DNA from: Thalassospira profundimaris
GTDB taxonomy: Bacteria; Pseudomonadota; Alphaproteobacteria; Rhodospirillales; Thalassospiraceae
Direction of reading: 5' to 3'
Length of the DNA stretch: 64,000 nt
NCBI RefSeq assembly: GCF_003326795.1
Contig: NZ_JPWI01000006.1
Location: 1-64,000 of the forward strand
Under the pieces are notes generated by a model. It did not search any database. It was not told where the DNA came from and saw only the letters and a program-made list of their open reading frames with translations. Numbering within the stretch: position 1 is the first letter of the stretch; every line of letters starts with the position of its first letter. Of the stretch, positions 1 through 64,000 are shown in pieces. The position numbers and the translations under genes were made by a program.

Positions 1-41
1 TGAGCGAGCAAAGCGAGCGCTAATCCTGCCCATACATCCAA

Positions 42-2366
42 TCAGGTTTTTACTGTCCGAATACGTGACCATGCTGGAATGGCCAATGAGATAATCAGAA
101 TGGCCGTGAGCAGTCCCTGTGCCAGCAGGGTTTCCGTTACCGGGTAGAGACCGAAATACAACTGCAACCAGGGTGCATCCGGGAACCATGAGACCGGGGT
201 GGCGGACATAATCGCGGCGGTTTGCAGGCCCCGGATGCCACTGCCGACGAGCATGATGCAAAGAATTGCCAAAAGAATCCCTGTTGTCCGGAAGAAGGTA
301 GTTATCGGCAATTTCGTTTCCAGCCCCAGTATGGCGAAAGCTGCCACAAGGGACAAAGCTGTGCCAGTAAACAATCCGCCAAGAACCGGTAGTGTCGGCG
401 CATCGATCAGCAATGCTTCATAAAACAAGACTGTCTCGAAGCCTTCGCGAAAGACAATCAGGAAAGCCAGCGAAAGCAGGGTGAACCAGCCAAGAAACTT
501 CTGTTTGTCGCCTTTTCTTGCATCGGAGGTCAGCGCGACTTTGTGTTTAATCTCAGCCATCCAGTCGCCGACATAGGCTTTGCGGAAAATCCAGTGCGTC
601 ACATAGAAAAGCACGGCAGCTGCAACAAGGGCGGTTCCTCCTTCAAGGAGTTCGCGTTGCAAGGTGCTCATGGCAAACAATTTTCCGACGGCAAACCACA
701 GAAGGAAAGATCCTGCCAGGGCCAGGGTGATGCCGAGCGTGATCGGCCATAACCATCCGTTCGGTCCTTTGGCTTTGACGCCATTTGATTTAAGTGCCCC
801 GATCATGCAGGCAAGAATCAGGACAGCCTCGAGCCCTTCGCGCAACAAAATCGCAAGAGATTGAACGAAAGCACCAAGCGAGGACAATTGTGTGTCGAGG
901 ATGGTCGACGCCTCGGTAGTTTGTCGTTTCATCCGATCGACGGTGATTTTAAGGGGCTCCAGAGGGCCGTGATCAGCGATGAGTTTGCCCAAGCCTGGTT
1001 CCGTGATGCTGCCTTCCCAGAAATCTGATTCCAGTTTCAGGGCAAGAGAAGGCGAACGCGGGACAAGCCGTTGTTCAATATCGGGATCGAAAAAGGCATA
1101 GGCTTCCAGCCGTTTAAGCTCTGCCTCGGCCCAGTCGCCGGCTTGGGCAATCAGCAAAATCTCGTCAAACAGATCGGGAAGCAGCAGCAATGATGCCTTG
1201 TATCCGCCATTGGCCGTGTCACTGCCATAGGTGTCGGCAATGATTTCCTGCCCTTCGGTGGCAAGATTTCGGATTTGCTCAGGGTTTCCCTTGCTGCTGA
1301 TCAGATATTTCATCTCGTCGAGAATAGTACCAAGCCGGTCGAAAGATCGGGGGTGGCGTTGTGAGAGGTCATGACCAAGATCGCCATAGATCATCTGGGC
1401 ACGGTCACGGAAAAGCTGTGCTTCGAAATATTCAAACGGAATGGTGATTTCGCCGTCGCGAACACCTTTTTCATATTCAAGCGGGATCAGGTTCAAAAAG
1501 CGCGCCAGAAGCCGGACCCGTCGTTCGAGTTCATCCTGTGGCAGGCTGGTCGGGGCATAGGTCGCGAACAGATCCTGAAGATGTTGAAGGTTTGTCTCAA
1601 GCTCGTCGTCCCCGGATGCTGTGCGTAACCCGGTCATGATGTTGCTGATTTCAGTGCCCTTTTGCGGGCCAAGCCGTTCGGTAATATTACCTGCAAGAAG
1701 GCGGTGCAAGCCTTGGGCGCGGGCAATGGTTCCAGCCAGTTGGACGGTATAGTTCTGTGCAAGATGGGTTCGCGCATCGGCAAGCTCGCGTCGTAATTCG
1801 CTGGCATAAATGCCAAGTAACTCAGTCTTGATAATATCGCGGGTCTGAAGAGGGGAAAGACGACCGGCAAGTGCTTCGCGCATGGCAATACTGGCGGCAG
1901 TGTCGCGCGATGTGCGGGCATATTCACGGATATTCAGCCATTGTGATGCAGTTTCGACATCACCGGAATTCAGAAGATCAACAGTTCTTGCAAATGCACC
2001 ATGGAGTATTGCCGTGCGGATGTCGGCATGGGCAGATGCCGCTTTGGCCGGGTTCCATGTTGAAACCGCGTTTGCGTAATCAATCAGTGCGTCGGAAACA
2101 GTGCGGGCCTGATCCGGAACAGCGATTTCAAAGGAGGCGGCAAGATGGTCGTTCCAAAGCGACTGAATTCTGGCCAGTTTGCCCGCCGCCTTTTCTTCCA
2201 GAGCATGATCAACAGGCCGATACATCATCCGGATCAGAGAGGCACTTGTGCTCTGTAATTCTTCGGCATCCTGCCAGGCAAGGTTTGGTTGAGCAAAACC
2301 GTTTGATAGCGGGGCTGCGATGATCACGAAGGTCAGTAAAGCCAATCGGAAAATACAGGGGGTCAT
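42..2366 (-). CDS. FTR1-family iron permease with large N-terminal periplasmic domain
   Basis: High-affinity iron permease of the FTR1/EfeU family, predicted in the inner membrane. A signal peptide (about residues 1-25) is followed by about 480 mostly helical, probably periplasmic residues and then a C-terminal permease of about seven membrane segments. The two hallmark iron-binding REGxE motifs are present, REGLE at about 509-513 and REGFE at about 640-644. At 774 residues it is far longer than plain EfeU (about 280), as in the fused alphaproteobacterial forms. There is no CxxCH motif in the extension. It is the last complete gene of the iron operon and starts in an ATGA overlap with the pentaheme cytochrome gene. 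The iron role is well supported; the function of the extension is unknown. Confidence 0.93.
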   Translation of the reverse strand: MTPCIFRLALLTFVIIAAPLSNGFAQPNLAWQDAEELQSTSASLIRMMYRPVDHALEEKAAGKLARIQSLWNDHLAASFEIAVPDQARTVSDALIDYANAVSTWNPAKAASAHADIRTAILHGAFARTVDLLNSGDVETASQWLNIREYARTSRDTAASIAMREALAGRLSPLQTRDIIKTELLGIYASELRRELADARTHLAQNYTVQLAGTIARAQGLHRLLAGNITERLGPQKGTEISNIMTGLRTASGDDELETNLQHLQDLFATYAPTSLPQDELERRVRLLARFLNLIPLEYEKGVRDGEITIPFEYFEAQLFRDRAQMIYGDLGHDLSQRHPRSFDRLGTILDEMKYLISSKGNPEQIRNLATEGQEIIADTYGSDTANGGYKASLLLLPDLFDEILLIAQAGDWAEAELKRLEAYAFFDPDIEQRLVPRSPSLALKLESDFWEGSITEPGLGKLIADHGPLEPLKITVDRMKRQTTEASTILDTQLSSLGAFVQSLAILLREGLEAVLILACMIGALKSNGVKAKGPNGWLWPITLGITLALAGSFLLWFAVGKLFAMSTLQRELLEGGTALVAAAVLFYVTHWIFRKAYVGDWMAEIKHKVALTSDARKGDKQKFLGWFTLLSLAFLIVFREGFETVLFYEALLIDAPTLPVLGGLFTGTALSLVAAFAILGLETKLPITTFFRTTGILLAILCIMLVGSGIRGLQTAAIMSATPVSWFPDAPWLQLYFGLYPVTETLLAQGLLTAILIISLAIPAWSRIRTVKT

Positions 2367-3913
2367 GGCCGTGCCTTTTTATCTGCAGGAAGACTGAACG
2401 TTGCGCTGACAAGTTCGAAGGGAGGGACAATCAGGTCGGTCTTCAATGTGTTGAAGATAAATTCCTGGGTGGCGACCCGGTACCAGAGACGTGCGGTGAT
2501 CTGGTAAGGGCCGGTGTTGTCACCGGAAAGCGCAACGTCATAGGTAACGATGTCTTCGCCTTTTGGGGGGACGCCTTTGCGCAAATGCGTTATCTCTGCG
2601 GTTATGAAAGTCAGATGATCGGGAATGCGATTGCCCGCACTGTCGCGAAAGTCTTCGCGCCAGATAACCGCGTCTGGATCGGTTTGCCCGCGTTCGGTAT
2701 CGAAGCTGCCGGAATGATAGATCACCGAGCCGTCTGCGTCCGAAACCACAATTTCAAGCCACATATATTTCTGATCGATCACACCTGTTGGCAGGTTGTG
2801 ACCAGCACCAAGATTCTGTACGGCGATGTCAAAAACGAGCCGGTTATCGGTAACGTGACTGCCTTTCAGGGCAAGTCCGGCAGCAGCGCGCAACAGGGCT
2901 GATGTTGCCGTTCCCTGTTTTTCAATCAGGCGAGTGTTTTGTTCTTTGGTTAGTCCTGGCAATATCCCGCCGCGTAACCATGTCAGGTTTGATCCAAGAG
3001 AGGTATCAAACATCAGGTAATTTGCCCCGACAAAGTTATGGGCATAGCGTTCAGGTTTGCGAATGTCCCCGTCGCGGATTTGTCGAACATAGGATGCCGG
3101 ATCCGGCGCCATGTGACAGTCCTGACAAGTGATGTCATTTTGGGCGTACCAGCTGTCGCGCCATTCGACAAAGGTGCTTTGGACATGTTGTCTTGTTGTC
3201 GCCTTGGACATCGATTGATCATAGTTTTCGGTATGGCATCCGCCGCAGAAATCAGCGCTGGCAATCAGGGCATTGGTCTTGGCTGCACCAAAGGCACGGG
3301 CATGATCACGCGGTGCGGCAAGGATCATCGGGTTGGAGAGTTGATCGACACCGGTATTCACAGCTAGGGTAAGCGCCCCATTGCCTTCAAGAGGGTCGGC
3401 ATGGGTAGCGGTATGGCACATGACGCAACTGATCCCTTCGGTCTCGGCGTCTGAAGGCATGACAGATTTGAAGCGATTGGTACGTCCTGCCAGAACTTCA
3501 CCCGGTGCATGACATCCTTCGCAAAACCGTGCACGTTCGATCCCGTCACGGTGCAAGTTTTCATTGGCCTCTACAGCGCGTTCGTAAACTGTGTCGCGAC
3601 CGGCTATGGCATGCAGCGACGGGGCCCACTCATCAAATTCCTTTTGATGACAGGTGGCACAGGTTGCGGCGGACTGAATTTTTGACGGATCGACAAGACG
3701 ACCGTTATCGGTTTGCAGTCGCGACGGCCAGAAAGGCCGTTCTGCACCATTTTCATCCGGTCCAAAGGGCAACTGATAGAACGGGATATTGACAAGGTCG
3801 ATGCCCGGTTCCGGCGCGGGAGGGCGTAGAAGATAAAGGGAAACGACAATCAGGATGCCAATGATACAGCCAGATATCAAAAGCGGGAGATTGGCTTTGA
3901 GTTGTCTTTTCAT
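2363..3913 (-). CDS. Membrane-anchored pentaheme cytochrome c
   Basis: A 516-residue c-type cytochrome with one N-terminal membrane anchor (about residues 9-29) and five CxxCH heme sites (CATCH at 85-89, then CEGCH, CVMCH, CGGCH, CQDCH). The C-terminal third, without CxxCH, looks beta-rich. The start at 3913 is chosen because a GGGGGGAGAA ribosome site precedes it, the anchor follows at once, and it makes an ATGA overlap with the cytochrome b gene; a longer frame to 4099 would add a leader with no sense. It lies between a b-type cytochrome and an FTR1 permease. I infer that it passes electrons to or from iron during uptake, as ferric reductase or ferroxidase partner. Its precise family is not recognised. 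Confidence 0.85.
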   Translation of the reverse strand: MKRQLKANLPLLISGCIIGILIVVSLYLLRPPAPEPGIDLVNIPFYQLPFGPDENGAERPFWPSRLQTDNGRLVDPSKIQSAATCATCHQKEFDEWAPSLHAIAGRDTVYERAVEANENLHRDGIERARFCEGCHAPGEVLAGRTNRFKSVMPSDAETEGISCVMCHTATHADPLEGNGALTLAVNTGVDQLSNPMILAAPRDHARAFGAAKTNALIASADFCGGCHTENYDQSMSKATTRQHVQSTFVEWRDSWYAQNDITCQDCHMAPDPASYVRQIRDGDIRKPERYAHNFVGANYLMFDTSLGSNLTWLRGGILPGLTKEQNTRLIEKQGTATSALLRAAAGLALKGSHVTDNRLVFDIAVQNLGAGHNLPTGVIDQKYMWLEIVVSDADGSVIYHSGSFDTERGQTDPDAVIWREDFRDSAGNRIPDHLTFITAEITHLRKGVPPKGEDIVTYDVALSGDNTGPYQITARLWYRVATQEFIFNTLKTDLIVPPFELVSATFSLPADKKARP

Positions 3914-4446
3914 TTCTCCCCCCGGTTTGAATGCGGGGTCGGGTTGCACCAGTGCCGCAACCCCAGATGAATAACCAGACCGATCATGGCAGTGACGGCC
4001 CCCCATAAATGCAGAAAAGTCAGGAGATAGGTTGTTTCGAACTGCCAGAACCAGATTTTCCCGGTCAGGTAGATTGCAGGGGGCACGACCATCAGCCATC
4101 CGGTTGCGATGATCAGAATGTATTTTGCGATCAGCAACCAGCTCAGTCCGGTGAATATTTTGCGCTGACTTGTCGCGAGACCCTGTTTGATATGGCTCGC
4201 GACCCAGACAAGAAACAGGACAGTAAAAATCAGCCCGACAAATAGATGAAACAGCAAAACAGTTTCACCAGCGTTCCAGTTATGTCCGGCGAAGAATTCC
4301 AGATAAAGTCCGGTGCCAAGCAGGAGGGCAAAAAGATATGTCAGAACCTGCATCCGCGAGTTCGCGCGGATCAGGCTCATTACACCTGCACGTGCAGGAA
4401 CGTACTGGACAGTTGAAAGCGGGAAAGTTGTGTTTTTTGTCGTCAT
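3910..4446 (-). CDS. Cytochrome b561-like integral membrane protein
   Basis: A 178-residue protein with four predicted membrane helices (about 33-52, 62-84, 101-121, 142-162). Histidines 67, 85, 146 and 160 lie in or at the ends of helices, as expected for b-heme ligands. It is predicted to oxidise quinol or exchange electrons with the pentaheme cytochrome c encoded next, whose gene it overlaps by ATGA. The gene follows the imelysin gene after a 68-base gap that holds a strong hairpin. Assignment rests on topology, histidine placement and context rather than a signature motif. A NapC/NirT-independent quinol-to-cytochrome c module is an equally fair description. Confidence 0.72.
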   Translation of the reverse strand: MTTKNTTFPLSTVQYVPARAGVMSLIRANSRMQVLTYLFALLLGTGLYLEFFAGHNWNAGETVLLFHLFVGLIFTVLFLVWVASHIKQGLATSQRKIFTGLSWLLIAKYILIIATGWLMVVPPAIYLTGKIWFWQFETTYLLTFLHLWGAVTAMIGLVIHLGLRHWCNPTPHSNRGEK

Positions 4447-4464
4447 GGCTGTTCTTGCTGGTCG

Positions 4465-4499
4465 TCAAGCCGGGCGGACTTCAATGTCCGCCGGCTTGA
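4465..4499 (-). terminator. Intra-operon hairpin after the imelysin gene
   Basis: An inverted repeat with arms of about 14 bp (TCAAGCCGGGCGGAC / GTCCGCCGGCTTGA, one bulged base) and a six-base loop lies between the imelysin stop and the cytochrome b start. There is no clear T-run on the minus strand, so it is more likely a partial terminator or mRNA 3' stabiliser than a full stop. Confidence 0.55.
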
Positions 4500-4514
4500 T
4501 TGATGCGGGACAAA

Positions 4515-5570
4515 TTAGCCGCGGATATTGACTTTGTTCTGGGCTGCGGCCTGCAGGATCATTGCGACAATCCGGTCGGCAATATCCTGGGCCTCGTTGC
4601 CCAGTGCATCGGCTTCTTCAATGCCGAATTTTTCACCGGACTTTTCGCGGGCATAGGTATCCTCAACCAGCGAAAGAAGTTCTTCGAAGCCTGATTTGAT
4701 CCGGCTATCAAGGTCGGGATTATCAGCGGAAACAACTGGCGAGATGGCGTTGAAATACATTTTTTTGCACCCGCCCATGATCCCCTGAACATCGGCAAGG
4801 CGGCTTTGCGCGACAAAGGCACCGACTTCTCCGGTGATGAACTGGGATTCCTTCCACTCACCGAAATAGTCGCCAACTGTTGGTGTCATTGTCACAACCG
4901 AGGTAAAGGCATCGTCACGGTTCGGCTTCCAGACCGACATGTCGCTATGCAATTTTTTGGCCCAGTGCGTCAGGGCCTGTGCCGCACCAAGTCCGAGATT
5001 GGCATCAAAAAGCATTTCTCCCGGTGCTTGTTTGCCATCGTCATTGAGGTCTGCGACCAGCTTGATATGGCTTTCCTCCATGCCCCAGAACAGGGGTTCC
5101 GTGATGCCGTGGAAAAGGTTTCCCGGCCGGGAAAGCACGGTTCCGTCAGGGAGTGTCAGATCGTATTGGGCGATATCCTCGTTTTCGGTTCCGGGATTGC
5201 CAGCATCAAGGATCAGGTCATATTTTGCGGTTTCAGGGATCCCGGCAACGATACCTTCAATGGTTTCATACTGGTTGGATGCTTCTAGCCAGAGTGTTCG
5301 GATATTTTGTATCTGACCGGCCAGAACAGGGCCTTTGGCCTGCCAGGCAGCAGCATAGTTTCCATCATGTGATGCGATGATATCGGCATAGGCAGACACT
5401 GCATTTTCAAGCAAGCCTGCCTGCGAGATCAGTCGTTCATTATGATCAAGTGTAAACTGTTTGACATTCTCAAGGCCCCTGATTTCCGCATCATCAGTTG
5501 CAAAGGCATTGCCCGAGATTGCAAGACACGATGCCAGTGCGGCGGTCAGAAGAACGGGTTTCTTGAACAT
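4515..5570 (-). CDS. Imelysin-family periplasmic iron-uptake protein
   Basis: A 351-residue exported protein with a clear signal peptide ending near residue 24 (...GNAFA). The body matches imelysin/M75-like proteins, the EfeO/ICMP superfamily, in which periplasmic proteins help deliver iron to FTR1-type permeases. The match shows in helical repeats, a central WGMEESH stretch and a late GCKKMYFN stretch. It is the first gene of the operon that continues with cytochrome b, pentaheme cytochrome c and FTR1. The promoter region holds a near-perfect Fur box and an FNR-type box. A GGTAGGAAT ribosome site precedes the ATG. No peptidase activity should be assumed from the family name. Confidence 0.88.
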   Translation of the reverse strand: MFKKPVLLTAALASCLAISGNAFATDDAEIRGLENVKQFTLDHNERLISQAGLLENAVSAYADIIASHDGNYAAAWQAKGPVLAGQIQNIRTLWLEASNQYETIEGIVAGIPETAKYDLILDAGNPGTENEDIAQYDLTLPDGTVLSRPGNLFHGITEPLFWGMEESHIKLVADLNDDGKQAPGEMLFDANLGLGAAQALTHWAKKLHSDMSVWKPNRDDAFTSVVTMTPTVGDYFGEWKESQFITGEVGAFVAQSRLADVQGIMGGCKKMYFNAISPVVSADNPDLDSRIKSGFEELLSLVEDTYAREKSGEKFGIEEADALGNEAQDIADRIVAMILQAAAQNKVNIRG

Positions 5571-5671
5571 ATTCCTACCTTTCAGATCAAAAAATGGCGG
5601 TTGCGGTAAAACAGACGGGGTTGCGAATACGGCCCGCCTGTTTCACCGAATAATCGGTGCGGGAATATTTG

Positions 5672-5686
5672 TGATAACAATTATCA
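5672..5686 (-). promoter_or_regulatory. Fur box of the iron operon
   Basis: TGATAACAATTATCA matches the 7-1-7 Fur consensus TGATAAT-N-ATTATCA at 13 of 14 positions. It lies 102 bases upstream of the imelysin start. It overlaps the likely -10 region if transcription is activated from the FNR-type box at 5706-5719, a good place for iron-dependent repression. An Irr/RirA-type iron site is less likely given this match. Confidence 0.75.
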
Positions 5687-5705
5687 TTTGCGAAAAGAGG
5701 CGAAC

Positions 5706-5719
5706 TTGATGCTGGTCAA
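5706..5719 (-). promoter_or_regulatory. FNR/NnrR-type box upstream of the iron operon
   Basis: TTGATGCTGGTCAA fits the Crp/Fnr-class palindrome TTGAT-N4-ATCAA with one base changed. Its centre is about 40 bases upstream of a minus-strand -10-like GATAAT (5680-5685), the spacing expected for class II activation of the imelysin operon. Confidence 0.68.
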
Positions 5720-5754
5720 GTCAAACTGGTCGGGCTTTTATCGCGCCAAGCGAT

Positions 5755-5768
5755 TTGACGATGATCAA
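5755..5768 (+). promoter_or_regulatory. FNR/NnrR-type box upstream of the cobT riboswitch
   Basis: TTGACGATGATCAA is identical, base for base, to the box in the nirS-cbiX promoter region (24063-24076). It lies just upstream of the predicted 5' end of the cobalamin riboswitch leader, so it most likely drives the leader and cobT on the plus strand. Confidence 0.68.
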
Positions 5769-5799
5769 GTTCACGGGCTGGTGCTGGTGTCTTAATCCA

Positions 5800-6035
5800 T
5801 CGGTTACCCGCATTGAGCGAAAGGTCACGGGGGTTGGATCAAGGTCCGTGGCCGTGGCCTTTTGCCTTTGGGGAATAGTGAGTTTTGCTAACGGAATGCG
5901 GTGAAAATCCGCAGCGGTCCCGCCGCTGTAACCGGTATGCTGCAAACAATGCCAGAGCGGCAGTCACTGAATGAGCAATCCATTCGGGAAGGCAGTTTGG
6001 AGCGTTCCGACCGGGAGCCAGAAGACGAGTAAAAC
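5800..6035 (+). promoter_or_regulatory. Cobalamin (AdoCbl) riboswitch
   Basis: The leader before cobT carries the conserved cobalamin-aptamer blocks in order: GGGAATAGTGAG, ACGGAATGCGGTGAAAATCC, GCGGTCCCGCCGCTGTAA, GCCAG...CAGTCACTG, GGGAAGGCAG, and the B12-box-like AGCCAGAAGACG near 6017-6028. The outer limits are approximate. The cobT ribosome site lies about 75 bases beyond the core, so it probably represses cobT when cobalamin is plentiful, by sequestering the ribosome site or by termination. Confidence 0.9.
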
Positions 6036-6114
6036 ACGTTTCAACAAGATTGTGTGCCGATGGAAAAGGTCATGGCAGAACTGCCGCAATCTTGCCTTTC
6101 CAGGAGAAGGTTGA

Positions 6115-7188
6115 ATGTTGGAAACCCGTGCAAAGCACGAAAAGACAAATATTTCAGAGGGCATCCAGTCGCTTGATGATATCCGGGCGTTGCTCGGGTC
6201 ATTGCCGATGGCCGATGAAGGGCCGGTGATCAAGGCACGGCAAAGGGACCTTGAACTGACAAAGCCGCGCGGCAGCCTGGGCAGACTTGAGGAAATTGTT
6301 TTCTGGTTGTGCCGGTGGCAACAAAGTGACGTTCCGCAAATGGATTACCCGCAAGTTTGTGTCTTTGCAGGAAACCATGGAATTGTGCAGCATGATGTTT
6401 CTGCTTTTCCACCGTCCGTCACGGCATTGATGGTTGATAACTTTGCAAAGGGCGGGGCCGCGATCAATCAGTTCAGTACGGAACTTGGGGCCGAGGTGAC
6501 AGTGCGAGCCCTTGATCTGGACCGTCCGACCCGTGATTTCACCGTTGAAGCAGCGATGAGCGAAGATGAATGCGTTGATGCTTTTCGTATCGGCATGGAG
6601 GCAGTGAACCCGGATGCCTCGTTCCTGTGCCCGGGGGAAATGGGGATCGGGAATACAACATCTGCTGCGGCAATTTGCCATATCATGTGGGATGGTACGC
6701 CGGGCGACTGGGTAGGATCGGGAACAGGTATCAACCGCGATCAGTACAAGCGGAAGATCAATATCGTGAAGCAGGCAAAAGCCTGCCACGATATGTCGGT
6801 GAAAGATGGTCTGGACGTTTTGCGCTGTGTCGGAGGCCGGGAAATCGTTGCGATGGCCGGGGCGATTATCGCCGCCCGGCTGCTAAGCATTCCGGTTATG
6901 CTTGACGGGTTTATATGCAGTGCGGCAGCGGCCACACTGCATGAAACATCTTCCAAAAGCCTGATGCATTGCATGGTCGGGCATGGATCAGCGGAGCCGG
7001 GGCACAGGTTATTGCTGGACCGGATCAGAAAGCGTCCGTTGCTTGATCTTGACCTTCGTCTGGGCGAGGGCACCGGAGCCGTGCTTGCCGGGTTGATTGT
7101 CCGGGCTGCGGCACAGTGTCACAATAATATGGCAAGCTTCGGAGACATCGGGATTACTCGCGATACGCCATGTGAGAAGCAGGCTTAA
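6115..7188 (+). CDS. cobT: Nicotinate-nucleotide--dimethylbenzimidazole phosphoribosyltransferase
   Basis: Makes alpha-ribazole phosphate from dimethylbenzimidazole and nicotinate mononucleotide, for the lower ligand of cobalamin. The 357 residues fit the family (about 335-360). Family signatures are visible: PRGSLGRLEE near residue 51, AGNHGI near 84, PGEMGIGNTTSAAA near 173, and the late GEGTGAVLAG holding the catalytic glutamate near 319. AGGAGAAGG precedes the ATG. It is transcribed alone behind a cobalamin riboswitch and an FNR-type box, and ends at a strong terminator shared with the convergent chemoreceptor gene. This cobT should not be confused with the cobaltochelatase subunit that has the same name. 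Confidence 0.97.
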   Translation: MLETRAKHEKTNISEGIQSLDDIRALLGSLPMADEGPVIKARQRDLELTKPRGSLGRLEEIVFWLCRWQQSDVPQMDYPQVCVFAGNHGIVQHDVSAFPPSVTALMVDNFAKGGAAINQFSTELGAEVTVRALDLDRPTRDFTVEAAMSEDECVDAFRIGMEAVNPDASFLCPGEMGIGNTTSAAAICHIMWDGTPGDWVGSGTGINRDQYKRKINIVKQAKACHDMSVKDGLDVLRCVGGREIVAMAGAIIAARLLSIPVMLDGFICSAAAATLHETSSKSLMHCMVGHGSAEPGHRLLLDRIRKRPLLDLDLRLGEGTGAVLAGLIVRAAAQCHNNMASFGDIGITRDTPCEKQA

Positions 7189-7194
7189 AGGTAT

Positions 7195-7242
7195 CAGGCC
7201 GACATCCTCTGGTCCGAAATATCGCCGGAGGATGTTGGCCTG
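7195..7242. terminator. Bidirectional terminator between cobT and chemoreceptor gene
   Basis: CAGGCCGACATCCTC pairs with GAGGATGTTGGCCTG over 15 positions with a single G-T, across an 18-base loop. It lies between two convergent genes. Confidence 0.75.
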
Positions 7243-7258
7243 AAAATATGTAAAGACG

Positions 7259-8344
7259 TTACGCCGCGTCCGTTAAAGATGTGCTTGACCGGGCTGCTTG
7301 GGCCGCCCGGTCCTTTCGGATCATGTTGCGCAAGCGCTGCATGACATCAAGGTTGTTATGTTCCATGGCTTGCAAGGACTGAAGGGCAAGATCAAGTTGC
7401 CCCTGACGATAAAAGCTCACGGCTTTGCGGGCATTGTCGTGGACTTGGCGATGCGGGATTTCAAGCGCCTTGAAATCAACCATATCGGCAAAAAGACCGT
7501 GGCCACTGCCATCGTAATACCACTGCCCCAATCGGCAGTCGGTTTCCGGCGGAAAGTCTGCTTCGGTTGCATCCGATAGCCCCATGAAAACCCGATAGAC
7601 GGCAAGCTTGAGTTCAAGTTCTTCAAGGTTGGCTAGTTCTATTTCACTAAGAATGGCAGCCATCGACATTGCGGACTGTCCTTCGGTCGAAATATCAAGG
7701 ATATGCTGGGTTCTTGTCAGAAGTGTATTGGCATCTGATTCCAGATCAGAAGCAGAGCCCGCATTGGTTTTCATGTCACGATCGGCACTATCGGCTTGTG
7801 ACTGGATCTTACGAACCAGCTTGCCGATTTCCAAAGTTGCTTCGGTTGCGCGATTGGCCAATCCACGGACTTCGGTCGCGACAATCGCAAAGCCCTTTCC
7901 GGCTTCTCCGGCACGTGCGGCTTCGATGCTTGCATTGAATGCCAGGAGTTTGGTTTGACGCGACACATCATCAACCATCGAAAGAATAGAGCCGATTTGT
8001 CCGGCATTGTCATTTAGCGTGCTGATTTGTGCAGAGGCCGCACGGATGTGCTTGCTGATTTCTGTGATGTGCGATGACATGTTTTTCAGGCCGGTTTGGC
8101 TTTCACCGGATTGATGTCGGGCATCTTGATTGGCGCGACTGGTTTCAACCAGCAAGGCGGACAGGTCGGAAAAAGACTCGCGCACGGTAATCAGGGAGTC
8201 TCCAAAGGCAGCCAGATTTCCAAAAATGGATCGGGTGATCTTCTGTTCCTGCTCAAGCTCGGCGACACGCGCACGGAGAGCTTCCATTTCGTTTTCGCGG
8301 GAAAGGGAGGCCATATTGTTCTGGGTGGAAAGTGATTCGAACAT
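7259..8344 (-). CDS. Soluble methyl-accepting chemotaxis protein with C-terminal CZB zinc-binding domain
   Basis: Cytoplasmic chemoreceptor of 361 residues with no membrane segment. An N-terminal coiled coil (about 10-90) leads into the MCP signalling tip ([18 protein letters not shown] and [16 protein letters not shown]), followed by a C-terminal CZB domain with conserved CRLGQWYY and HRQVHDNA elements, whose Cys and His bind zinc in this family. The ATG at 8344 is preferred: AAGGAAA lies 8 bases before it, whereas the ATG seven codons upstream has no ribosome site. The gene sits beside nsrR and nor, and its promoter holds six half-sites resembling NsrR operators. It likely senses an NO-, redox- or zinc-linked signal. 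CZB receptors are known; NsrR control of this one is inference. Confidence 0.9.
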
Positions 8345-8360
8345 AGCTGGTTTCCTTCGG

Positions 8361-8428
8361 TACATGTTCCGACATCTTTAAACATGTAAACAAAATACAT
8401 GTTTAAAGATGTAATGTGAATACATGTT
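8361..8428 (-). promoter_or_regulatory. Clustered NsrR-like operator upstream of the chemoreceptor gene
   Basis: Six half-sites of the AAGATGTA / TACATGTT type lie in 68 bases: TACATGTT (8361), ACATCTTT (8372), AAACATGTA (8380) paired with TACATGTTT (8396), and AAGATGTA (8406) paired with TACATGTT (8421). The two inverted pairs match the 11-1-11 NsrR operator pattern. The nsrR gene is next door, which supports the assignment. Confidence 0.65.
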
Positions 8429-8508
8429 AAGGCATGGCAGCCTGTTTAAATTTGCAGGAACGCACTTATACGACGGGAAGCCGTGTTCCGCTTGAGGTGA
8501 TCAGTGTC

Positions 8509-8958
8509 TCACACTGACGGCGAGGATTGAGAAAACAACGAGGATAATTGGGCTTGCGGCTTTAAAAGGTCCGCCAGACTGTAATTGTCGAGAGTTCGAT
8601 AGAAGGCATTGCTTGCTTCCATCAAGGCATGTCGCAGGAAACAGGCACTTTCGATCCGGCATTCACCGTGATGTGCGGGGTCAAAGCAGGCGACAAGCGC
8701 CATGTCCTGTTCTGTATCCCGAACAATCTTGCCAATGCCAATTTCCGAAGGGACGCGACCGAGTCTCATGCCGCCGCCCTTGCCCCGAACGGTTTCAATC
8801 ACCCCTGTGCGGGCCTGATGGTGAACGATCTTCATCAGATGATTGCGCGAAATTTCATAGGCATTGGCGATTTCATCAATCGTGACCAGACGATCCTGAT
8901 GCAAGCCAAGATAGATCAGTACCCGCAGGGTGTAGTCGGTGAAGTGGGTCAGGCGCAT
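8509..8958 (-). CDS. nsrR: Rrf2-family nitric-oxide-sensing repressor NsrR
   Basis: Fe-S transcriptional repressor that releases its operators when NO nitrosylates the cluster. The 149 residues begin with the NsrR-typical MRLTHFTDYTLRVLIYLGL and a winged helix (recognition region about 26-47). Three cysteines, C91, C100 and C106, sit in the cluster loop. The C-terminus has the NsrR-like EASNAFYRTLDNYSLADLL. Neighbours are norCB on one side and a CZB chemoreceptor on the other, both plausible targets. An NsrR-like site (8991-9014) just upstream suggests autoregulation. Other Rrf2 members (IscR, RirA) fit worse by cysteine spacing and context. Confidence 0.92.
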   Translation of the reverse strand: MRLTHFTDYTLRVLIYLGLHQDRLVTIDEIANAYEISRNHLMKIVHHQARTGVIETVRGKGGGMRLGRVPSEIGIGKIVRDTEQDMALVACFDPAHHGECRIESACFLRHALMEASNAFYRTLDNYSLADLLKPQAQLSSLFSQSSPSV

Positions 8959-8990
8959 GGCGAGCTCGATCCGTGTTCAGACGCAGATTT

Positions 8991-9014
8991 AAACATGTAT
9001 ATTCTACACTTCTT
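8991..9014 (-). promoter_or_regulatory. NsrR-like operator upstream of nsrR
   Basis: AAACATGTA, five bases, then TACACTTCTT: an imperfect inverted repeat of the same half-site type as the cluster at 8361-8428. It lies about 33 bases before the nsrR start and about 300 before norC, so autoregulation of nsrR is the simplest reading. Confidence 0.5.
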
Positions 9015-9181
9015 TTCTCGGCCAGCCAGCCCAATGCTGCGAAATTCAACGCGATAAAATGGTGTCCCCGTCGTGCAAGGTACGATCACAAAGGACTGGC
9101 GATCAAACCGTTCTACACCCTGTTTGGTCACATTCACCTGAAACCGGCAATTCTGCTCCGTTAGCTGTTCCCGCACATGCC

Positions 9182-9205
9182 CCCGCCAAATGGCGGGAAT
9201 TTTTC
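9182..9205 (+). terminator. Terminator-like hairpin upstream of the norC promoter
   Basis: CCCGCC-AAAT-GGCGGG (9182-9197) followed by AATTTTT on the plus strand. It lies immediately before the FNR-type box of norC. No plus-strand gene precedes it, because nsrR runs the other way, so it may end a short untranslated transcript or insulate the nor promoter. The rest of the 8959-9313 interval holds only the two regulatory sites listed here. Confidence 0.55.
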
Positions 9206-9207
9206 GT

Positions 9208-9221
9208 TTGACGGCAATCAA
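9208..9221 (+). promoter_or_regulatory. FNR/NnrR-type box of the nor operon
   Basis: TTGACGGCAATCAA has the TTGA-N6-TCAA core and ten-base outline of the nirS box (TTGACGATGATCAA). It is centred about 99 bases upstream of the norC ATG, which leaves room for a promoter and a leader of about 55 bases. Confidence 0.75.
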
Positions 9222-9313
9222 GGAGCGAAATGCAGGCTTGGCAAATGATGCGAGAATGCCGTTTTGGGGACAGAGCGGCTTGGAACTGTCAATCGGAGTG
9301 AGGATTCGTTCAA

Positions 9314-11136
<1,823 letters not shown>

Positions 11137-11192
11137 CGGTAATCAAGTCAGAAAGACCTGGTTCGTGTTCTTTTAATTGGTGACACGCTGCT

Positions 11193-11235
11193 GGTAACGG
11201 CCGACCGGTTCTCGATGTCGGCCGTTACCTTTTTT
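11193..11235 (+). terminator. Strong terminator between norB and norQ
   Basis: GGTAACGGCCGAC pairs perfectly over 13 bp with GTCGGCCGTTACC, loop of 11 bases, followed directly by TTTTTT. This is a canonical intrinsic terminator. It should cap the norCB message and leave norQDEF to read-through or an own promoter, which I could not see in the 26 bases left. Confidence 0.9.
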
Positions 11236-11261
11236 GCCTTATCCAGTGCAGGAGCATTACG

Positions 11262-12071
11262 ATGTCTACCGCTCTTAAACAGTCAACTCCCGAGGTTCCT
11301 GTTCCGTTTTACCAGCCGACCGGCAATGAAGAGCAGCTTTTTGAAGTTGCATGGCAACGCCATCTTCCTCTTCTGCTGAAGGGCCCGACAGGATGCGGAA
11401 AAACCCGATTTGTATCGCATATGGCCGCCAAGCTTGGCATGCCGCTTTATACCGTTTCCTGTCATGATGATTTGACCGCTGCCGACCTTACAGGCCGCTA
11501 TCTGATCAAGGGGGGCGAAACTGTATGGGTGGATGGTCCCCTGACGCGTGCCGTGCGCAATGGCGGGATCTGCTATCTTGATGAGGTGGTCGAAGCGCGA
11601 AAAGATGTGACGGTCGTGCTCCACCCGCTAACCGATGATCGTCGTTTGCTGCCGCTTGATCGCACAGGTGAATTGCTTGAAGCGCCGGACAATTTCATGC
11701 TGGTTGTTTCCTATAACCCGGGATACCAGAATCTTCTCAAGCAGCTTAAACCTTCTACGCGGCAACGTTTTCTGGCCGTTGAGTTCAATTTCCCCGACCC
11801 CGATACCGAAGCCGATATCATTATGCGCGAAAGCGGAATTGATGCCGAAGGTGCGCGCATTCTTGTGCGTATAGCTGGCAATATCCGCAATCTGGCCGGG
11901 ATTGACCTTGAAGAAGCCGCTTCGACAAGGTTGCTGGTCTATTGCGCAACATTGCTTAAAACCGGTGTTGCTTTCGATGATGCGATCCAGGCAGCGATTA
12001 TCGAACCGTTGAGCGATGATCGTGACATTATAACCGGTCTGCGCGAAGCAATTGGCATCATCCGTGGCTGA
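11262..12071 (+). CDS. norQ: AAA+ ATPase for nitric oxide reductase activation, NorQ/CbbQ family
   Basis: MoxR-type AAA+ ATPase thought to insert the non-heme iron into NorB together with NorD. Walker A GPTGCGKT is at residues 41-48, a Walker B ICYLDEV lies near 107, and the C-terminal CbbQ-type lid domain follows. The 269 residues are typical. CAGGAG precedes the ATG, and norD follows after 15 bases. It is separated from norB by a strong terminator, so its level is probably lower than that of the enzyme subunits. Confidence 0.94.
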   Translation: MSTALKQSTPEVPVPFYQPTGNEEQLFEVAWQRHLPLLLKGPTGCGKTRFVSHMAAKLGMPLYTVSCHDDLTAADLTGRYLIKGGETVWVDGPLTRAVRNGGICYLDEVVEARKDVTVVLHPLTDDRRLLPLDRTGELLEAPDNFMLVVSYNPGYQNLLKQLKPSTRQRFLAVEFNFPDPDTEADIIMRESGIDAEGARILVRIAGNIRNLAGIDLEEAASTRLLVYCATLLKTGVAFDDAIQAAIIEPLSDDRDIITGLREAIGIIRG

Positions 12072-12086
12072 CCGCGGGAGGGTGTC

Positions 12087-14051
12087 ATGAGCTTTGATTT
12101 TCTTGAATTCGAAGAACAGGTGGGGATGTTGTGGCACCGGATTGCCACGCGTCATCAGGAAAGCTACCGCGAATATCCGGAACAGGCAGTTCGCTTCGCC
12201 GATTTACGGTCATATCTGCCAGTCCTGTTTCGGACATTGGGTGGCGATCCGGCCCTTGAATTTTGTCAGATCGATAAGCGTGTTTCGACACACCGGCTAA
12301 GCTGGCGACAGCGGATCGGACTTGTCGATGAACAAATTGCCATGGCTGAAATGAACGAGAGCGCGGTAAAAATGCCGCCTGTCATTTCGTTGTTCTCCGA
12401 CAGTTCGCTTAACCGCGATTTGTATGTCTGGCTGATGGCATGGTTTGCGGTTTCGGAGCCGCAACCTGCCGTGCAGGAAGATGCGTTCGCTGCTGATATC
12501 ATGCGTCTTGTCCGCGCGATGCAAACAGACCGTGCCGTGCAAAAGAATTTCCCTGGCATTCTTGCCTTGCGCCAGCGGTTATTCGAGGCCTTTGCCGCGT
12601 TGCGGCCCGTCCGTCGTCTGCCGCCTGTTGAACAGCAGATCGAAGAATGCGTGCAAAACATCCTTGACCAGTCGGGACCTGAAAACACAAATCCTGTCTG
12701 GTCCCTGATTTTCGACTGTCAGCAAGATGCGCAGGATATTGGGAAAAAGATCAGAGAAGCGGGTCTTAAGCCGCTTCGTTATGCACCGTTCCTGCCGGTG
12801 CCCCTTTGGGGGGAGGCCGTTCATGTCGGTACATCAGGCAGAAATGGTGAGGCTGACGCTGACGATCCCGACGAACCCGCCCAGGATGGTGATCGGGAAC
12901 GTAAAAAACAGGCCCGTCGGCGCAAGAATGATCAGGCCGGGCGGAATGACCCGCTTGCCCTGAACCGATTTGAAAAGATCCTTTCGATTGCCGAGATGGT
13001 CAATGTCAATCGGCCGATGGATGACGAAGAAGAACAGAATGCCAAGAAAGCGGCTGACGAACTTGAGGAAATGGAAATTTCCGATTGCAAGCGAAAGGCA
13101 GCGACCAAACTGCGTTTTGATCTTGATCTGCCACCGCGTGAAGCAGACGAAGGGCGCGTGATTGGCAAATGGACATATCCCGAATGGGATTACCGGCAAC
13201 AATCTTACCGTCCGGATTTCTGCAATGTCATCATGCAGTCAGGTGACGAAAATGTCAGCGAGACCGACATCTGGCAGCCCGGAGAAACCGAACGACGCCA
13301 GATCCGTCAGGTGCGTCGCCAGTTTGAGGCCTTTCGTCCGCGCCATGAGGTGTTGCGCGCCCAGCTTGATGGTGGCGAACTTGATCTTGAAGCGGTCATT
13401 CGTGCGCAATGTGACCAGAAAGGCAATGGCGAGCTCAGCAACAGGATTTATCTTGATACCGTGCGGCGGGCCCGTGATCTTTCGGTCGCGGTTCTGATCG
13501 ATGTTTCATTGTCGACAGATGCCTGGATACAGGACAATCGTGTTCTCGATGTTGAAAAGCAGGCCCTTTCGGTTTTGGCTGGCGGACTTGATGCCTGTGG
13601 TGATGATTTCGGGGTTTACAGTTTTACCTCGCGTCGGCGCGATTGGGTCCGGATCAACGCGATCAAGGATTTCAGCGAAGACTGGTCAGTCGAATGTCAG
13701 AACCGGATTCAAAGACTGCGTCCAGGGTATTACACCCGTCTGGGAACCGCGATACGGCATATGGGAAAATTGCTTGGTGAACGGCCTCACCAGCATCGCC
13801 TGATGCTGGTCATTACGGACGGCAAACCGAATGATATCGATCATTACGAGGGACGATACGGCATCGAGGACAGTCGCCGTGCAGTCCGCGAATGTCGACA
13901 GGCAGGGATTGGTCTGTTCGGGGTGACCGTGGACCGCAAGGCGCAGGACTATTTCCCCTATATCTTTGGCGTTGGCGGCCATGCGATTGTCGCCCGGCTT
14001 GAAAAGTTACCATCCGCATTGCCGCGCATCTATCGACAACTGGTGCGGTGA
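12087..14051 (+). CDS. norD: Nitric oxide reductase activation protein NorD (von Willebrand A domain)
   Basis: Partner of NorQ in NO reductase maturation; cytoplasmic. The 654 residues include a charged middle region (around 255-340, rich in D, E, K and R) and a C-terminal von Willebrand factor A domain with a MIDAS motif, DVSLSTDAW, near residue 472, as required for metal-dependent contact with NorQ and NorB. GCGGGAGGG precedes the ATG. The stop TGA shares bases with the norE start. Confidence 0.95.
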   Translation: MSFDFLEFEEQVGMLWHRIATRHQESYREYPEQAVRFADLRSYLPVLFRTLGGDPALEFCQIDKRVSTHRLSWRQRIGLVDEQIAMAEMNESAVKMPPVISLFSDSSLNRDLYVWLMAWFAVSEPQPAVQEDAFAADIMRLVRAMQTDRAVQKNFPGILALRQRLFEAFAALRPVRRLPPVEQQIEECVQNILDQSGPENTNPVWSLIFDCQQDAQDIGKKIREAGLKPLRYAPFLPVPLWGEAVHVGTSGRNGEADADDPDEPAQDGDRERKKQARRRKNDQAGRNDPLALNRFEKILSIAEMVNVNRPMDDEEEQNAKKAADELEEMEISDCKRKAATKLRFDLDLPPREADEGRVIGKWTYPEWDYRQQSYRPDFCNVIMQSGDENVSETDIWQPGETERRQIRQVRRQFEAFRPRHEVLRAQLDGGELDLEAVIRAQCDQKGNGELSNRIYLDTVRRARDLSVAVLIDVSLSTDAWIQDNRVLDVEKQALSVLAGGLDACGDDFGVYSFTSRRRDWVRINAIKDFSEDWSVECQNRIQRLRPGYYTRLGTAIRHMGKLLGERPHQHRLMLVITDGKPNDIDHYEGRYGIEDSRRAVRECRQAGIGLFGVTVDRKAQDYFPYIFGVGGHAIVARLEKLPSALPRIYRQLVR

Positions 14052-14665
14052 TGATGCAGGGCGACATTCAAAAACAGCCCATCTTGAGTCTTGGAGACAC
14101 AGAAACACCTGACGACGAAGCTTCCTGGGGCGGTCTCGAACACTTGCCTGGGCACCCGATCATGTGGGTATTGATCTTGTCCGAACTTGTCGTCTTCGGG
14201 GCATTTTTGCTGGTGTTTTCGGCAGTTCGAATTGGCGATCCTGCCGGATTTGCGCAGGATCAGTTGCAACTGGACAGATTGGCAGGCGGTATCAATACGT
14301 TGGTGCTGCTGACCAGTGGACTGTTTGCCGTCTTGGCAACCAAAGCAATCAATGAAGACAATCGGTCGGGGTGCAGGCTATGGCTGTTGGCAACGTCGAT
14401 CTTCGGGGTGATTTTCCTGATTATCAAATTGATGGAATACACAGCCAAGTTCGATGCCGGGATCGGTTTGGAAAGCACGACATTTTTCACGCTTTATTTT
14501 CTGATTACCGGCTTTCATGCCCTGCATGTCGTTCTGGGGCTTGGCATTCTGGGGGTTGTTGCAATCTGGCCCAGCCGGATCAATGTCGAAACCGCCGCAG
14601 CATTCTGGCATATGGTCGATATGGTCTGGGTTCTGGTTTTCCCTGTGATCTATCTGGTGAGATGA
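14051..14665 (+). CDS. norE: NorE, cytochrome c oxidase subunit III-like protein
   Basis: A 204-residue membrane protein of the subunit III family, with about five helices and the family opening WGGLEHLPGHPIMWVLILSE. NorE is an accessory protein that raises NO reductase activity in alphaproteobacteria; its mechanism is unknown. The start is TGATGATG at the norD stop, so ATG 14051 or 14054 are both possible. norF begins one base after the stop. Confidence 0.9.
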   Translation: MMQGDIQKQPILSLGDTETPDDEASWGGLEHLPGHPIMWVLILSELVVFGAFLLVFSAVRIGDPAGFAQDQLQLDRLAGGINTLVLLTSGLFAVLATKAINEDNRSGCRLWLLATSIFGVIFLIIKLMEYTAKFDAGIGLESTTFFTLYFLITGFHALHVVLGLGILGVVAIWPSRINVETAAAFWHMVDMVWVLVFPVIYLVR

Positions 14666-14666
14666 G

Positions 14667-15020
14667 ATGGCCGCGCAAGAAACCTGTTCAGAACTTGATG
14701 AAAATGATGCCGTTATGTCGGGAACAACCGAAACATCGTCCCGGATTGTTGTCAGGGTTTGGCTTGCGGCAAGTGCCATAACGATCCTGTCGCTCGTTCT
14801 GGGATTGACCGTTGATGGCGCAGTTCAACGGTCATTGGGACTGATCTCGGTCGGCTTTATTATGGCGGTTGGTTGTTGCAAGGCCTGGCTGATCTTGCGG
14901 TTCTATCTGGGGCTGGGACCAGCCGCAGGAAGCTGGCGCGGGTTATTCATGGCTTTTCTGATCGTCATTCTTGTTGGTGTTTTCGCAAGCCAGGGCATCA
15001 TTGTTTTAATGATGCCCTGA
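14667..15020 (+). CDS. norF: NorF-like small membrane protein
   Basis: 117 residues with a polar N-terminus (1-25) and three predicted membrane helices, resembling the cytochrome c oxidase subunit IV-like NorF proteins that follow norE. The pair norEF is known to be needed for full NO reductase activity in Paracoccus. The start one base after norE implies translational coupling. The last codons and the stop lie inside the terminator hairpin. Confidence 0.85.
   Translation: MAAQETCSELDENDAVMSGTTETSSRIVVRVWLAASAITILSLVLGLTVDGAVQRSLGLISVGFIMAVGCCKAWLILRFYLGLGPAAGSWRGLFMAFLIVILVGVFASQGIIVLMMP
14991..15019 (+). terminator. Terminator overlapping the 3' end of norF
   Basis: CAGGGCATCAT pairs with ATGATGCCCTG over 11 bp with a seven-base loop, followed by a short AT-rich run. 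The norF stop codon is part of the right arm. With only 19 bases between norF and the convergent nirN, the hairpin has to sit within the coding end. Confidence 0.7.
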
Positions 15021-15039
15021 TATATTTACGTCGCTGCTG

Positions 15040-16644
15040 TTAGTGACTGGTGCCTTCGGAATAGGTGATCTTGTTAAACACGTTATATTTTCCGACCGGC
15101 TTTTTCATCGGGATGCGTTTGAGTTCGTTGAACGTGTCGGCATCGTAAACAATGACAGCCCCGTCATCATCCCAGATCGAAAGCAAGGCGTGTTTGCCGC
15201 TGCGATCAAATTCAACATGTGCGGCAACCTTGCCCGGTTCGGGACGCAATGTCTTGACGATTTCAAGGGTGCGTTTGTCGATGATATGGACGGCGTCCTT
15301 ATCAGGACCAAAAAACACATCGACCCAGGCATAAGGCGTGTTTTCGTGACTGCGGGTAAAGAAGCCGGGACCAAGCGTTTCAATTGTCTTGATCGTTTCC
15401 CAGGTCGTCATGTCGATAACGCTGATTTTTGAATCCTTAAGGTGCGGGGTGGCAAGAACCTGTCGCCCCTGATATTCAAAGGTAATGCCCGATCCAAGAT
15501 GGGGCATGCCTTCAAGGGCAATATTGGCAACCTTGCGCCCGACATTCAGGTTGACCACCTGTCCGTCCCGTCCATTGCGGGCCGCACCGATCAGATAACG
15601 ATATTCCTGATCAAAGAAGAAATCGTCGAGCCCGTCGGCAAGTCTTATGCGTCGAACAGGAAATGGTCCGTGCTGCACATCAAGCGCTTCGACCATGTTT
15701 TCTTCGTAGTTGTGAACAAAGCCCGGATATACCGGCCGGGGAGAATCGGCATAGGAAATCTCCCAGACTTCAGGCAAATCTTTCAATGCAACGATAAAGC
15801 TTTGTCGCGGTGGTGCCGTATATACAGCCGATACGCGCGATGTTTTTCCACGATCGCCAGCAACCGGAATAAGTCGTAATGGTCGAAGGTCGTAAGCATC
15901 AAGCAGGATCAGACTGTGCGGTAGCATATTGCCGGCCATCAGGTAGCGGCCGTCACTGGAAACCGCAACATTTCGGGTGTTCAGACCAACACGAATTTCG
16001 GCAACCATTTGTAGAGAATAAAGGTCATACATCTGCACCCAGCCATCGCGGGAAGCCAGATAGACAAATCTTCCGTCCGGTGAATATTTCGCACCACCAT
16101 GCAAGGCAAAGCGGGTCTGGAACCGGTCAAGCGGGCTGAAGCTGTCGCCGTCAAGTATGGTGACATGGTGATCCCCGGCTTCGACCACGGTGAACAGATT
16201 AAGCGGATCACTATTGAACTTTGGCTTGGCCGGTAATGTTGCCGGATCGACAAAAACTTCATGACTGGCCGCAATGTCGGCCATTTCCCAACCGGGTATC
16301 TTGGCAAGTGGTTGACGCAACCATTCACCTAAAAGGGTAATATCCGTTTGATCCAGAACGGTTTCGAACGCAGGCATCTGTGTTGCCGCGCGGCCCTTTG
16401 AGATAACGCCCTCAAGCGTTTTGCCACGCAGTTTTTCAAGACTCTCGGGCAAAAGTGCCGGTCCCATTCCGCCCAATCGGTCACCGTTATGGCAAACGGC
16501 GCAATGGGTGGCATAAAGTGCTTCGGCATCAGCCTTCTGGGATGGGGAAAAGGTTTCTTGGCCAAATGCAGGCATCGCGGCCACTGTGGTCAGGGCCGTG
16601 ACCATGGCAAGCTTTCGCAGAAAGGTGCCAGACGGGGTTCTCAT
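15040..16644 (-). CDS. nirN: NirN, cytochrome c / d1-domain protein for heme d1 synthesis
   Basis: Periplasmic dihydro-heme d1 dehydrogenase that performs the last step of heme d1 formation. The 534 residues show a signal peptide (to about 28), a cytochrome c domain with CAVCH at 48-52, and an eight-bladed d1-type propeller with NirS-like repeats such as YSPDGRFVYLASRDGWV. It resembles NirS but is a separate subfamily. It is the last gene of the nir operon, starting in an ATGA overlap with nirJ, and converges on norF. Confidence 0.93.
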   Translation of the reverse strand: MRTPSGTFLRKLAMVTALTTVAAMPAFGQETFSPSQKADAEALYATHCAVCHNGDRLGGMGPALLPESLEKLRGKTLEGVISKGRAATQMPAFETVLDQTDITLLGEWLRQPLAKIPGWEMADIAASHEVFVDPATLPAKPKFNSDPLNLFTVVEAGDHHVTILDGDSFSPLDRFQTRFALHGGAKYSPDGRFVYLASRDGWVQMYDLYSLQMVAEIRVGLNTRNVAVSSDGRYLMAGNMLPHSLILLDAYDLRPLRLIPVAGDRGKTSRVSAVYTAPPRQSFIVALKDLPEVWEISYADSPRPVYPGFVHNYEENMVEALDVQHGPFPVRRIRLADGLDDFFFDQEYRYLIGAARNGRDGQVVNLNVGRKVANIALEGMPHLGSGITFEYQGRQVLATPHLKDSKISVIDMTTWETIKTIETLGPGFFTRSHENTPYAWVDVFFGPDKDAVHIIDKRTLEIVKTLRPEPGKVAAHVEFDRSGKHALLSIWDDDGAVIVYDADTFNELKRIPMKKPVGKYNVFNKITYSEGTSH

Positions 16645-17885
16645 GATGCGTGCTCCACCTGACCGCGGCGTCTTGTTGCGGCAAACGGGACCGTTTCCAG
16701 TCGATCATGATGACCGGTAATGCCCAGTTCCGCATCGGCAAGATAGCAGCCGGGATCCTCAGCCCAGGGATCACCGGTAAGCTGATAGGCACGCGTTCGG
16801 GTGTTGCCGCCGCAAATGTCGCGATACTGGCACTCCCCGCAACGTCCCCCGACCGCGCGAGGCCGTTGTTTAAGCCCGGCCATCAATGGGTCGCTGATAT
16901 CCTGCCAGATGTCGGAAAACGGCCGTTTGAGAACATTGCCAAGCGTATGCTGCCACCACATCGTATCGGGATGAACGTTTCCAAGATTGTCGATATTGGC
17001 AACATTCACACCTGATGCATTGCCACCCCAGCGGCGAAGCATCCGGGTGATGTGTTCGGATGCGCTGCTATAGTGCTGATCGATCCAGAATTTCAGGAAA
17101 ACGCCATCAGCATCATTGTTACCAGTCACATAATCGCGTGCGATACCGGCTTTCAGGTCTGCCTCGCAACGGGCAAAGATCATCAACAGGGCGTCACGGG
17201 TCATGTTGTAAAATGCGTGATCCTTGCGGTTATGGTTACCGCGTCCCGCATAATTCAGATGAGAGAAATAGAATTTGTCGATCCGTTCGCGTTCAACCAG
17301 ATCGAGAAGACCCGGCAAATCCTGATAGTTTTCTCGGGTCATGGTGAAACGGATGCCGACGGGCAGTTTGGCATCGCGGCACAGTTTTGCGCCCCGCAAT
17401 GCGAGATCAAATCCACCGTCCAGACGCCGGAAATAGTCATGGGTTTCGTTCAACCCATCAAGGCTTATTCCGACATAATCATAATTGGCCTTGGCAATCT
17501 GATCGATGTTGGTTTCGTCAATCAGCGTGCCATTGCTTGACAGGGCGACATAGAACCCAAGTTCCTTGGCGTAGGCCGAAATATCGAAAATGTCAGGTCG
17601 CATCAAAGGTTCGCCACCAGACAGGATCAGAACAGGGACATTGAAATCGCGCAGATTTTCCATTGTTTTGAAAACCTGTGCGGTGGTCAGTTCCCCGGGG
17701 AAATCCTTATCCACGGCAGAGGCATAGCAATGCCGGCATGTCAGATTGCAACGTCTGATCAGGTTCCAGATTACGACTGGTCCCCGGTTGGCAAGCTGGG
17801 CATGTTTGCGGGAAGACGCAGGTACGGATCCGCCGTTTTCGGCAATCTCGATCGCGGCCCGGATATATTGGCTTACTCGCAGCAT
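16641..17885 (-). CDS. nirJ: Heme d1 biosynthesis radical SAM protein NirJ
   Basis: Radical SAM enzyme that removes two propionates from didecarboxysiroheme and installs the keto groups of heme d1. CNLTCRHC at residues 46-53 provides C46, C50 and C53 for the SAM [4Fe-4S] cluster. A C-terminal SPASM-like region (CGECQYRDICGG and a later Cys) supplies an auxiliary cluster. The 414 residues fit the family. It overlaps nirH by 13 bases and nirN by ATGA. Confidence 0.96.
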   Translation of the reverse strand: MLRVSQYIRAAIEIAENGGSVPASSRKHAQLANRGPVVIWNLIRRCNLTCRHCYASAVDKDFPGELTTAQVFKTMENLRDFNVPVLILSGGEPLMRPDIFDISAYAKELGFYVALSSNGTLIDETNIDQIAKANYDYVGISLDGLNETHDYFRRLDGGFDLALRGAKLCRDAKLPVGIRFTMTRENYQDLPGLLDLVERERIDKFYFSHLNYAGRGNHNRKDHAFYNMTRDALLMIFARCEADLKAGIARDYVTGNNDADGVFLKFWIDQHYSSASEHITRMLRRWGGNASGVNVANIDNLGNVHPDTMWWQHTLGNVLKRPFSDIWQDISDPLMAGLKQRPRAVGGRCGECQYRDICGGNTRTRAYQLTGDPWAEDPGCYLADAELGITGHHDRLETVPFAATRRRGQVEHAS

Positions 17886-18397
17886 TTCCGCTCCTTGCTT
17901 TTGCGCCAGCGCAAGCCGGTCTTTTTCAGAATGCGACGGCTGTAAAGAATGCGGTGGTCATGAACGGTATCGCCCAGAATTTTGCGAATTTCCGCAACGT
18001 GGGCTTCGACGATGTCGCGTGATGTGCCATGAACCATGGCAAACAGATTAAACGGCCATTCCGGCAAATGCCGTGGCCGCCGATAGCAGTGGGACACGAA
18101 ATCAAGAGCGCCGATGGTTTCACCCATCTCGTCGATCCTGTCGTCATCAATGTCCCAGACGCTCATGCCGTTAGCGCGGTAACCGAACTGATAGTGATTG
18201 GGGATGATGCCGATCCGCCGGATGACACCGATATCAAGCATGCGCTGCAGGCGTTGTTCGACTTCATCGGGACTTAAACCGATGCCAAGACCGATATCGC
18301 CATAGGGGGTCGAAGTGATCGGTAACCCCGACTGTGTCGCACGGATCAGGGCTTCGTCAATTTCGTCAAGTTCAGGAACTGGTACAGGGTTGTTCAT
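17873..18397 (-). CDS. nirH: Siroheme decarboxylase subunit NirH
   Basis: One of the Lrp/AsnC-like proteins that together decarboxylate siroheme to 12,18-didecarboxysiroheme. The 174 residues have an N-terminal winged helix and a C-terminal ligand domain with the family HCYRRPRHLPEWPFNLFAMVHG stretch (about 103-124). Order and length match NirH of other nir operons (about 172). It starts in an ATGA overlap with nirG. Confidence 0.9.
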   Translation of the reverse strand: MNNPVPVPELDEIDEALIRATQSGLPITSTPYGDIGLGIGLSPDEVEQRLQRMLDIGVIRRIGIIPNHYQFGYRANGMSVWDIDDDRIDEMGETIGALDFVSHCYRRPRHLPEWPFNLFAMVHGTSRDIVEAHVAEIRKILGDTVHDHRILYSRRILKKTGLRWRKSKERKCCE

Positions 18398-18843
18398 TCC
18401 GGTACCTCCAGCTTGAGTTCAAGAAAATATTCTTGTTCCTTGGGAAAGTTCAAAACCTCCAACCCGGTTTCGCGAGAAATCTCGGCAAGAACATTAGCCA
18501 GTGCGATTTCATCGCTGGCCAGAACCACAAACCACATGTTCAGCCGATCATCGCGCTCGTAATTATGGGCAACTTCCTCAAAGGAATTGACCTGATCAGC
18601 AACCGCATCAAACCTTTCGGGCGGAACAGCCATTGCAGCAAGTGACACGGCCCCCCCAAGCTTTTCGGTGTTAAAAAGTGGTCCAAAGCGGCTGATATAT
18701 CCTTTGGCAATCAGTTGCTGGACGCCTTCAATCAGGACATCTTCAGAATAGCCAAGGCGTTCGGCCAGAACTTGAAACGGGTGGGCGCAAATAGGAAAAC
18801 CGCCTTGCAGATTGTTAAGCAAATCGCGTTCAAGCTGATCCAT
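18394..18843 (-). CDS. nirG: Siroheme decarboxylase subunit NirG
   Basis: 149-residue Lrp-like subunit of the siroheme decarboxylase set. It has the HNYERDDRLNMWFVV stretch shared with NirD. ATG 18843 is chosen because GGCAGGAGGA lies just before it and the length then matches known NirG (about 147); an in-frame ATG 35 codons upstream would lie deep inside nirL. It overlaps the nirL end by 14 bases. Confidence 0.9.
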   Translation of the reverse strand: MDQLERDLLNNLQGGFPICAHPFQVLAERLGYSEDVLIEGVQQLIAKGYISRFGPLFNTEKLGGAVSLAAMAVPPERFDAVADQVNSFEEVAHNYERDDRLNMWFVVLASDEIALANVLAEISRETGLEVLNFPKEQEYFLELKLEVPE

Positions 18844-19357
18844 GTTGTCCTCCTGCCATGTTCTTTGCAGTAAAAGGCACAGCGCCATACTTACCTGCGC
18901 GCTGGGCAAAGCATCGTTTGCTGAACAGGACTTTCTGCGGCATGTCACAAAGATCGAGCCGCGCGGTCATGTGGCGGATTTGCGCACGAACAGTGTGTTT
19001 GTCCCGTCCGTGGATCATGCAATAAAGATTAAAGGGCCAAACCCCTGCCACGCGTTCACGCCGATAACACAAGGTGACATAAGGCAATCTTGCCATTGCT
19101 CGCCCGATATCTGCTGCCATCGGGTCGGGGACATCGAACACACACATCGCATTGGCCTGATATCCCAGTGCCCGGTGATGCAATATCATACCGAACCTGT
19201 TGATCAGGCCATTTTCAATCAGTTGATCCAGCGCGGAAATGACGCCTTCTTCTGTTATCCCCAACGTGTTGGCAATAACAGCATAGGGGTGCGGACAAAT
19301 CGGCAGGCCGTTGCGCAGCTGTTCAATCAACCGGTGATGAAGTTCGGTCAGTTCCAT
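18830..19357 (-). CDS. nirL: Siroheme decarboxylase subunit NirL
   Basis: 175-residue Lrp-like subunit, the same length as Pseudomonas NirL. It contains the NirH-like LCYRRERVAGVWPFNLYCMIHGRD signature (about 96-119), conserved in this half of the family. In several alphaproteobacteria nirD and nirL are fused; here they are separate frames overlapping by 10 bases. No ribosome site is evident, so translation is probably coupled to nirD. Confidence 0.9.
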   Translation of the reverse strand: MELTELHHRLIEQLRNGLPICPHPYAVIANTLGITEEGVISALDQLIENGLINRFGMILHHRALGYQANAMCVFDVPDPMAADIGRAMARLPYVTLCYRRERVAGVWPFNLYCMIHGRDKHTVRAQIRHMTARLDLCDMPQKVLFSKRCFAQRAGKYGAVPFTAKNMAGGQHGSA

Positions 19358-19809
19358 TGCAAGTTAAAACCCAAATCAAGTCGGTAATGTTCAATCATCG
19401 GCATCAGATGAACCGTGTGACCTGTCTCGGCCTCGATGGCTTCGACTGTCCTGACAAGGTCATTCCGGGTGGCGCCGGTGATCACGAACCACAAATTGAG
19501 TTTATCTTCGCGTTCGTAATTGTGATTGATTTCGGTAAAGCGGCTGATTTTTTCGGCCACTTTTTCCAGTTCGGATTGCGGGACTTCCATTGCCGCAAGG
19601 GTGGATGCCCCGACCCGCCCCGTGGCATAAGTCGCCCCGATGCGGGCAAGATACCCCTTGTTTTTAAGATCCGCGAAGGCTGCCATAACGCTGCCTTCAT
19701 CGCTGCCGATTTGTTCTGCGATTGTTGCAAACGGGCGTGATGTGGTTGGAAAACCGCGTTGAAAGGCTTCGATAAGTTGCTGTTGTGTCGGGGAAAGGCG
19801 TTCTTGCAT
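19348..19809 (-). CDS. nirD: Siroheme decarboxylase subunit NirD
   Basis: 153-residue Lrp-like subunit paired with NirL in siroheme decarboxylation. It has the HNYEREDKLNLWFV stretch also seen in NirG. The second of two adjacent ATG codons (19809) is preferred, since AGGAGG is six bases before it; upstream extension would run into nirF. It follows the nirF stop by ten bases. Confidence 0.9.
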   Translation of the reverse strand: MQERLSPTQQQLIEAFQRGFPTTSRPFATIAEQIGSDEGSVMAAFADLKNKGYLARIGATYATGRVGASTLAAMEVPQSELEKVAEKISRFTEINHNYEREDKLNLWFVITGATRNDLVRTVEAIEAETGHTVHLMPMIEHYRLDLGFNLQWN

Positions 19810-19819
19810 CATGATCCTC

Positions 19820-21043
19820 CTACAACCCGATCCGGCCTGCGCGGTCGGACATGAAGATGCCGCTTGGGCTGGGCAAAGGAAGTTCTGCAATCGGTTTCAG
19901 GGTATAGGGATCATATCCGACGACTTTGTTGTCATCGCGAACCGACAGCCAGACCTGATCGCCACGGGGACTGAATTCCATGTGAAGGACACCGGTGCCG
20001 GGTTTCAATTCACCATCGATGGCCAGAGTTTGAGTATCGATGATTTGCACGGTGTCATAATCGGGGACTGAAAAATTGACCCAGACATGGCGACCATCGG
20101 GATGGGCCATGACAAAGACCGGTTGTCCATGAACGGGAATGCGGCCGACTTCCTGCCAGGTTTCGGTATCGATCACCAAAACCTCATGGCGACCGACCGC
20201 CGGAACAAAGGCCCGCTTGCCGGCAATGGCCCAACCTTCCAGATGTGGCATCTTGTAAACCGGTAGCCGTTCCTCGCCCTTGCCATAGTGATCAAGGATG
20301 CGTTGCGGGCCTGATTGCGGATGCCAAAGATCAAGCAATGCCATGCCATCTTCACCAAACAGTCCGGCAATGTAATAGCGGCCATCCGGCGTGATCAGTG
20401 CGTCATAGGGCTGGATGCCTATATTCTGGTATCGTGTGACAGATGGTGTATTCCCTGCCGAGAAATCGGCAATCCAGATTTCACCCGTATCCCAAAGACT
20501 GAAGACAAACCGGTTGCCCGGCGCATCGACAAGGCCAATTACCTTTGACCGGTCAGGACCCCCATCAATCGTGGTCGGAATATCGGCCACCAATTCCAGC
20601 GTTTCCGCGTCGAATACCCGGACACCGCCGGGTTCGTAATTGGCGACAGCAACAAGTTTTCCGTCCTGGCTGATTGCACCGCCGATGCTGTTGCCTGCCT
20701 GCAGGGTCCGTACCACAATTTTGTGGCTGAGGATGTCAATCTTGGTCAAGCCGCCGTCTCGCCCAAACACAAAGGCAAACCGGCCATCACGGGCGTAAAC
20801 GATGGAGGCATGTGAAAGATCACCCAGACCACCAATTATCCCGGTAAATTGTTTGTTGCTGGTGTCAAGAACGGCGACCTCGCCACTTGCACGGGCAATA
20901 ACAGTTGCCAGATCGGCCGTTCCCCGCAGGGCAACGGGGGAGGATGCACAGGCATTCAACGCAATTGCGGCTCCGATTGCGATCAGGGTCGCTAACGGGC
21001 GAAATGGCGAACGCCTTGTCTTCGCAGGAAAGAAACGCGGCAT
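19820..21043 (-). CDS. nirF: Heme d1 biosynthesis protein NirF
   Basis: Periplasmic d1-propeller protein that acts before NirN and hands heme d1 precursor to NirS. The 407 residues start with a basic, hydrophobic leader ending in the lipobox-like LNAC near residue 32, so it is probably a membrane-attached lipoprotein, as in Pseudomonas. The rest is an eight-bladed propeller homologous to the NirS d1 domain, without CxxCH. The start ATG shares one base with the nirC stop. Confidence 0.93.
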   Translation of the reverse strand: MPRFFPAKTRRSPFRPLATLIAIGAAIALNACASSPVALRGTADLATVIARASGEVAVLDTSNKQFTGIIGGLGDLSHASIVYARDGRFAFVFGRDGGLTKIDILSHKIVVRTLQAGNSIGGAISQDGKLVAVANYEPGGVRVFDAETLELVADIPTTIDGGPDRSKVIGLVDAPGNRFVFSLWDTGEIWIADFSAGNTPSVTRYQNIGIQPYDALITPDGRYYIAGLFGEDGMALLDLWHPQSGPQRILDHYGKGEERLPVYKMPHLEGWAIAGKRAFVPAVGRHEVLVIDTETWQEVGRIPVHGQPVFVMAHPDGRHVWVNFSVPDYDTVQIIDTQTLAIDGELKPGTGVLHMEFSPRGDQVWLSVRDDNKVVGYDPYTLKPIAELPLPSPSGIFMSDRAGRIGL

Positions 21044-21384
21044 TATTTGGATCCTCCTGTTTTCAGGTATCGGGCCATCCAGGCAGCTTCGCTTTCACTG
21101 ATGATTGCGCGCCACGGTGGCATCGCCGTTCCCGGCAATCCGTCAAGGATGATGGAGCTCAGATCTTCGACGCTGTAATTTTCAAGATTTTCGGGCAGCA
21201 ATGGCGATCCGAGTCCGCCTTTGAAAGTCAGGCCATGACAGGAACCGCAATCCTGACGCACCATTTGTTCCAGAGCAGATGGCGTCCGGGCATGCTCCTG
21301 AAGCTCGGACGCGACAGCCGGGCCCGCGACAAGAAATGTCCATCCCGCCACAAGCGTGCCTATGGTTTTATGCCGTTTTCGCAT
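21043..21384 (-). CDS. nirC: NirC, small periplasmic cytochrome c
   Basis: Monoheme cytochrome c of 113 residues, with a signal peptide (to about 26) and CGSCHG near residue 47. NirC proteins can donate electrons to NirS or serve d1 maturation. The start at 21384 gives a proper signal peptide (MRKRHKTIGTLVAG); the longer frame would run far into nirE. It overlaps the nirE end by 17 bases and touches nirF. Confidence 0.9.
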   Translation of the reverse strand: MRKRHKTIGTLVAGWTFLVAGPAVASELQEHARTPSALEQMVRQDCGSCHGLTFKGGLGSPLLPENLENYSVEDLSSIILDGLPGTAMPPWRAIISESEAAWMARYLKTGGSK

Positions 21385-22192
21385 AATGCAGGGCTTTGTC
21401 AGAAAGAACCGATATCGACTGATCGGTGTCATCAACCATGTATCTGGTAGCGGGCAATGACAGCCGGTCTGCCAGTGACAGCACCCGTCCGATGACAATC
21501 ATGCAGGGCGGGTTTACATGCATGCGGTCAAGGTCCGTACACAGATGATCAAGCGTGGTTTGAAAATGCCGCTGTTCCGGGGTGGCGCCATTTTCGATGA
21601 TAATTGCCGGGGTGTTTCCCGAAAGACCGTGCTCCATCAGCTTGCCGGCGATGAGAGGCATTGTTTTTACCCCCATATAAATCGCAAGCGTCGTGTTGGG
21701 ATCTGCCAATGATCGCCAGTCATGCGTTGGCATTGCGTCGGCCTGCATATGTCCCGTAACGAAACGGACACCGGTTGCCAGACCTCTGTGGGTCAGTGGC
21801 AGGTTCAGCTTGGCCATACATCCGGCTGCTGCTGTAATACCGGGCACAACTTCAAAGGGAATTTCATGAAGGCTGAGATGCTCTGCCTCTTCACCACCAC
21901 GTCCGAAAATATAGGGGTCTCCCCCCTTTAAACGGACAATGTGTTGGTGGGAATGCGCCAGATGCACCAGCAATGTGTTGATTTCTGATTGTTTGAGGCT
22001 ATGACGCCCGGTTGATTTGCCAACATAGATGCGTTCGGCAAACGGATTGACCAGATCAAGAATATCTTCGGAAACAAGCCGGTCATAAACGACAACATCC
22101 GCGCGGTCCAGAAGACGTGCGGCCTTGAGTGTCAGCAATTCCGGGTCTCCTGGCCCGGCCCCGACAAGATAGATGTATCCCGGTTTGCTCAT
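21368..22192 (-). CDS. nirE: Uroporphyrinogen-III C-methyltransferase NirE
   Basis: SAM-dependent methyltransferase that makes precorrin-2, the entry to heme d1 synthesis. The 274 residues show YLVGAGPGDPELLTLKA at the N-terminus, VVYDRLVS, RLKGGDPYIFGRGGEE and VVPGITAAAG, all hallmarks of the SUMT/CobA fold. There is no siroheme synthase (dehydrogenase/ferrochelatase) domain, so later steps need other proteins. It follows nirS after a strong hairpin. Confidence 0.95.
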   Translation of the reverse strand: MSKPGYIYLVGAGPGDPELLTLKAARLLDRADVVVYDRLVSEDILDLVNPFAERIYVGKSTGRHSLKQSEINTLLVHLAHSHQHIVRLKGGDPYIFGRGGEEAEHLSLHEIPFEVVPGITAAAGCMAKLNLPLTHRGLATGVRFVTGHMQADAMPTHDWRSLADPNTTLAIYMGVKTMPLIAGKLMEHGLSGNTPAIIIENGATPEQRHFQTTLDHLCTDLDRMHVNPPCMIVIGRVLSLADRLSLPATRYMVDDTDQSISVLSDKALHYAKTA

Positions 22193-22233
22193 GGCGGATT
22201 TTCCTTTTTACCGGATTGACCAGATGTGCAGAA

Positions 22234-22259
22234 ATCCGGGGGCTTTGCAGCCCCCGGAT
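22234..22259 (-). terminator. Hairpin between nirS and nirE
   Basis: ATCCGGGGGCT and AGCCCCCGGAT pair perfectly over 11 bp around a TTGC tetraloop (complement GCAA, a stable GNRA-type loop on the minus strand). It has no T-run, so it likely protects the nirS 3' end or causes partial termination, giving more nirS than d1-synthesis message. Confidence 0.75.
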
Positions 22260-22265
22260 ACACGG

Positions 22266-24056
<1,791 letters not shown>

Positions 24057-24062
24057 TCAGCC

Positions 24063-24076
24063 TTGACGATGATCAA
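24063..24076. promoter_or_regulatory. FNR/NnrR-type box in the nirS-cbiX intergenic region
   Basis: TTGACGATGATCAA is the only good Crp/Fnr-class palindrome in the 200 bases between the two divergent genes. It lies 73 bases from the nirS ATG and 115 from the other ATG. The distance to nirS fits activation near -41 with a leader of about 30 bases. Confidence 0.8.
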
Positions 24077-24190
24077 ATAACCATACGGACATTATGGGTT
24101 TCGGTGGTTCGATCCTTGACCGGAATCAATACGGGACCACCAAAATCAAAGAAAATCGGGAAAAGAGAGATCAATTAATGAGGTGACGGC

Positions 24191-24985
24191 ATGTTGATCC
24201 GTGATCCGGTTCTGATCATTGTTGCTCACGGAACGCAGCGATCAGGTGCATTGCCAGGAGAAGTCTTTCAGGGACGTTTGCAACAGCTCTTGCCGCATTT
24301 TGAGGTTCGGCTGGCATTCTTGCACAGCTCTCCGGATATTCAGACTGTTCTGGAAGATGTTCTCAAGAACCAGCCGGCAGATATTCTTCTGTTCCCGCTT
24401 CTGTTTTCTCAGAGTATTGACACCGTCAATCTCTTGTCTCCGACGACAGAAAATATTGAAGGCAGTCGTGCTCAGATATTGCCCGCTGCCGGATGTTTGC
24501 CGGGGTTTGGCCGGATGCTGACTCATCGAGTAGTCGACTCGACCTTGCCCTTGAATGGTAAAGTCAGAAACCCTGCGGTTTTCTTGGTCTCGCACGGGCG
24601 CAAAAGCGATAGGCGACCGGCGCGAAACTTCCTTGAAATCAGAAACGCAGTTGCCCGGTCTCTTGGGCATAATGAAGTATATAACGTGCAGCTCGAAGGC
24701 TGTTTCCCGCTCGATCAGTGGCGGGAAAGGACGCAAAACCGCAAGGCTGTTTTCATTCCATTGATGGCGGGGGATGGCTTCCATTGCAGGGTCGATATTC
24801 CGGCTGCTGTTGATATGCGTCCAGACGAAAATCTCCGGATACTTTCTCCTGTTGGAACCTGGTGGGAACTGTCGGTATTGCTGGCCGAATATGTCAATCT
24901 TCGCTGGCTCGATGGTGGCTCTGAATATTCTGGGCCGATATCCCGCAAACTGACGAGGACGTGCAGATGTCTTGTCGAAAAATAA
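24191..24985 (+). CDS. CbiX/SirB-type sirohydrochlorin chelatase-like protein
   Basis: 264 residues forming two CbiX-like halves: LIIVAHGTQ with His13 in the first and FLVSHGRKSD with His135 in the second, the metal-binding histidine positions of this chelatase family. It is divergent from nirS across a shared FNR-type box and overlaps the first Crp/Fnr gene by 19 bases. NirE makes only precorrin-2 and no siroheme synthase is encoded here, so I infer that this protein inserts iron into sirohydrochlorin for the d1 route. Cobalt chelation for B12 is the alternative. A GAGGTG ribosome site precedes the ATG. Confidence 0.78.
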   Translation: MLIRDPVLIIVAHGTQRSGALPGEVFQGRLQQLLPHFEVRLAFLHSSPDIQTVLEDVLKNQPADILLFPLLFSQSIDTVNLLSPTTENIEGSRAQILPAAGCLPGFGRMLTHRVVDSTLPLNGKVRNPAVFLVSHGRKSDRRPARNFLEIRNAVARSLGHNEVYNVQLEGCFPLDQWRERTQNRKAVFIPLMAGDGFHCRVDIPAAVDMRPDENLRILSPVGTWWELSVLLAEYVNLRWLDGGSEYSGPISRKLTRTCRCLVEK

Positions 24986-25635
24986 CCAGTGCGGATATTG
25001 ATCTGATCTCAAAAATTCCGGTGATGTCCGCATTTGCGCGCACCGAAATTCCGGCCATTGTCCGCGGCTCTTTTGTAACCATTTATCCGCATCGGGAACT
25101 GCTGTTTAGCGAAGGAGAAGACGCTGATCAGTTTTTCATTCTGTTAAAAGGGCAAGTGCGTCTGTTCCGGGTTCTTGATGATGGTCGGGTTCCCTTGTTC
25201 CATCTGGTCGGGCCAGGAGAATCCTTTGCCGAAGCGGTGGTACTGGCAGGTGTGCGTTATCCTGTTTCGGCCGAATGCGAGGCAGGATGCGAGATTGCGG
25301 CTGTCAGTCGCTCGCAATTGATCAGCCGTCTGAAGAATGATCGCTTCATGATTGGTCGAATGATGCAGTCCCTGATCGAGCGTGAGCGATTCTTCTTCAA
25401 GGAACTGAACGGTTTGCGGCAACTCAATCCATCGCAACGACTGGCGGAATTTTTGCTTTCCCAGAATGATCAGCCACAGCATGTACCAAAACATGTGATT
25501 GCCAACCGGATCGGGGTGACGCCAGAGACCTTCTCACGGGCATTACGGAAGCTTGAGGAAGACGGGCTGATCGCGCGCGACCCCAAAATGAGCATTCTTG
25601 ATCTCGACCGACTGCAACAGTTCACCCGGCAGTAG
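24967..25635 (+). CDS. Crp/Fnr-family regulator, DNR/NnrR-like (first of three)
   Basis: 222-residue cyclic-nucleotide-fold regulator with a C-terminal winged helix, recognition helix PETFSRALRKL; the E..SR residues read TTGA half-sites in this family. The four-cysteine cluster of true FNR is absent, so it is more like the NO/heme sensors DNR and NnrR. The GESFAEAVVLAG and YPV stretch also resembles DNR. The ATG at 24967 has GAGG eight bases upstream; a GTG at 24961 is also possible. It is read from within the cbiX-type gene. It likely acts on the TTGA-N6-TCAA boxes in this window. Confidence 0.87.
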   Translation: MSCRKITSADIDLISKIPVMSAFARTEIPAIVRGSFVTIYPHRELLFSEGEDADQFFILLKGQVRLFRVLDDGRVPLFHLVGPGESFAEAVVLAGVRYPVSAECEAGCEIAAVSRSQLISRLKNDRFMIGRMMQSLIERERFFFKELNGLRQLNPSQRLAEFLLSQNDQPQHVPKHVIANRIGVTPETFSRALRKLEEDGLIARDPKMSILDLDRLQQFTRQ

Positions 25636-25653
25636 ATATTTTCGGTCACCATA

Positions 25654-25667
25654 TTGACTTGGAGCAA
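25654..25667 (+). promoter_or_regulatory. Possible FNR-type box before the second Crp/Fnr gene
   Basis: TTGACTTGGAGCAA keeps the TTGAC left half and the outer CAA, but the right half is imperfect (GCAA for TCAA). It is 64 bases upstream of the second regulator, which could therefore be under control of its neighbours. Confidence 0.4.
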
Positions 25668-25730
25668 ATCTAACCCCTCCATCAGATGTTAGATTGGTTC
25701 CAGTAAGTAACTCACTGCTCCGTTATCACC

Positions 25731-26483
25731 ATGGACAATGCCATGACGAACGATATTGAGCGCATTTCGGGCGTCCTTCGCTTTGCGCGTTATTTCAGAA
25801 CCTGGCCACAGGAAGATATTCTTGAGTTGGCAAGTCTATGCCAATGGGTTCGCCTCGATACCGACACTGCGATGATTACGGCAGGGGAGCCTGCCTCGGC
25901 GCTTTATCTGATCGTCAATGGTCATGTCGAGCTGTCTTACAAGGACGGGGACGGCAAGGATGGCGTCATTGATCTTATGGGCGACGGACAACTGGTCGGG
26001 GAATGCGCACTTGTCCCGGACGGTTATTATGCCGTGTCACTCAGAACGCTGGAGGCCACAACGGCGATTCGCATTGATGGCCTGGCATTTTCGGAATTCC
26101 TTTCGGCCCATTTCGACAGAGCCCTGACCATGATGTCTGCGATGACCGAGCGGTTGTGTCAGATGTTACGTCAGGCCGAAGAACTCAAATGTCGTTCTGC
26201 AGCTCAGCGATTGGGTATTTATCTTCTGGCGGATGCTGTCCCGATTGATGGCGTACATGAAACGCCGCTGACCATCGAAAAATCGGCCCTTGCGCGCAAG
26301 CTTGGCATGACGAGTGAAACCATTTCACGGGCATTGAAAAAGCTTTCCGAAATGGGTGTGTCACAGCATTCCAATGGTCATATCATCCGGATTGCCGATG
26401 CTGAAATGCTTGCTGAATGGTGCGGTCTTTCCAGCAATCAGGGCAAAGAGGAGCAGGAAGATGCGTTCAAAGCCGCTGTCTGA
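25731..26483 (+). CDS. Crp/Fnr-family regulator (second of three)
   Basis: 250-residue Crp/Fnr-type protein. The sensor fold (about 20-130) is followed by a long helix and a winged helix with TSETISRALKKL. It differs from its two neighbours in the sensor part and lacks their FAEAV..AG..YPV stretch, so it probably senses something else or partners with another ligand. There is no FNR cysteine cluster. Start choice is uncertain: there is no good ribosome site before ATG 25731, and ATG 25743 is an alternative. A possible FNR-type box lies upstream. Confidence 0.85.
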   Translation: MDNAMTNDIERISGVLRFARYFRTWPQEDILELASLCQWVRLDTDTAMITAGEPASALYLIVNGHVELSYKDGDGKDGVIDLMGDGQLVGECALVPDGYYAVSLRTLEATTAIRIDGLAFSEFLSAHFDRALTMMSAMTERLCQMLRQAEELKCRSAAQRLGIYLLADAVPIDGVHETPLTIEKSALARKLGMTSETISRALKKLSEMGVSQHSNGHIIRIADAEMLAEWCGLSSNQGKEEQEDAFKAAV

Positions 26484-27156
26484 TTCCGACCGCGAAATCA
26501 TGATGAATGTGCCGTTGCTTTTTGCCCTTGGTGAAGACCGCATTGAAGGTCTGATCGCGAGATGCAGGGTTGCATGTCATGCGCGTGGCGAACATCTTTT
26601 CCGTGCCGGTGATGTCGCAGAGAATTTCTATATATTGTTGTCCGGTCATTTGCGGCTTGTGAAAACGTCGCCGCTCGGGGAAGAAACCGTCATGCATTTT
26701 CTGACCCAGCCGGGCGCATTTGCCGAAGCGGTTTCATTTGCCGGTCGCCCCTATCCTGTGGATTGCGAGGTGATGGAAGATTGCGAGATTGTTGAAATTC
26801 CGCGCGCAGCCTATCTGTCTATATTGCGAAGTGCCCCGGATGTTCTGGGCGATGTATTGAGCGGTCTTCTGCGGTGGGAACGTTTCTTCCTTGAGGAAAT
26901 CTACAAGATCCGCCACACACGACCATTACAAAGAATCGCATCTTTCCTGATCGATTTCGAAGAACGTAGTGGTGAACCTCTTGATGATCAGGGAGGCACA
27001 AGCTTCCCGGAAAAACGTCAGATCGCAAGCCGGATCGGCATCACACCCGAAACCTTTTCGCGTTCTTTACGGAAGTTGGAGGCATCTGGCGCAATTGCTG
27101 CTGGGCCTAAACTTCAAATTCTTGATCGTGCTGCGTTGATCGAACTGTCGCGCTAA
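26461..27156 (+). CDS. Crp/Fnr-family regulator, DNR/NnrR-like (third of three)
   Basis: 231-residue Crp/Fnr-type regulator. It is closely similar in pattern to the first one (FAEAVSFAGRPYPV, one RWERFFLEEIYKIR dimer helix, PETFSRSLRKLEASGAI recognition helix), which suggests a local duplication with the second gene between them. No FNR cysteine cluster is present; C92-type isolated cysteines only. ATG 26461 follows AGGAG closely and overlaps the previous gene by 23 bases, so the two are probably co-translated. Confidence 0.87.
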   Translation: MRSKPLSDSDREIMMNVPLLFALGEDRIEGLIARCRVACHARGEHLFRAGDVAENFYILLSGHLRLVKTSPLGEETVMHFLTQPGAFAEAVSFAGRPYPVDCEVMEDCEIVEIPRAAYLSILRSAPDVLGDVLSGLLRWERFFLEEIYKIRHTRPLQRIASFLIDFEERSGEPLDDQGGTSFPEKRQIASRIGITPETFSRSLRKLEASGAIAAGPKLQILDRAALIELSR

Positions 27157-27221
27157 CAGGTTGCCAGAAGATCGGCATGGAGATGAGACATCAGGAGCGG
27201 ATAGATACGTATCCGTCCGGA

Positions 27222-28361
27222 TCAGTTTGTCTTTTTAAATCGCCATATAAGGGCGATCAATGTGAAGACAAATCCGGCAAATGCGAGTTCCCAAAGTAAG
27301 GCTGACATGACCAGGAGCTCAGTTGTGCCTGTATCCTGAATTGCCGCCATTCGGGTAAGGGAAGCAACCGCCACACAGGCGCAGGAAATACGCATCGAGA
27401 CCGGCAAGCTAAGAGAAAAGCGAAACCGTTGTAAAACTGTGCGGCACATGACGGTGATGGAAAGTAGTGCAAAACCGCCGATCATTGCGCCATGAAATCC
27501 AATCAGCCCCTGTCGGCCAAGGATCAGCGTCAGGACAGAGTTAAAGCACAGTCCGACCGCCAGCATCGCGTATCCCAAATGCAAGGATGTCAGGTCAAAG
27601 CCATCAGCGACCAGCCAGACGCGCCAGTTCCAGAGACGACGCATGATGACCATCGCCGCCAGCAGCCCGAGCAGCGCGCTGAGGGGGGGCGGCAATCCGG
27701 CAAGGTCACTGACGGCTGCAAGAATCAGAGCGACAAGACCATAATTTTCCAGTCGGCCTTGCGCCATATAGGGGCGGTACATATCGCGTTTTTGCAGCGC
27801 CCCGGATGTGGCGGCGGCAATTATGCGTCCCCCCATCAGGAACAGCAACACAATCAGCAACCATATCATTGCAAGCAAGGCTGTTTCTGAAAGGGCCCGG
27901 TTCGCAAGAATCCCGCCCGCCTGAAAAACGGCTTCGGAAGAAAGAAGTAGAAATATGATCAATCCGGGCAGGGCAGATTTCAGACGCTTGGCGGCACGGA
28001 AAAATGCAAGCCCGGCGTAAAAGAACAACAAGCCGAAGGTCGCAAGGTTTCCAAAGGCACCAAGATAAAGACCGGCCAGACCCGGGACAAAGATCGAAAT
28101 ACGGGCGACAAGCCAGAGCATGATCAGAAAGCGGATGGTTCGCTTTCCCGGCCGCGTTAGCAAATAGCCGCCCAGAACAAGTTGTCCGTAACCTGCCAGC
28201 AATTCATGACCATGCCAGAAATCCCGTTGCGGAACGGGCAAAAGGGTCAGGATTTCATCGCTGCCAGGAACCCAGAACAATAATTTTAGCGGAACAGCAA
28301 CAAGGGCAAGCAACCCGGCCAGTATGAATAATGTGACAAAGTCTGTGCGGATTGTGCGCAT
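27222..28361 (-). CDS. nnrS: NnrS-family heme/copper membrane protein
   Basis: 379-residue membrane protein with about twelve helices and the NnrS-typical DFWHGHELLAGYGQLVLGGYLLTR near the N-terminus (about residues 47-70), whose histidines are implicated in heme and copper binding. NnrS relieves nitrosative stress in denitrifiers. It ends the nos operon, 96 bases after the apbE/nosX gene. ATG 28361, with AAGG eight bases upstream, is preferred to a TTG five codons earlier. Confidence 0.9.
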   Translation of the reverse strand: MRTIRTDFVTLFILAGLLALVAVPLKLLFWVPGSDEILTLLPVPQRDFWHGHELLAGYGQLVLGGYLLTRPGKRTIRFLIMLWLVARISIFVPGLAGLYLGAFGNLATFGLLFFYAGLAFFRAAKRLKSALPGLIIFLLLSSEAVFQAGGILANRALSETALLAMIWLLIVLLFLMGGRIIAAATSGALQKRDMYRPYMAQGRLENYGLVALILAAVSDLAGLPPPLSALLGLLAAMVIMRRLWNWRVWLVADGFDLTSLHLGYAMLAVGLCFNSVLTLILGRQGLIGFHGAMIGGFALLSITVMCRTVLQRFRFSLSLPVSMRISCACVAVASLTRMAAIQDTGTTELLVMSALLWELAFAGFVFTLIALIWRFKKTN

Positions 28362-28457
28362 ATCATGCCTTACCAACCCGGCGAGAGGCAGGTTCCTTTG
28401 TTGCTATGCTGGGCTTCAACAGGCTGAGGTATCGCCAGGCAAGGGGAAATGCCCCGC

Positions 28458-29399
28458 CTAGACCAGTTTTGCAGCCGGAAACTGCCCAAGAAGTTGTGCG
28501 CATTCTTCATCATTCATCAGGCACATGGCCGTGCTTAATCCATCTGCGATGGCGGCCTTTGGTGCGGTGACCGTGATGCTTTGGCGACGTGCCTGTGCGG
28601 GCAGGCCGGAGCGGGGATCAAGAATGTGACCGATCAGGCCAGCCTGATCAAAAAACGTTCCGGTTGGCAACGAAGTGGCCAGAGCATTATCACGCAACAT
28701 TTCCCGATCTTTTCTGATACCCGAACCGGTATCAATGGAAATCGGCCAGGGATTGCCGTCAGGATGGCCGCCAATTGCGTGAAATTCTCCGGTATTGACG
28801 AGCACGTTGGTCAGTCCGTTGCTGCGAAGCAGTGATGCAATCCGGTCGGCAACATATCCTTGGGCAATGCCGTTCAGGGTCAGGGCCATGCCAGGACGAT
28901 CAAATGCAATCCGGTTTTGGGAGATCGACAGTTTTTCCCAGCCGGTCAGGGCAAGTGTGTCTTTGATCGCAGAAGTTTCAGGCCCGTACCCTTGTGCATA
29001 GCTTGTCGCATAGAGCTGCCACAACGGCTGTATCGTCGGATCGAAAAGCCCGTTGCTTGCACGGTTGATGGTGCCGCAAATCCCGAGGCATTCCAGAAGT
29101 TCGAATGGTGGGGAGTCAAGGCTTCCTGCACTGTTTAACCGGGAAAGTGTCGAGTTTTCGCGATAGAGGCTGAAAATATTTTCCAGTCTGTCGAGCTCCC
29201 GGGTCGCACTTGCAAGGATCTTGTCGGCATCAGGATGGGACAATGTGATCGATGCAGCAGCACCCATTGCGATCCCTTTCCAGCTTTGGACCGGAGTTTG
29301 CGCATGGGATATGGCAAAAGGCATGCTGCTGATTGCGCCAGCTGCAGCAGAAATGGTCAGAAACCGACGTCGTGAAATAGCGGGCATGGCGGACCTCAT
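28458..29399 (-). CDS. nosX: NosX / ApbE-family FAD:protein FMN transferase
   Basis: Flavin transferase that attaches FMN covalently to a threonine of the NosR periplasmic domain. The 313 residues begin with a twin-arginine signal (SRRRFLTISAAAG), as expected for NosX. GMALTLNGIAQGYVADRI and VLVNTGEFHAIGG are ApbE flavin-binding stretches. ATG 29399 overlaps the nosL stop; ATG 29387, with GAGG six bases before it, is an equally good start. ApbE proteins in other contexts serve Rnf or Nqr, but position after nosL makes NosX most likely. Confidence 0.9.
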   Translation of the reverse strand: MRSAMPAISRRRFLTISAAAGAISSMPFAISHAQTPVQSWKGIAMGAAASITLSHPDADKILASATRELDRLENIFSLYRENSTLSRLNSAGSLDSPPFELLECLGICGTINRASNGLFDPTIQPLWQLYATSYAQGYGPETSAIKDTLALTGWEKLSISQNRIAFDRPGMALTLNGIAQGYVADRIASLLRSNGLTNVLVNTGEFHAIGGHPDGNPWPISIDTGSGIRKDREMLRDNALATSLPTGTFFDQAGLIGHILDPRSGLPAQARRQSITVTAPKAAIADGLSTAMCLMNDEECAQLLGQFPAAKLV

Positions 29400-29998
29400 T
29401 TTTTGCGAAGACTTTCAAGACGGCTGCGATAGTCGGTGTCTTCGGGCAGGTTTGCAGCTTCAGGGACGTTTACTGGTGCATCAGGGGTGGTGTTGCTAAA
29501 GACCAGCGCATCATCAACATCACCAAGCGTCATGACCTGACCCCCATACTGATCGGCAAAGGCCCGGGCATCATCCGGGCTCGAAAAGGGAACAAGTTCC
29601 GGTGATCCCATCCCCCCGGCCATGCGCGATCCAACGACATAATGTGCCGACACCGCCGGTATCCAGTTCTGCTCCCCGACATTGTCCCAGTCGGTGGTCT
29701 TTGACATGTCCGTGACATATATGACGCGGATTTTATAATTCTGTTCGGGCATGCGTTCATAGGCAATGCCGTCGCGAACCTGACTGAAAAACAGGGGATA
29801 AGGCAGGCCTTCAAGATGAATTTGTGCCTTGGGGCCGGGATGTTCGAGAATATTCATCTGGCAAAAATGCCCGACTGATTCCTCGGTCATTGCGAGCGGG
29901 GGTGGCAGGGTTTCTGCAACCTGTTCCTGACAGGCAGCCAGTCCCAAAAGACCACCAGCGACCACAAGTACAGACAGGTTAAATTTACGGGGTTTCAT
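29396..29998 (-). CDS. nosL: NosL copper-binding lipoprotein
   Basis: Outer-membrane-type lipoprotein that delivers Cu(I) to NosZ. Its 200 residues have a lipobox GLAAC ending near residue 23, then the NosL copper motif FCQMNILEHPGPKAQIHL. The start at 29998 gives a proper lipoprotein signal and an ATGA overlap with nosY. It is followed by an ATGA overlap with the flavin transferase gene. Confidence 0.93.
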   Translation of the reverse strand: MKPRKFNLSVLVVAGGLLGLAACQEQVAETLPPPLAMTEESVGHFCQMNILEHPGPKAQIHLEGLPYPLFFSQVRDGIAYERMPEQNYKIRVIYVTDMSKTTDWDNVGEQNWIPAVSAHYVVGSRMAGGMGSPELVPFSSPDDARAFADQYGGQVMTLGDVDDALVFSNTTPDAPVNVPEAANLPEDTDYRSRLESLRKK

Positions 29999-30816
29999 GG
30001 TGTAACCCTCCGAAACGCCAAGAGCGCGATACCGATGGCAGCAACCGGCCATGCCAGAATGGATATCAGGGCATGGACAGGCGGGATGCTGTTGGCGGCC
30101 CCTGCCAGTCCGGCGGCAGCCGCGGTCGCATCAGATGCGGCAAGGTTATATAAACGAAAGGCATCGGCGGGATTGCCAAGCAGCAACCACTGGAAATAGT
30201 CATTGGTAAAGGTGCCGCCATCATCTGCAACAATGGCAGCAAGAAGCCCAAGATCGTAAAGCACGATCAGAACAAGCCACAATCCAATGACCAGTCCGGC
30301 TGCGGCACCGGGCCGTCGTGCAAAGGCCGAAATCCCGTATCCGATACCGATAAAGGTCGCCCCAAGCAGAAGTGACGACCAGAACAGCCGCAGCAATGCC
30401 GGTAAACCCAGAAATGCATTCTGATCGGTCGCAACAGCCGCAATGGCTGCGATGCCGTAACCAGCCGCAATCGCAATGGCAAGGATGGCAAGATGTGCGG
30501 TGAATTTGCCCAGAACTAGCTCGCCGCGTTTGACGGGATAGGTCAGAACAAGGGGCAGGGTGCCACGTTCAATCTCACCGGCAATGGCGTCAAAGGACAT
30601 CAAAAGCGCAACCAGTGGCACCAGATATACGGCAAGCGATGTCAGGCTTGCGACTGTGACGGAAAGCTTGTCTGCGCCAAGTGCGCCGGTCGGGGCACTT
30701 CCGGCAGCAGAAAGAACAAGTGAAAACAGCACCATCATCGCGACGGAAATGGTGATCCAGCGATTGCGCAAGGCAATGATAAATTCGGTACGGGCCGATG
30801 CCAGAATGCGGTTCAT
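29995..30816 (-). CDS. nosY: NosY, ABC transporter permease of the nos maturation complex
   Basis: 273-residue permease of the ABC-2 type with six predicted helices. It pairs with ATPase NosF and periplasmic NosD to supply the sulfur species and copper for the CuZ centre of NosZ. FDAIAGEIERGTLPLVLTYPVKRGELVLGKF (about 75-105) is a typical coupling segment. It overlaps nosF by four bases and nosL by four. Confidence 0.94.
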   Translation of the reverse strand: MNRILASARTEFIIALRNRWITISVAMMVLFSLVLSAAGSAPTGALGADKLSVTVASLTSLAVYLVPLVALLMSFDAIAGEIERGTLPLVLTYPVKRGELVLGKFTAHLAILAIAIAAGYGIAAIAAVATDQNAFLGLPALLRLFWSSLLLGATFIGIGYGISAFARRPGAAAGLVIGLWLVLIVLYDLGLLAAIVADDGGTFTNDYFQWLLLGNPADAFRLYNLAASDATAAAAGLAGAANSIPPVHALISILAWPVAAIGIALLAFRRVTP

Positions 30817-31703
30817 GCGTCACCTCCCTTGCTGAAATGGCTGTAAATATCTTCCAGACTGGGCTGAATGACGTCGACATCCTCGATCAGGGAGCCAAGT
30901 GCGGAAATATCGCCAAGACGTGCGAGTTTTTCATCGGATCTGCAAACCAGATCGACCATCACCCCGTTACGGCGATCCCCCGAAAGCTTGCTGGCGACTT
31001 CATCGGCCTTGCCGACAGACGCAGAAACCTGCAAGCGGATCGGCAGGGATGCCTGCCGTCGCAAACTGGCCAGCGTGTCGTTTGCCACCATGACCCCGGA
31101 TGAAAGTATAACGATACGGTCGGTTCTGGCTTCAACTTCGGTAAGGGCATGGGAAGACAGCAAAATGGCAGTTCCCTGAGCCGCAAGTTCATCAAGGATG
31201 ACATAGAATTCCCGCCGCGAAACAGGATCCAGCCCGCTGGTCGGTTCATCAAGGATGAGAAGTCTGGGTTTACCGATCAAAGCCTGTGCCAGTCCGACAC
31301 GTTGCCGCATACCTTTGGAATATGTGCCGATCCGTCGTTTTGCGGCCTGTGCCAGTCCGACGCGCTCAAGCAGCGGCATGGCCTGATTGGTGTTTTCGCC
31401 GCGCAGACGAAGATAGTAACAAAGCTGTTCATAACCGCTTAGCGCCGGGTGAAAGGCGGCATTTTCCGGAAGATATGCCGTGCCTGTTTTGGCGATATTG
31501 CTGCCGGGTTCGGTGCCAAGCACCTTTATCGTGCCCTTGTCGGCCGGAATAAGGCCGAGGATAATCTTCATTAAAGTCGATTTTCCTGCGCCGTTATGGC
31601 CAAGCAGAGCGACACGTTCACCGGCCGCGACGTCAAATCCGACCGCGTTCAGAACGGTATGATCATCGTAGCACTTAGTGACTTGCGAGAGGGTCAGACA
31701 CAT
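30813..31703 (-). CDS. nosF: NosF, ABC transporter ATP-binding protein
   Basis: ATPase of the NosDFY complex. It has Walker A GHNGAGKST, Walker B LLILDEPTSGLDP, and a signature region YSKGMRQRVGLAQAL. The ATG at 31703 gives 296 residues and has AAAGGA upstream; a longer frame would add 17 residues inside nosD. It overlaps the nosD end by 29 bases. Confidence 0.95.
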   Translation of the reverse strand: MCLTLSQVTKCYDDHTVLNAVGFDVAAGERVALLGHNGAGKSTLMKIILGLIPADKGTIKVLGTEPGSNIAKTGTAYLPENAAFHPALSGYEQLCYYLRLRGENTNQAMPLLERVGLAQAAKRRIGTYSKGMRQRVGLAQALIGKPRLLILDEPTSGLDPVSRREFYVILDELAAQGTAILLSSHALTEVEARTDRIVILSSGVMVANDTLASLRRQASLPIRLQVSASVGKADEVASKLSGDRRNGVMVDLVCRSDEKLARLGDISALGSLIEDVDVIQPSLEDIYSHFSKGGDA

Positions 31704-33012
31704 CTTCAGTCCTTTCACGCAGCCAAACAGGGTTGGTGCGAGCAGCCATTTCAAGTGTTGCGATCTTATCGGAAACGGGAATGTCTAATGGTTCCATCAA
31801 CGGATAACTGTCGATGACGCCACCGGGCAGGGTTGCGGGAAAATGTGCCTGGCTCCACCGGATCAATTGCACGGCGGGTGACCCCAGCAACATTCCCGCT
31901 GCTGGTTGTGACCATAAAATATGGTCCATCAGATCGTTGGGACGGAACCGGCTATCGGCAATCCCGTTGCCATCAAGATCAAATGCCGGATGATCCGACC
32001 AGAAGTTTCCCTGCCCATCGAAACTCCATTCCACGTCGCGTGTGCCGACATATTTGACCTGGGTCTGATTGGCGACAAAGGCATTACCGGTAATGGCATT
32101 GCTTTCAGAACCGGCTGTAAAGTGAATGCCGATGCCGCATCCTTCAAATCGGTTGTCGCTGACCAGATTGCGATGGGCATTATAAAGGAACAGGCATTTT
32201 TCCCCGGTGCCGCGGACGAGATTTCCGACCAGATCGGCATTGTTGGTGTAATTCAGCATCAGCCCCTGATCACGGTCGGCAAGCGACATATTGTCGCGCA
32301 CTGTGATCCGCTTTGAATACATCAGTGCAAAGCCAAGATGATTGCCAACCGATATGTTTCCCGACACTTCTGAATCGTGGGCATACATGTAATGCACGGC
32401 AAAACGCAGATCGCGCATCAGGTTGTTGCGGAATGTTCCGCGATTGGATGTGTTTACGAAAATGCCGTCACGACCATATTGAATGTCGTTTTCTTCGATC
32501 AATGTCCCGGGCGAATTCCAGATATAGATACCATTGCCGCGCGAATTCATTCGGTGATCACGACGCCCGACAATGATATTGGCACGAACGGTTGCGTTGC
32601 GGGCACCATGAACGTCGACACCATACAAGTTGCCCAGAAGCCGGTTTTCCTCGATCAGGATACGGGCAGCAGTGCGTTCAAGCTGAATGCCTGAATCAAT
32701 GGTTTCATGTGACGATCCGGAGCCGATAACTTCAAGGCCACGAACGGTAATATCCTGTCCGGTGATCGTAATGACGCTACCGGTTTCATTGCCGTTCAGT
32801 GTCGCCTTGTTCTGACCGTCAAGTGTGATCGGTTTGTCGAGTAATACCGGACCCTGATGTTGTCCGGGTTCAAGGACAAGCACATCGCCGGGGGCTGCCC
32901 CGGCGATGGCTGAGGCAAGCGCCCCGTTCGTTGCGGGCACGGATCGGGTTGCCGCAAAAACATTCAGCGGCAAGAAAATCAGGGCCAGTACTATCAGAAC
33001 GGGACGCAACAT
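31675..33012 (-). CDS. nosD: NosD, periplasmic copper-enzyme maturation protein
   Basis: 445-residue exported beta-helix protein with a signal peptide (to about 20) and many right-handed parallel repeats of the NosD/CASH type (GNETGSVITITGQDITVRG, YTNNADLVGNLVRGTGEKC). It is the periplasmic partner of NosFY in CuZ assembly. It starts five bases after the nosZ stop. Confidence 0.95.
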   Translation of the reverse strand: MLRPVLIVLALIFLPLNVFAATRSVPATNGALASAIAGAAPGDVLVLEPGQHQGPVLLDKPITLDGQNKATLNGNETGSVITITGQDITVRGLEVIGSGSSHETIDSGIQLERTAARILIEENRLLGNLYGVDVHGARNATVRANIIVGRRDHRMNSRGNGIYIWNSPGTLIEENDIQYGRDGIFVNTSNRGTFRNNLMRDLRFAVHYMYAHDSEVSGNISVGNHLGFALMYSKRITVRDNMSLADRDQGLMLNYTNNADLVGNLVRGTGEKCLFLYNAHRNLVSDNRFEGCGIGIHFTAGSESNAITGNAFVANQTQVKYVGTRDVEWSFDGQGNFWSDHPAFDLDGNGIADSRFRPNDLMDHILWSQPAAGMLLGSPAVQLIRWSQAHFPATLPGGVIDSYPLMEPLDIPVSDKIATLEMAARTNPVWLRERTEDVSDPLASH

Positions 33013-33017
33013 GATGG

Positions 33018-34964
33018 TTAACTCCGCGGTTCAACAATCATGCGACCGCGCATTTCCATGTGCAGGGCATGGCAGAACCACTGGCAATAGTACCAGTAGA
33101 CACCGGCTTTCGACGCAACGAAGGTTGCTGATGCCGTTGCCTGCGGGGCAATTTCAAAGGCAACCCCGTGATCGCCCATGGTAAAGCCGTGGGTAAGGTC
33201 GTCGATATCATCCATGTTGGTGATAATGACCGTGACCTCGTCACCTTGTTTCACAGTAAAGGATTCAAGGCTGAAAGTCGGTGCCGACGAACTCATATAG
33301 ACGCGGACCTTGTTGCCGTCGCGAACAATGGTATCGGCCCAGTCGTCAATATTGACGCCATCAGCTTCGGCTTGTGCACGGGTTTTTGCCCACATCGGGT
33401 CCTGACGGTTCCAGACGCTTAGCGGGTTGACCACAGAACGATGAACAATGATCGAGTCATGAGGTTCGGCAAATGTCGGGCCATCATGGACCAGAACAAG
33501 ATCATCGCCTTCCATCGAGAAGAGCTGTTCGTTTTCCGGCTTGAGCGGGCCGACATTGAGGAAGCGGTCCTTGGAGAATTTGTTCATCGAAATGAACCAT
33601 TTTCCGTCGGCTTCCAGTGTTTCACCCATCGAGGTCGAGTTGTGACCCGGCTGGTAATGGACGTCGACCTTCTTGATGATCGGATCAACGTTTTCACCGG
33701 CATAGGCCCGAACGGCTTTTTCGATGTTCCACTTTACGACCTGGCTGTCGAGGAACAGGGTGGTCAGAGCGTTACCCTTGCCGTCAAAGGCAGTATGTAG
33801 CGGACCAAGACCCAGTTCCGGTTCGGCAACAACGGCTGAACGCGGTTCAGCACCGTCATAGAACACGGCATCAAGTTTGGTGACATCAATCACCGAAACG
33901 GTCGGGGACAGTTTGCCCGCGATGCAAAGGTGTTTTTTGTCCGGTGCCATGTTGCAGCCATGCGGGCTGTTGGGGATCGGAATATAGCGGGTGTAGTTCT
34001 TGTTCTGACCTTTGCGGCCGTCAATGACCTTGACGCCGTTCAGTTCAATAAAATCGCCCGCAGCAATGCCTTTTTCGATTTCCTTGATGTTGAAAACAAC
34101 AACATGGTCGAGCTCGGATGCGGTCATTTCCGCAAGGTTCATACCCATTTCCGAGTTGTAGCTGGTCGAGAAGGCATATTTGCCTTCATAGTCGGCGTCG
34201 GTATTGTCAAGGTTACCCGAAACCATAACCTGCCAGGCAACCTGCATCTTGTCCGCGTCAATAGCGGTATAGAAGTTGACGTATTTTGACGGATCATCGA
34301 GCACCGAACCATCATTGACCATCGGGGTCTCGTCTTCGCCATTGGCAAAGACATAGTTGGTGCGCGGCCATTTTTGCGGACGCAGACCGTGGATGGCCTT
34401 GGCATTCGGAATTTCAAGGATTTTATCTGTTTTCATGACGTCGCAGCGAACACGCGCAACACGGGTGTTTGCCTTGTCATTCATGAACAGATAGCGCCCG
34501 TCATACTTGCCCTCGGTAAAGGACATATGAACGTGGTGCAGGTCGCCATTGTCGTGGACTTTCTTCCCGTTTGCAGCGAGAAAATCCTTGGTTTTCGGCA
34601 ACATGTTCTCGGTCAGAACTTCCAGACTTTCGTTGGTTTGACCCCAACCGGTTGCTGAACAGCGGTTGAAAACCGGGACGCGCATCAGTTCGCGCATCGA
34701 CGGAATGCCCAGAATACGCATTTCGCCGGTCTGGCCCGATGACCAGAAACCGTAATATTCATCAAGCTGCCCAGGGGCAAGGTTCACTTCCGAGCCGGCT
34801 GCAGCCTGTGCACTTCCAACAGAAAGCGCGGTTGCAGCACCTGTTGCCCCACCAACCATGGCCAGACGTGCTGCACCAGCAGCGCCGGCAAAGGCAGCAC
34901 CACCTGCGGCGGCAGTCAAAAGGCCACGGCGGGTTACGCCGGTTTTTTCTGTATTGTCAGACAT
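33018..34964 (-). CDS. nosZ: Nitrous oxide reductase, clade I (Tat-exported)
   Basis: Periplasmic copper enzyme that reduces N2O to N2. The 648 residues start with a twin-arginine signal ([12 protein letters not shown]), marking clade I. CuZ histidines appear in DLHHVHMSF at about 141-149. The C-terminal CuA motif [12 protein letters not shown] gives C627, C631, H635 and M638. The start at 34964 shares one base with the nosR stop; an upstream ATG would lie far inside nosR and would mask the signal. Confidence 0.98.
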
Positions 34965-37231
34965 CACGAATTCTCCTTGGGATTTTGCTTTGTCGTCTGG
35001 GTCCGGTTCAGTGCTTTTTTCGCACCTTCCATGCTCGCCAAGAGGCTTTCTTGCCGCTTGAGTTTCTTGATCACGACCGGACAAATTGTTTTGCTTTGAT
35101 ACAGCACCTGGCAGTGAAGACAGTTGTGACACTCGTTCGGGTTGATTTCTCCTGTTGGGTGGATGGCCTGGACCATGCATTCATGCGCGCAACTCTGGCA
35201 GGGGCTGCCGCATTCCTTGTAGCGTTTGAGCCAGTCAAACATCCGGATGCGTGCCGGAATTGCCAGCGCTGCACCCAGTGGGCACAGATAGCGGCAATAG
35301 AAACGCTCGACGAAAAGTCCGGCACCAAGAAGGACAAGGGCATAAAGAACAAATGGCCAAGCCCGGTCGAATTTAAGAATGATGGCGGTTTTGAAGGGTT
35401 CGACTTCGGCAAGTTTCTCGGCCTGGTCAATCGAAGCCAGCATGGTGCCGAAAAGGCCGAGGAAAATGATGTATTTGACCGCCCAAAGACGTTCATGCAG
35501 GCCCCATGGAAGGGTCCATTGTGGCACATGGAAGAACTTGGCAATCCGGTTGGTCAGTTCCTGCAGGGCACCAAACGGGCAAAGCCATCCGCAATAAGCC
35601 CCGCGTCCCCAGAAAATAAGTGCAGCCGCAACCGAGAACCACAGAATGAAGGTCAGCGGATCAAGCAGGAAGGCTTCCCAGGTGAACCCGGTCACCAGTG
35701 AACTTGTCAGCGCCATCAGGTTGACGACGGAAAGTTGGGCGTTTGCATACCAGCCAAGGAAAACAAGGGTGACTGTCAGGAACGAAATGCGGAACCAGAA
35801 GGTAAATTTCGCAGAGCGCGTCAGAATCCCCTGGAAGAAGAAGGCCGTCGTCAAGGTCAGCAGCATGATGCTGAGAACGATGATTTCGAGCGACTTGTCG
35901 CGCCAGATCCGCTGCCACAGCGCTGTTTTGGCAGCCTGTTCGTCGCTTTCAAGCGCAGGTTCTTCTGTTGGTGCTGCGACCTGTGCCGGGGGGGCTACTT
36001 TTTCAAGATAGTTTTCTGGCGGCTGCCAGCCCATGTCAAAGGTCGTATAAAGACGCTCGATAGCCCCGATATCACGATGGACAAGAAGCTCCAGCCGCCA
36101 TGGTTGTGTCGGGTCAAAATTGTTTGAAGCCGGAATCTTGAACAGATCCATCTCGGTCAGTTCCGGTGCACCGTCGGCCATGATGTCACCGACACGCCGA
36201 TGGTTACGATCACGGAAACGTACCGACATGTCGCCCTGGATCAGCTGGATACGATCAAACAGGCCGCCACGGACATAACCGGATCCCTTGAAGGAATATT
36301 GTCCGCGTGCAGTCACAAGAATGGCCTGCTCGCCTTCCTTGAGCCAGTTGCGCAAGTTATTGTAACCGCGCTCGCCCAGCGTTGCCTTGCCAATTGCGGG
36401 GATGCTGACAAGGGTTGCATACATATCGATAAAGGTGTCTTCGGCCGGAGCGGTGATCGGACGTTCGGTTGCGCGTGGATCATCCATCGCGGCAAAGGCA
36501 TCATTGATTTGCCCGACATCCAGAGACATCCGGCGAATGGTGCCGTCCCCGACCAGTGTTAGCCAGTCGGCCGGTGCGGTGGCGTCAGGATTGATTTTGA
36601 ATTGTTGGGCTGTCGAGGCCTTAGGGGCAGTAAGTCCCCCCAATCCAAGCGCACGCGCAACCTTGATCCCGGAACGAAGGATCGAGTCATCAATCACCAT
36701 GATGGTGACAGTCGCACCGGAAATAATGTTCAGGTCATGGTCGGCATTTTGGGTCGCTGCAACAAGGTCAAATCCGACATATCCCTCGGTCAGGGCAGCG
36801 ATGCGCGCTTCGGGGATACCGATCAGAACAATCGGTTCAGAATGCTTGACCAGTTTGACACCAATGATTTTGGCATCCTGACCAACAGCAACCATGACAT
36901 GAATGGGTTTTCCGGAATAACCGGTTGTGCCGACGAAATCCGATGTGATGAATGCCCAGCCGATCTGATTGCCCTGTTTGAGAATCGGTGCAACGGGAAG
37001 ATCATCGCGAACAGGGCCATAGGCCTCGGCGCCATTTACAAGCGATGCGGCAGGAATTTTGTCGATGAATTGGGCAAGGACGGGTTTGTTTTGTGCCCAT
37101 GCCGGAGATGCCGACAGAAGAACTGGCAGAAGACAGACAATTGCCAGAATCAGTAGTCTTGTCAGACGGGCACGCGGGCGACGCGAACAAGTGATTGTTT
37201 GAGGACAGCATTGGTAAGATGGCGTTTTCAT
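34964..37231 (-). CDS. nosR: NosR, membrane flavo-iron-sulfur electron donor for NosZ
   Basis: 755-residue protein with a signal-like first helix, a periplasmic FMN-binding domain (covalent FMN by NosX), several membrane helices with [10 protein letters not shown] and [10 protein letters not shown], and a C-terminal cytoplasmic ferredoxin-like region ([12 protein letters not shown] and CHNCLHC). It transfers electrons towards NosZ and is needed for nos expression. It starts in an ATGA overlap with the small Cys-rich gene upstream. Confidence 0.96.
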
Positions 37232-37617
37232 GAATTCAAACCTTGTGCGGGGGGCGCGCGTGCTGTCGCAGGCGCAGTCGAAGCTGCGCCTGTGATGTCA
37301 AATGACTGCGGGATGACGGTCAGAATGACTTTGCGGTCATGCCCGATTTCACCGATTGGAAGCGGAAGTTTGAATGCAGATCCGATCAGACAGTTCGGGC
37401 ATGTTGGGCAGTCGCATTGGGCAGGTTCGGGAACCTGGTTTCCGTTCTGATCAATCAGTATCGTTTTAGGAGTTTGTTCCGCGGAACAGATCGTGATTTC
37501 AACAAGATCTGCACGAGAAGAATGCTTCGCCGTTTGCGCAAAGGCCTGATTTGTCCCGGTGCCGATCACGGACAGGACAATCAGAAGCGACAGGAGTGTG
37601 CGAAGCATGTTTTTCAT
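37228..37617 (-). CDS. Small exported Cys-rich protein, DUF2946-like, leading the nos operon
   Basis: 129 residues with a signal peptide (to about 27), an ITICSAE stretch with C44, and a compact CDCPTCPNC motif at 68-76. The shape (signal, CSA, then CxCxxCxxC before a Pro-rich tail) resembles DUF2946 proteins, often found near copper proteins. It is the first gene of the nos operon, coupled to nosR by ATGA. I infer periplasmic copper binding or delivery for NosZ. That function has not been shown for this family, as far as I know. ATG 37608 is an alternative start. Confidence 0.72.
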   Translation of the reverse strand: MKNMLRTLLSLLIVLSVIGTGTNQAFAQTAKHSSRADLVEITICSAEQTPKTILIDQNGNQVPEPAQCDCPTCPNCLIGSAFKLPLPIGEIGHDRKVILTVIPQSFDITGAASTAPATARAPPAQGLNS

Positions 37618-37652
37618 AGTTTTTCTCGTACTACAACGAGGAGGGCAAACTA

Positions 37653-37666
37653 TTGATAGTGATCAA
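37653..37666 (-). promoter_or_regulatory. FNR/NnrR-type box, proximal, nos operon
   Basis: TTGATAGTGATCAA is a perfect TTGAT-N4-ATCAA palindrome. It is only 36 bases before the first ATG of the nos operon, so the leader must be very short if it activates from -41, or the true start is ATG 37608, or it acts at another distance. Confidence 0.75.
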
Positions 37667-37715
37667 GTGGAGGCTTCTTTTTATTTTGATGGTTGGCACC
37701 CGGCCCAGGGCCAAG

Positions 37716-37729
37716 TTGAGTGCACTCAA
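37716..37729 (-). promoter_or_regulatory. FNR/NnrR-like palindrome, distal, nos operon
   Basis: TTGAGTGCACTCAA is a perfect 14-base palindrome with the TTGA-N6-TCAA outline, 63 bases (six helical turns) upstream of the proximal box and therefore on the same face. It is less close to the consensus than the proximal box. Confidence 0.5.
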
Positions 37730-37886
37730 TGAAGCGATATAATTACGCGATGATTTTCTATCAAGGGTTGAATTTTATGTTGCAGTTCAGCCTGACTTTG
37801 TTGTTGAGGCATCCGCAAGACAGCATTGGCCGCACGTCTTGAGGAAGGCTTTTGATTTGACTCTGCCAAGGACAATCCCTAAATAA

Positions 37887-37901
37887 GAACAAATAGTGAA
37901 C
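37887..37901 (+). promoter_or_regulatory. LexA (SOS) box of the imuA operon
   Basis: GAACAAATAGTGAAC is an exact GAAC-N7-GAAC direct repeat, the alphaproteobacterial LexA operator. It lies 18 bases upstream of the imuA ATG. Confidence 0.88.
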
Positions 37902-37918
37902 ATTTGTCTTGTGTAGGT

Positions 37919-38698
37919 ATGATGCTGGCGGAACGACTTCATGATGCCCGTGTCGCTTTGGCGCAGGCAGAGAAGCAGTGGAAAATAAGTGCCTCCTGTT
38001 TTTCTGATGCAGCAGGAGAAGCAATACCGCGTGTGTTCGGACACATCGTGTTATCTGGAAATATCAGTCTGGGCGGTTTCGCACCGGTTGGTCTGCATGA
38101 GATTATTTGCAGTCATGACGCGGGTGCTGCATCGGTTTTGGCCTGGTCCCTGGCCCAGATCGATCAGAGAAATCAGGATGGTAAATCAGCAGGACGGTCT
38201 GTTTTCTGGATCCGGCAAAGACGGGCCATTGATCAGGGGCGATTTTATCATCTGAGCTTTCCTGCCCGATCCGGGGGGGAATGTTGCCCCTTGATGATGA
38301 CAGTTGATCAGCAAGCAACAGCAATGTGGGCGTGTGCCGAGATCGCCAGAACAGGGCAGATCGCATCAATCATTCTTGAAACCACGGATTACGATTTGAC
38401 GGTTGCGCGGCGCTTGCAGCTGGCGTGCGAGGCCGCGGGGACGCGAATCATTGTGTTACGCCAGGCTTCACGGATCGGACGGTTGATGCCGTCAAGTGCG
38501 CTGACACGCTGGAAGATCGAGCCGGAACTGAACACGCAGCAGAATATGACAGGGAGCATCCATCATCTCAGCCTGATCGGGGGACGCGGGGTCCGACCGG
38601 GAAGCTGGAAAGTCAAAACCGATGCAGCAACGCTTTCTTTATCTGTGGTTGACCCACTGGAAAACCGACTGTCAGACGATCAGCCTCTCCACGGCTGA
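37919..38698 (+). CDS. imuA: ImuA, RecA-like mutasome protein
   Basis: 259-residue RecA-fold protein of the SOS mutasome that works with ImuB and DnaE2 in translesion synthesis. Recognised by LSGNISLGGFAPVGLHEII near the N-terminus, the FWIRQRRAI stretch, and operon position. The ATG at 37919 (or 37922) is chosen over an upstream TTG. It overlaps imuB by 77 bases. The exact LexA box upstream implies DNA-damage induction. Confidence 0.9.
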   Translation: MMLAERLHDARVALAQAEKQWKISASCFSDAAGEAIPRVFGHIVLSGNISLGGFAPVGLHEIICSHDAGAASVLAWSLAQIDQRNQDGKSAGRSVFWIRQRRAIDQGRFYHLSFPARSGGECCPLMMTVDQQATAMWACAEIARTGQIASIILETTDYDLTVARRLQLACEAAGTRIIVLRQASRIGRLMPSSALTRWKIEPELNTQQNMTGSIHHLSLIGGRGVRPGSWKVKTDAATLSLSVVDPLENRLSDDQPLHG

Positions 38699-40247
38699 TC
38701 ATCCCCGTGAAATCGGCAGCGCAGCCATATCTGAAACCGCAACCAGGCCCACGGCAGATCGTGCGCATGTGGTGACACGTGTCGATCATAAGGGGGTCTT
38801 TGTCTGCGGGCTGAATCATGCGGCGCGGATGACTGGTTTGCACGGGGGCATGCGTTTGTCCGATGCCCGAAGCATCCTGCCTGATCTGATCGATACCCCC
38901 GAGGATGTCGATCTTTATCAAGCCCATCTGGCGCGCCTGATTCGCGCGATGGATCGATACAGCCCGTGGGTTGCCCCGGATCGGGAGCTGCATGACAGCA
39001 GCCTGCAGGGCGATGGCGGATTGTGGTTGGAGATCACCGGGGGGAGCCATCTGTTTGGGGGCGAAACTGCCATGATCACGCACATCCTGCGTGATGTGAA
39101 AGCACGTGGTTACGCGGCCCGGATTGCCATTGCCGATACAGCCGGGGCTGCATGGGCCTGCGCACGCCATCATCCGGGGAATGTTTCTGAACGTACCCTG
39201 TCACTTCCAAATGATCACGCGACTGCGGCCGGATTTCCGGTCTCGGCCCTGCGTCTGTCTGATGACATCATCACATTGCTGTCGCGTCTTGGCCTGAAAC
39301 AACTGGGCGATATTACCCCCTTGCCGCGTGCCAATATCACCACCCGACTGGGGCCTGATGTGTTGCATCGGCTTGACCAGTTTTATGGCCGTTTGCCTGA
39401 ATATCTGAATTTCGAACTACCCGATAGCCCATGGCTGATAAGGCAAAGCTTTGGCGAGCCACTGGGCGATGCAGACAATCTGGCTCTTGCGATCCGGACC
39501 ATGACCGAGAAACTCTGTGACAGGCTCCAGACTGATAACCTTGGTCTGCGCCGGCTTGTAGTCCGGTCGATCCGGGTTGATGGCCATGCCCATACCATCA
39601 CGACCACAACCGGCGCCCCCTGTCAGTCAGCAGCCCATGTCTTGCGGTTACTGGAAGAAAAAATGCCTGGTGTCGATACCGGGTTTGGGATTGAACAGGT
39701 CATTGTCTATGCCCCTTGGGTCGAACATGTTGCCTTTCGTCAGGTGCGTCTTGACCGTCAGCAGGATGAGACCGGTGATGCTATCGCGCTCGCCCAGCTG
39801 ATTGACCGGATCAGTCATCATCTGGGCCCCAACGATATCCTGTATCGCCCTGCCCATCATGCAAGCCACTTGCCCGAACGGGCCGCTATTCGACAATCCC
39901 CGGTCGGCCCGGCAAAAACGTCGCGCCTACCCGATGTCACCTTGCCCAGACGACCGGTCCGGTTGCTCGATCCGCCAGAACCGGTTGAGGTGATTGACCG
40001 TAACCCGACCGGCACTCCGACACGCCTGCGCTGGCGAAAAATGATTGTGGATATTTTACATGCCGACGGGCCGGAACGCCTCTGTCCTGAATGGTGGGGG
40101 CATCTTGATCGGGATCATTACGCCCTGTCACAGATGACCCGCGACTATTTCCGTATCTGTGATCAGAAAGGGCGGGTGTTGTGGCTGTTTCGTACCAGAC
40201 CTGCCGGTCAGGATATCTGGTCGGTCCACGGGCTTTTTGCAGGGTGA
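38622..40247 (+). CDS. imuB: ImuB, Y-family polymerase-like protein
   Basis: 541-residue member of the Y-family polymerase fold without the catalytic acidic pair, acting as an adaptor between DnaE2 and the sliding clamp. RFLYLWLTHWKTD opens the protein where active Y polymerases have the first catalytic Asp; GMRLSDARSILPDL, PPRHLSQ-like and LKQLGDITPLPRANI (helix-hairpin-helix) regions follow. It starts inside the imuA end and is followed by dnaE2 after four bases. Confidence 0.93.
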   Translation: MQQRFLYLWLTHWKTDCQTISLSTADHPREIGSAAISETATRPTADRAHVVTRVDHKGVFVCGLNHAARMTGLHGGMRLSDARSILPDLIDTPEDVDLYQAHLARLIRAMDRYSPWVAPDRELHDSSLQGDGGLWLEITGGSHLFGGETAMITHILRDVKARGYAARIAIADTAGAAWACARHHPGNVSERTLSLPNDHATAAGFPVSALRLSDDIITLLSRLGLKQLGDITPLPRANITTRLGPDVLHRLDQFYGRLPEYLNFELPDSPWLIRQSFGEPLGDADNLALAIRTMTEKLCDRLQTDNLGLRRLVVRSIRVDGHAHTITTTTGAPCQSAAHVLRLLEEKMPGVDTGFGIEQVIVYAPWVEHVAFRQVRLDRQQDETGDAIALAQLIDRISHHLGPNDILYRPAHHASHLPERAAIRQSPVGPAKTSRLPDVTLPRRPVRLLDPPEPVEVIDRNPTGTPTRLRWRKMIVDILHADGPERLCPEWWGHLDRDHYALSQMTRDYFRICDQKGRVLWLFRTRPAGQDIWSVHGLFAG

Positions 40248-40251
40248 TGCC

Positions 40252-43200
40252 ATGACGAAATCCCAAACCGGTCATACCCCGAACGCCCCGGAACCAGCCT
40301 ATGCCGAACTGCAGGTCAGCAGCAATTTTTCCTTTTTGCGCGGCGCATCGCATGCCGAGGAACTGGTGCTTACGGCTGCGACCAAGGGGCTTCATGCCAT
40401 TGCGATTACGGATCGCAATACGCTGGCCGGGGTCGTACGCGGTTACTCGGCACACAGTAATTATGCTGACCGGCTCAATTATATTGTCGGCTGCCGTCTT
40501 GATCCGATGGATGGGCCATCCATGCTGTGCTATCCGACGGATCGGGCATCCTATGCCCGGCTGTGCCGGTTGCTAACCCTTGGCAAGCGCCGTGCCCCCA
40601 AGGGATCGTGCGAGATTTACCAGAGCGATATCATCAATCATGGCGACGGCCTTTTGTTCATTGCTATCCCGCCGCAGGTTCCCGATGACGGGTTTCGCAC
40701 CGAATTGATCAATCTGAAAGCCCGTTTTAATGATCGGCTTTGGCTTGCTGTCGGGCGCTTCATGGACGGGTTTGATAGCGAACGCCTTGCCTTTACCGAA
40801 GACGTCGAAACCCGTCTTGGCATTCCTGCCGTGGTGACCAATGACGTGCATATGCACCTTCGATCCCGCAAACCCTTGCAGGATGTATTGACCTGCATTC
40901 GCCATCATTGCCGGATTGAGGATGCCGGATATCGGCTGTTTCCCAATGGTGAACGCCACATCAAATCCCCGCAGGAAATGGCACGGCTGTTTCCCGATCA
41001 TCCCCACTGGCTTGCGCGCACGGTCGAGATTGCCGATCAGTGCACATTCAGTCTCAGTGACCTTCGCTATGAATATCCCGATGAAAATGACGGATCGGGG
41101 GAAGGCACGCAGGAACGCCTGATCCGCCTGACCTGGGAGGGAGCACATAAACGCTATCCCGATGGTGTGCCTGACAAGGTCAAAAAACTGATCGAGACGG
41201 AGCTTAAACTGATCGACGAGCTGGGTTATGCCCCCTATTTCCTGACCGTGCATGACATTGTTGCCTTTGCCCGGTCAAAGGACATTTTGTGTCAGGGGCG
41301 TGGATCGGCGGCCAATTCATCGGTCTGCTTTTGTCTGCATGTCACATCGGTTGACCCCAATGAGGTGGAACTTCTGTTTTCGCGCTTCATCAGCAATGCG
41401 CGCAATGAGCCGCCCGATATTGATGTCGATTTCGAACATGAACGCCGCGAAGAAGTCATCCAGTTCATCTATGAACGTTATGGTCGCGAGCGCGCCGGTC
41501 TGACCGCTACGGTGATTTCATACCGGTCGCGCAGTGCCATTCGCGATGTCGGCAAGGTTTTTGGTCTGTCCGAGGACACCATCGTCAAGCTGACCAAAAC
41601 CATCTGGGGATCAAGCAGCAAGGGCGCGCATGATACCATGATGCGCCAGTCGGGCATTCATCCAGACGAACCGCGCCTCAAAGCTATTCTTGATCTGGCG
41701 GGGGAACTGACCGGGTTTCCCCGCCACCTGTCGCAGCATGTTGGCGGCTTTGTCATTACGCGCGGACCGCTTTGTGAATTGTCGCCGATCGCCAATGCGG
41801 CGATGGCGGACCGCACCACCATTGAGTGGGACAAGGATGATATTGATGCACTTGGCATTCTTAAGGTCGATGTGCTGGCATTGGGAATGCTCACCTGTAT
41901 TCGCAAGGCGTTTGAGGAACTGCGCAATCACAAGAACATTGATTACACGCTTGCAACCTTGCCCAAGGAAGACAGGGCTACGTATCGGATGCTCGAAAAG
42001 GCCGACAGTATTGGCACTTTTCAGGTGGAATCGCGTGCGCAAATGAGCATGCTGCCCCGCCTTCAACCCAAAAGCATTTATGACCTGACCATTCAGGTGG
42101 CGATTGTCCGCCCCGGACCGATTCAGGGCGGTATGGTTCATCCGTTTTTGCAACGGCGCATGGGCCGGGAAAAGGTGGAGTATCCTTCAAAGGAACTGGA
42201 AGCCGTCTTGAAGCGCACCTGTGGTGTGCCGCTGTTTCAGGAACAGGCAATGCAGATCGCCATTGTTGCTGCGGGCTATTCCGGTGGCGAGGCCGACAAT
42301 CTCAGACGTGCGATGGCGACATTCAAACGTACCGGTACGATTGGCGAACACCGGACCAAATTCATCAACGGAATGCTGAAAAACGGCTATGACATGGATT
42401 TCGCCGAGCGCTGCTTCAAGCAGATCGAAGGCTTTGCCGATTACGGTTTCCCCGAAAGCCACGCGGCAAGCTTTGCCATTCTGGCCTATGCGTCATCCTG
42501 GCTGAAATGCCATCATCCCGATGTGTTTTTATGTGCACTTTTGAACGCGCAGCCGATGGGGTTTTATGCCCCCGCACAACTGGTTAATGATGCGCGCAAT
42601 CATGGGGTCAGAGTTCTTGAAATCGATATCAATCACAGTTTCTGGGACAATCAGCTTGAACGCGAGCTGGGCCGTGCCAGTGGCTATCATTCCGTGCGAC
42701 TTGGTTTTCGCCAGATCAAGGGATTTGGCGAACTTGATGCCCTTGCCCTGATTGCCAATCGTCCGGCAGGTGGGTTTCAGGATGTCTATCTGATGGCGCG
42801 CCAGACCGGTCTGTCACCTGCGGCCTTGGAAAAACTGGCGGAAGCCGACGCCTTTGGTTCCCTTGGCCTGTCGCGGCGAGAAGCCCTTTGGGCGGTGCGT
42901 CGCTTTGGCAAGGGGCGCAAGGCCCCGGTTGCATTGCCTTTGTTTGAAGCCGCCCAGAACTTTAACCATAATATGGGTGTCTCTGCCGAATTCGGGGCCG
43001 AAGCCCCGGTCGATTTGCCCATCATGGAACCGGGCGAGGAGATCATCGAGGATTACGCCAGCCTGCGTCTGTCGCTTAAAGGTCATCCGGTCAGCATGTT
43101 GCGCAATGCGCTTGAAGAAGCGGGGATCTGCAAGGCAAGTGACCTGCCCGGTGTGCGTGATGGTGAACGGTTAACTCATGCCGGTCTTGCCATCGTTCGG

Positions 43201-43566
43201 CAACGCCCGGGGACATCATCGGGGGTGGTTTTCATCACGCTTGAGGATGAAACCGGCATCACCAATCTGGTGGTCTGGAACAAGGTGATGGAAAAATATC
43301 GCCGCGAAGTCATGACGGCCACGGTTCTGGGGGTTACCGGCAAGCTTCAGCGTGAAGATGGCGTTACCCATATTATTGCCGACAGACTGGTTGATCTGAC
43401 CGGGATGTTGCAAGGACTGACGGATAATACCAAAATCGCCCGCAGCAACCACAATCACCCCCGGAATTTACAATGGGCCAGTGGTCTGAATGCTTTGGAG
43501 GCGGAGCATGTCTCACAAACGCAAAAGGCTCCGGTCCTTAAAATTGACAGTCACGATTTCCATTAA
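40252..43566 (+). CDS. dnaE2: Error-prone DNA polymerase DnaE2
   Basis: 1104-residue C-family polymerase used for SOS mutagenesis. A PHP domain (ELQVSSNFSFLRGASHAEELV), the DnaE catalytic region (GRGSAANSSVCFCL and PDIDVDFEHERREEVI, holding active-site aspartates) and a C-terminal OB-fold region (VVFITLEDETGITNLVVW) occur in order. The ATG at 40252 is four bases after imuB with AGGG nearby; a frame reaching 40159 would overlap imuB by 89 bases without need. Confidence 0.96.
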   Translation: MTKSQTGHTPNAPEPAYAELQVSSNFSFLRGASHAEELVLTAATKGLHAIAITDRNTLAGVVRGYSAHSNYADRLNYIVGCRLDPMDGPSMLCYPTDRASYARLCRLLTLGKRRAPKGSCEIYQSDIINHGDGLLFIAIPPQVPDDGFRTELINLKARFNDRLWLAVGRFMDGFDSERLAFTEDVETRLGIPAVVTNDVHMHLRSRKPLQDVLTCIRHHCRIEDAGYRLFPNGERHIKSPQEMARLFPDHPHWLARTVEIADQCTFSLSDLRYEYPDENDGSGEGTQERLIRLTWEGAHKRYPDGVPDKVKKLIETELKLIDELGYAPYFLTVHDIVAFARSKDILCQGRGSAANSSVCFCLHVTSVDPNEVELLFSRFISNARNEPPDIDVDFEHERREEVIQFIYERYGRERAGLTATVISYRSRSAIRDVGKVFGLSEDTIVKLTKTIWGSSSKGAHDTMMRQSGIHPDEPRLKAILDLAGELTGFPRHLSQHVGGFVITRGPLCELSPIANAAMADRTTIEWDKDDIDALGILKVDVLALGMLTCIRKAFEELRNHKNIDYTLATLPKEDRATYRMLEKADSIGTFQVESRAQMSMLPRLQPKSIYDLTIQVAIVRPGPIQGGMVHPFLQRRMGREKVEYPSKELEAVLKRTCGVPLFQEQAMQIAIVAAGYSGGEADNLRRAMATFKRTGTIGEHRTKFINGMLKNGYDMDFAERCFKQIEGFADYGFPESHAASFAILAYASSWLKCHHPDVFLCALLNAQPMGFYAPAQLVNDARNHGVRVLEIDINHSFWDNQLERELGRASGYHSVRLGFRQIKGFGELDALALIANRPAGGFQDVYLMARQTGLSPAALEKLAEADAFGSLGLSRREALWAVRRFGKGRKAPVALPLFEAAQNFNHNMGVSAEFGAEAPVDLPIMEPGEEIIEDYASLRLSLKGHPVSMLRNALEEAGICKASDLPGVRDGERLTHAGLAIVRQRPGTSSGVVFITLEDETGITNLVVWNKVMEKYRREVMTATVLGVTGKLQREDGVTHIIADRLVDLTGMLQGLTDNTKIARSNHNHPRNLQWASGLNALEAEHVSQTQKAPVLKIDSHDFH

Positions 43567-43861
43567 GCAGTGACGGGTTTCTGTCCGGTGTAATTGCATT
43601 TTAGTCGACCTTTCTCCGGATTTCCGAACGTGTTTCAGAACTCGCTATCTCTAAACGAGCGGGAGTGTGCATCCCATGTGCCTTTGGATGAGGGAACACG
43701 GGGTTCTAAGGATTGGGATGGAAGGGGCCATCGCGGGATCGGGGCTATGCGGCCTTGCAATGATCTTGATCATGGTTAGGGATGCAGTCCCCCGGTCATG
43801 AGGGCTGCGACGGATGACGTTAATCAGCAAGTTGCGTTAACCGGAACTTTTTGCACGTGGT
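43567..43861. other. Intergenic region without clear features
   Basis: Between dnaE2 and the convergent dienelactone hydrolase gene. I see no gene, no strong hairpin and no recognised operator; an isolated CTTGATCATGG half-palindrome is not a full FNR-type box. Confidence 0.6.
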
Positions 43862-44518
43862 TTAGCCGACATGCCTTGCAAGAAATTCGATCGTACGGGC
43901 ATGGGCCAGATCGGCAGCATTCACGACATAGGACAGGCGTGCATCATTGGCAAAGGCGTGACCGGCTTCGTACATATGAATTTCCATATCCGGGAAATAA
44001 GTCTTGGCTTGATCAAGCATTTCGGCCGGAACATGGTCATCCAGGGTGCCAAAGTGACCAAGGAATGCTGCTTTGAGTGGCCGATCAAGATATTGCGGTA
44101 AACGCGTGCCATAGAAGGCAATCCCGGCTGCAACGTCAAGATCCTGTGCCGCACGCAGGGCAAGACCGCCACCCCAGCAAAAACCGATAACTCCGACTTT
44201 GCCACCATTTGCGGCAAGGGCCTTGACCGCTGCATCAATGTCCAGGGTGGTTTGTTCAAGATCGGATGCCAGCATCATGTCGCGGCCGCGCAGTGCCTGA
44301 TCAAAGGGAACAACCGCATCGCGTTCCTGACGGTCAAACAGGGCAGGTATGGCGACTTCGTAACCAAGGGCAGCATATTTTGCAGCCACACCTTTGAGCT
44401 GGTCGGTCACACCAAAAATTTCCTGCAGGATGACAATCCCGCCACGGCGTTCGCCAACCGCTGGTTCAAACCAGCAATCAAGCGCATGGCCATCTGCTGC
44501 GGTAATGGTTTTCATCAT
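43862..44518 (-). CDS. Dienelactone hydrolase family protein
   Basis: 218-residue alpha/beta hydrolase with the dienelactone hydrolase triad: Cys114 in GFCWGGG, Asp161 in LDDHV and His187 in AGHAFA. Glu33 in LQEIFGV is also conserved. Cytoplasmic, no signal. No catechol pathway genes are nearby, so the substrate is unknown; many such proteins are general esterases. ATG 44518 or the next codon. Confidence 0.92.
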   Translation of the reverse strand: MMKTITAADGHALDCWFEPAVGERRGGIVILQEIFGVTDQLKGVAAKYAALGYEVAIPALFDRQERDAVVPFDQALRGRDMMLASDLEQTTLDIDAAVKALAANGGKVGVIGFCWGGGLALRAAQDLDVAAGIAFYGTRLPQYLDRPLKAAFLGHFGTLDDHVPAEMLDQAKTYFPDMEIHMYEAGHAFANDARLSYVVNAADLAHARTIEFLARHVG

Positions 44519-45042
44519 GTCAAAATGCTCCTGTCGCTTTGCGTAAGGAAGTGCATCAATCGTCCATCATGCCGATGCCGTACCAATCAAGCGTTCCTTA
44601 CTGGTCAACCGGAATTCCGGCTTTTAAAATAATTCACAGCGCCCGGATGAAAGGGCATCAGTTTTTTTGGGTGCCATTTTCCAGAAATCTGGACCCCAAA
44701 AGGCACCAAAGAACGACTTCATAGCATCGCGACCTTCGGCGATTGTCTTGATCCGTTTTAAACAAGATCATCACCGCATCAGCAACCAATAGTTTGAGAA
44801 ATGCCACTTTCCACCCAAGCGGCCAGAAATGATCGAATATTTCTTGGGACAGGACAAAACAGGGCAAGAGCATCAGAGCAAATTTGTTTGTCTGATTGCG
44901 TTTGACAAATTTGGGGGCTGCCCAACCAATTCCACGTACTCCTGACCAGCAGATGTTCGGGCCAAGAATAGTGTGTGGGGAGTGCCGGGCGATGTCAGAG
45001 GAAAGCCGAATGACGGCTTCGAGCGCCATTTGGCACCTCAAA
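44519..45042. other. Intergenic region, no convincing gene
   Basis: A 149-codon frame (44658-45107, minus) exists, but it has no recognisable family, no good ribosome site and overlaps a terminator, so I do not call it. The piece is richer in A and T than the flanks and might be a remnant of something lost. No terminal repeats are visible. Confidence 0.45.
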
Positions 45043-45111
45043 CAAACCGGCGGCCAAGCGACCAAGCAAGCCGCCGGTTTGTAGACGAGGGTGCTATGTG
45101 AGAGCACCCTC
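45043..45111 (-). terminator. Double hairpin after the alcohol dehydrogenase operon
   Basis: Two consecutive inverted repeats: CAAACCGGCGG / CCGCCGGTTTG (45043-45081, 11 bp) and GAGGGTGCT / AGCACCCTC (45087-45111, 9 bp). They follow the stop of the last operon gene, which ends at 45117. Confidence 0.75.
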
Positions 45112-45116
45112 CGGGC

Positions 45117-46271
45117 TCAGTAGACTTCGCGATAGATCGCTTCGATATCGCTTGCCGTCATATCGCGCGGGTTGCTTTCAATCAGGCGATAGATTTTGCC
45201 AAAGACTTCCTCGGCCATTTCGGACAGGGAGTCTTCGGTTACGCCAAGATCGCGCAGGCGGGTTTCAAGGCCGCTGGCCGGGACCATTTCCTCGATCCGG
45301 CGAACAAAGGCCTCGGCGGCTTCTTCCTCGGATGCAAAATCGCAATCTTCGATCAGGCACGGGGCCAGTTCGGCATAAAGTTTACCCGCTGCTGGCAGGT
45401 TAAACCGCAGCACCTGTGCCATGACCAGTGCATTGGCGTGACCATGCGGAATATGGAACCGTGCGCCCAACGGATAGGCCAAACCATGAATGGCGGCAAC
45501 CGATGCATTGGCAAAGGCCATCCCGGCAATCAATGATCCCTGAAGCATCGCAGAACGTGCTTCCTTGTCGCCCGGATTTTCAATCACCTTCATCAGGTTC
45601 TTGCCCAAAAGCGACAAGGCCGTCACCGCCATACCATCGGCAATCGGGTTTTTGCGCGTACGGCTGGTGTAACCTTCAATCGCATGCACCATCGCATCAA
45701 GCCCGGTTGCTGCGGTAACTTTCTGTGGCAGGCCATAGGTCAGTTCCGCATCCAGAAGCGCGATATCGGGCATCAATTGCGGGGTGTAAACAACCTGTTT
45801 GAGACTGTTGTTATCGGTAATCACCGACACCCATGTCACTTCTGATCCGGTCCCGGCGGTGGTCGGGATCTGGATCAGGGGCAAACGGTCACCCGTTGCC
45901 TTGTCGATGCCGTAAATGCCTTCGATGGTCTGATCGCTATTGGCAAGCAAGGCGACAAGTTTGGCACTATCAAGCGAACTGCCGCCGCCAAGACCAATCA
46001 CGCCATCTGCCTTCCAGTCCTTGGCGCCATCAATGGCCTGCTGGACGATATTCTGGGGCGGGTCGGCCTGAACATCGGCAAAGATCTGGACAGCAATGCC
46101 GGCGGCTTCCAGTGATTTCTGCACCTTGTCGGCATAGCCAAGAGTGATAATGCCCGGATCGCAAACAACGGTGACGCGGGTTGCGCCCAGTTCTTTCATC
46201 AGGGCGCCGGTTTTAGTAATGCCGCCTGCCTCGCAAACTATGCGCGGCACACTACGAAACATGAAACTCAT
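45117..46271 (-). CDS. Iron-containing alcohol dehydrogenase (downstream copy)
   Basis: 384-residue group III alcohol dehydrogenase: NAD-binding GLGGGSSLDSAK, and the iron-ligand region GLDAMVHAIEGYTS with HGLAYPLGARFHIPHGHANAL. Reduces or oxidises a short alcohol/aldehyde pair. Same length as the copy at 47784-48938 but moderately diverged, with an aldehyde dehydrogenase between, so the two probably act on different steps or substrates. Last gene of the sigma-54-controlled operon. Confidence 0.93.
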   Translation of the reverse strand: MSFMFRSVPRIVCEAGGITKTGALMKELGATRVTVVCDPGIITLGYADKVQKSLEAAGIAVQIFADVQADPPQNIVQQAIDGAKDWKADGVIGLGGGSSLDSAKLVALLANSDQTIEGIYGIDKATGDRLPLIQIPTTAGTGSEVTWVSVITDNNSLKQVVYTPQLMPDIALLDAELTYGLPQKVTAATGLDAMVHAIEGYTSRTRKNPIADGMAVTALSLLGKNLMKVIENPGDKEARSAMLQGSLIAGMAFANASVAAIHGLAYPLGARFHIPHGHANALVMAQVLRFNLPAAGKLYAELAPCLIEDCDFASEEEAAEAFVRRIEEMVPASGLETRLRDLGVTEDSLSEMAEEVFGKIYRLIESNPRDMTASDIEAIYREVY

Positions 46272-46292
46272 GGTGGGGCTCCTCGTTGCCGG

Positions 46293-47768
46293 TCAGATGG
46301 CTTTCCCGGCGAGACCGCCGAGACACATGTATTTAATCTCGACAAAATCATCGATGCCGTATTTCGATCCTTCACGACCGATACCGGACTCTTTCACGCC
46401 GCCAAACGGGGCTGATTCTGTGGAAATGATCCCTTCATTGATCCCGACGATGCCGTATTCCAGTGCCTCGCCAACGCGCCAGATGCGACCGATGTCACGG
46501 GCATAGAAATAGGCCGCCAGTCCAAAGGGCGTGTCATTGGCCATGCGAATGGCCTCGGCCTCGTCACTGAATTTGAACAGCGGAGCAACCGGACCAAAAA
46601 TCTCTTCGGAGAAGATCCGCATTTCTGCGGTGACACCGGTCAGAATGGTCGGGCTAAAGAAATTGCTGCCCGGTTTGGCGCGTTCACCGCCAAGCACGGC
46701 TTTGGCACCGTGGTTGATCGCGTCATTGACAAGGGTTTCGACCTTTTCAATCGCCTTGGTGTTGATCAATGGCCCCTGCGTTACGCCATCCTCGGTGCCT
46801 TGACCGACGCGCAGTTTGGCAACTGCGGCGGCCAGTTTTTCGGCGAAGGCATCATAAACGCCTTCCTGAACCAGAATGCGGTTGGCGCAGACGCAGGTCT
46901 GACCGGCATTGCGGTATTTGGATGCGATGGCACCGGCAACGGCCTCGTCAAGGTCGGCATCGTCAAAGACGATAAAGGGCGCATTGCCGCCCAGTTCGAG
47001 ACTGACTTTTTTGACGGTATCGGCACATTGGCGCATCAGAAGTTTGCCGACCTGGGTCGATCCGGTGAAGGACAGTTTGCGAACAATCGGATTGGTCGTC
47101 AGTTCATTGCCAATATCCGCACCGTGCGATGCGGTGACAACATTGATCACACCATCGGGGAAACCGGCACGTTTGGCCAGTTCGGCAAGGGCAAGAGCGG
47201 TCAAGGGAGTATCTTCGGCCGGTTTGATGACAACCGTGCACCCCGCAGCAATCGCCGGGGCACATTTACGGGTGATCATCGCCATCGGGAAGTTCCATGG
47301 CGTAATCGCGGCCACAACACCGATCGGCTGTTTGACGGTGATGATGCGTTTATCTGCACCATGTGACGGAATGACATCGCCATAAATGCGTTTGCCTTCT
47401 TCGGCAAACCATTCAAGGAAGGACGCGCCATAGGCCACTTCACCGCGCGCCTCGGCAAGGGGTTTGCCCTGTTCACGGGTCATCAGCAACGCAAGGTCTT
47501 CCTGCGCTGCCATGCAAAGGTCAAACCATTTGCGCAGAATATTGGCCCGCTCCTTGGCGGTCTTTGCCCGCCAAGCCGGAAGGGCGGCGTTGGCTGCATC
47601 AATTGCTGTCCGGGTTTCTGCCGCACCCATATCGGGGACATCGGCAAGATGTTCGCCGGTGGCCGGATCGGTCACGGCAAAGGTTTTGCCATTGTCGGCC
47701 GAAACCCATTTGCCATCGACATGACCAAGGGTTTGCCAAAGACCGGTATCATTGAGTTCAATCGTCAT
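46293..47768 (-). CDS. gabD: NADP-dependent succinate-semialdehyde dehydrogenase-like aldehyde dehydrogenase
   Basis: 491 residues of the aldehyde dehydrogenase superfamily. Catalytic elements: ITPWNFPMAMITRK, LELGGNAPFIVFDDAD with the general base Glu, and NAGQTCVCANR with the nucleophilic Cys near 295. NAGQTCVCANR, the late SKYGIDDFVEIKYMCLGGL and ESGIGREG are those of GabD. Between two iron alcohol dehydrogenases and behind an ABC importer it points to oxidation of a 4-carbon hydroxy acid or diol, such as 4-hydroxybutyrate to succinate. The substrate is inference. Confidence 0.9.
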   Translation of the reverse strand: MTIELNDTGLWQTLGHVDGKWVSADNGKTFAVTDPATGEHLADVPDMGAAETRTAIDAANAALPAWRAKTAKERANILRKWFDLCMAAQEDLALLMTREQGKPLAEARGEVAYGASFLEWFAEEGKRIYGDVIPSHGADKRIITVKQPIGVVAAITPWNFPMAMITRKCAPAIAAGCTVVIKPAEDTPLTALALAELAKRAGFPDGVINVVTASHGADIGNELTTNPIVRKLSFTGSTQVGKLLMRQCADTVKKVSLELGGNAPFIVFDDADLDEAVAGAIASKYRNAGQTCVCANRILVQEGVYDAFAEKLAAAVAKLRVGQGTEDGVTQGPLINTKAIEKVETLVNDAINHGAKAVLGGERAKPGSNFFSPTILTGVTAEMRIFSEEIFGPVAPLFKFSDEAEAIRMANDTPFGLAAYFYARDIGRIWRVGEALEYGIVGINEGIISTESAPFGGVKESGIGREGSKYGIDDFVEIKYMCLGGLAGKAI

Positions 47769-47783
47769 GGGGCTATCCTGTGG

Positions 47784-48938
47784 TTAAAGTACGGTGGCAT
47801 AGATGGTCCGCGCGGCCTCAAAGGTCATCTCGCGCGGGTTGTTGATCAGAAGGCGTTCGACCTTCATCGCATCGGTCGCAAGCATGTCGAGATCGGCCTC
47901 CGTCACGCCAACATCGCGTAACTGACGGGTAAAGGGCATCCGTTCGACCATGTCAGTCATGTAGCTGATGAAACGATCACAGGCATCATCATCATCGGCA
48001 AACCGTTCACCGGGCAGAACGGCACGGGCCAGTTCCGCATATTGCGCACAGGCCGCATCGCGGTTGAACTTCAGAACCTCGATCAGGACAAGTGCGTTGC
48101 TGTGACCATGGGGAACATGGAAATGCCCGCCCAGCGGATAGGCCAGAGCATGCACCGCTGCAACCGGGGCGTTGGCGAATGCCATACCGGCCATCATCGA
48201 TCCCTGCAACATGGCTTCGCGGGCTTCACGGGACGGGGTTGCCGAAACCGCATCATCAATATGGGCAGTCATCAACTGCATGCCACGAATGGCCAGACCA
48301 TCAGACAACGCGTTTTTCTTGTGCTTGCTGGTATAGGCCTCGATGGCATGAACCATCGCATCAATACCGGTCATTGCGGTAATCGATGCCGGAAGACCCA
48401 TGGTCAGTTTGGCGTCAAGCAAAGCGACATCCGGATAAAGAAGCGGTGATACAACGCCTTTCTTTTCCTGGGTCGGGGTGGTGACGATGGAAATCGGGGT
48501 GACTTCCGATCCTGTCCCTGCGGTGGTCGGAACCTGAATAAGCGGCAATCTTGGACCATTTGCCAGACCGATCCCGTAGATCGCATCAAGTTGCTGGGGA
48601 TTGCCACACAGCAAAGCCACCAGCTTGGCTGTATCCATCGATGATCCGCCGCCAAGGCCGATAATGATGTCTGCACCAAAATCCTGTGCGCCCTTGACCG
48701 CTTCAAGGATGGTGCTTTCAGGCGGGTCGGCTTCAACCCGGGTCCACAAAAGGGTATCGATTCCGGCATCAATCAGGGCCTGATAGGGGGCATCAATCAA
48801 TCCGACTTTCTGCAAGCCCGGATCGGTGATGAGAACGGCGCGTTTTGCGCCGAACTCGTTACACAGGCTGCCCAGCTGAAGTGCGCCATCAAATTCGCAG
48901 ATGACGCGGGGCGTGGTTTCAAATGTAAAATCTGACAT
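47784..48938 (-). CDS. Iron-containing alcohol dehydrogenase (upstream copy)
   Basis: 384-residue group III alcohol dehydrogenase with GLGGGSSMDTAK for NAD binding and GIDAMVHAIEAYTS plus HALAYPLGGHFHVPHGHSNAL for iron. It lies between livF and the aldehyde dehydrogenase gene, with short gaps of about 15-23 bases. Substrate not known; see the neighbour at 45117. Confidence 0.93.
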   Translation of the reverse strand: MSDFTFETTPRVICEFDGALQLGSLCNEFGAKRAVLITDPGLQKVGLIDAPYQALIDAGIDTLLWTRVEADPPESTILEAVKGAQDFGADIIIGLGGGSSMDTAKLVALLCGNPQQLDAIYGIGLANGPRLPLIQVPTTAGTGSEVTPISIVTTPTQEKKGVVSPLLYPDVALLDAKLTMGLPASITAMTGIDAMVHAIEAYTSKHKKNALSDGLAIRGMQLMTAHIDDAVSATPSREAREAMLQGSMMAGMAFANAPVAAVHALAYPLGGHFHVPHGHSNALVLIEVLKFNRDAACAQYAELARAVLPGERFADDDDACDRFISYMTDMVERMPFTRQLRDVGVTEADLDMLATDAMKVERLLINNPREMTFEAARTIYATVL

Positions 48939-48961
48939 GGTGATCCTCGCTTTGGCCGGGC

Positions 48962-49624
48962 TTATGCGGGCTGGGTGTTTGATGAGGAAACAGTGCCGCG
49001 TTCGATGCGATAGCTGCCTGTCACCAGATCGGCGGAATGGGTGTCATCCGATTCTGAAATCAGAACACACAAGCCACTGCTGCCAAGGTTGGATATGACC
49101 TCGGACAGACGGCGCGACAGAACCGGGGCAACGCCCTCGAACGGTTCATCAAGAAGCAACAATTTCCGGCCCGGCATCAATGCGCGGCCAAGGGCCACCA
49201 GTTTTTGCTGACCACCGGAAAGCTGCATGGCGCGCCGGGCACGGAACTGTGCAATTTCCGGAAGCAGGTCATAAACCCATTCCAGACGTTCCCTGGCATC
49301 TGCAATGCCGTTGGTCCATGCCGGAAGAAGAATGTTTTCCTCAACCGTCAGGGACGGGATCAGGCGGCGGTCTTCGGGCATATAGCTGATACCGCCTTTT
49401 GCACGACCGAAATCAGCCGTCTTGCGCAAATCCTTGCCATCAAAGGTGATGGAACCATCATCGGCCTCAAGCAATCCCATGATGGCACGCATCAATGTGG
49501 TTTTGCCCGCACCGTTATGTCCGATCAGACCAAACATCTGTCCGGACGGAACAGTCAGGGAGACATCACGAAGGATCGGGATATTGCCGATCGAAACATT
49601 CAGATTTTTGATTTCCAGGGTCAT
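48962..49624 (-). CDS. livF: Branched-chain-amino-acid-type ABC transporter ATPase, LivF-like
   Basis: 220-residue ATPase with Walker A GHNGAGKTT, signature LSGGQQK and Walker B LLLLDEPFEGVAP. Second ATPase of a Liv-type importer. Overlaps livG by ATGA. The Liv family also carries urea, amides, and small organic acids, so the name should not fix the cargo. Confidence 0.93.
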   Translation of the reverse strand: MTLEIKNLNVSIGNIPILRDVSLTVPSGQMFGLIGHNGAGKTTLMRAIMGLLEADDGSITFDGKDLRKTADFGRAKGGISYMPEDRRLIPSLTVEENILLPAWTNGIADARERLEWVYDLLPEIAQFRARRAMQLSGGQQKLVALGRALMPGRKLLLLDEPFEGVAPVLSRRLSEVISNLGSSGLCVLISESDDTHSADLVTGSYRIERGTVSSSNTQPA

Positions 49625-50397
49625 GATACGCCATTCCCTTTTTTGTGGGTGGGACGATGGCCGGTGACAAGATCACGTACGCGTTCATCGGCAAGAACCG
49701 CCGAAGGCTGCCCGTCGGCGATGATCTCGCCGCTATAGAACGCCAGAACACGTGATACGTAACGTTCGACCACATCCATGTCATGTTCAACAAACAGCAC
49801 GGTGACACCATGTTGGCGGACCGCATTCATCACGGTGTCCATCAATCCGGTTTTTTCATCCATGCTGACGCCACTGGTCGGTTCATCAAGCAACAGCATC
49901 TGCGGATTGCCGATCAGGGCCATGGCAATATCCACCAGTTTGCGGGCACCTTGCGGGACCGCGGTTACCAGTGAGTCTCGATAGTTCTCGACACCGAATT
50001 CACGCAGAATGTCTTCAGCCCGTGCGATGCGTTTGTCACTGCGAAGCGGGCTTAGGAAACTTGGACGCGGGCTTTCGGCAGCGGCAAGGGCAACGATCAG
50101 GTTGTCGAGTACCGTCATTTCAGGAAACAGCTGTGCTACCTGAAATGAACGAGCCATGCCTGCGCGTGTGATGGCACGCGGTGAATGACCAAGGATTGAT
50201 TTGCCGTTAAACAGGATTTCACCACGGGTCGGCTTCAGATAACCGGTCACCATATTGATGAAGGTTGTCTTGCCCGCGCCGTTGGACCCGATGACGCCAA
50301 CGATTTCACCTTTGGAAATCCGGACATCAAGATCCTTTGCGGCGATGACCGCACCAAATTCCTTGTTTAGCGATTTGGTTTCAAGAATGACAGTCAT
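49621..50397 (-). CDS. livG: Branched-chain-amino-acid-type ABC transporter ATPase, LivG-like
   Basis: 258-residue ATPase with Walker A GSNGAGKTT and Walker B MLLLDEPTSGVSM. The signature motif is unusual: VPQGARKLVDIAMAL stands where LivG normally has LAYGQQRRLEIARAL. The fold and length are otherwise normal. Overlaps livM and livF by four bases each. Confidence 0.92.
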   Translation of the reverse strand: MTVILETKSLNKEFGAVIAAKDLDVRISKGEIVGVIGSNGAGKTTFINMVTGYLKPTRGEILFNGKSILGHSPRAITRAGMARSFQVAQLFPEMTVLDNLIVALAAAESPRPSFLSPLRSDKRIARAEDILREFGVENYRDSLVTAVPQGARKLVDIAMALIGNPQMLLLDEPTSGVSMDEKTGLMDTVMNAVRQHGVTVLFVEHDMDVVERYVSRVLAFYSGEIIADGQPSAVLADERVRDLVTGHRPTHKKGNGVS

Positions 50398-51341
50398 GCG
50401 CGTTCTCCTGCTTTTTTACGCGATACCAGGCTCCAGAGGCCTTTGGGCAGGAAGACGATGACACCCAGAAGGGTAAAGCCGAGGATCATCTGCCAGGTAT
50501 GGGGAACCAGTTCGATGGCATAGGTCCGCACGACCGAGAAAACCACGGCGGCAATGAACGGTGCAGCGACATGACCCAATCCACCCAGAAGCGCGATAAA
50601 GATGAATTCGCCAGACGTGGTCCAATAGGCCATTTCCGGGTCAACGTGCCCGGTGGCAAGGGCGGTTAATCCCCCCCCAAGGGCGGAAACCGCGGCCGCA
50701 CTGACATAGTTGCCATACAGCAACCATCGCGGCGAAAGACCAAGATATTCAACACGAACTTCGTTTTCGCGAACGGCTTCGCAAATCACACCGATCCCGG
50801 CCTTGGTGTAACGATGGATCAGAACAGCAATCACCAGACCGGCCAGAATGGTCAGGGTAAAGACCGTGTGCTGGCTGCTTTCCCCGCCGTCGGGAGCCCA
50901 GCCAAAGATTGTCCAGTTATGAACGTTAAAGCCGTCCGTGCTGCCCAGTTCCGGGCTTTTGACCAGAATGCCAAACAGGATCATCGAAAAGGCCAGCGAC
51001 AGCATCGCAAAGAAGATATCGCGATAACGTGTCAGCAGCAGGCCCAGCACCATCGCAACCGCAATGGCGACCAGCATGCCAAGCGAAAGGGCAGCAATCG
51101 CATCATGGATGCCAAAGAACTGGCCTCCCATGCCGACGGTATAACCGCCGATGCAGTAAAACAGTCCCTGACCGAAAGATACCAGACCGGAACGCATCTG
51201 CATGACGACACCCTGCACAACAAGGGCCTTGGCAAAGGCGATGGTCAAAAGGAAGATCAGCCAACCGGGCGACACAAACCCGAACAGCACTAAGGCAATC
51301 GCAACTGCCGCAAGCGAGATTTCAGTTTTATCAAAACGCAT
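50394..51341 (-). CDS. livM: Branched-chain-amino-acid-type ABC transporter permease, LivM-like
   Basis: 315-residue permease with about nine helices and the LivM-type AIRENEVRVEYLG-like coupling segment (here AVRENEVRVEYLG). The start at 51341, with GAGGAAAA upstream, is two bases past the livH stop; a frame opening at 51371 would overlap livH without need. Confidence 0.92.
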   Translation of the reverse strand: MRFDKTEISLAAVAIALVLFGFVSPGWLIFLLTIAFAKALVVQGVVMQMRSGLVSFGQGLFYCIGGYTVGMGGQFFGIHDAIAALSLGMLVAIAVAMVLGLLLTRYRDIFFAMLSLAFSMILFGILVKSPELGSTDGFNVHNWTIFGWAPDGGESSQHTVFTLTILAGLVIAVLIHRYTKAGIGVICEAVRENEVRVEYLGLSPRWLLYGNYVSAAAVSALGGGLTALATGHVDPEMAYWTTSGEFIFIALLGGLGHVAAPFIAAVVFSVVRTYAIELVPHTWQMILGFTLLGVIVFLPKGLWSLVSRKKAGERA

Positions 51342-51342
51342 G

Positions 51343-52242
51343 TCAGATTTTCCTCGCCAAAGTACGGCCAAACAGACCTTCGGGGCGGAACGCCAGAACC
51401 AACGACATCACGCCGTAAATGACGAAAAGTTCGAACTCGGGGGCATAATGGACAGCTGCGGCACGGCTTAATCCGACAAGCAGTGCGCCAACGGCGGCAC
51501 CGCCGATACTGCCAAGTCCGCCAATCACGACCACTGCAAAGGCCAGAACGATGACTTCGATCCCGATACCCGGCACGACCGAAATGGCCGGAGCGGTCAG
51601 CGCACCGGCAAGCGCGCCAAGGATGGTGCCGATGACAAAGGTGATGGTGAACATCAGGCGGACATTCACACCCATCGCAACCGCGATTTCGCGGTCATGG
51701 ATCACCGCACGCAAGACCTTGCCGGTATTGGTACGTTCAAGCAGTCCCCACAAAACAAGACCGATGACTGCCGAAACCCCGACCAGTGACAGGTCGTAGT
51801 TTGAGACTTTCAATAATCCAAGCGACGTTCGACCAAGTTCGGAATAGGGCTGATAGGCGAAATACGGGTTGACCCCCCAGACGATTTTCATCGTGTCTTC
51901 AAGGATCAGCAAAAGTGCATAGGTAATGATCACCATCAGGATTTCATCGCGGCCATACATCAGGCGCAGCAATCCACGTTCAATGATCACGCCAACAATC
52001 AGTCCGGCAACCAGTGCCGCACCAACCAGCAAAAGATAACTGATCCAGGCCGGGCCAATACCGTTATTGAAATACCAGCCGACAAGGGATGCTGCGGAAT
52101 AGGCACCGATGGCATAGAAGCTGCCATGGGCCATATTCAGGATGCGCATCACCCCGTAAATTACGGTCAGGCCAGCGGCCACGAGAAACAGCCACGATGC
52201 ATAGATCGAGCCATCAATCAGGACGGCAAGAAGACTTGTCAT
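51343..52242 (-). CDS. livH: Branched-chain-amino-acid-type ABC transporter permease, LivH-like
   Basis: 299-residue permease with about eight helices and the LivH-type coupling segment KVLRAVIHDREIAVAMGVNVR. The start at 52242 is preferred because an earlier in-frame ATG (52278) lies inside a hairpin arm. No strong ribosome site is visible, so its level may be low. Confidence 0.92.
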   Translation of the reverse strand: MTSLLAVLIDGSIYASWLFLVAAGLTVIYGVMRILNMAHGSFYAIGAYSAASLVGWYFNNGIGPAWISYLLLVGAALVAGLIVGVIIERGLLRLMYGRDEILMVIITYALLLILEDTMKIVWGVNPYFAYQPYSELGRTSLGLLKVSNYDLSLVGVSAVIGLVLWGLLERTNTGKVLRAVIHDREIAVAMGVNVRLMFTITFVIGTILGALAGALTAPAISVVPGIGIEVIVLAFAVVVIGGLGSIGGAAVGALLVGLSRAAAVHYAPEFELFVIYGVMSLVLAFRPEGLFGRTLARKI

Positions 52243-52270
52243 CACAAATATCCAGTGTGCAGGGAAAAGG

Positions 52271-52298
52271 GCGGGCATCCCGCAAAAGAGATGCCCGC
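52271..52298 (-). terminator. Hairpin between substrate-binding protein gene and livH
   Basis: GCGGGCATC pairs with GATGCCCGC over 9 bp around a ten-base loop. A stable hairpin right after the periplasmic binding protein gene is a common way to keep its message more abundant than those of the membrane parts. Confidence 0.65.
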
Positions 52299-52320
52299 AT
52301 CGCAGGAAGATTGTGTGTGC

Positions 52321-53634
52321 TTAGTTACACTGAGCGCCCGGGAAGCCCTGGGCAATCCAGTCTGCGGCAGAAACACCTTCTGGCGGGGTTACGCATTCGC
52401 CAGAGAACGAGACGGAATTGACGATCGACGCCTTGCCGTCTTCATAGTGGTATTCGCCGTAAGAAATGCCCTGCATTGCCTGATGACCATTGCCGCGTGC
52501 CATTTCAACAGTACCTGAAACGGACGGGAAGGAAGCGCCTTTCAGGCCGGCAGCAAGCTGATCTGCGGTCGGGATTTCCTTGTCTGCCAGACCGGCATTT
52601 TCAGCAGCAAATTTCAGGCCGAGGATCGCCTGCGCCATCTTGGTTGCCGGGTAAACCGGATCAAGATCATAGGCAGCGTTATAGACACCCTTGAACCAGG
52701 TGTTCAGTTCGTTTTCCGGTGCGAATGCGCCGAACGGGCCACGTGCGCCAATGATCATGCCATTCGGCGCCTGATCCTTATAGGTCGCAAGGCTTGCTTC
52801 ACCGCAAGTCAGAAGACCGGTGGCATCTTCAAGCAGGCCACGGGCATTTGCCTGAAGAACCAGTGCTTCCATGTCGCCACCCCAGAAGGAGCTGTGAACG
52901 ATTTCCGGACGCTTGACCGACAGGGCAGAGATTTCTGCGCCATACTGGCCCTGATAGATTTTCGGGAACTGTTCTTCGACGATTTCAGATTCCGGCAGAA
53001 GTTTCGCCGCAGCAGCGGTGAAGTCGGCCCAGCTGTCCTGACCCCAGGAATAGTTCTGCTGGATGCCCGAAAGACGGGTTACATCCGGACGGGTTGCTGC
53101 GAGGTAACGTACGGCACCGATATTGTCGACCGATGCATCAAGGCCGGTACGGAACATGTATTTTGCGTCGCTGTTTTCAACGAACAGGCGGGAGGTCCCG
53201 CAATCATATGCGATGGTGAAGGTTTTCAGTTCTTCGGCAACCGGTGCGACAGCAAGGCAATCACCCGAAGAAACATAGCCGATCACGGCATCAACTTTCT
53301 GGCGCTGGACAAGGTTGCGATATTCTTCAACCTGCTTGGTCGCACCACCGGCCTCATCAATGATGACGGCTTCGATTTCTGCACCATTGATGCCGATCTT
53401 GTTGTACGGAGCGGGCAGTTCACCCTTGTTCAGCGCTTCAACAAGAACCTTGGCGGCATTGGCAGATGGAACACCAAACGGGCCGGCCGCAGGACCGGAC
53501 AGGAAGGTAACAATACCGATGCGGAACTTGCCGTTTTCGGCTGCGGATGCACCCGATGCAAGGCCAGCCGTCAGGGCAAGGGCAGCGACGCCCGAAACCA
53601 GATATTTGCTGAAAGTTGTTTTATTGTTCTTCAC
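52321..53634 (-). CDS. Periplasmic substrate-binding protein, Liv type (first partner)
   Basis: 437-residue exported type I binding protein with a signal peptide (to about 31, ...SGASAA) and the start of the mature fold at FRIGIVTFLSGPAAGPFG. It is the binding protein nearest the Liv permease genes. Sequence does not tell the ligand; enzymes downstream suggest a short hydroxy acid, alcohol or aldehyde derivative. Preceded by another binding protein gene of the same superfamily. Confidence 0.9.
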   Translation of the reverse strand: MKNNKTTFSKYLVSGVAALALTAGLASGASAAENGKFRIGIVTFLSGPAAGPFGVPSANAAKVLVEALNKGELPAPYNKIGINGAEIEAVIIDEAGGATKQVEEYRNLVQRQKVDAVIGYVSSGDCLAVAPVAEELKTFTIAYDCGTSRLFVENSDAKYMFRTGLDASVDNIGAVRYLAATRPDVTRLSGIQQNYSWGQDSWADFTAAAAKLLPESEIVEEQFPKIYQGQYGAEISALSVKRPEIVHSSFWGGDMEALVLQANARGLLEDATGLLTCGEASLATYKDQAPNGMIIGARGPFGAFAPENELNTWFKGVYNAAYDLDPVYPATKMAQAILGLKFAAENAGLADKEIPTADQLAAGLKGASFPSVSGTVEMARGNGHQAMQGISYGEYHYEDGKASIVNSVSFSGECVTPPEGVSAADWIAQGFPGAQCN

Positions 53635-53658
53635 TTTTTTTCCTCCCTTGGGAAAGGT

Positions 53659-54996
53659 CTATGGAGTTGGCGGTGGAACAGCCTCGGACCCGCCAGCCAC
53701 GGCATCGCGGCGGCGTTTGACCATCTCTTTTGACGGTTTGAGGTCTTCGGCGTCGTAGATCGCCCAATTCCCCACCATCAATTTTGAAGGCGGAAAATCT
53801 TCGTTATGGACGACCGTGCCCACGGCTTGCGCCTGGACAATCTGGTGAGTGTCGGGATCGATATAGGATGCAAAGCCCGGTGGATCTTCGGGCAGGGCCA
53901 GTTGCAATCCTTCAAGCGCCTTGATCAGTGCCCTGTCATCATCAGCGTCACCGGCTTTCTCGATGGCGCGTGCTATCGCGATGACGCCGGTATAGGCACC
54001 TTCGGCAGCATAGGTCGGATAACGACCGGTCAGGTCATGGAACTGTGCGACAAATCGTTTGTTACGCCCGGTTTCCGGCCAGTTATTGTGGTGACGAGCC
54101 GACAGGATCAGGCCGGGATAGGGCTGATCGCCCAGCGCCATCATCACATCGTAATTGGCACCGGTATCGAAATTTGCCAGACGGGTGGTTTCAAAGAAAC
54201 GGGTCGTTGATGCCTGTTTGATAAAGGCAATGAAATCACCGCCCCAAAGTGCAGTCACCACGACATCGGGTTTGGCCGATTGCAGGGCATTGATATAGAT
54301 CGAATAGTCCGGTTCATACAGCTTGGGCCACAGGGCACTGACGGTTTCATATTCAACGCCAAGCCCATCAAGGGCGAGCTGCAAGTCAGTCCAGGAAACA
54401 TGCCCATAGTCATAATCCGGTCCGACAAAAGCGAGACGTTTCCAGCCGGTTTCCTTTTGCAGATCGCGCAGATAACGCGCGCCTGCTGCCATGCTGGTCC
54501 AGCTGTCATTCGTGACCCGGAAATAATAGTCGTGTCCGGCTTCGATGCTCAGCCGCGATGATGCATGGTCGGTTCCGACCATGATGATCTTTTCCTGACG
54601 TGCAAGATCACTTACCGCATGAGCAACGCCTGATGAAACAATCCCGCAAAAGAACCGGGCGTTATCCTTTGCGACGAAATCCTGTGCCAGACGGACGGCA
54701 TAGGATGCCTTTGATCGCGGATCATCGGCAATCACGCGCAGTTTTGGTGGTGTCAGTCCTGCCTTGGTTTCTGCCACCAGATCATCAAGTGCGATTTGAA
54801 TGCCGACAATGCTGTCGCGACCATATGTCGCCGAGCGACCGGTCATCGGGTACAAACAGCCGATCACCGCATCGGCTTCGTCCGCCGATGCGCCCAGCTC
54901 AAAACGTTCGGCCTGTGCGCCATTGGCGACAAGCAATGTGAACGCGGCAATAATAATGGTGATGCACCCGGAAACCGGGCGTGTGAGCATCTCCAT
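53659..54996 (-). CDS. Second Liv/urea-type periplasmic substrate-binding protein
   Basis: 445-residue type I binding protein with a signal peptide (to about 29, ...GAQA). Early DAVIGCLYPMTGRSATYGRDS resembles the urea/amide binding group rather than classical LivK. Strongly diverged from the neighbour, so not a recent duplicate. First gene behind the sigma-54 promoter; GGGAGG precedes the ATG by eight bases. It might be the alternative ligand receptor of the same importer or a periplasmic sensor partner for the histidine kinase. Confidence 0.88.
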   Translation of the reverse strand: MEMLTRPVSGCITIIIAAFTLLVANGAQAERFELGASADEADAVIGCLYPMTGRSATYGRDSIVGIQIALDDLVAETKAGLTPPKLRVIADDPRSKASYAVRLAQDFVAKDNARFFCGIVSSGVAHAVSDLARQEKIIMVGTDHASSRLSIEAGHDYYFRVTNDSWTSMAAGARYLRDLQKETGWKRLAFVGPDYDYGHVSWTDLQLALDGLGVEYETVSALWPKLYEPDYSIYINALQSAKPDVVVTALWGGDFIAFIKQASTTRFFETTRLANFDTGANYDVMMALGDQPYPGLILSARHHNNWPETGRNKRFVAQFHDLTGRYPTYAAEGAYTGVIAIARAIEKAGDADDDRALIKALEGLQLALPEDPPGFASYIDPDTHQIVQAQAVGTVVHNEDFPPSKLMVGNWAIYDAEDLKPSKEMVKRRRDAVAGGSEAVPPPTP

Positions 54997-55011
54997 GATG
55001 TATCCTCCCTA

Positions 55012-55030
55012 CGAATGGTTGTTCCATTCG
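55012..55030 (-). repeat. Small inverted repeat in the 5' leader
   Basis: CGAATGG-TTGTT-CCATTCG: a 7-bp perfect stem lying between the sigma-54 promoter and the ribosome site of the operon. It may affect translation or message stability. Confidence 0.5.
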
Positions 55031-55055
55031 TGTTTGTACCTTTGTCCGGGTAATT

Positions 55056-55071
55056 GGCAAAGGCTGTGCCA
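55056..55071 (-). promoter_or_regulatory. Sigma-54 promoter of the ABC/alcohol dehydrogenase operon
   Basis: On the minus strand the sequence reads TGGCACAGCCTTTGCC: TGGCAC and TTGC with the exact spacing of -24/-12 elements (consensus TGGCACG-N4-TTGCW). It is 60 bases upstream of the binding protein ATG and next to the gene of an NtrC-type activator. Confidence 0.88.
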
Positions 55072-55158
55072 ACTGTTCCGCTAAATGAAAAAGGCAGGGA
55101 GATCGGGGCTTTGCGCAAAAGATGTGTGGTTTGTTTGCGAGGGATGAGCGCAGAAATG

Positions 55159-55206
55159 AGCGGTTGGCGCTCCAAATTGAAAAAGCCATTGAGCGAAAAC
55201 CGCTCA
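55159..55206. promoter_or_regulatory. Two GAGCG-N5-CGCTC dyads, putative activator sites
   Basis: GAGCGGTTGGCGCTC (55159-55173) and GAGCGAAAACCGCTC (55192-55206) share identical arms and spacing. Their centres are 33 bases apart, about three helical turns, and lie about 95-130 bases upstream of the -24 element, the usual place for enhancer-binding protein sites. The second dyad is also the core of a terminator. Confidence 0.55.
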
Positions 55207-55216
55207 ATGGCTTTTG
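55182..55216 (-). terminator. Terminator after the NtrC-type regulator gene
   Basis: AAAAGCCATTGAGCG / CGCTCAATGGCTTTT, a 15-bp perfect stem with a five-base loop, 30 bases after the stop codon and followed on the minus strand by a T-rich stretch. It separates the regulator genes from the sigma-54 operon. Confidence 0.85.
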
Positions 55217-55245
55217 GTTTGTGAATGCGAGATCGCTCAGGACGA

Positions 55246-56619
55246 CTATTGCAGACCCAGCCGTTGCAGTCTGCGTTTCAGGGCGTGACGTGAAATGCCA
55301 AGAATCTCAGCCGCCCGGCCCTTGTGACCGTCCGCCTGGTCAAGCGCATTCTGTACAAGATTGCGCTCAGTGTTATCCAGGCGGTCTTGCAATTGCGGCC
55401 CGTTTGAATTTGCCATTTGATGGGCTTCCCGTTCGCCGGAGATATCGGTTTCATGAAACTCGGTTGGCAGTAATTCGGGCGAAATTGTCTTGGCAGGATA
55501 TAGAATTGTCAGCCGCTCAATCAGGTTTTTGAGCTCGCGCACATTGCCGCGCCAGCGATGGGCCAGCAAAATATCAATTGTTTCCGGTGCAAAATTGATC
55601 GGATGGCATCCTTCTGCCTTGGCTTGTTTGTCCGCGAAATGTTCGACCAGCTTGATGATGTCCTCACCGCGTGCCCGAAGGGCCGGGATATCAATGGTGA
55701 TGACATTCAAACGATAAAACAGGTCTTCACGGAAGTTACCCAGACGGACTTCTTCGGCAAGGTCACGGTTGGTTGCCGCGATCACACGCACGTCTGCCGA
55801 CGCCGAATGTTCGCTGCCAACCGGTCGATAATCTCCATTTTCAAGGAAATGCAGGAACTTCGCCTGCAACGCCAGGGGAAGTTCACCAATTTCATCAAGA
55901 AACAGGCTGCCGCCATCGGCCAGTTTAACCAGACCGGTGCGTTTCTGGTGGGCGCCGGTATAGGACCCCTTTTCCGCGCCAAAAAGCTCGGACTCAATAA
56001 GTTGTTCTGGCAGTGCTGCGCAATTGACCTCGATAAAGGCGCGTGATGATCGCGGGCTTTCGCCATGGATGGCGCGTGCGACCAATGCCTTGCCGGTTCC
56101 GGACTCACCCAGCAACAGAATACGGCTCGCACTGCTTTTGGCGACACGTTCGATGGTGGTGCGCAATTCGCTCATGGCGGCACAATCACCAATCAGTCCG
56201 TTGGCGGGAACATCGCGTTTGCGGTGATATTCCAGTTCCAGAGCTGTCCGGTTCTGATCCAGCACGCTGTTGATCGTGTGGATCAGTTCATCAAGTTCGA
56301 ACGGCTTGCTGAGATAATCCGCAGCACCGAGCTTGACGGCCTTGACCGCTGCACGGGTGTCGCCATGTGCGGAAATCATGATCACGGGGACATCGATATC
56401 AAGATTGCGGATGCTGTTAAGCACCTCCATGCCATCGGCACCGGGAAGGCGCAGATCAAGCAGGATGATATCAAACTGGTTTTTCCGAACTTCGAGAAAG
56501 GCATCTTCGCCGGAATGAACGCCGGTGACGTCCATGCCTTCGGTCCTGAGCGCAAAGCTCAGGGAACGAACGAATGATTCCTCATCGTCGACGATCAGTA
56601 ATCTGATCCTCTTGGACAT
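55246..56619 (-). CDS. NtrC-family sigma-54-dependent response regulator
   Basis: 457 residues: receiver domain with Asp55 (LLDLRLPG), an AAA+ sigma-54 activator with Walker A GESGTGKA at 171-178, and a C-terminal Fis-type helix-turn-helix (GHKGRAAEILGISRHALKRRLQRLGL is the region at about 431-456). The sigma-54 loop reads GSYTGA at 218-223 instead of GAFTGA; Tyr for Phe is tolerated in some relatives, Ser for Ala is less common. The gene overlaps the kinase gene by 38 bases. It probably activates the sigma-54 promoter at 55056-55071. Confidence 0.93.
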   Translation of the reverse strand: MSKRIRLLIVDDEESFVRSLSFALRTEGMDVTGVHSGEDAFLEVRKNQFDIILLDLRLPGADGMEVLNSIRNLDIDVPVIMISAHGDTRAAVKAVKLGAADYLSKPFELDELIHTINSVLDQNRTALELEYHRKRDVPANGLIGDCAAMSELRTTIERVAKSSASRILLLGESGTGKALVARAIHGESPRSSRAFIEVNCAALPEQLIESELFGAEKGSYTGAHQKRTGLVKLADGGSLFLDEIGELPLALQAKFLHFLENGDYRPVGSEHSASADVRVIAATNRDLAEEVRLGNFREDLFYRLNVITIDIPALRARGEDIIKLVEHFADKQAKAEGCHPINFAPETIDILLAHRWRGNVRELKNLIERLTILYPAKTISPELLPTEFHETDISGEREAHQMANSNGPQLQDRLDNTERNLVQNALDQADGHKGRAAEILGISRHALKRRLQRLGLQ

Positions 56620-58342
56620 CTTCGGGGTCTTCCTCCTGGGCGGTTCCCGCCTTTGTGGCCGGGAACTTCAGTGTGATTGTCGTGCCCTCTTGCGGGGCAC
56701 TTTCAATATGAATTTTACCATGATTGGCTTCGACCAGCTGCTGACTGATCGTCAGACCAAGACCGGTTCCTTTGCTTTTCATGGTAAAAAATGGCTGGAC
56801 CACGTCAAGCAAATGCTGTTTGGGGATGCCCGCACCATCGTCTGTGACGCGGATTTCTACCCACGCTTCGTTCTGTTCTGCACGCAAGCCGACCGTGCCG
56901 CCCGCCTTGCAGGCCTGAATGGCATTGATGCCAAGATTAAGTAAAACCTGCAAAACCTGATCCGGGTCGATATACAGTTTCAGGCCGGAATCGCCACTGG
57001 TGTAGAACCTGACATTTGCATCCTTCGCAATCGGTTCCAGCACGCGGGCTGATTGGCGGAACAGGTCGCGAATTTCAGTGTTTTGCGGGGCAGCTTCACC
57101 CGGACGGCCATAGGCCAGAAGATCATTCACCACACGTGACAGGCGATCAATCTGATGACCCATGTCATCAAGCAACACCTTGCGTTCAACATCCTGTTCC
57201 TTGCGAGTCAGGGCCTGAACGGTGGTTTTCATGGTGGCAAGCGGATTGCGAACCTCGTGGGCAACACCAGTGGCAAACTGACCGAGAACTGCAAGTTTTT
57301 CGGCACGCACGGTCCGGTCGATCAGGTCTTTGAGTTGCCATGCCATGGTGTTGAACGCCTTGGCAACCGTGCTGATCTCATCACGGCGACGACCTTCGGG
57401 CAGGCGATAGTAAAGATCACCTGATGCGATGCTGTGTGCACCCTGAACCAGCGTATCAACCCGTCGGCGCAGACTGCGCGACAGGGCAAAAAAGATCGCC
57501 AGAATAACCACGATGATCAAGGTCGCCGTGACATAAAGCCAGAACCGCGTCTGATCAATCGGCTGCAAAATGGTGCCGGGGTGGACACTCATGACGATGT
57601 TCCAGCCCGGAAGAATGCTGGGACCTTCGATCAGCTCGCCGGTTACCTCGGCCGGACGCCCTGTCGGGTCGAGAACAATACCGCCCGGGGTGCGCAAAAG
57701 CGGTTCAATAACCCCGGCCACACCGGCACTGACCAGAAGTTCGGTCAGGGATGACAGGCGCACATGCAGGGCAACCGATGTATTCTGCCCAAATCCGGTG
57801 TCACGAATATGCTGGCGCATCAAAAGCCAGCCGGAATTGCCATTTTCAGGCAGTTGCGGGCCGATAAATTCGATACCTTCATGTTCGACCCGCGGAAGGC
57901 CGCGAATATCCCATCCGGTTTTTGACCAGTATGGGGGGCCAGATGCCGCTTGCCCGGCGACCAGACGATCCAGATTGTCGTTCCAGTCAAAGAACAGCAC
58001 GCCATAAAGATCAGGTGAATCTGCCTCAACTCGAAGCAGGGTCAGGGCTTCTTCTGCTTGTGGCGAATTTGGTGCTTCGATGAATGCAGGGAGCGCAGGG
58101 TGATTGGATAGCGTCACCAGTTGATAAATGCGCGCATCAAGAAAGGCAGACAACTTGTTCGATGTTGCAGCAACCTGGGCACTAAGGCGTTCGCCGGTCA
58201 GGCGGTCGATCAGTTCATTGGAAAAACGCTGATAAAAGAAGCTCAGTGCGACAAGCGCGCACACGACAACGCCGACCGATAATAATGTATATCGGCCCAC
58301 AAGGCTCAGACGTTGATTGCGTGACCAATGAAAACCGGACAC
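56582..58342 (-). CDS. Membrane sensor histidine kinase, NtrB/DctB-like
   Basis: 586 residues: membrane helix (about 18-38), a large periplasmic sensor region (about 39-266, a likely double CACHE/PDC fold), second helix (about 268-288), HAMP, HisKA with His362 in GVAHEVRNPLATMK, and an ATPase domain ending GTGLGLTISQQLVEANHGKI. This layout is typical of kinases that sense small organic compounds outside the cell. First gene of the regulator operon. Confidence 0.94.
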   Translation of the reverse strand: MSGFHWSRNQRLSLVGRYTLLSVGVVVCALVALSFFYQRFSNELIDRLTGERLSAQVAATSNKLSAFLDARIYQLVTLSNHPALPAFIEAPNSPQAEEALTLLRVEADSPDLYGVLFFDWNDNLDRLVAGQAASGPPYWSKTGWDIRGLPRVEHEGIEFIGPQLPENGNSGWLLMRQHIRDTGFGQNTSVALHVRLSSLTELLVSAGVAGVIEPLLRTPGGIVLDPTGRPAEVTGELIEGPSILPGWNIVMSVHPGTILQPIDQTRFWLYVTATLIIVVILAIFFALSRSLRRRVDTLVQGAHSIASGDLYYRLPEGRRRDEISTVAKAFNTMAWQLKDLIDRTVRAEKLAVLGQFATGVAHEVRNPLATMKTTVQALTRKEQDVERKVLLDDMGHQIDRLSRVVNDLLAYGRPGEAAPQNTEIRDLFRQSARVLEPIAKDANVRFYTSGDSGLKLYIDPDQVLQVLLNLGINAIQACKAGGTVGLRAEQNEAWVEIRVTDDGAGIPKQHLLDVVQPFFTMKSKGTGLGLTISQQLVEANHGKIHIESAPQEGTTITLKFPATKAGTAQEEDPEDVQEDQITDRRR

Positions 58343-58490
58343 AGACGGGCTCCCTTACGTTGAATTTTTCAACGCGTATTCTTTATTTGTCATAGTTCTG
58401 AAGCAAATGTTGCACGGCAGCAAGTCAAACCTGATTGTCTCAGTCAGGTTGACATGTGGTACATTCGGCAAAAGCAGGGCTCAAAAAGCA

Positions 58491-58522
58491 GGAATGCCCA
58501 AGACAAGTGCCTTGGGCATTCC
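58491..58522 (-). terminator. Terminator after the DUF697-like gene
   Basis: GGAATGCCCAAG / CTTGGGCATTCC, a 12-bp perfect stem with an eight-base loop, followed on the minus strand by TGCTTTTTGAG. It lies 30 bases beyond the stop of the gene at 58553. The remaining 58343-58490 region shows no further feature. Confidence 0.85.
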
Positions 58523-58552
58523 GTTCATTCTGCATCAGAAAAGCTAGGCTTG

Positions 58553-59113
58553 TTATGCCTTGGCTGTCGCCGGACCACCGGTCGATTTTGCTGTTGTCTT
58601 CCCGCCCTTGACGAAATCGGATGCCTTACGCTTGCCTTCGGCAAATTCGTCTTTGAAGCGATCTTTCATTTCGTCTGCGTCGAAATCACTGACCGTACCG
58701 CCCTTGGCGAAATGCCATGCAAAGACACGGCCAAGCGCGTAGGTGCAAGCAGCGGTGAAAGTCGGCATGGCCACAACACCAAACACGGTTCCGACGACCG
58801 GCACGCGACGGATCAGGTTCGCCGTCGCAATACCGATGCCGGTAACCGGCAGAACCGTTGCAACAAGGGTCGCGACCGAGTTCTTGATGGCATTTTCCGA
58901 GAAGGATACACCGTAAATGTCACAAAGTTTGGCAATCATGCGCAGCTGAATTGTGCTGCATGCGGCCATCTCAAGGAAGGGGATCGGAACAAGTGCGCCA
59001 ACAGCAGCATAAACGCTGTGGCGATGAATGCAGTCGCGCGACTGTGCACGGATCTCATCCGCCTCTGCAACGGCAACGTCATCAGTCTCTTGTACGTTCT
59101 CTGCTTCTGTCAT
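58553..59113 (-). CDS. DUF697-like membrane-associated protein (downstream copy)
   Basis: 186 residues. A charged N-terminus precedes a hydrophobic domain with ALVPIPFLEMAACSTIQLRMI, then GTVFGVVAMPTFTAACTYALGRVFAWHF, which matches the DUF697 pattern (predicted amphipathic membrane insertion, often beside GTPases). A Lys/Ala/Thr tail ends the protein. The start at 59113 has AAGAGG upstream. Paralogue of the gene at 60848. No function is known to me. Confidence 0.78.
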   Translation of the reverse strand: MTEAENVQETDDVAVAEADEIRAQSRDCIHRHSVYAAVGALVPIPFLEMAACSTIQLRMIAKLCDIYGVSFSENAIKNSVATLVATVLPVTGIGIATANLIRRVPVVGTVFGVVAMPTFTAACTYALGRVFAWHFAKGGTVSDFDADEMKDRFKDEFAEGKRKASDFVKGGKTTAKSTGGPATAKA

Positions 59114-59217
59114 TCTCGCCTCTTGATAAGAACTGTTGATCTTTATCCCGAAATTCAATCTTCAACTCAAGAATCAGACTATCTCAACTTGGGGTTGGTC
59201 GCAACAATCAGAAAGCT

Positions 59218-60561
59218 TTATTGTTTCAGGTTGCTCTTGGGTTCTGGCGTTGCTGCCGGTTCATGTTGGGATGTCATGGTATCGGCATTGGGGGTGTTGC
59301 TATTTGCACTGCCACCGGCTGTTTTGTCATAGTTTGGCGAAACAGCCTTAAGCAATTCGCTCATTGTTCCCGGCGATGAGGCCTCATTCCCTGACTTTGT
59401 CTGATCTGTCTGTTGGGAGTCGGTTTGTGCGCTGGTTGCACTATTTGTGCCTTTGGATGGTTTGCCCGATGGATCGGTGGGCATTTTCAATCCCGGAGAA
59501 ATCGCATTCTGTGGCGCAAGTTCCTGTGAACGTGCATTGAATTGAGTGGCGTCGGGCAGCGTATCATCATTGTCATCAACCATTTCTGCACTGGTCCGGG
59601 CAACCGGTGCGTCTGCAGTATTGAGGATAACCGGAAGGCCATCCTTGCCGCCGATGATGATGGTTTTGCTGTTTCTCGATGTTGCAAGCGACATGGTCGC
59701 TTCGATCCCGCGCAGGCGCAAATATTCCTCGGTAATTGTTTTGGCAACGATGTCCTGGAACTCGCGGATACCTTCTGCCTCGATCTTTTTGCGTTCTTTT
59801 TCTTTCTGTTCGCGTGCGATACGGAAATCATATTCAAGCATGGCCTGATACTGTTCTGCCTTGCGCTCGATCGCGTCGGCAACGCGCGGGGGCAGGGTGA
59901 CAGAACGAATCAGGACATCTTCAACCGTGACCAGACGCCCGCGGAAACTTTGATTAACCAGCGACGACCCAAGTTCATTGACCATCCGTTCAAGGATTTC
60001 GGCCTGAATGAAGGCACGGGTTTCCGTATAGAGCTGTTCCGGGGTGTAGCGCGAAATCAGTTCACGGGCATGCGACCCGATTTCAGGATAGACGAGAATT
60101 TCCGCATAGTTCGGGCCAACAAGTTTATGCAGCATACCCGCAGCTTCGCGGTTGATCCGGTAACGCACCGCGATATCGACTTCCATAGACAAGCCGTTTG
60201 ACGAAATGGTGTCATAGACGCGGGCCTGATTTTGCAAGCGGGCGTCATAGACATACATTTCATCCCACGGGAAGATCATTTGAATGCCTTCACCATAGGT
60301 CCGGTCAACAACCGTTCCCCCAAGGAACCGGTACCACATGACACCGACATGGCCAGCAGGGATGGTAATGAATATTTGCGGTGCAAGGGCAATCATCGCG
60401 ATGATGATAAAGAACAGGGTGATCAGAATTCTGGTCTGAAAACGCTGAACCAGACGCCGCAGCCAGGACACCAGCCGATGACCAAAGCCACGCTGTTCCG
60501 TGGCGCTTTGCGCAGGATTGCCCTGAGGCCCGCTATTTGGCGCTGTCGTGCTTTCAGCCAT
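59218..60561 (-). CDS. SPFH/prohibitin-family membrane protein with low-complexity C-terminal tail
   Basis: 447 residues: a short cytoplasmic N-terminus, one membrane helix (44-64), an SPFH/Band 7 domain (about 65-200), a charged coiled coil (about 205-275, EKERKKIEAEGIREFQ), then a polar S/T/Q/N/P-rich tail of about 120 residues. Similar in layout to HflK and prohibitins, which form cage-like membrane scaffolds. HflC is not next to it. It is placed between two DUF697-like proteins, so it may organise a membrane domain with them. That role is inference. Confidence 0.85.
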   Translation of the reverse strand: MAESTTAPNSGPQGNPAQSATEQRGFGHRLVSWLRRLVQRFQTRILITLFFIIIAMIALAPQIFITIPAGHVGVMWYRFLGGTVVDRTYGEGIQMIFPWDEMYVYDARLQNQARVYDTISSNGLSMEVDIAVRYRINREAAGMLHKLVGPNYAEILVYPEIGSHARELISRYTPEQLYTETRAFIQAEILERMVNELGSSLVNQSFRGRLVTVEDVLIRSVTLPPRVADAIERKAEQYQAMLEYDFRIAREQKEKERKKIEAEGIREFQDIVAKTITEEYLRLRGIEATMSLATSRNSKTIIIGGKDGLPVILNTADAPVARTSAEMVDDNDDTLPDATQFNARSQELAPQNAISPGLKMPTDPSGKPSKGTNSATSAQTDSQQTDQTKSGNEASSPGTMSELLKAVSPNYDKTAGGSANSNTPNADTMTSQHEPAATPEPKSNLKQ

Positions 60562-60607
60562 TCATCATCTCGTCTTCAGGTGTCGTTCGGAAAATGGTGT
60601 TTGCACG

Positions 60608-60805
60608 TCAGTAATCGTCCAAGTTGTTCATTTTTTCGCGGACATCACGGGACGGGCGCGCGATGAGCTGCACGAGAAAATCACCGATCGGAGTAATGAT
60701 CAGGGCCACAATAAAATGGCCAAGGAAGCCAAACGATGTCCGGCGGCCAAGCAAGCCGCAAATCACTGCGGCCAGGATATAAAGTATAGCAATTACCAGA
60801 TGCAT
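60608..60805 (-). CDS. Small inner-membrane protein of unknown function
   Basis: 65 residues, two predicted helices (MHLVIAILYILAAVICGLLG and GHFIVALIITPIGDFLVQLI) and a charged C-terminus. Start at 60805 with AGGG eight bases before; another ATG eight codons upstream is possible. Lies 46 bases upstream of the SPFH gene, likely same operon. Not recognised as a family. Confidence 0.6.
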   Translation of the reverse strand: MHLVIAILYILAAVICGLLGRRTSFGFLGHFIVALIITPIGDFLVQLIARPSRDVREKMNNLDDY

Positions 60806-60847
60806 GGATCGTGGCCCTGTAAGTAGCATACGTTAAATTCGCGCATC

Positions 60848-61354
60848 TCAGACAGCCTGTGCCTTGTTGCCGAACTTGAAACCTTCTTTGAACTTTTCCT
60901 TGAAGTAGGGTTCAGCCGCTTTGGGATCAAAGTTGCTCATTGTGCCGCCTGCTTCGTAATGCTGCTGAAAGACCTTGCCCAGCGCATAAGTGAAGGCTGC
61001 ATTGAAGCCGGGCATCGTCAGAATGCTCAGCGCAGAGCCAACCACAGGAAGCGCCTTGGCGACATTGGAAAACAGCCCCGTCGCCAACAGGGATTTGCCC
61101 AAAACACTGCTGGTGAGGCTGGCAACGAAACTGGCGATCACCGATTTGCCGCTGTTTTCGGTAAAGGGCACCTCGTGAATGCTGCTAAGCTCGGCCAGCA
61201 TTTTCAACTGTACGGCGACGATCGCAGCAGAATCCAGTACGGGTATCGGGATCAGTCCGGTACCAGCTGCCCAAAGTGTGTTTTTCCGGATTATGGCATC
61301 GGACCTGCGGTGAAGCTTTTTGCGTCTAAGCAGTTCAAGACGTTCACTGTCCAT
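60848..61354 (-). CDS. DUF697-like membrane-associated protein (upstream copy)
   Basis: 168 residues. Core stretches GTGLIPIPVLDSAAIVAVQLKML and ALSILTMPGFNAAFTYALGKVFQQHYEAGGTMSNFDP mirror the gene at 58553, so the two are paralogues. Start ATG 61354 has a G-rich ribosome site five bases before it; ATG 61372 is an alternative. First gene of the SPFH/DUF697 group. Confidence 0.78.
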   Translation of the reverse strand: MDSERLELLRRKKLHRRSDAIIRKNTLWAAGTGLIPIPVLDSAAIVAVQLKMLAELSSIHEVPFTENSGKSVIASFVASLTSSVLGKSLLATGLFSNVAKALPVVGSALSILTMPGFNAAFTYALGKVFQQHYEAGGTMSNFDPKAAEPYFKEKFKEGFKFGNKAQAV

Positions 61355-61545
61355 ATTGCCCCCCAGTTTCATTCCTCGTGAAACCATAAACACTAAATAT
61401 AGACACTGCAATTTGTTTCAGAGGGTTAGAAGCCATTCGACGCTGTTACATTGGTAATCAACGATATAATATCCATGCGGGAAATATGTTATGAACGGGT
61501 GATGCTTTGCATTATTCGATCAGGATGCACCTTGGGGGAAATCAC

Positions 61546-62304
61546 TTGAGCTTAACGGCCAAAATAGCACTGGCGATCATTTTGATCTTTGTCGCAGCAC
61601 TCGGCATGACGACGATGCTCAACTATATGCGGTTTGAACAGACGCTTCGAACCGTCCTTACCCAGCGCATCAATGTGATCGCCAATGAAACCGCTCAGGA
61701 TCTCAGGGCTGCTATTGATATCGGGTTGCGCCTTGAGAACATGGAAAACCTTGATGGCATCCTGATGCGCCGTCTGGGCATGTCTGACGAGATTGCCGAA
61801 ATGTCGGTACGTGATTGCACGGGAAATCTGATTTCGGGTGAATTATCCAGGCAGGGCGGGACTGTTTCCACAACGCCGGTTCAGACCGGTGGTATCCAGT
61901 TCAATGATGAGATCGCATTGCTTGATACGAAGCTCGAAGACAGTCTTGGCAAATGTGCCGGCAGCCTTCGTCTGACGGCCGATCTGTCGGTGATGAACGG
62001 GCGCCTTGAAAGCGCTTTGGCTGAAATGATGAAGTCAGCCGGGATCGGCATGGTCGCGGTTCTTCCCATCCTTTGTCTGTTGCTATGGCTGATGAACCGG
62101 CGGCATCGGGTCTTTGTCAGTCTGAATAACGATGTCAAACGCGCCATTCTTGGTCAGAACTCCACGGATGATTTCCATGATCGGGACCTGTTGACGGAAA
62201 GCGAAATCGAAATGGTCGCGCTGTATCGCGATATCCGTAAAAACCTGCGCGATGGCACGTCATCAGATGCTCCGTCACCGACCAATAACGAGAAGCCGCA
62301 ATGA
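61546..62304 (+). CDS. Two-helix membrane sensor-like protein without output domain
   Basis: About 252 residues: membrane helix near the N-terminus (ALAIILIFVAALGMTTML), a periplasmic domain of about 130 residues with two cysteines (VRDCTGNLI and LGKCAGSL), second helix (GIGMVAVLPILCLLLWLM) and a short cytoplasmic HAMP-like tail. No kinase, cyclase or methyl-accepting part follows. A TTG start at 61546 has GGGGGA seven bases before; ATG 61525 is the alternative. Its stop overlaps the transporter start (ATGA), so the two proteins are probably made together. Confidence 0.75.
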   Translation: MSLTAKIALAIILIFVAALGMTTMLNYMRFEQTLRTVLTQRINVIANETAQDLRAAIDIGLRLENMENLDGILMRRLGMSDEIAEMSVRDCTGNLISGELSRQGGTVSTTPVQTGGIQFNDEIALLDTKLEDSLGKCAGSLRLTADLSVMNGRLESALAEMMKSAGIGMVAVLPILCLLLWLMNRRHRVFVSLNNDVKRAILGQNSTDDFHDRDLLTESEIEMVALYRDIRKNLRDGTSSDAPSPTNNEKPQ

Positions 62305-64000
62305 CCCATCCCGATAAGCAGACTTTGTTAACAGATCAGGCCAAGTCCGGCGCGCCACGTGGGCGTATGTTGCCCAAGGGGACGGTCTGGATTTTGTCAT
62401 TGTTCAGCATCCTGATGCTGTGCGTTGCACTGATCGGTATTTCCTGGCGGGCTGCGGAACTTGCACGCAGTGACCTGCAACTCGAAATCAGTCAAAAGGC
62501 CGAGATCGAGGCCGAAACACTGGCAGGCAAGATCAATCGCGCGATCAATCTGGGTATTCCACTCGCGGAAATTGTCGGCTTCTCTGATGTTCTTGTTCAG
62601 TTAAAGCAAGCAGACCCGGATTTGCGATTTGCAGCTGTTGTCCATGATGGCGATCTTCTTCATACGGGCGGCCTCGGCAAAGGTGCCTTGGAAAGTGCGC
62701 TTGCCGATCAGCATGACGGGCTGAGCAACGATTACATCATCACCCAAATCAGTCTTCCTCACGAGATCGATAATACCGACGATATTGAAATTATAATCGG
62801 GCATGACCGGGCCGCACTGATGCGGCCCCTGACGGATAATCTTTTTGATATTGCGGTGATCCTGATCATTTCGCTTGCCCTGTCGTTTGAGCTGGTCCTT
62901 CTGGTTTTGACGGTGAATGTCGCCTTGCCGGTGCGTGTGGCGCAGCGGGTTTTGACCAGTGTTCGCGAAAAGCAGTTCACGCTTCTGCACGGGCAATCGT
63001 CGCGGGACGAAATCGGCAAGTTCATGGAAAACATCAATGCCGTCGTCACCCAGACGGCAAGGAAGCGCGGAACAACCCCGCGGTCCGAACGCGAGGTCAA
63101 GCTGATCGGTGTCAGGTTGCTGGCATTCCTGTTTGTTCTGGCCGAGGAACTTGCACGTCCGATCATGCCAACCTTCTTTGGCAAGGTGACGTCGAGCATG
63201 GCCGATGGAAATATGGCGGCCGGTATCATCATGGCGGTTCACTTGCTGATGGTGGCGATTGCCATGCCGGTTTGCAGCCTGTTTCAGGAACGTGTCGGAT
63301 CGCTTCGTATGTATCTCACGGGGGCGTTTCTGGCGACGATTGGTCTTTGTGGAACGGCCTTTGCCACCGGCATGTGGGATTTGCTGATCTGGCGGGCATT
63401 TTCGGGTATCGGCTATGCCACGACGTTTGTCGCCTGTCAGGCCTATGTGATTGATGCAACAACCGAGCGCAATCGTACCCAGGGTACAGCGATGATGGTT
63501 AGCGGGATCATGCTTGCAGATATTTGCGGGCCGGCAATCGGCGGGATTTTCGCGGGGCATTTTGGCGAGGCAACAACATTCATTGCCGGTGCCGTTGTCG
63601 CAAGTCTTGCTGTATTTCTGGCCTTTTTCCTTCTTGATACGCATGTGCGCGGACAAACACCGCTCCCCGTTCCGACACGCAAAGCCATGAAGGCATTACT
63701 GGCAAACCGGCAGTTCCAGGTGCTTATCCTGTTTGCTGCGGTTCCTGCCAAAATGATCCTTAGTGGATTTTTATTCTACCTGACCCCGCTGATCCTGATC
63801 GAACAGGGGGCAACAATCGCTGAGACCGGCCGGGTGATCATGCTCTATGGTCTTGTCGCATTGCTGACGGGATGGAGTGTCGCGCGCTGGACGGATAGCA
63901 AACAGCGCGAAACCCGGGCGGTCGGAATTGGTGGTGGATTGACAGCACTTGGTCTTCTTCTGGCGGGTTTCATGCCGCTTTACGGTGTGTTTGCGGTGGC
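62301..64000 (+). CDS. MFS transporter with N-terminal sensor/HAMP-like region (partial, runs off the window)
   Basis: 566 codons are visible, no stop before the edge. Layout: membrane helix (about 32-50), a periplasmic region (about 51-175), second helix (about 180-203), HAMP-like linker (VALPVRVAQRVLTSVREK) to about 262, then a major facilitator domain from about 266 with helices such as LLAFLFVLAEELARPIMPTF. The N-terminus repeats the design of the protein encoded just upstream. Cargo unknown. A sensor-transporter fusion is unusual for MFS; the continuous frame rules out a simple misread. Confidence 0.85.
   Translation, partial: MTHPDKQTLLTDQAKSGAPRGRMLPKGTVWILSLFSILMLCVALIGISWRAAELARSDLQLEISQKAEIEAETLAGKINRAINLGIPLAEIVGFSDVLVQLKQADPDLRFAAVVHDGDLLHTGGLGKGALESALADQHDGLSNDYIITQISLPHEIDNTDDIEIIIGHDRAALMRPLTDNLFDIAVILIISLALSFELVLLVLTVNVALPVRVAQRVLTSVREKQFTLLHGQSSRDEIGKFMENINAVVTQTARKRGTTPRSEREVKLIGVRLLAFLFVLAEELARPIMPTFFGKVTSSMADGNMAAGIIMAVHLLMVAIAMPVCSLFQERVGSLRMYLTGAFLATIGLCGTAFATGMWDLLIWRAFSGIGYATTFVACQAYVIDATTERNRTQGTAMMVSGIMLADICGPAIGGIFAGHFGEATTFIAGAVVASLAVFLAFFLLDTHVRGQTPLPVPTRKAMKALLANRQFQVLILFAAVPAKMILSGFLFYLTPLILIEQGATIAETGRVIMLYGLVALLTGWSVARWTDSKQRETRAVGIGGGLTALGLLLAGFMPLYGVFAV

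What the first reader, a model, noticed from the sequence alone, without database searches (positions are those of the whole stretch)
42..5570. FTR1 iron operon with its own b- and c-type cytochromes
Imelysin, a four-helix cytochrome b, an anchored pentaheme cytochrome c and a long FTR1 are coupled by ATGA overlaps. Classical EfeUOB uses a heme peroxidase and yeast Ftr1 a copper oxidase. Here a quinol-linked multiheme chain may supply the iron redox step, which would suit low-oxygen growth.
Basis: partly seen in the sequence, partly recalled or inferred. Interest (0 to 1): 0.65.

Follow-up and report, generated by a model that had tools for sequence, protein, structure and literature searches.

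The report
Iron importer with its own cytochromes
A bacterial iron-import operon joins an FTR1-type iron channel and an iron-uptake protein to a pair of cytochromes that probably link it to the respiratory chain; the same four genes are found together in distantly related bacteria, which suggests a way to run this kind of iron uptake without oxygen.

Summary
Four minus-strand genes (imelysin, 4-TM cytochrome b, anchored pentahaem cytochrome c, 774-aa FTR1) form an operon; ATGA overlaps join only cytb/cytc and cytc/FTR1, imelysin being 68 bp from cytb. Pseudomonas, Shinella and one more genome of Shinella's family keep the window's order; Chloroflexi MAGs have FTR1-imelysin-cytb-cytc; one alphaproteobacterial MAG fuses cytb to cytc. 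Four cytb histidines and all five c-haem motifs are invariant. The window promoter has a near-perfect Fur box and two Crp/Fnr-type sites; such palindromes precede 5 of 5 proteobacterial operons but 0 of 9 Chloroflexi ones. No DyP/EfeB was found in the genome. Best reading: an EfeUO-like importer whose redox step runs through a quinone-linked cytochrome pair. Electron direction is not shown; I favour quinol to Fe(III). A new variant of a known kind, not seen in the papers searched.

The parts
4515..5570 (-). imelysin-like protein (351 aa, M75 fold family, signal peptide by eye; EF-hand-like loop at residues 174-185)
   Evidence: PF09375 33.7 bits over cut-off; loop in 14 of 14 aligned relatives
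3910..4446 (-). four-helix di-haem cytochrome b candidate (178 aa); invariant H67, H85, H146, H160
   Evidence: alignment of 18; weak b561-type Pfam match
2363..3913 (-). membrane-anchored pentahaem cytochrome c (516 aa); five CxxCH plus invariant H101, H204, H292, H372, H433
   Evidence: Cytochrome_C554 37.9 bits; 18 of 18 sequences keep the motifs; nearest solved structure 5ze8
42..2366 (-). long FTR1 permease (774 aa): signal peptide, about 470-residue helical domain, FTR1 domain with REGLE and REGFE motifs
   Evidence: PF03239 74.1 bits; motifs invariant in 13; helical N-terminal part
5672..5686 (.). Fur-box-like palindrome TGATAACAATTATCA
   Evidence: one mismatch to the 15-bp consensus, the only site with 3 or fewer mismatches in the window; with the 19-bp consensus it ties with a site at 15594
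5706..5719 (.). Crp/Fnr-type site
   Evidence: TTGAY-N4-RTCAA pattern: 6 in window, 0.37 expected
5755..5768 (.). Crp/Fnr-type site, same 14-mer as at 24063

Best explanation
The operon encodes an EfeUO-like iron importer whose redox step is done by a quinone-linked cytochrome pair. Imelysin and the extracytoplasmic domain of FTR1 hold iron at the outer face of the cytoplasmic membrane (inferred). The di-haem cytochrome b exchanges electrons with the quinone pool and passes them to the anchored pentahaem cytochrome c (inferred from ligand pattern, gene overlap and fusion). The cytochrome c changes the redox state of iron beside FTR1, most likely reducing Fe(III) with electrons from quinol, and FTR1 moves the iron inward (inferred). 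Fur-type and Crp/Fnr-type regulators would switch it on when iron and oxygen are low (sites shown, binding not shown). Shown: gene content, conservation as a unit in two phyla, haem motifs, promoter sites, no DyP/EfeB found. Not shown: activity, direction, transport.
For: Four-gene set kept in 14 of 14 loci whose contigs reach far enough; both gene orders, and equal distance patterns of the four proteins over 12 loci, r 0.978-0.996, 0 of 2000 permutations; cytb-cytc 4-bp overlap in the window and 9 of 13 other loci; cytb-cytc fusion in L076; four invariant cytb histidines; five CxxCH and five more invariant histidines in cytc; nearest solved relative a pentahaem c552 described as low-potential (PMC11976967, passages); no DyP peroxidase found in the genome; Fur-like box; Crp/Fnr-type palindromes in 5 of 5 proteobacterial promoters; norB-like gene in 4 of 5 of these genomes.
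Against: No biochemical evidence for any step. The cytochrome b has no Pfam match over cut-off in the window. Chloroflexi promoters lack the Crp/Fnr-type site (0 of 9) and Fur-like sites of the relatives are weak. Eight Anaerolineae loci have imelysin plus long FTR1 without these cytochromes, so the permease can do without them. The CbcL/MtoC family shows that b/c quinone modules can run either way (PMC6295460). More distant relatives of the cytochrome c are mostly not beside an FTR1: 1 of 52 loci examined.
Confidence: 0.5

Rival explanations
1. Same machine, opposite current: the cytochrome c is an oxygen-independent ferroxidase. Fe(II) is oxidised at the permease, electrons run through cytochromes c and b into the quinone pool, and FTR1 takes the Fe(III), as Fet3p-Ftr1p does with oxygen.
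For: REGLE/REGFE motifs kept; Ftr1p takes only Fe(III) made in place by its oxidase (PMC11966278, passage); CbcL/MtoC-type modules occur in Fe(II) oxidisers too (PMC6295460).
Against: Nearest studied relative of the cytochrome c is described as low-potential, which leaves little driving force for oxidising Fe(II) (inference).
Confidence: 0.27
2. The cytochrome pair serves another reaction (for example nitrite, nitric oxide or peroxide removal) and only shares regulation with an FTR1-imelysin importer.
For: Crp/Fnr-type sites and a neighbouring nor/nir-like region; weak match to ammonia-forming nitrite reductases; FTR1-imelysin loci without cytochromes exist.
Against: The 13 Chloroflexi genomes show no NorB match at E 1e-40 yet keep the cytochromes with FTR1; all five haem motifs are CxxCH, whereas nitrite reductases of the NrfA type bear a CxxCK haem (recalled).
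Confidence: 0.15
3. The substrate is not iron but another metal or a metal complex.
For: Substrate is inferred from family names only; an imelysin-type protein, EfeM, was tested with Zn and Cu in vitro (PMC9174327, passages).
Against: Fur-like box; FTR1 and imelysin families are both tied to iron uptake (PMC3143127, passages).
Confidence: 0.08

Closest known systems
EfeUOB (YcdNOB) iron transporter
   Same: FTR1-family permease with an imelysin-domain partner
   Different: No EfeB/DyP peroxidase in the operon or found in the genome; no cupredoxin domain and no GxHxxE motif in the imelysin; EfeU and EfeO NCBIfam cut-offs not reached; permease has a long extra domain; two cytochromes added
Fet3p-Ftr1p of yeast and bacterial FtrABCD/FetMP
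   Same: FTR1 permease with a dedicated redox partner
   Different: Partner here is a b/c cytochrome pair; no copper oxidase, cupredoxin or P19 family match among the four proteins
CbcL/MtrH/MtoC quinone oxidoreductases
   Same: b-type haem membrane part with conserved histidines plus multihaem c part (PMC6295460, passages)
   Different: Two separate genes, 4 helices and 5 c-haems, four conserved histidines; sequence kinship not tested
Pentahaem cytochrome c552 of Thermochromatium tepidum and the ExtKL-type pentahaem family
   Same: Five c-haems, sequence E 4.7e-10, fold E 2e-8 over 176 columns
   Different: Membrane-anchored and tied to an FTR1 operon; ExtKL NCBIfam cut-off not reached, 31.4 against 250 bits
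'Cytochrome c/FTR1 family iron permease' (annotation name)
   Same: A c-type cytochrome and FTR1 linked; name seen in a table of PMC9230427
   Different: By its name a fusion with one protein; here separate genes, no CxxCH in the FTR1, and a cytochrome b as well; no such protein was examined here

Membership tests
FTR1/OFeT iron permease family | FTR1 domain over curated cut-off and RExxE-type motifs | tested here: met
   PF03239 74.1 bits against 25.3; REGLE and REGFE invariant in 13 sequences; TIGR00145 99.2 bits, below its cut-off of 303.8
Imelysin (M75) superfamily | Peptidase_M75 domain over cut-off | tested here: met
   33.7 bits against 23.5; 9 of 14 relatives match at E 0.01
EfeUOB | EfeB (DyP-type haem peroxidase) | tested here: not met
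   none in the operon; 0 of 1 own genome with PF04261, which rings in E. coli
EfeUOB | EfeO with GxHxxE motif and, typically, a cupredoxin domain | tested here: not met
   motif replaced by GNxFHxxxE; no cupredoxin match; EfeO NCBIfam 31 bits against 270
EfeUOB | EfeO-like origin of the FTR1 N-terminal domain (would tie it closer to EfeUO) | tested here: inconclusive
   top Foldseek row E. coli EfeO, E 0.12, prob 0.98; hhalign to imelysin alignment probability 1-2%; VIA-align gives generic helical bundles
FtrABCD/FetMP | P19-type protein and cupredoxin beside the permease | tested here: not met
   no such family among the four proteins
CbcL/MtrH/MtoC | one protein with multihaem c part and mostly six membrane helices | tested here: not met
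   separate genes, four helices; homology to CbcL itself not tested
b561/HydC-type di-haem cytochrome b | family match and conserved histidine pairs | tested here: inconclusive
   four invariant histidines; Pfam PF01292 20.4 bits, under cut-off 30.1; 2 of 18 relatives match at E 0.01, best 3.3e-7
c552/ExtKL-type pentahaem cytochromes | five CxxCH and significant similarity to a solved member | tested here: met
   the model has mean pLDDT 52
Quinone-linked redox activity | quinol oxidation or quinone reduction | not testable with these tools
   needs protein chemistry

The most novel reading that the evidence does not exclude
A mobile four-gene iron importer in which FTR1 transport is coupled to the quinone pool through a b/c cytochrome pair, so that FTR1-type uptake works without oxygen or peroxide, switched on in proteobacterial denitrifiers by iron limitation together with an anaerobic or nitric-oxide regulator.
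Probability: 0.45. Interest if true: 0.78.

Novelty: new variant of a known kind. Interest (0 to 1): 0.62.

Why it matters
The FTR1 systems named in the papers I saw rely on a copper protein or a haem peroxidase, and which way iron is changed in the bacterial ones is still argued. An FTR1 operon with its own conserved electron wire makes the question testable: the wire can be removed, its potential measured and its direction read. It is also a candidate for iron uptake during denitrification, when haem enzymes raise iron demand and oxygen is absent.

Tried and rejected
Rejected: ATGA coupling of all four genes. Rejected: operon as a trait of the genus; no cytochrome c match (E 1e-3) in 28 of 28 other genomes of the genus. 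Rejected as support: more distant relatives of the cytochrome c. Of 52 such or related loci examined (L041-L060; L078-L097; L116-L127; some from the same genome) only L059 has an FTR1 match near it; flanks differ in length and my ORF picker can hide overlapping genes (it hid cytb in L061 and L063), so this is a lower bound. Not claimed: imelysin origin of the FTR1 N-terminal domain.

Led nowhere: structure of the haem region of the cytochrome c (pLDDT mostly under 50); PDB sequence search with the imelysin and cytb profiles (0 matches each) and with FTR1 alone (0); FTR1 N-terminal domain in 299 genomes of the phylum (1, the own genome); insertion site: three norB regions of congeners share only norCB-like genes with the window, not cobT, MCP, Rrf2 or the operon; base composition 52.9% against 53.7% in the window, no sign of recent transfer.

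Post hoc warnings: the Crp/Fnr-type patterns and the EF-hand pattern were written after the sequences had been seen, so their counts are descriptive. Fur and Fnr consensus strings, the NnrR-type label for TTGCG-N4-CGCAA, the CxxCK motif of NrfA, and the names NorB, NorC, nir and cobT for window genes are recalled or my reading (DBI_PRT is; NorB and NorC were not scanned against a family library).

Literature: searches in the held open-access library; listings, plus passages (not whole texts) of PMC3143127, PMC6083913, PMC9174327, PMC6295460, PMC11976967, PMC11966278, PMC9230427. The four-gene set was not seen there. Most subscription papers are not held and no preprints are.
Full report
What is there. 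The window begins at a contig start (G000:C35:1). Four minus-strand genes run from 5570 to 42: imelysin (351 aa), cytochrome b (178 aa), cytochrome c (516 aa), FTR1 (774 aa). ATGA overlaps join cytb to cytc and cytc to FTR1; imelysin ends 68 bp before cytb. Pfam supports imelysin, FTR1 and, for the cytochrome c, Cytochrome_C554 over cut-off; the cytochrome b has only sub-threshold matches. It is the only FTR1 found in the 4.68-Mb genome. Two other imelysins lie on contig C4, one with the usual GxHxxE motif; a protein with two CxxCH lies beside them, perhaps a di-haem peroxidase (not scanned). No DyP-type peroxidase was found.

Is it a real unit? I aligned the window cytochrome c with a 40%-identical relative from the same class and scanned one genome for each of 84,980 species: 37 loci, 17 of them (L061-L077) with a full-length relative at 38-75% identity. 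Neighbourhoods: imelysin in 16 of 17; a four-helix protein in the cytb place in 17 of 17, fused to the cytochrome c in L076; FTR1 in 14 of 17. L068 and L069 begin inside imelysin and L076 just before the fused cytb, so the rest is off the contig. The genome of L069 has a long FTR1 on another contig; none was found in those of L068 and L076. Pseudomonas borbori, Pseudomonas sp. sp1636, Shinella fusca and a further genome from S. fusca's family (L168) keep imelysin-cytb-cytc-FTR1. The 13 Chloroflexi loci are all from uncultured genomes, mostly Anaerolineales; where FTR1 is present (11 of 13) the order is FTR1-imelysin-cytb-cytc. The four proteins show the same distance pattern over the 12 loci present in all four alignments (r 0.978-0.996, 0 of 2000 permutations; within 8 Chloroflexi loci r 0.942-0.991, 0 to 6 of 2000). 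Cytb and cytc overlap by 4 bp in 9 of 13 other loci tabulated.

How common? Sparse. By cytochrome c: own genus 1 of 29; in a class sample of 385, one other full-length relative, G060, the same contig as L076 by its length; family of S. fusca 2 of 121; genus of P. borbori 2 of 249; class of the Chloroflexi carriers 2 of 249 near full length, both already known as L072 and L075. Scattered spread and about 75% cytochrome identity between alpha- and gammaproteobacteria suggest horizontal transfer (inference); base composition does not add to this.

The core without cytochromes. The FTR1 alignment matched 24 of 249 genomes of that class, 15 over nearly the whole length. Of the 13 of these not already known as carriers, fetched, eight have an imelysin beside the long FTR1 and no match to this cytb or cytc (L152-L154, L156, L159-L161, L163; the FTR1 of L154 is placed). 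In five no imelysin was seen; some of these FTR1 genes lie near contig ends. So imelysin plus long FTR1 is the wider module and the cytochrome pair an addition. In L164, L166 and L167 a separate gene weakly matches the FTR1 alignment beside a short FTR1, perhaps the N-terminal domain as a protein of its own (not checked further).

The proteins. Cytochrome b: H67, H85, H146 and H160 are invariant in 18 sequences, pairs 18 and 14 apart, as expected for two haems stacked across the membrane (inference). Cytochrome c: five CxxCH in all 18, plus five further invariant histidines H101, H204, H292, H372, H433, enough for bis-histidine ligation of all five haems (inference). Nearest solved relative: the pentahaem c552 of Thermochromatium tepidum, by sequence (E 4.7e-10) and fold (E 2e-8, 176 columns; the model is poor, mean pLDDT 52). 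PMC11976967 calls it low-potential, of unclear function, and groups its own pentahaem proteins with ExtKL (passages). Proteins joining a 3- to 5-helix part to a related multihaem part occur in other Anaerolineae with other neighbours (L116-L119, L125), so the pair may be a reusable electron-transfer module. In L059 a longer six-CxxCH relative lies directly upstream of a 272-aa FTR1. FTR1: REGLE and REGFE are invariant in 13 sequences; the N-terminal 470 residues are helical bundles of open origin. Imelysin: a divergent branch with GNxFHxxxE in most aligned members in place of GxHxxE, and an EF-hand-like loop in 14 of 14 aligned sequences and 8 of 8 of the cytochrome-free loci. A lipobox-like cysteine is visible in 9 of 12 printed Chloroflexi sequences, which would hold the protein at the membrane.

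Regulation. A Fur-like 15-mer at 5672-5686 has one mismatch and is the only site with 3 or fewer in 64 kb; with a 19-bp consensus it ties with 15594. TTGAY-N4-RTCAA sites lie at 5706 and 5755; the window holds 6 such sites, 0.37 expected; the 5755 site is the same 14-mer as 24063 in the denitrification region, and 9208 precedes the NorC-like gene. A TTG-N8-CAA palindrome with at most one mismatch precedes 5 of 5 proteobacterial operons: Fnr type in window, L061 and L062, TTGCGCTGGCGCAA in L063 and L168 (shuffle frequency 0.015-0.025 per promoter, background 0.04-0.10 per 300 bp of the same DNA; two related pairs). Against: 0 of 9 Chloroflexi promoters have it; Fur-like sites in the relatives have 2 to 4 mismatches or none; in the window the sites also face a cobalamin riboswitch and cobT-like gene. 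A norB-like gene is in 4 of the 5 proteobacterial four-gene carriers, in 10 of 28 operon-free congeners, in 0 of 13 Chloroflexi carriers and not in the fusion MAG.

Mechanism. I favour outward flow (quinol, cytochrome b, cytochrome c, Fe(III)) because the nearest studied cytochrome is low-potential and CbcL-type b/c modules serve Fe(III) reduction. But that family occurs in Fe(II) oxidisers too, without a telling sequence feature (PMC6295460), and Ftr1p needs Fe(II) oxidation (PMC11966278). The direction is open.

Known or new. It works like EfeUOB or Fet3p-Ftr1p, permease plus redox partner, but fails the EfeUOB test on EfeB and the EfeO motif. Cytochrome links to FTR1 are hinted at in print: a cytochrome gene in some P19-FTR1 loci (PMC6083913) and the annotation 'cytochrome c/FTR1 family iron permease' (PMC9230427). 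The four-gene set itself was not seen in searches.

Noticed in passing
window:5016-5051 (-): EF-hand-like calcium-binding loop (DLNDDGKQAPGE) inside the imelysin, kept in 14 of 14 aligned relatives and 8 of 8 imelysins of cytochrome-free FTR1 loci, absent from the genome's two ordinary imelysins.
   Followed up: partly
L059:5899-10126 (-): A 1135-aa protein with six CxxCH, its C-terminal half related to the window cytochrome c, directly upstream of a 272-aa FTR1 in another family of the order.
   Followed up: partly
window:9208, 24063, 24116, 37653: Further Crp/Fnr-type sites, three of them in the nor/nir-like region; 6 in the window against 0.37 expected.
   Followed up: partly
window:5893-7188 (+): Cobalamin riboswitch (74.5 bits) before a cobT-like phosphoribosyltransferase gene, divergent from the iron operon and facing the same regulatory sites.
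   Followed up: no
L116-L119, L125: Anaerolineae genes joining a 3- to 5-helix part to a 4- or 5-CxxCH cytochrome related to the window one, beside very long ORFs.
   Followed up: no
L045-L047, L048-L057, L060: A different recurring cluster in the class: a 5-CxxCH protein with 4- or 10-CxxCH neighbours and, in several, a protein starting RPQRWD; not identified.
   Followed up: no
L164, L166, L167: Short FTR1 beside a hydantoinase/oxoprolinase-like gene and a gene weakly matching the long FTR1 alignment.
   Followed up: no
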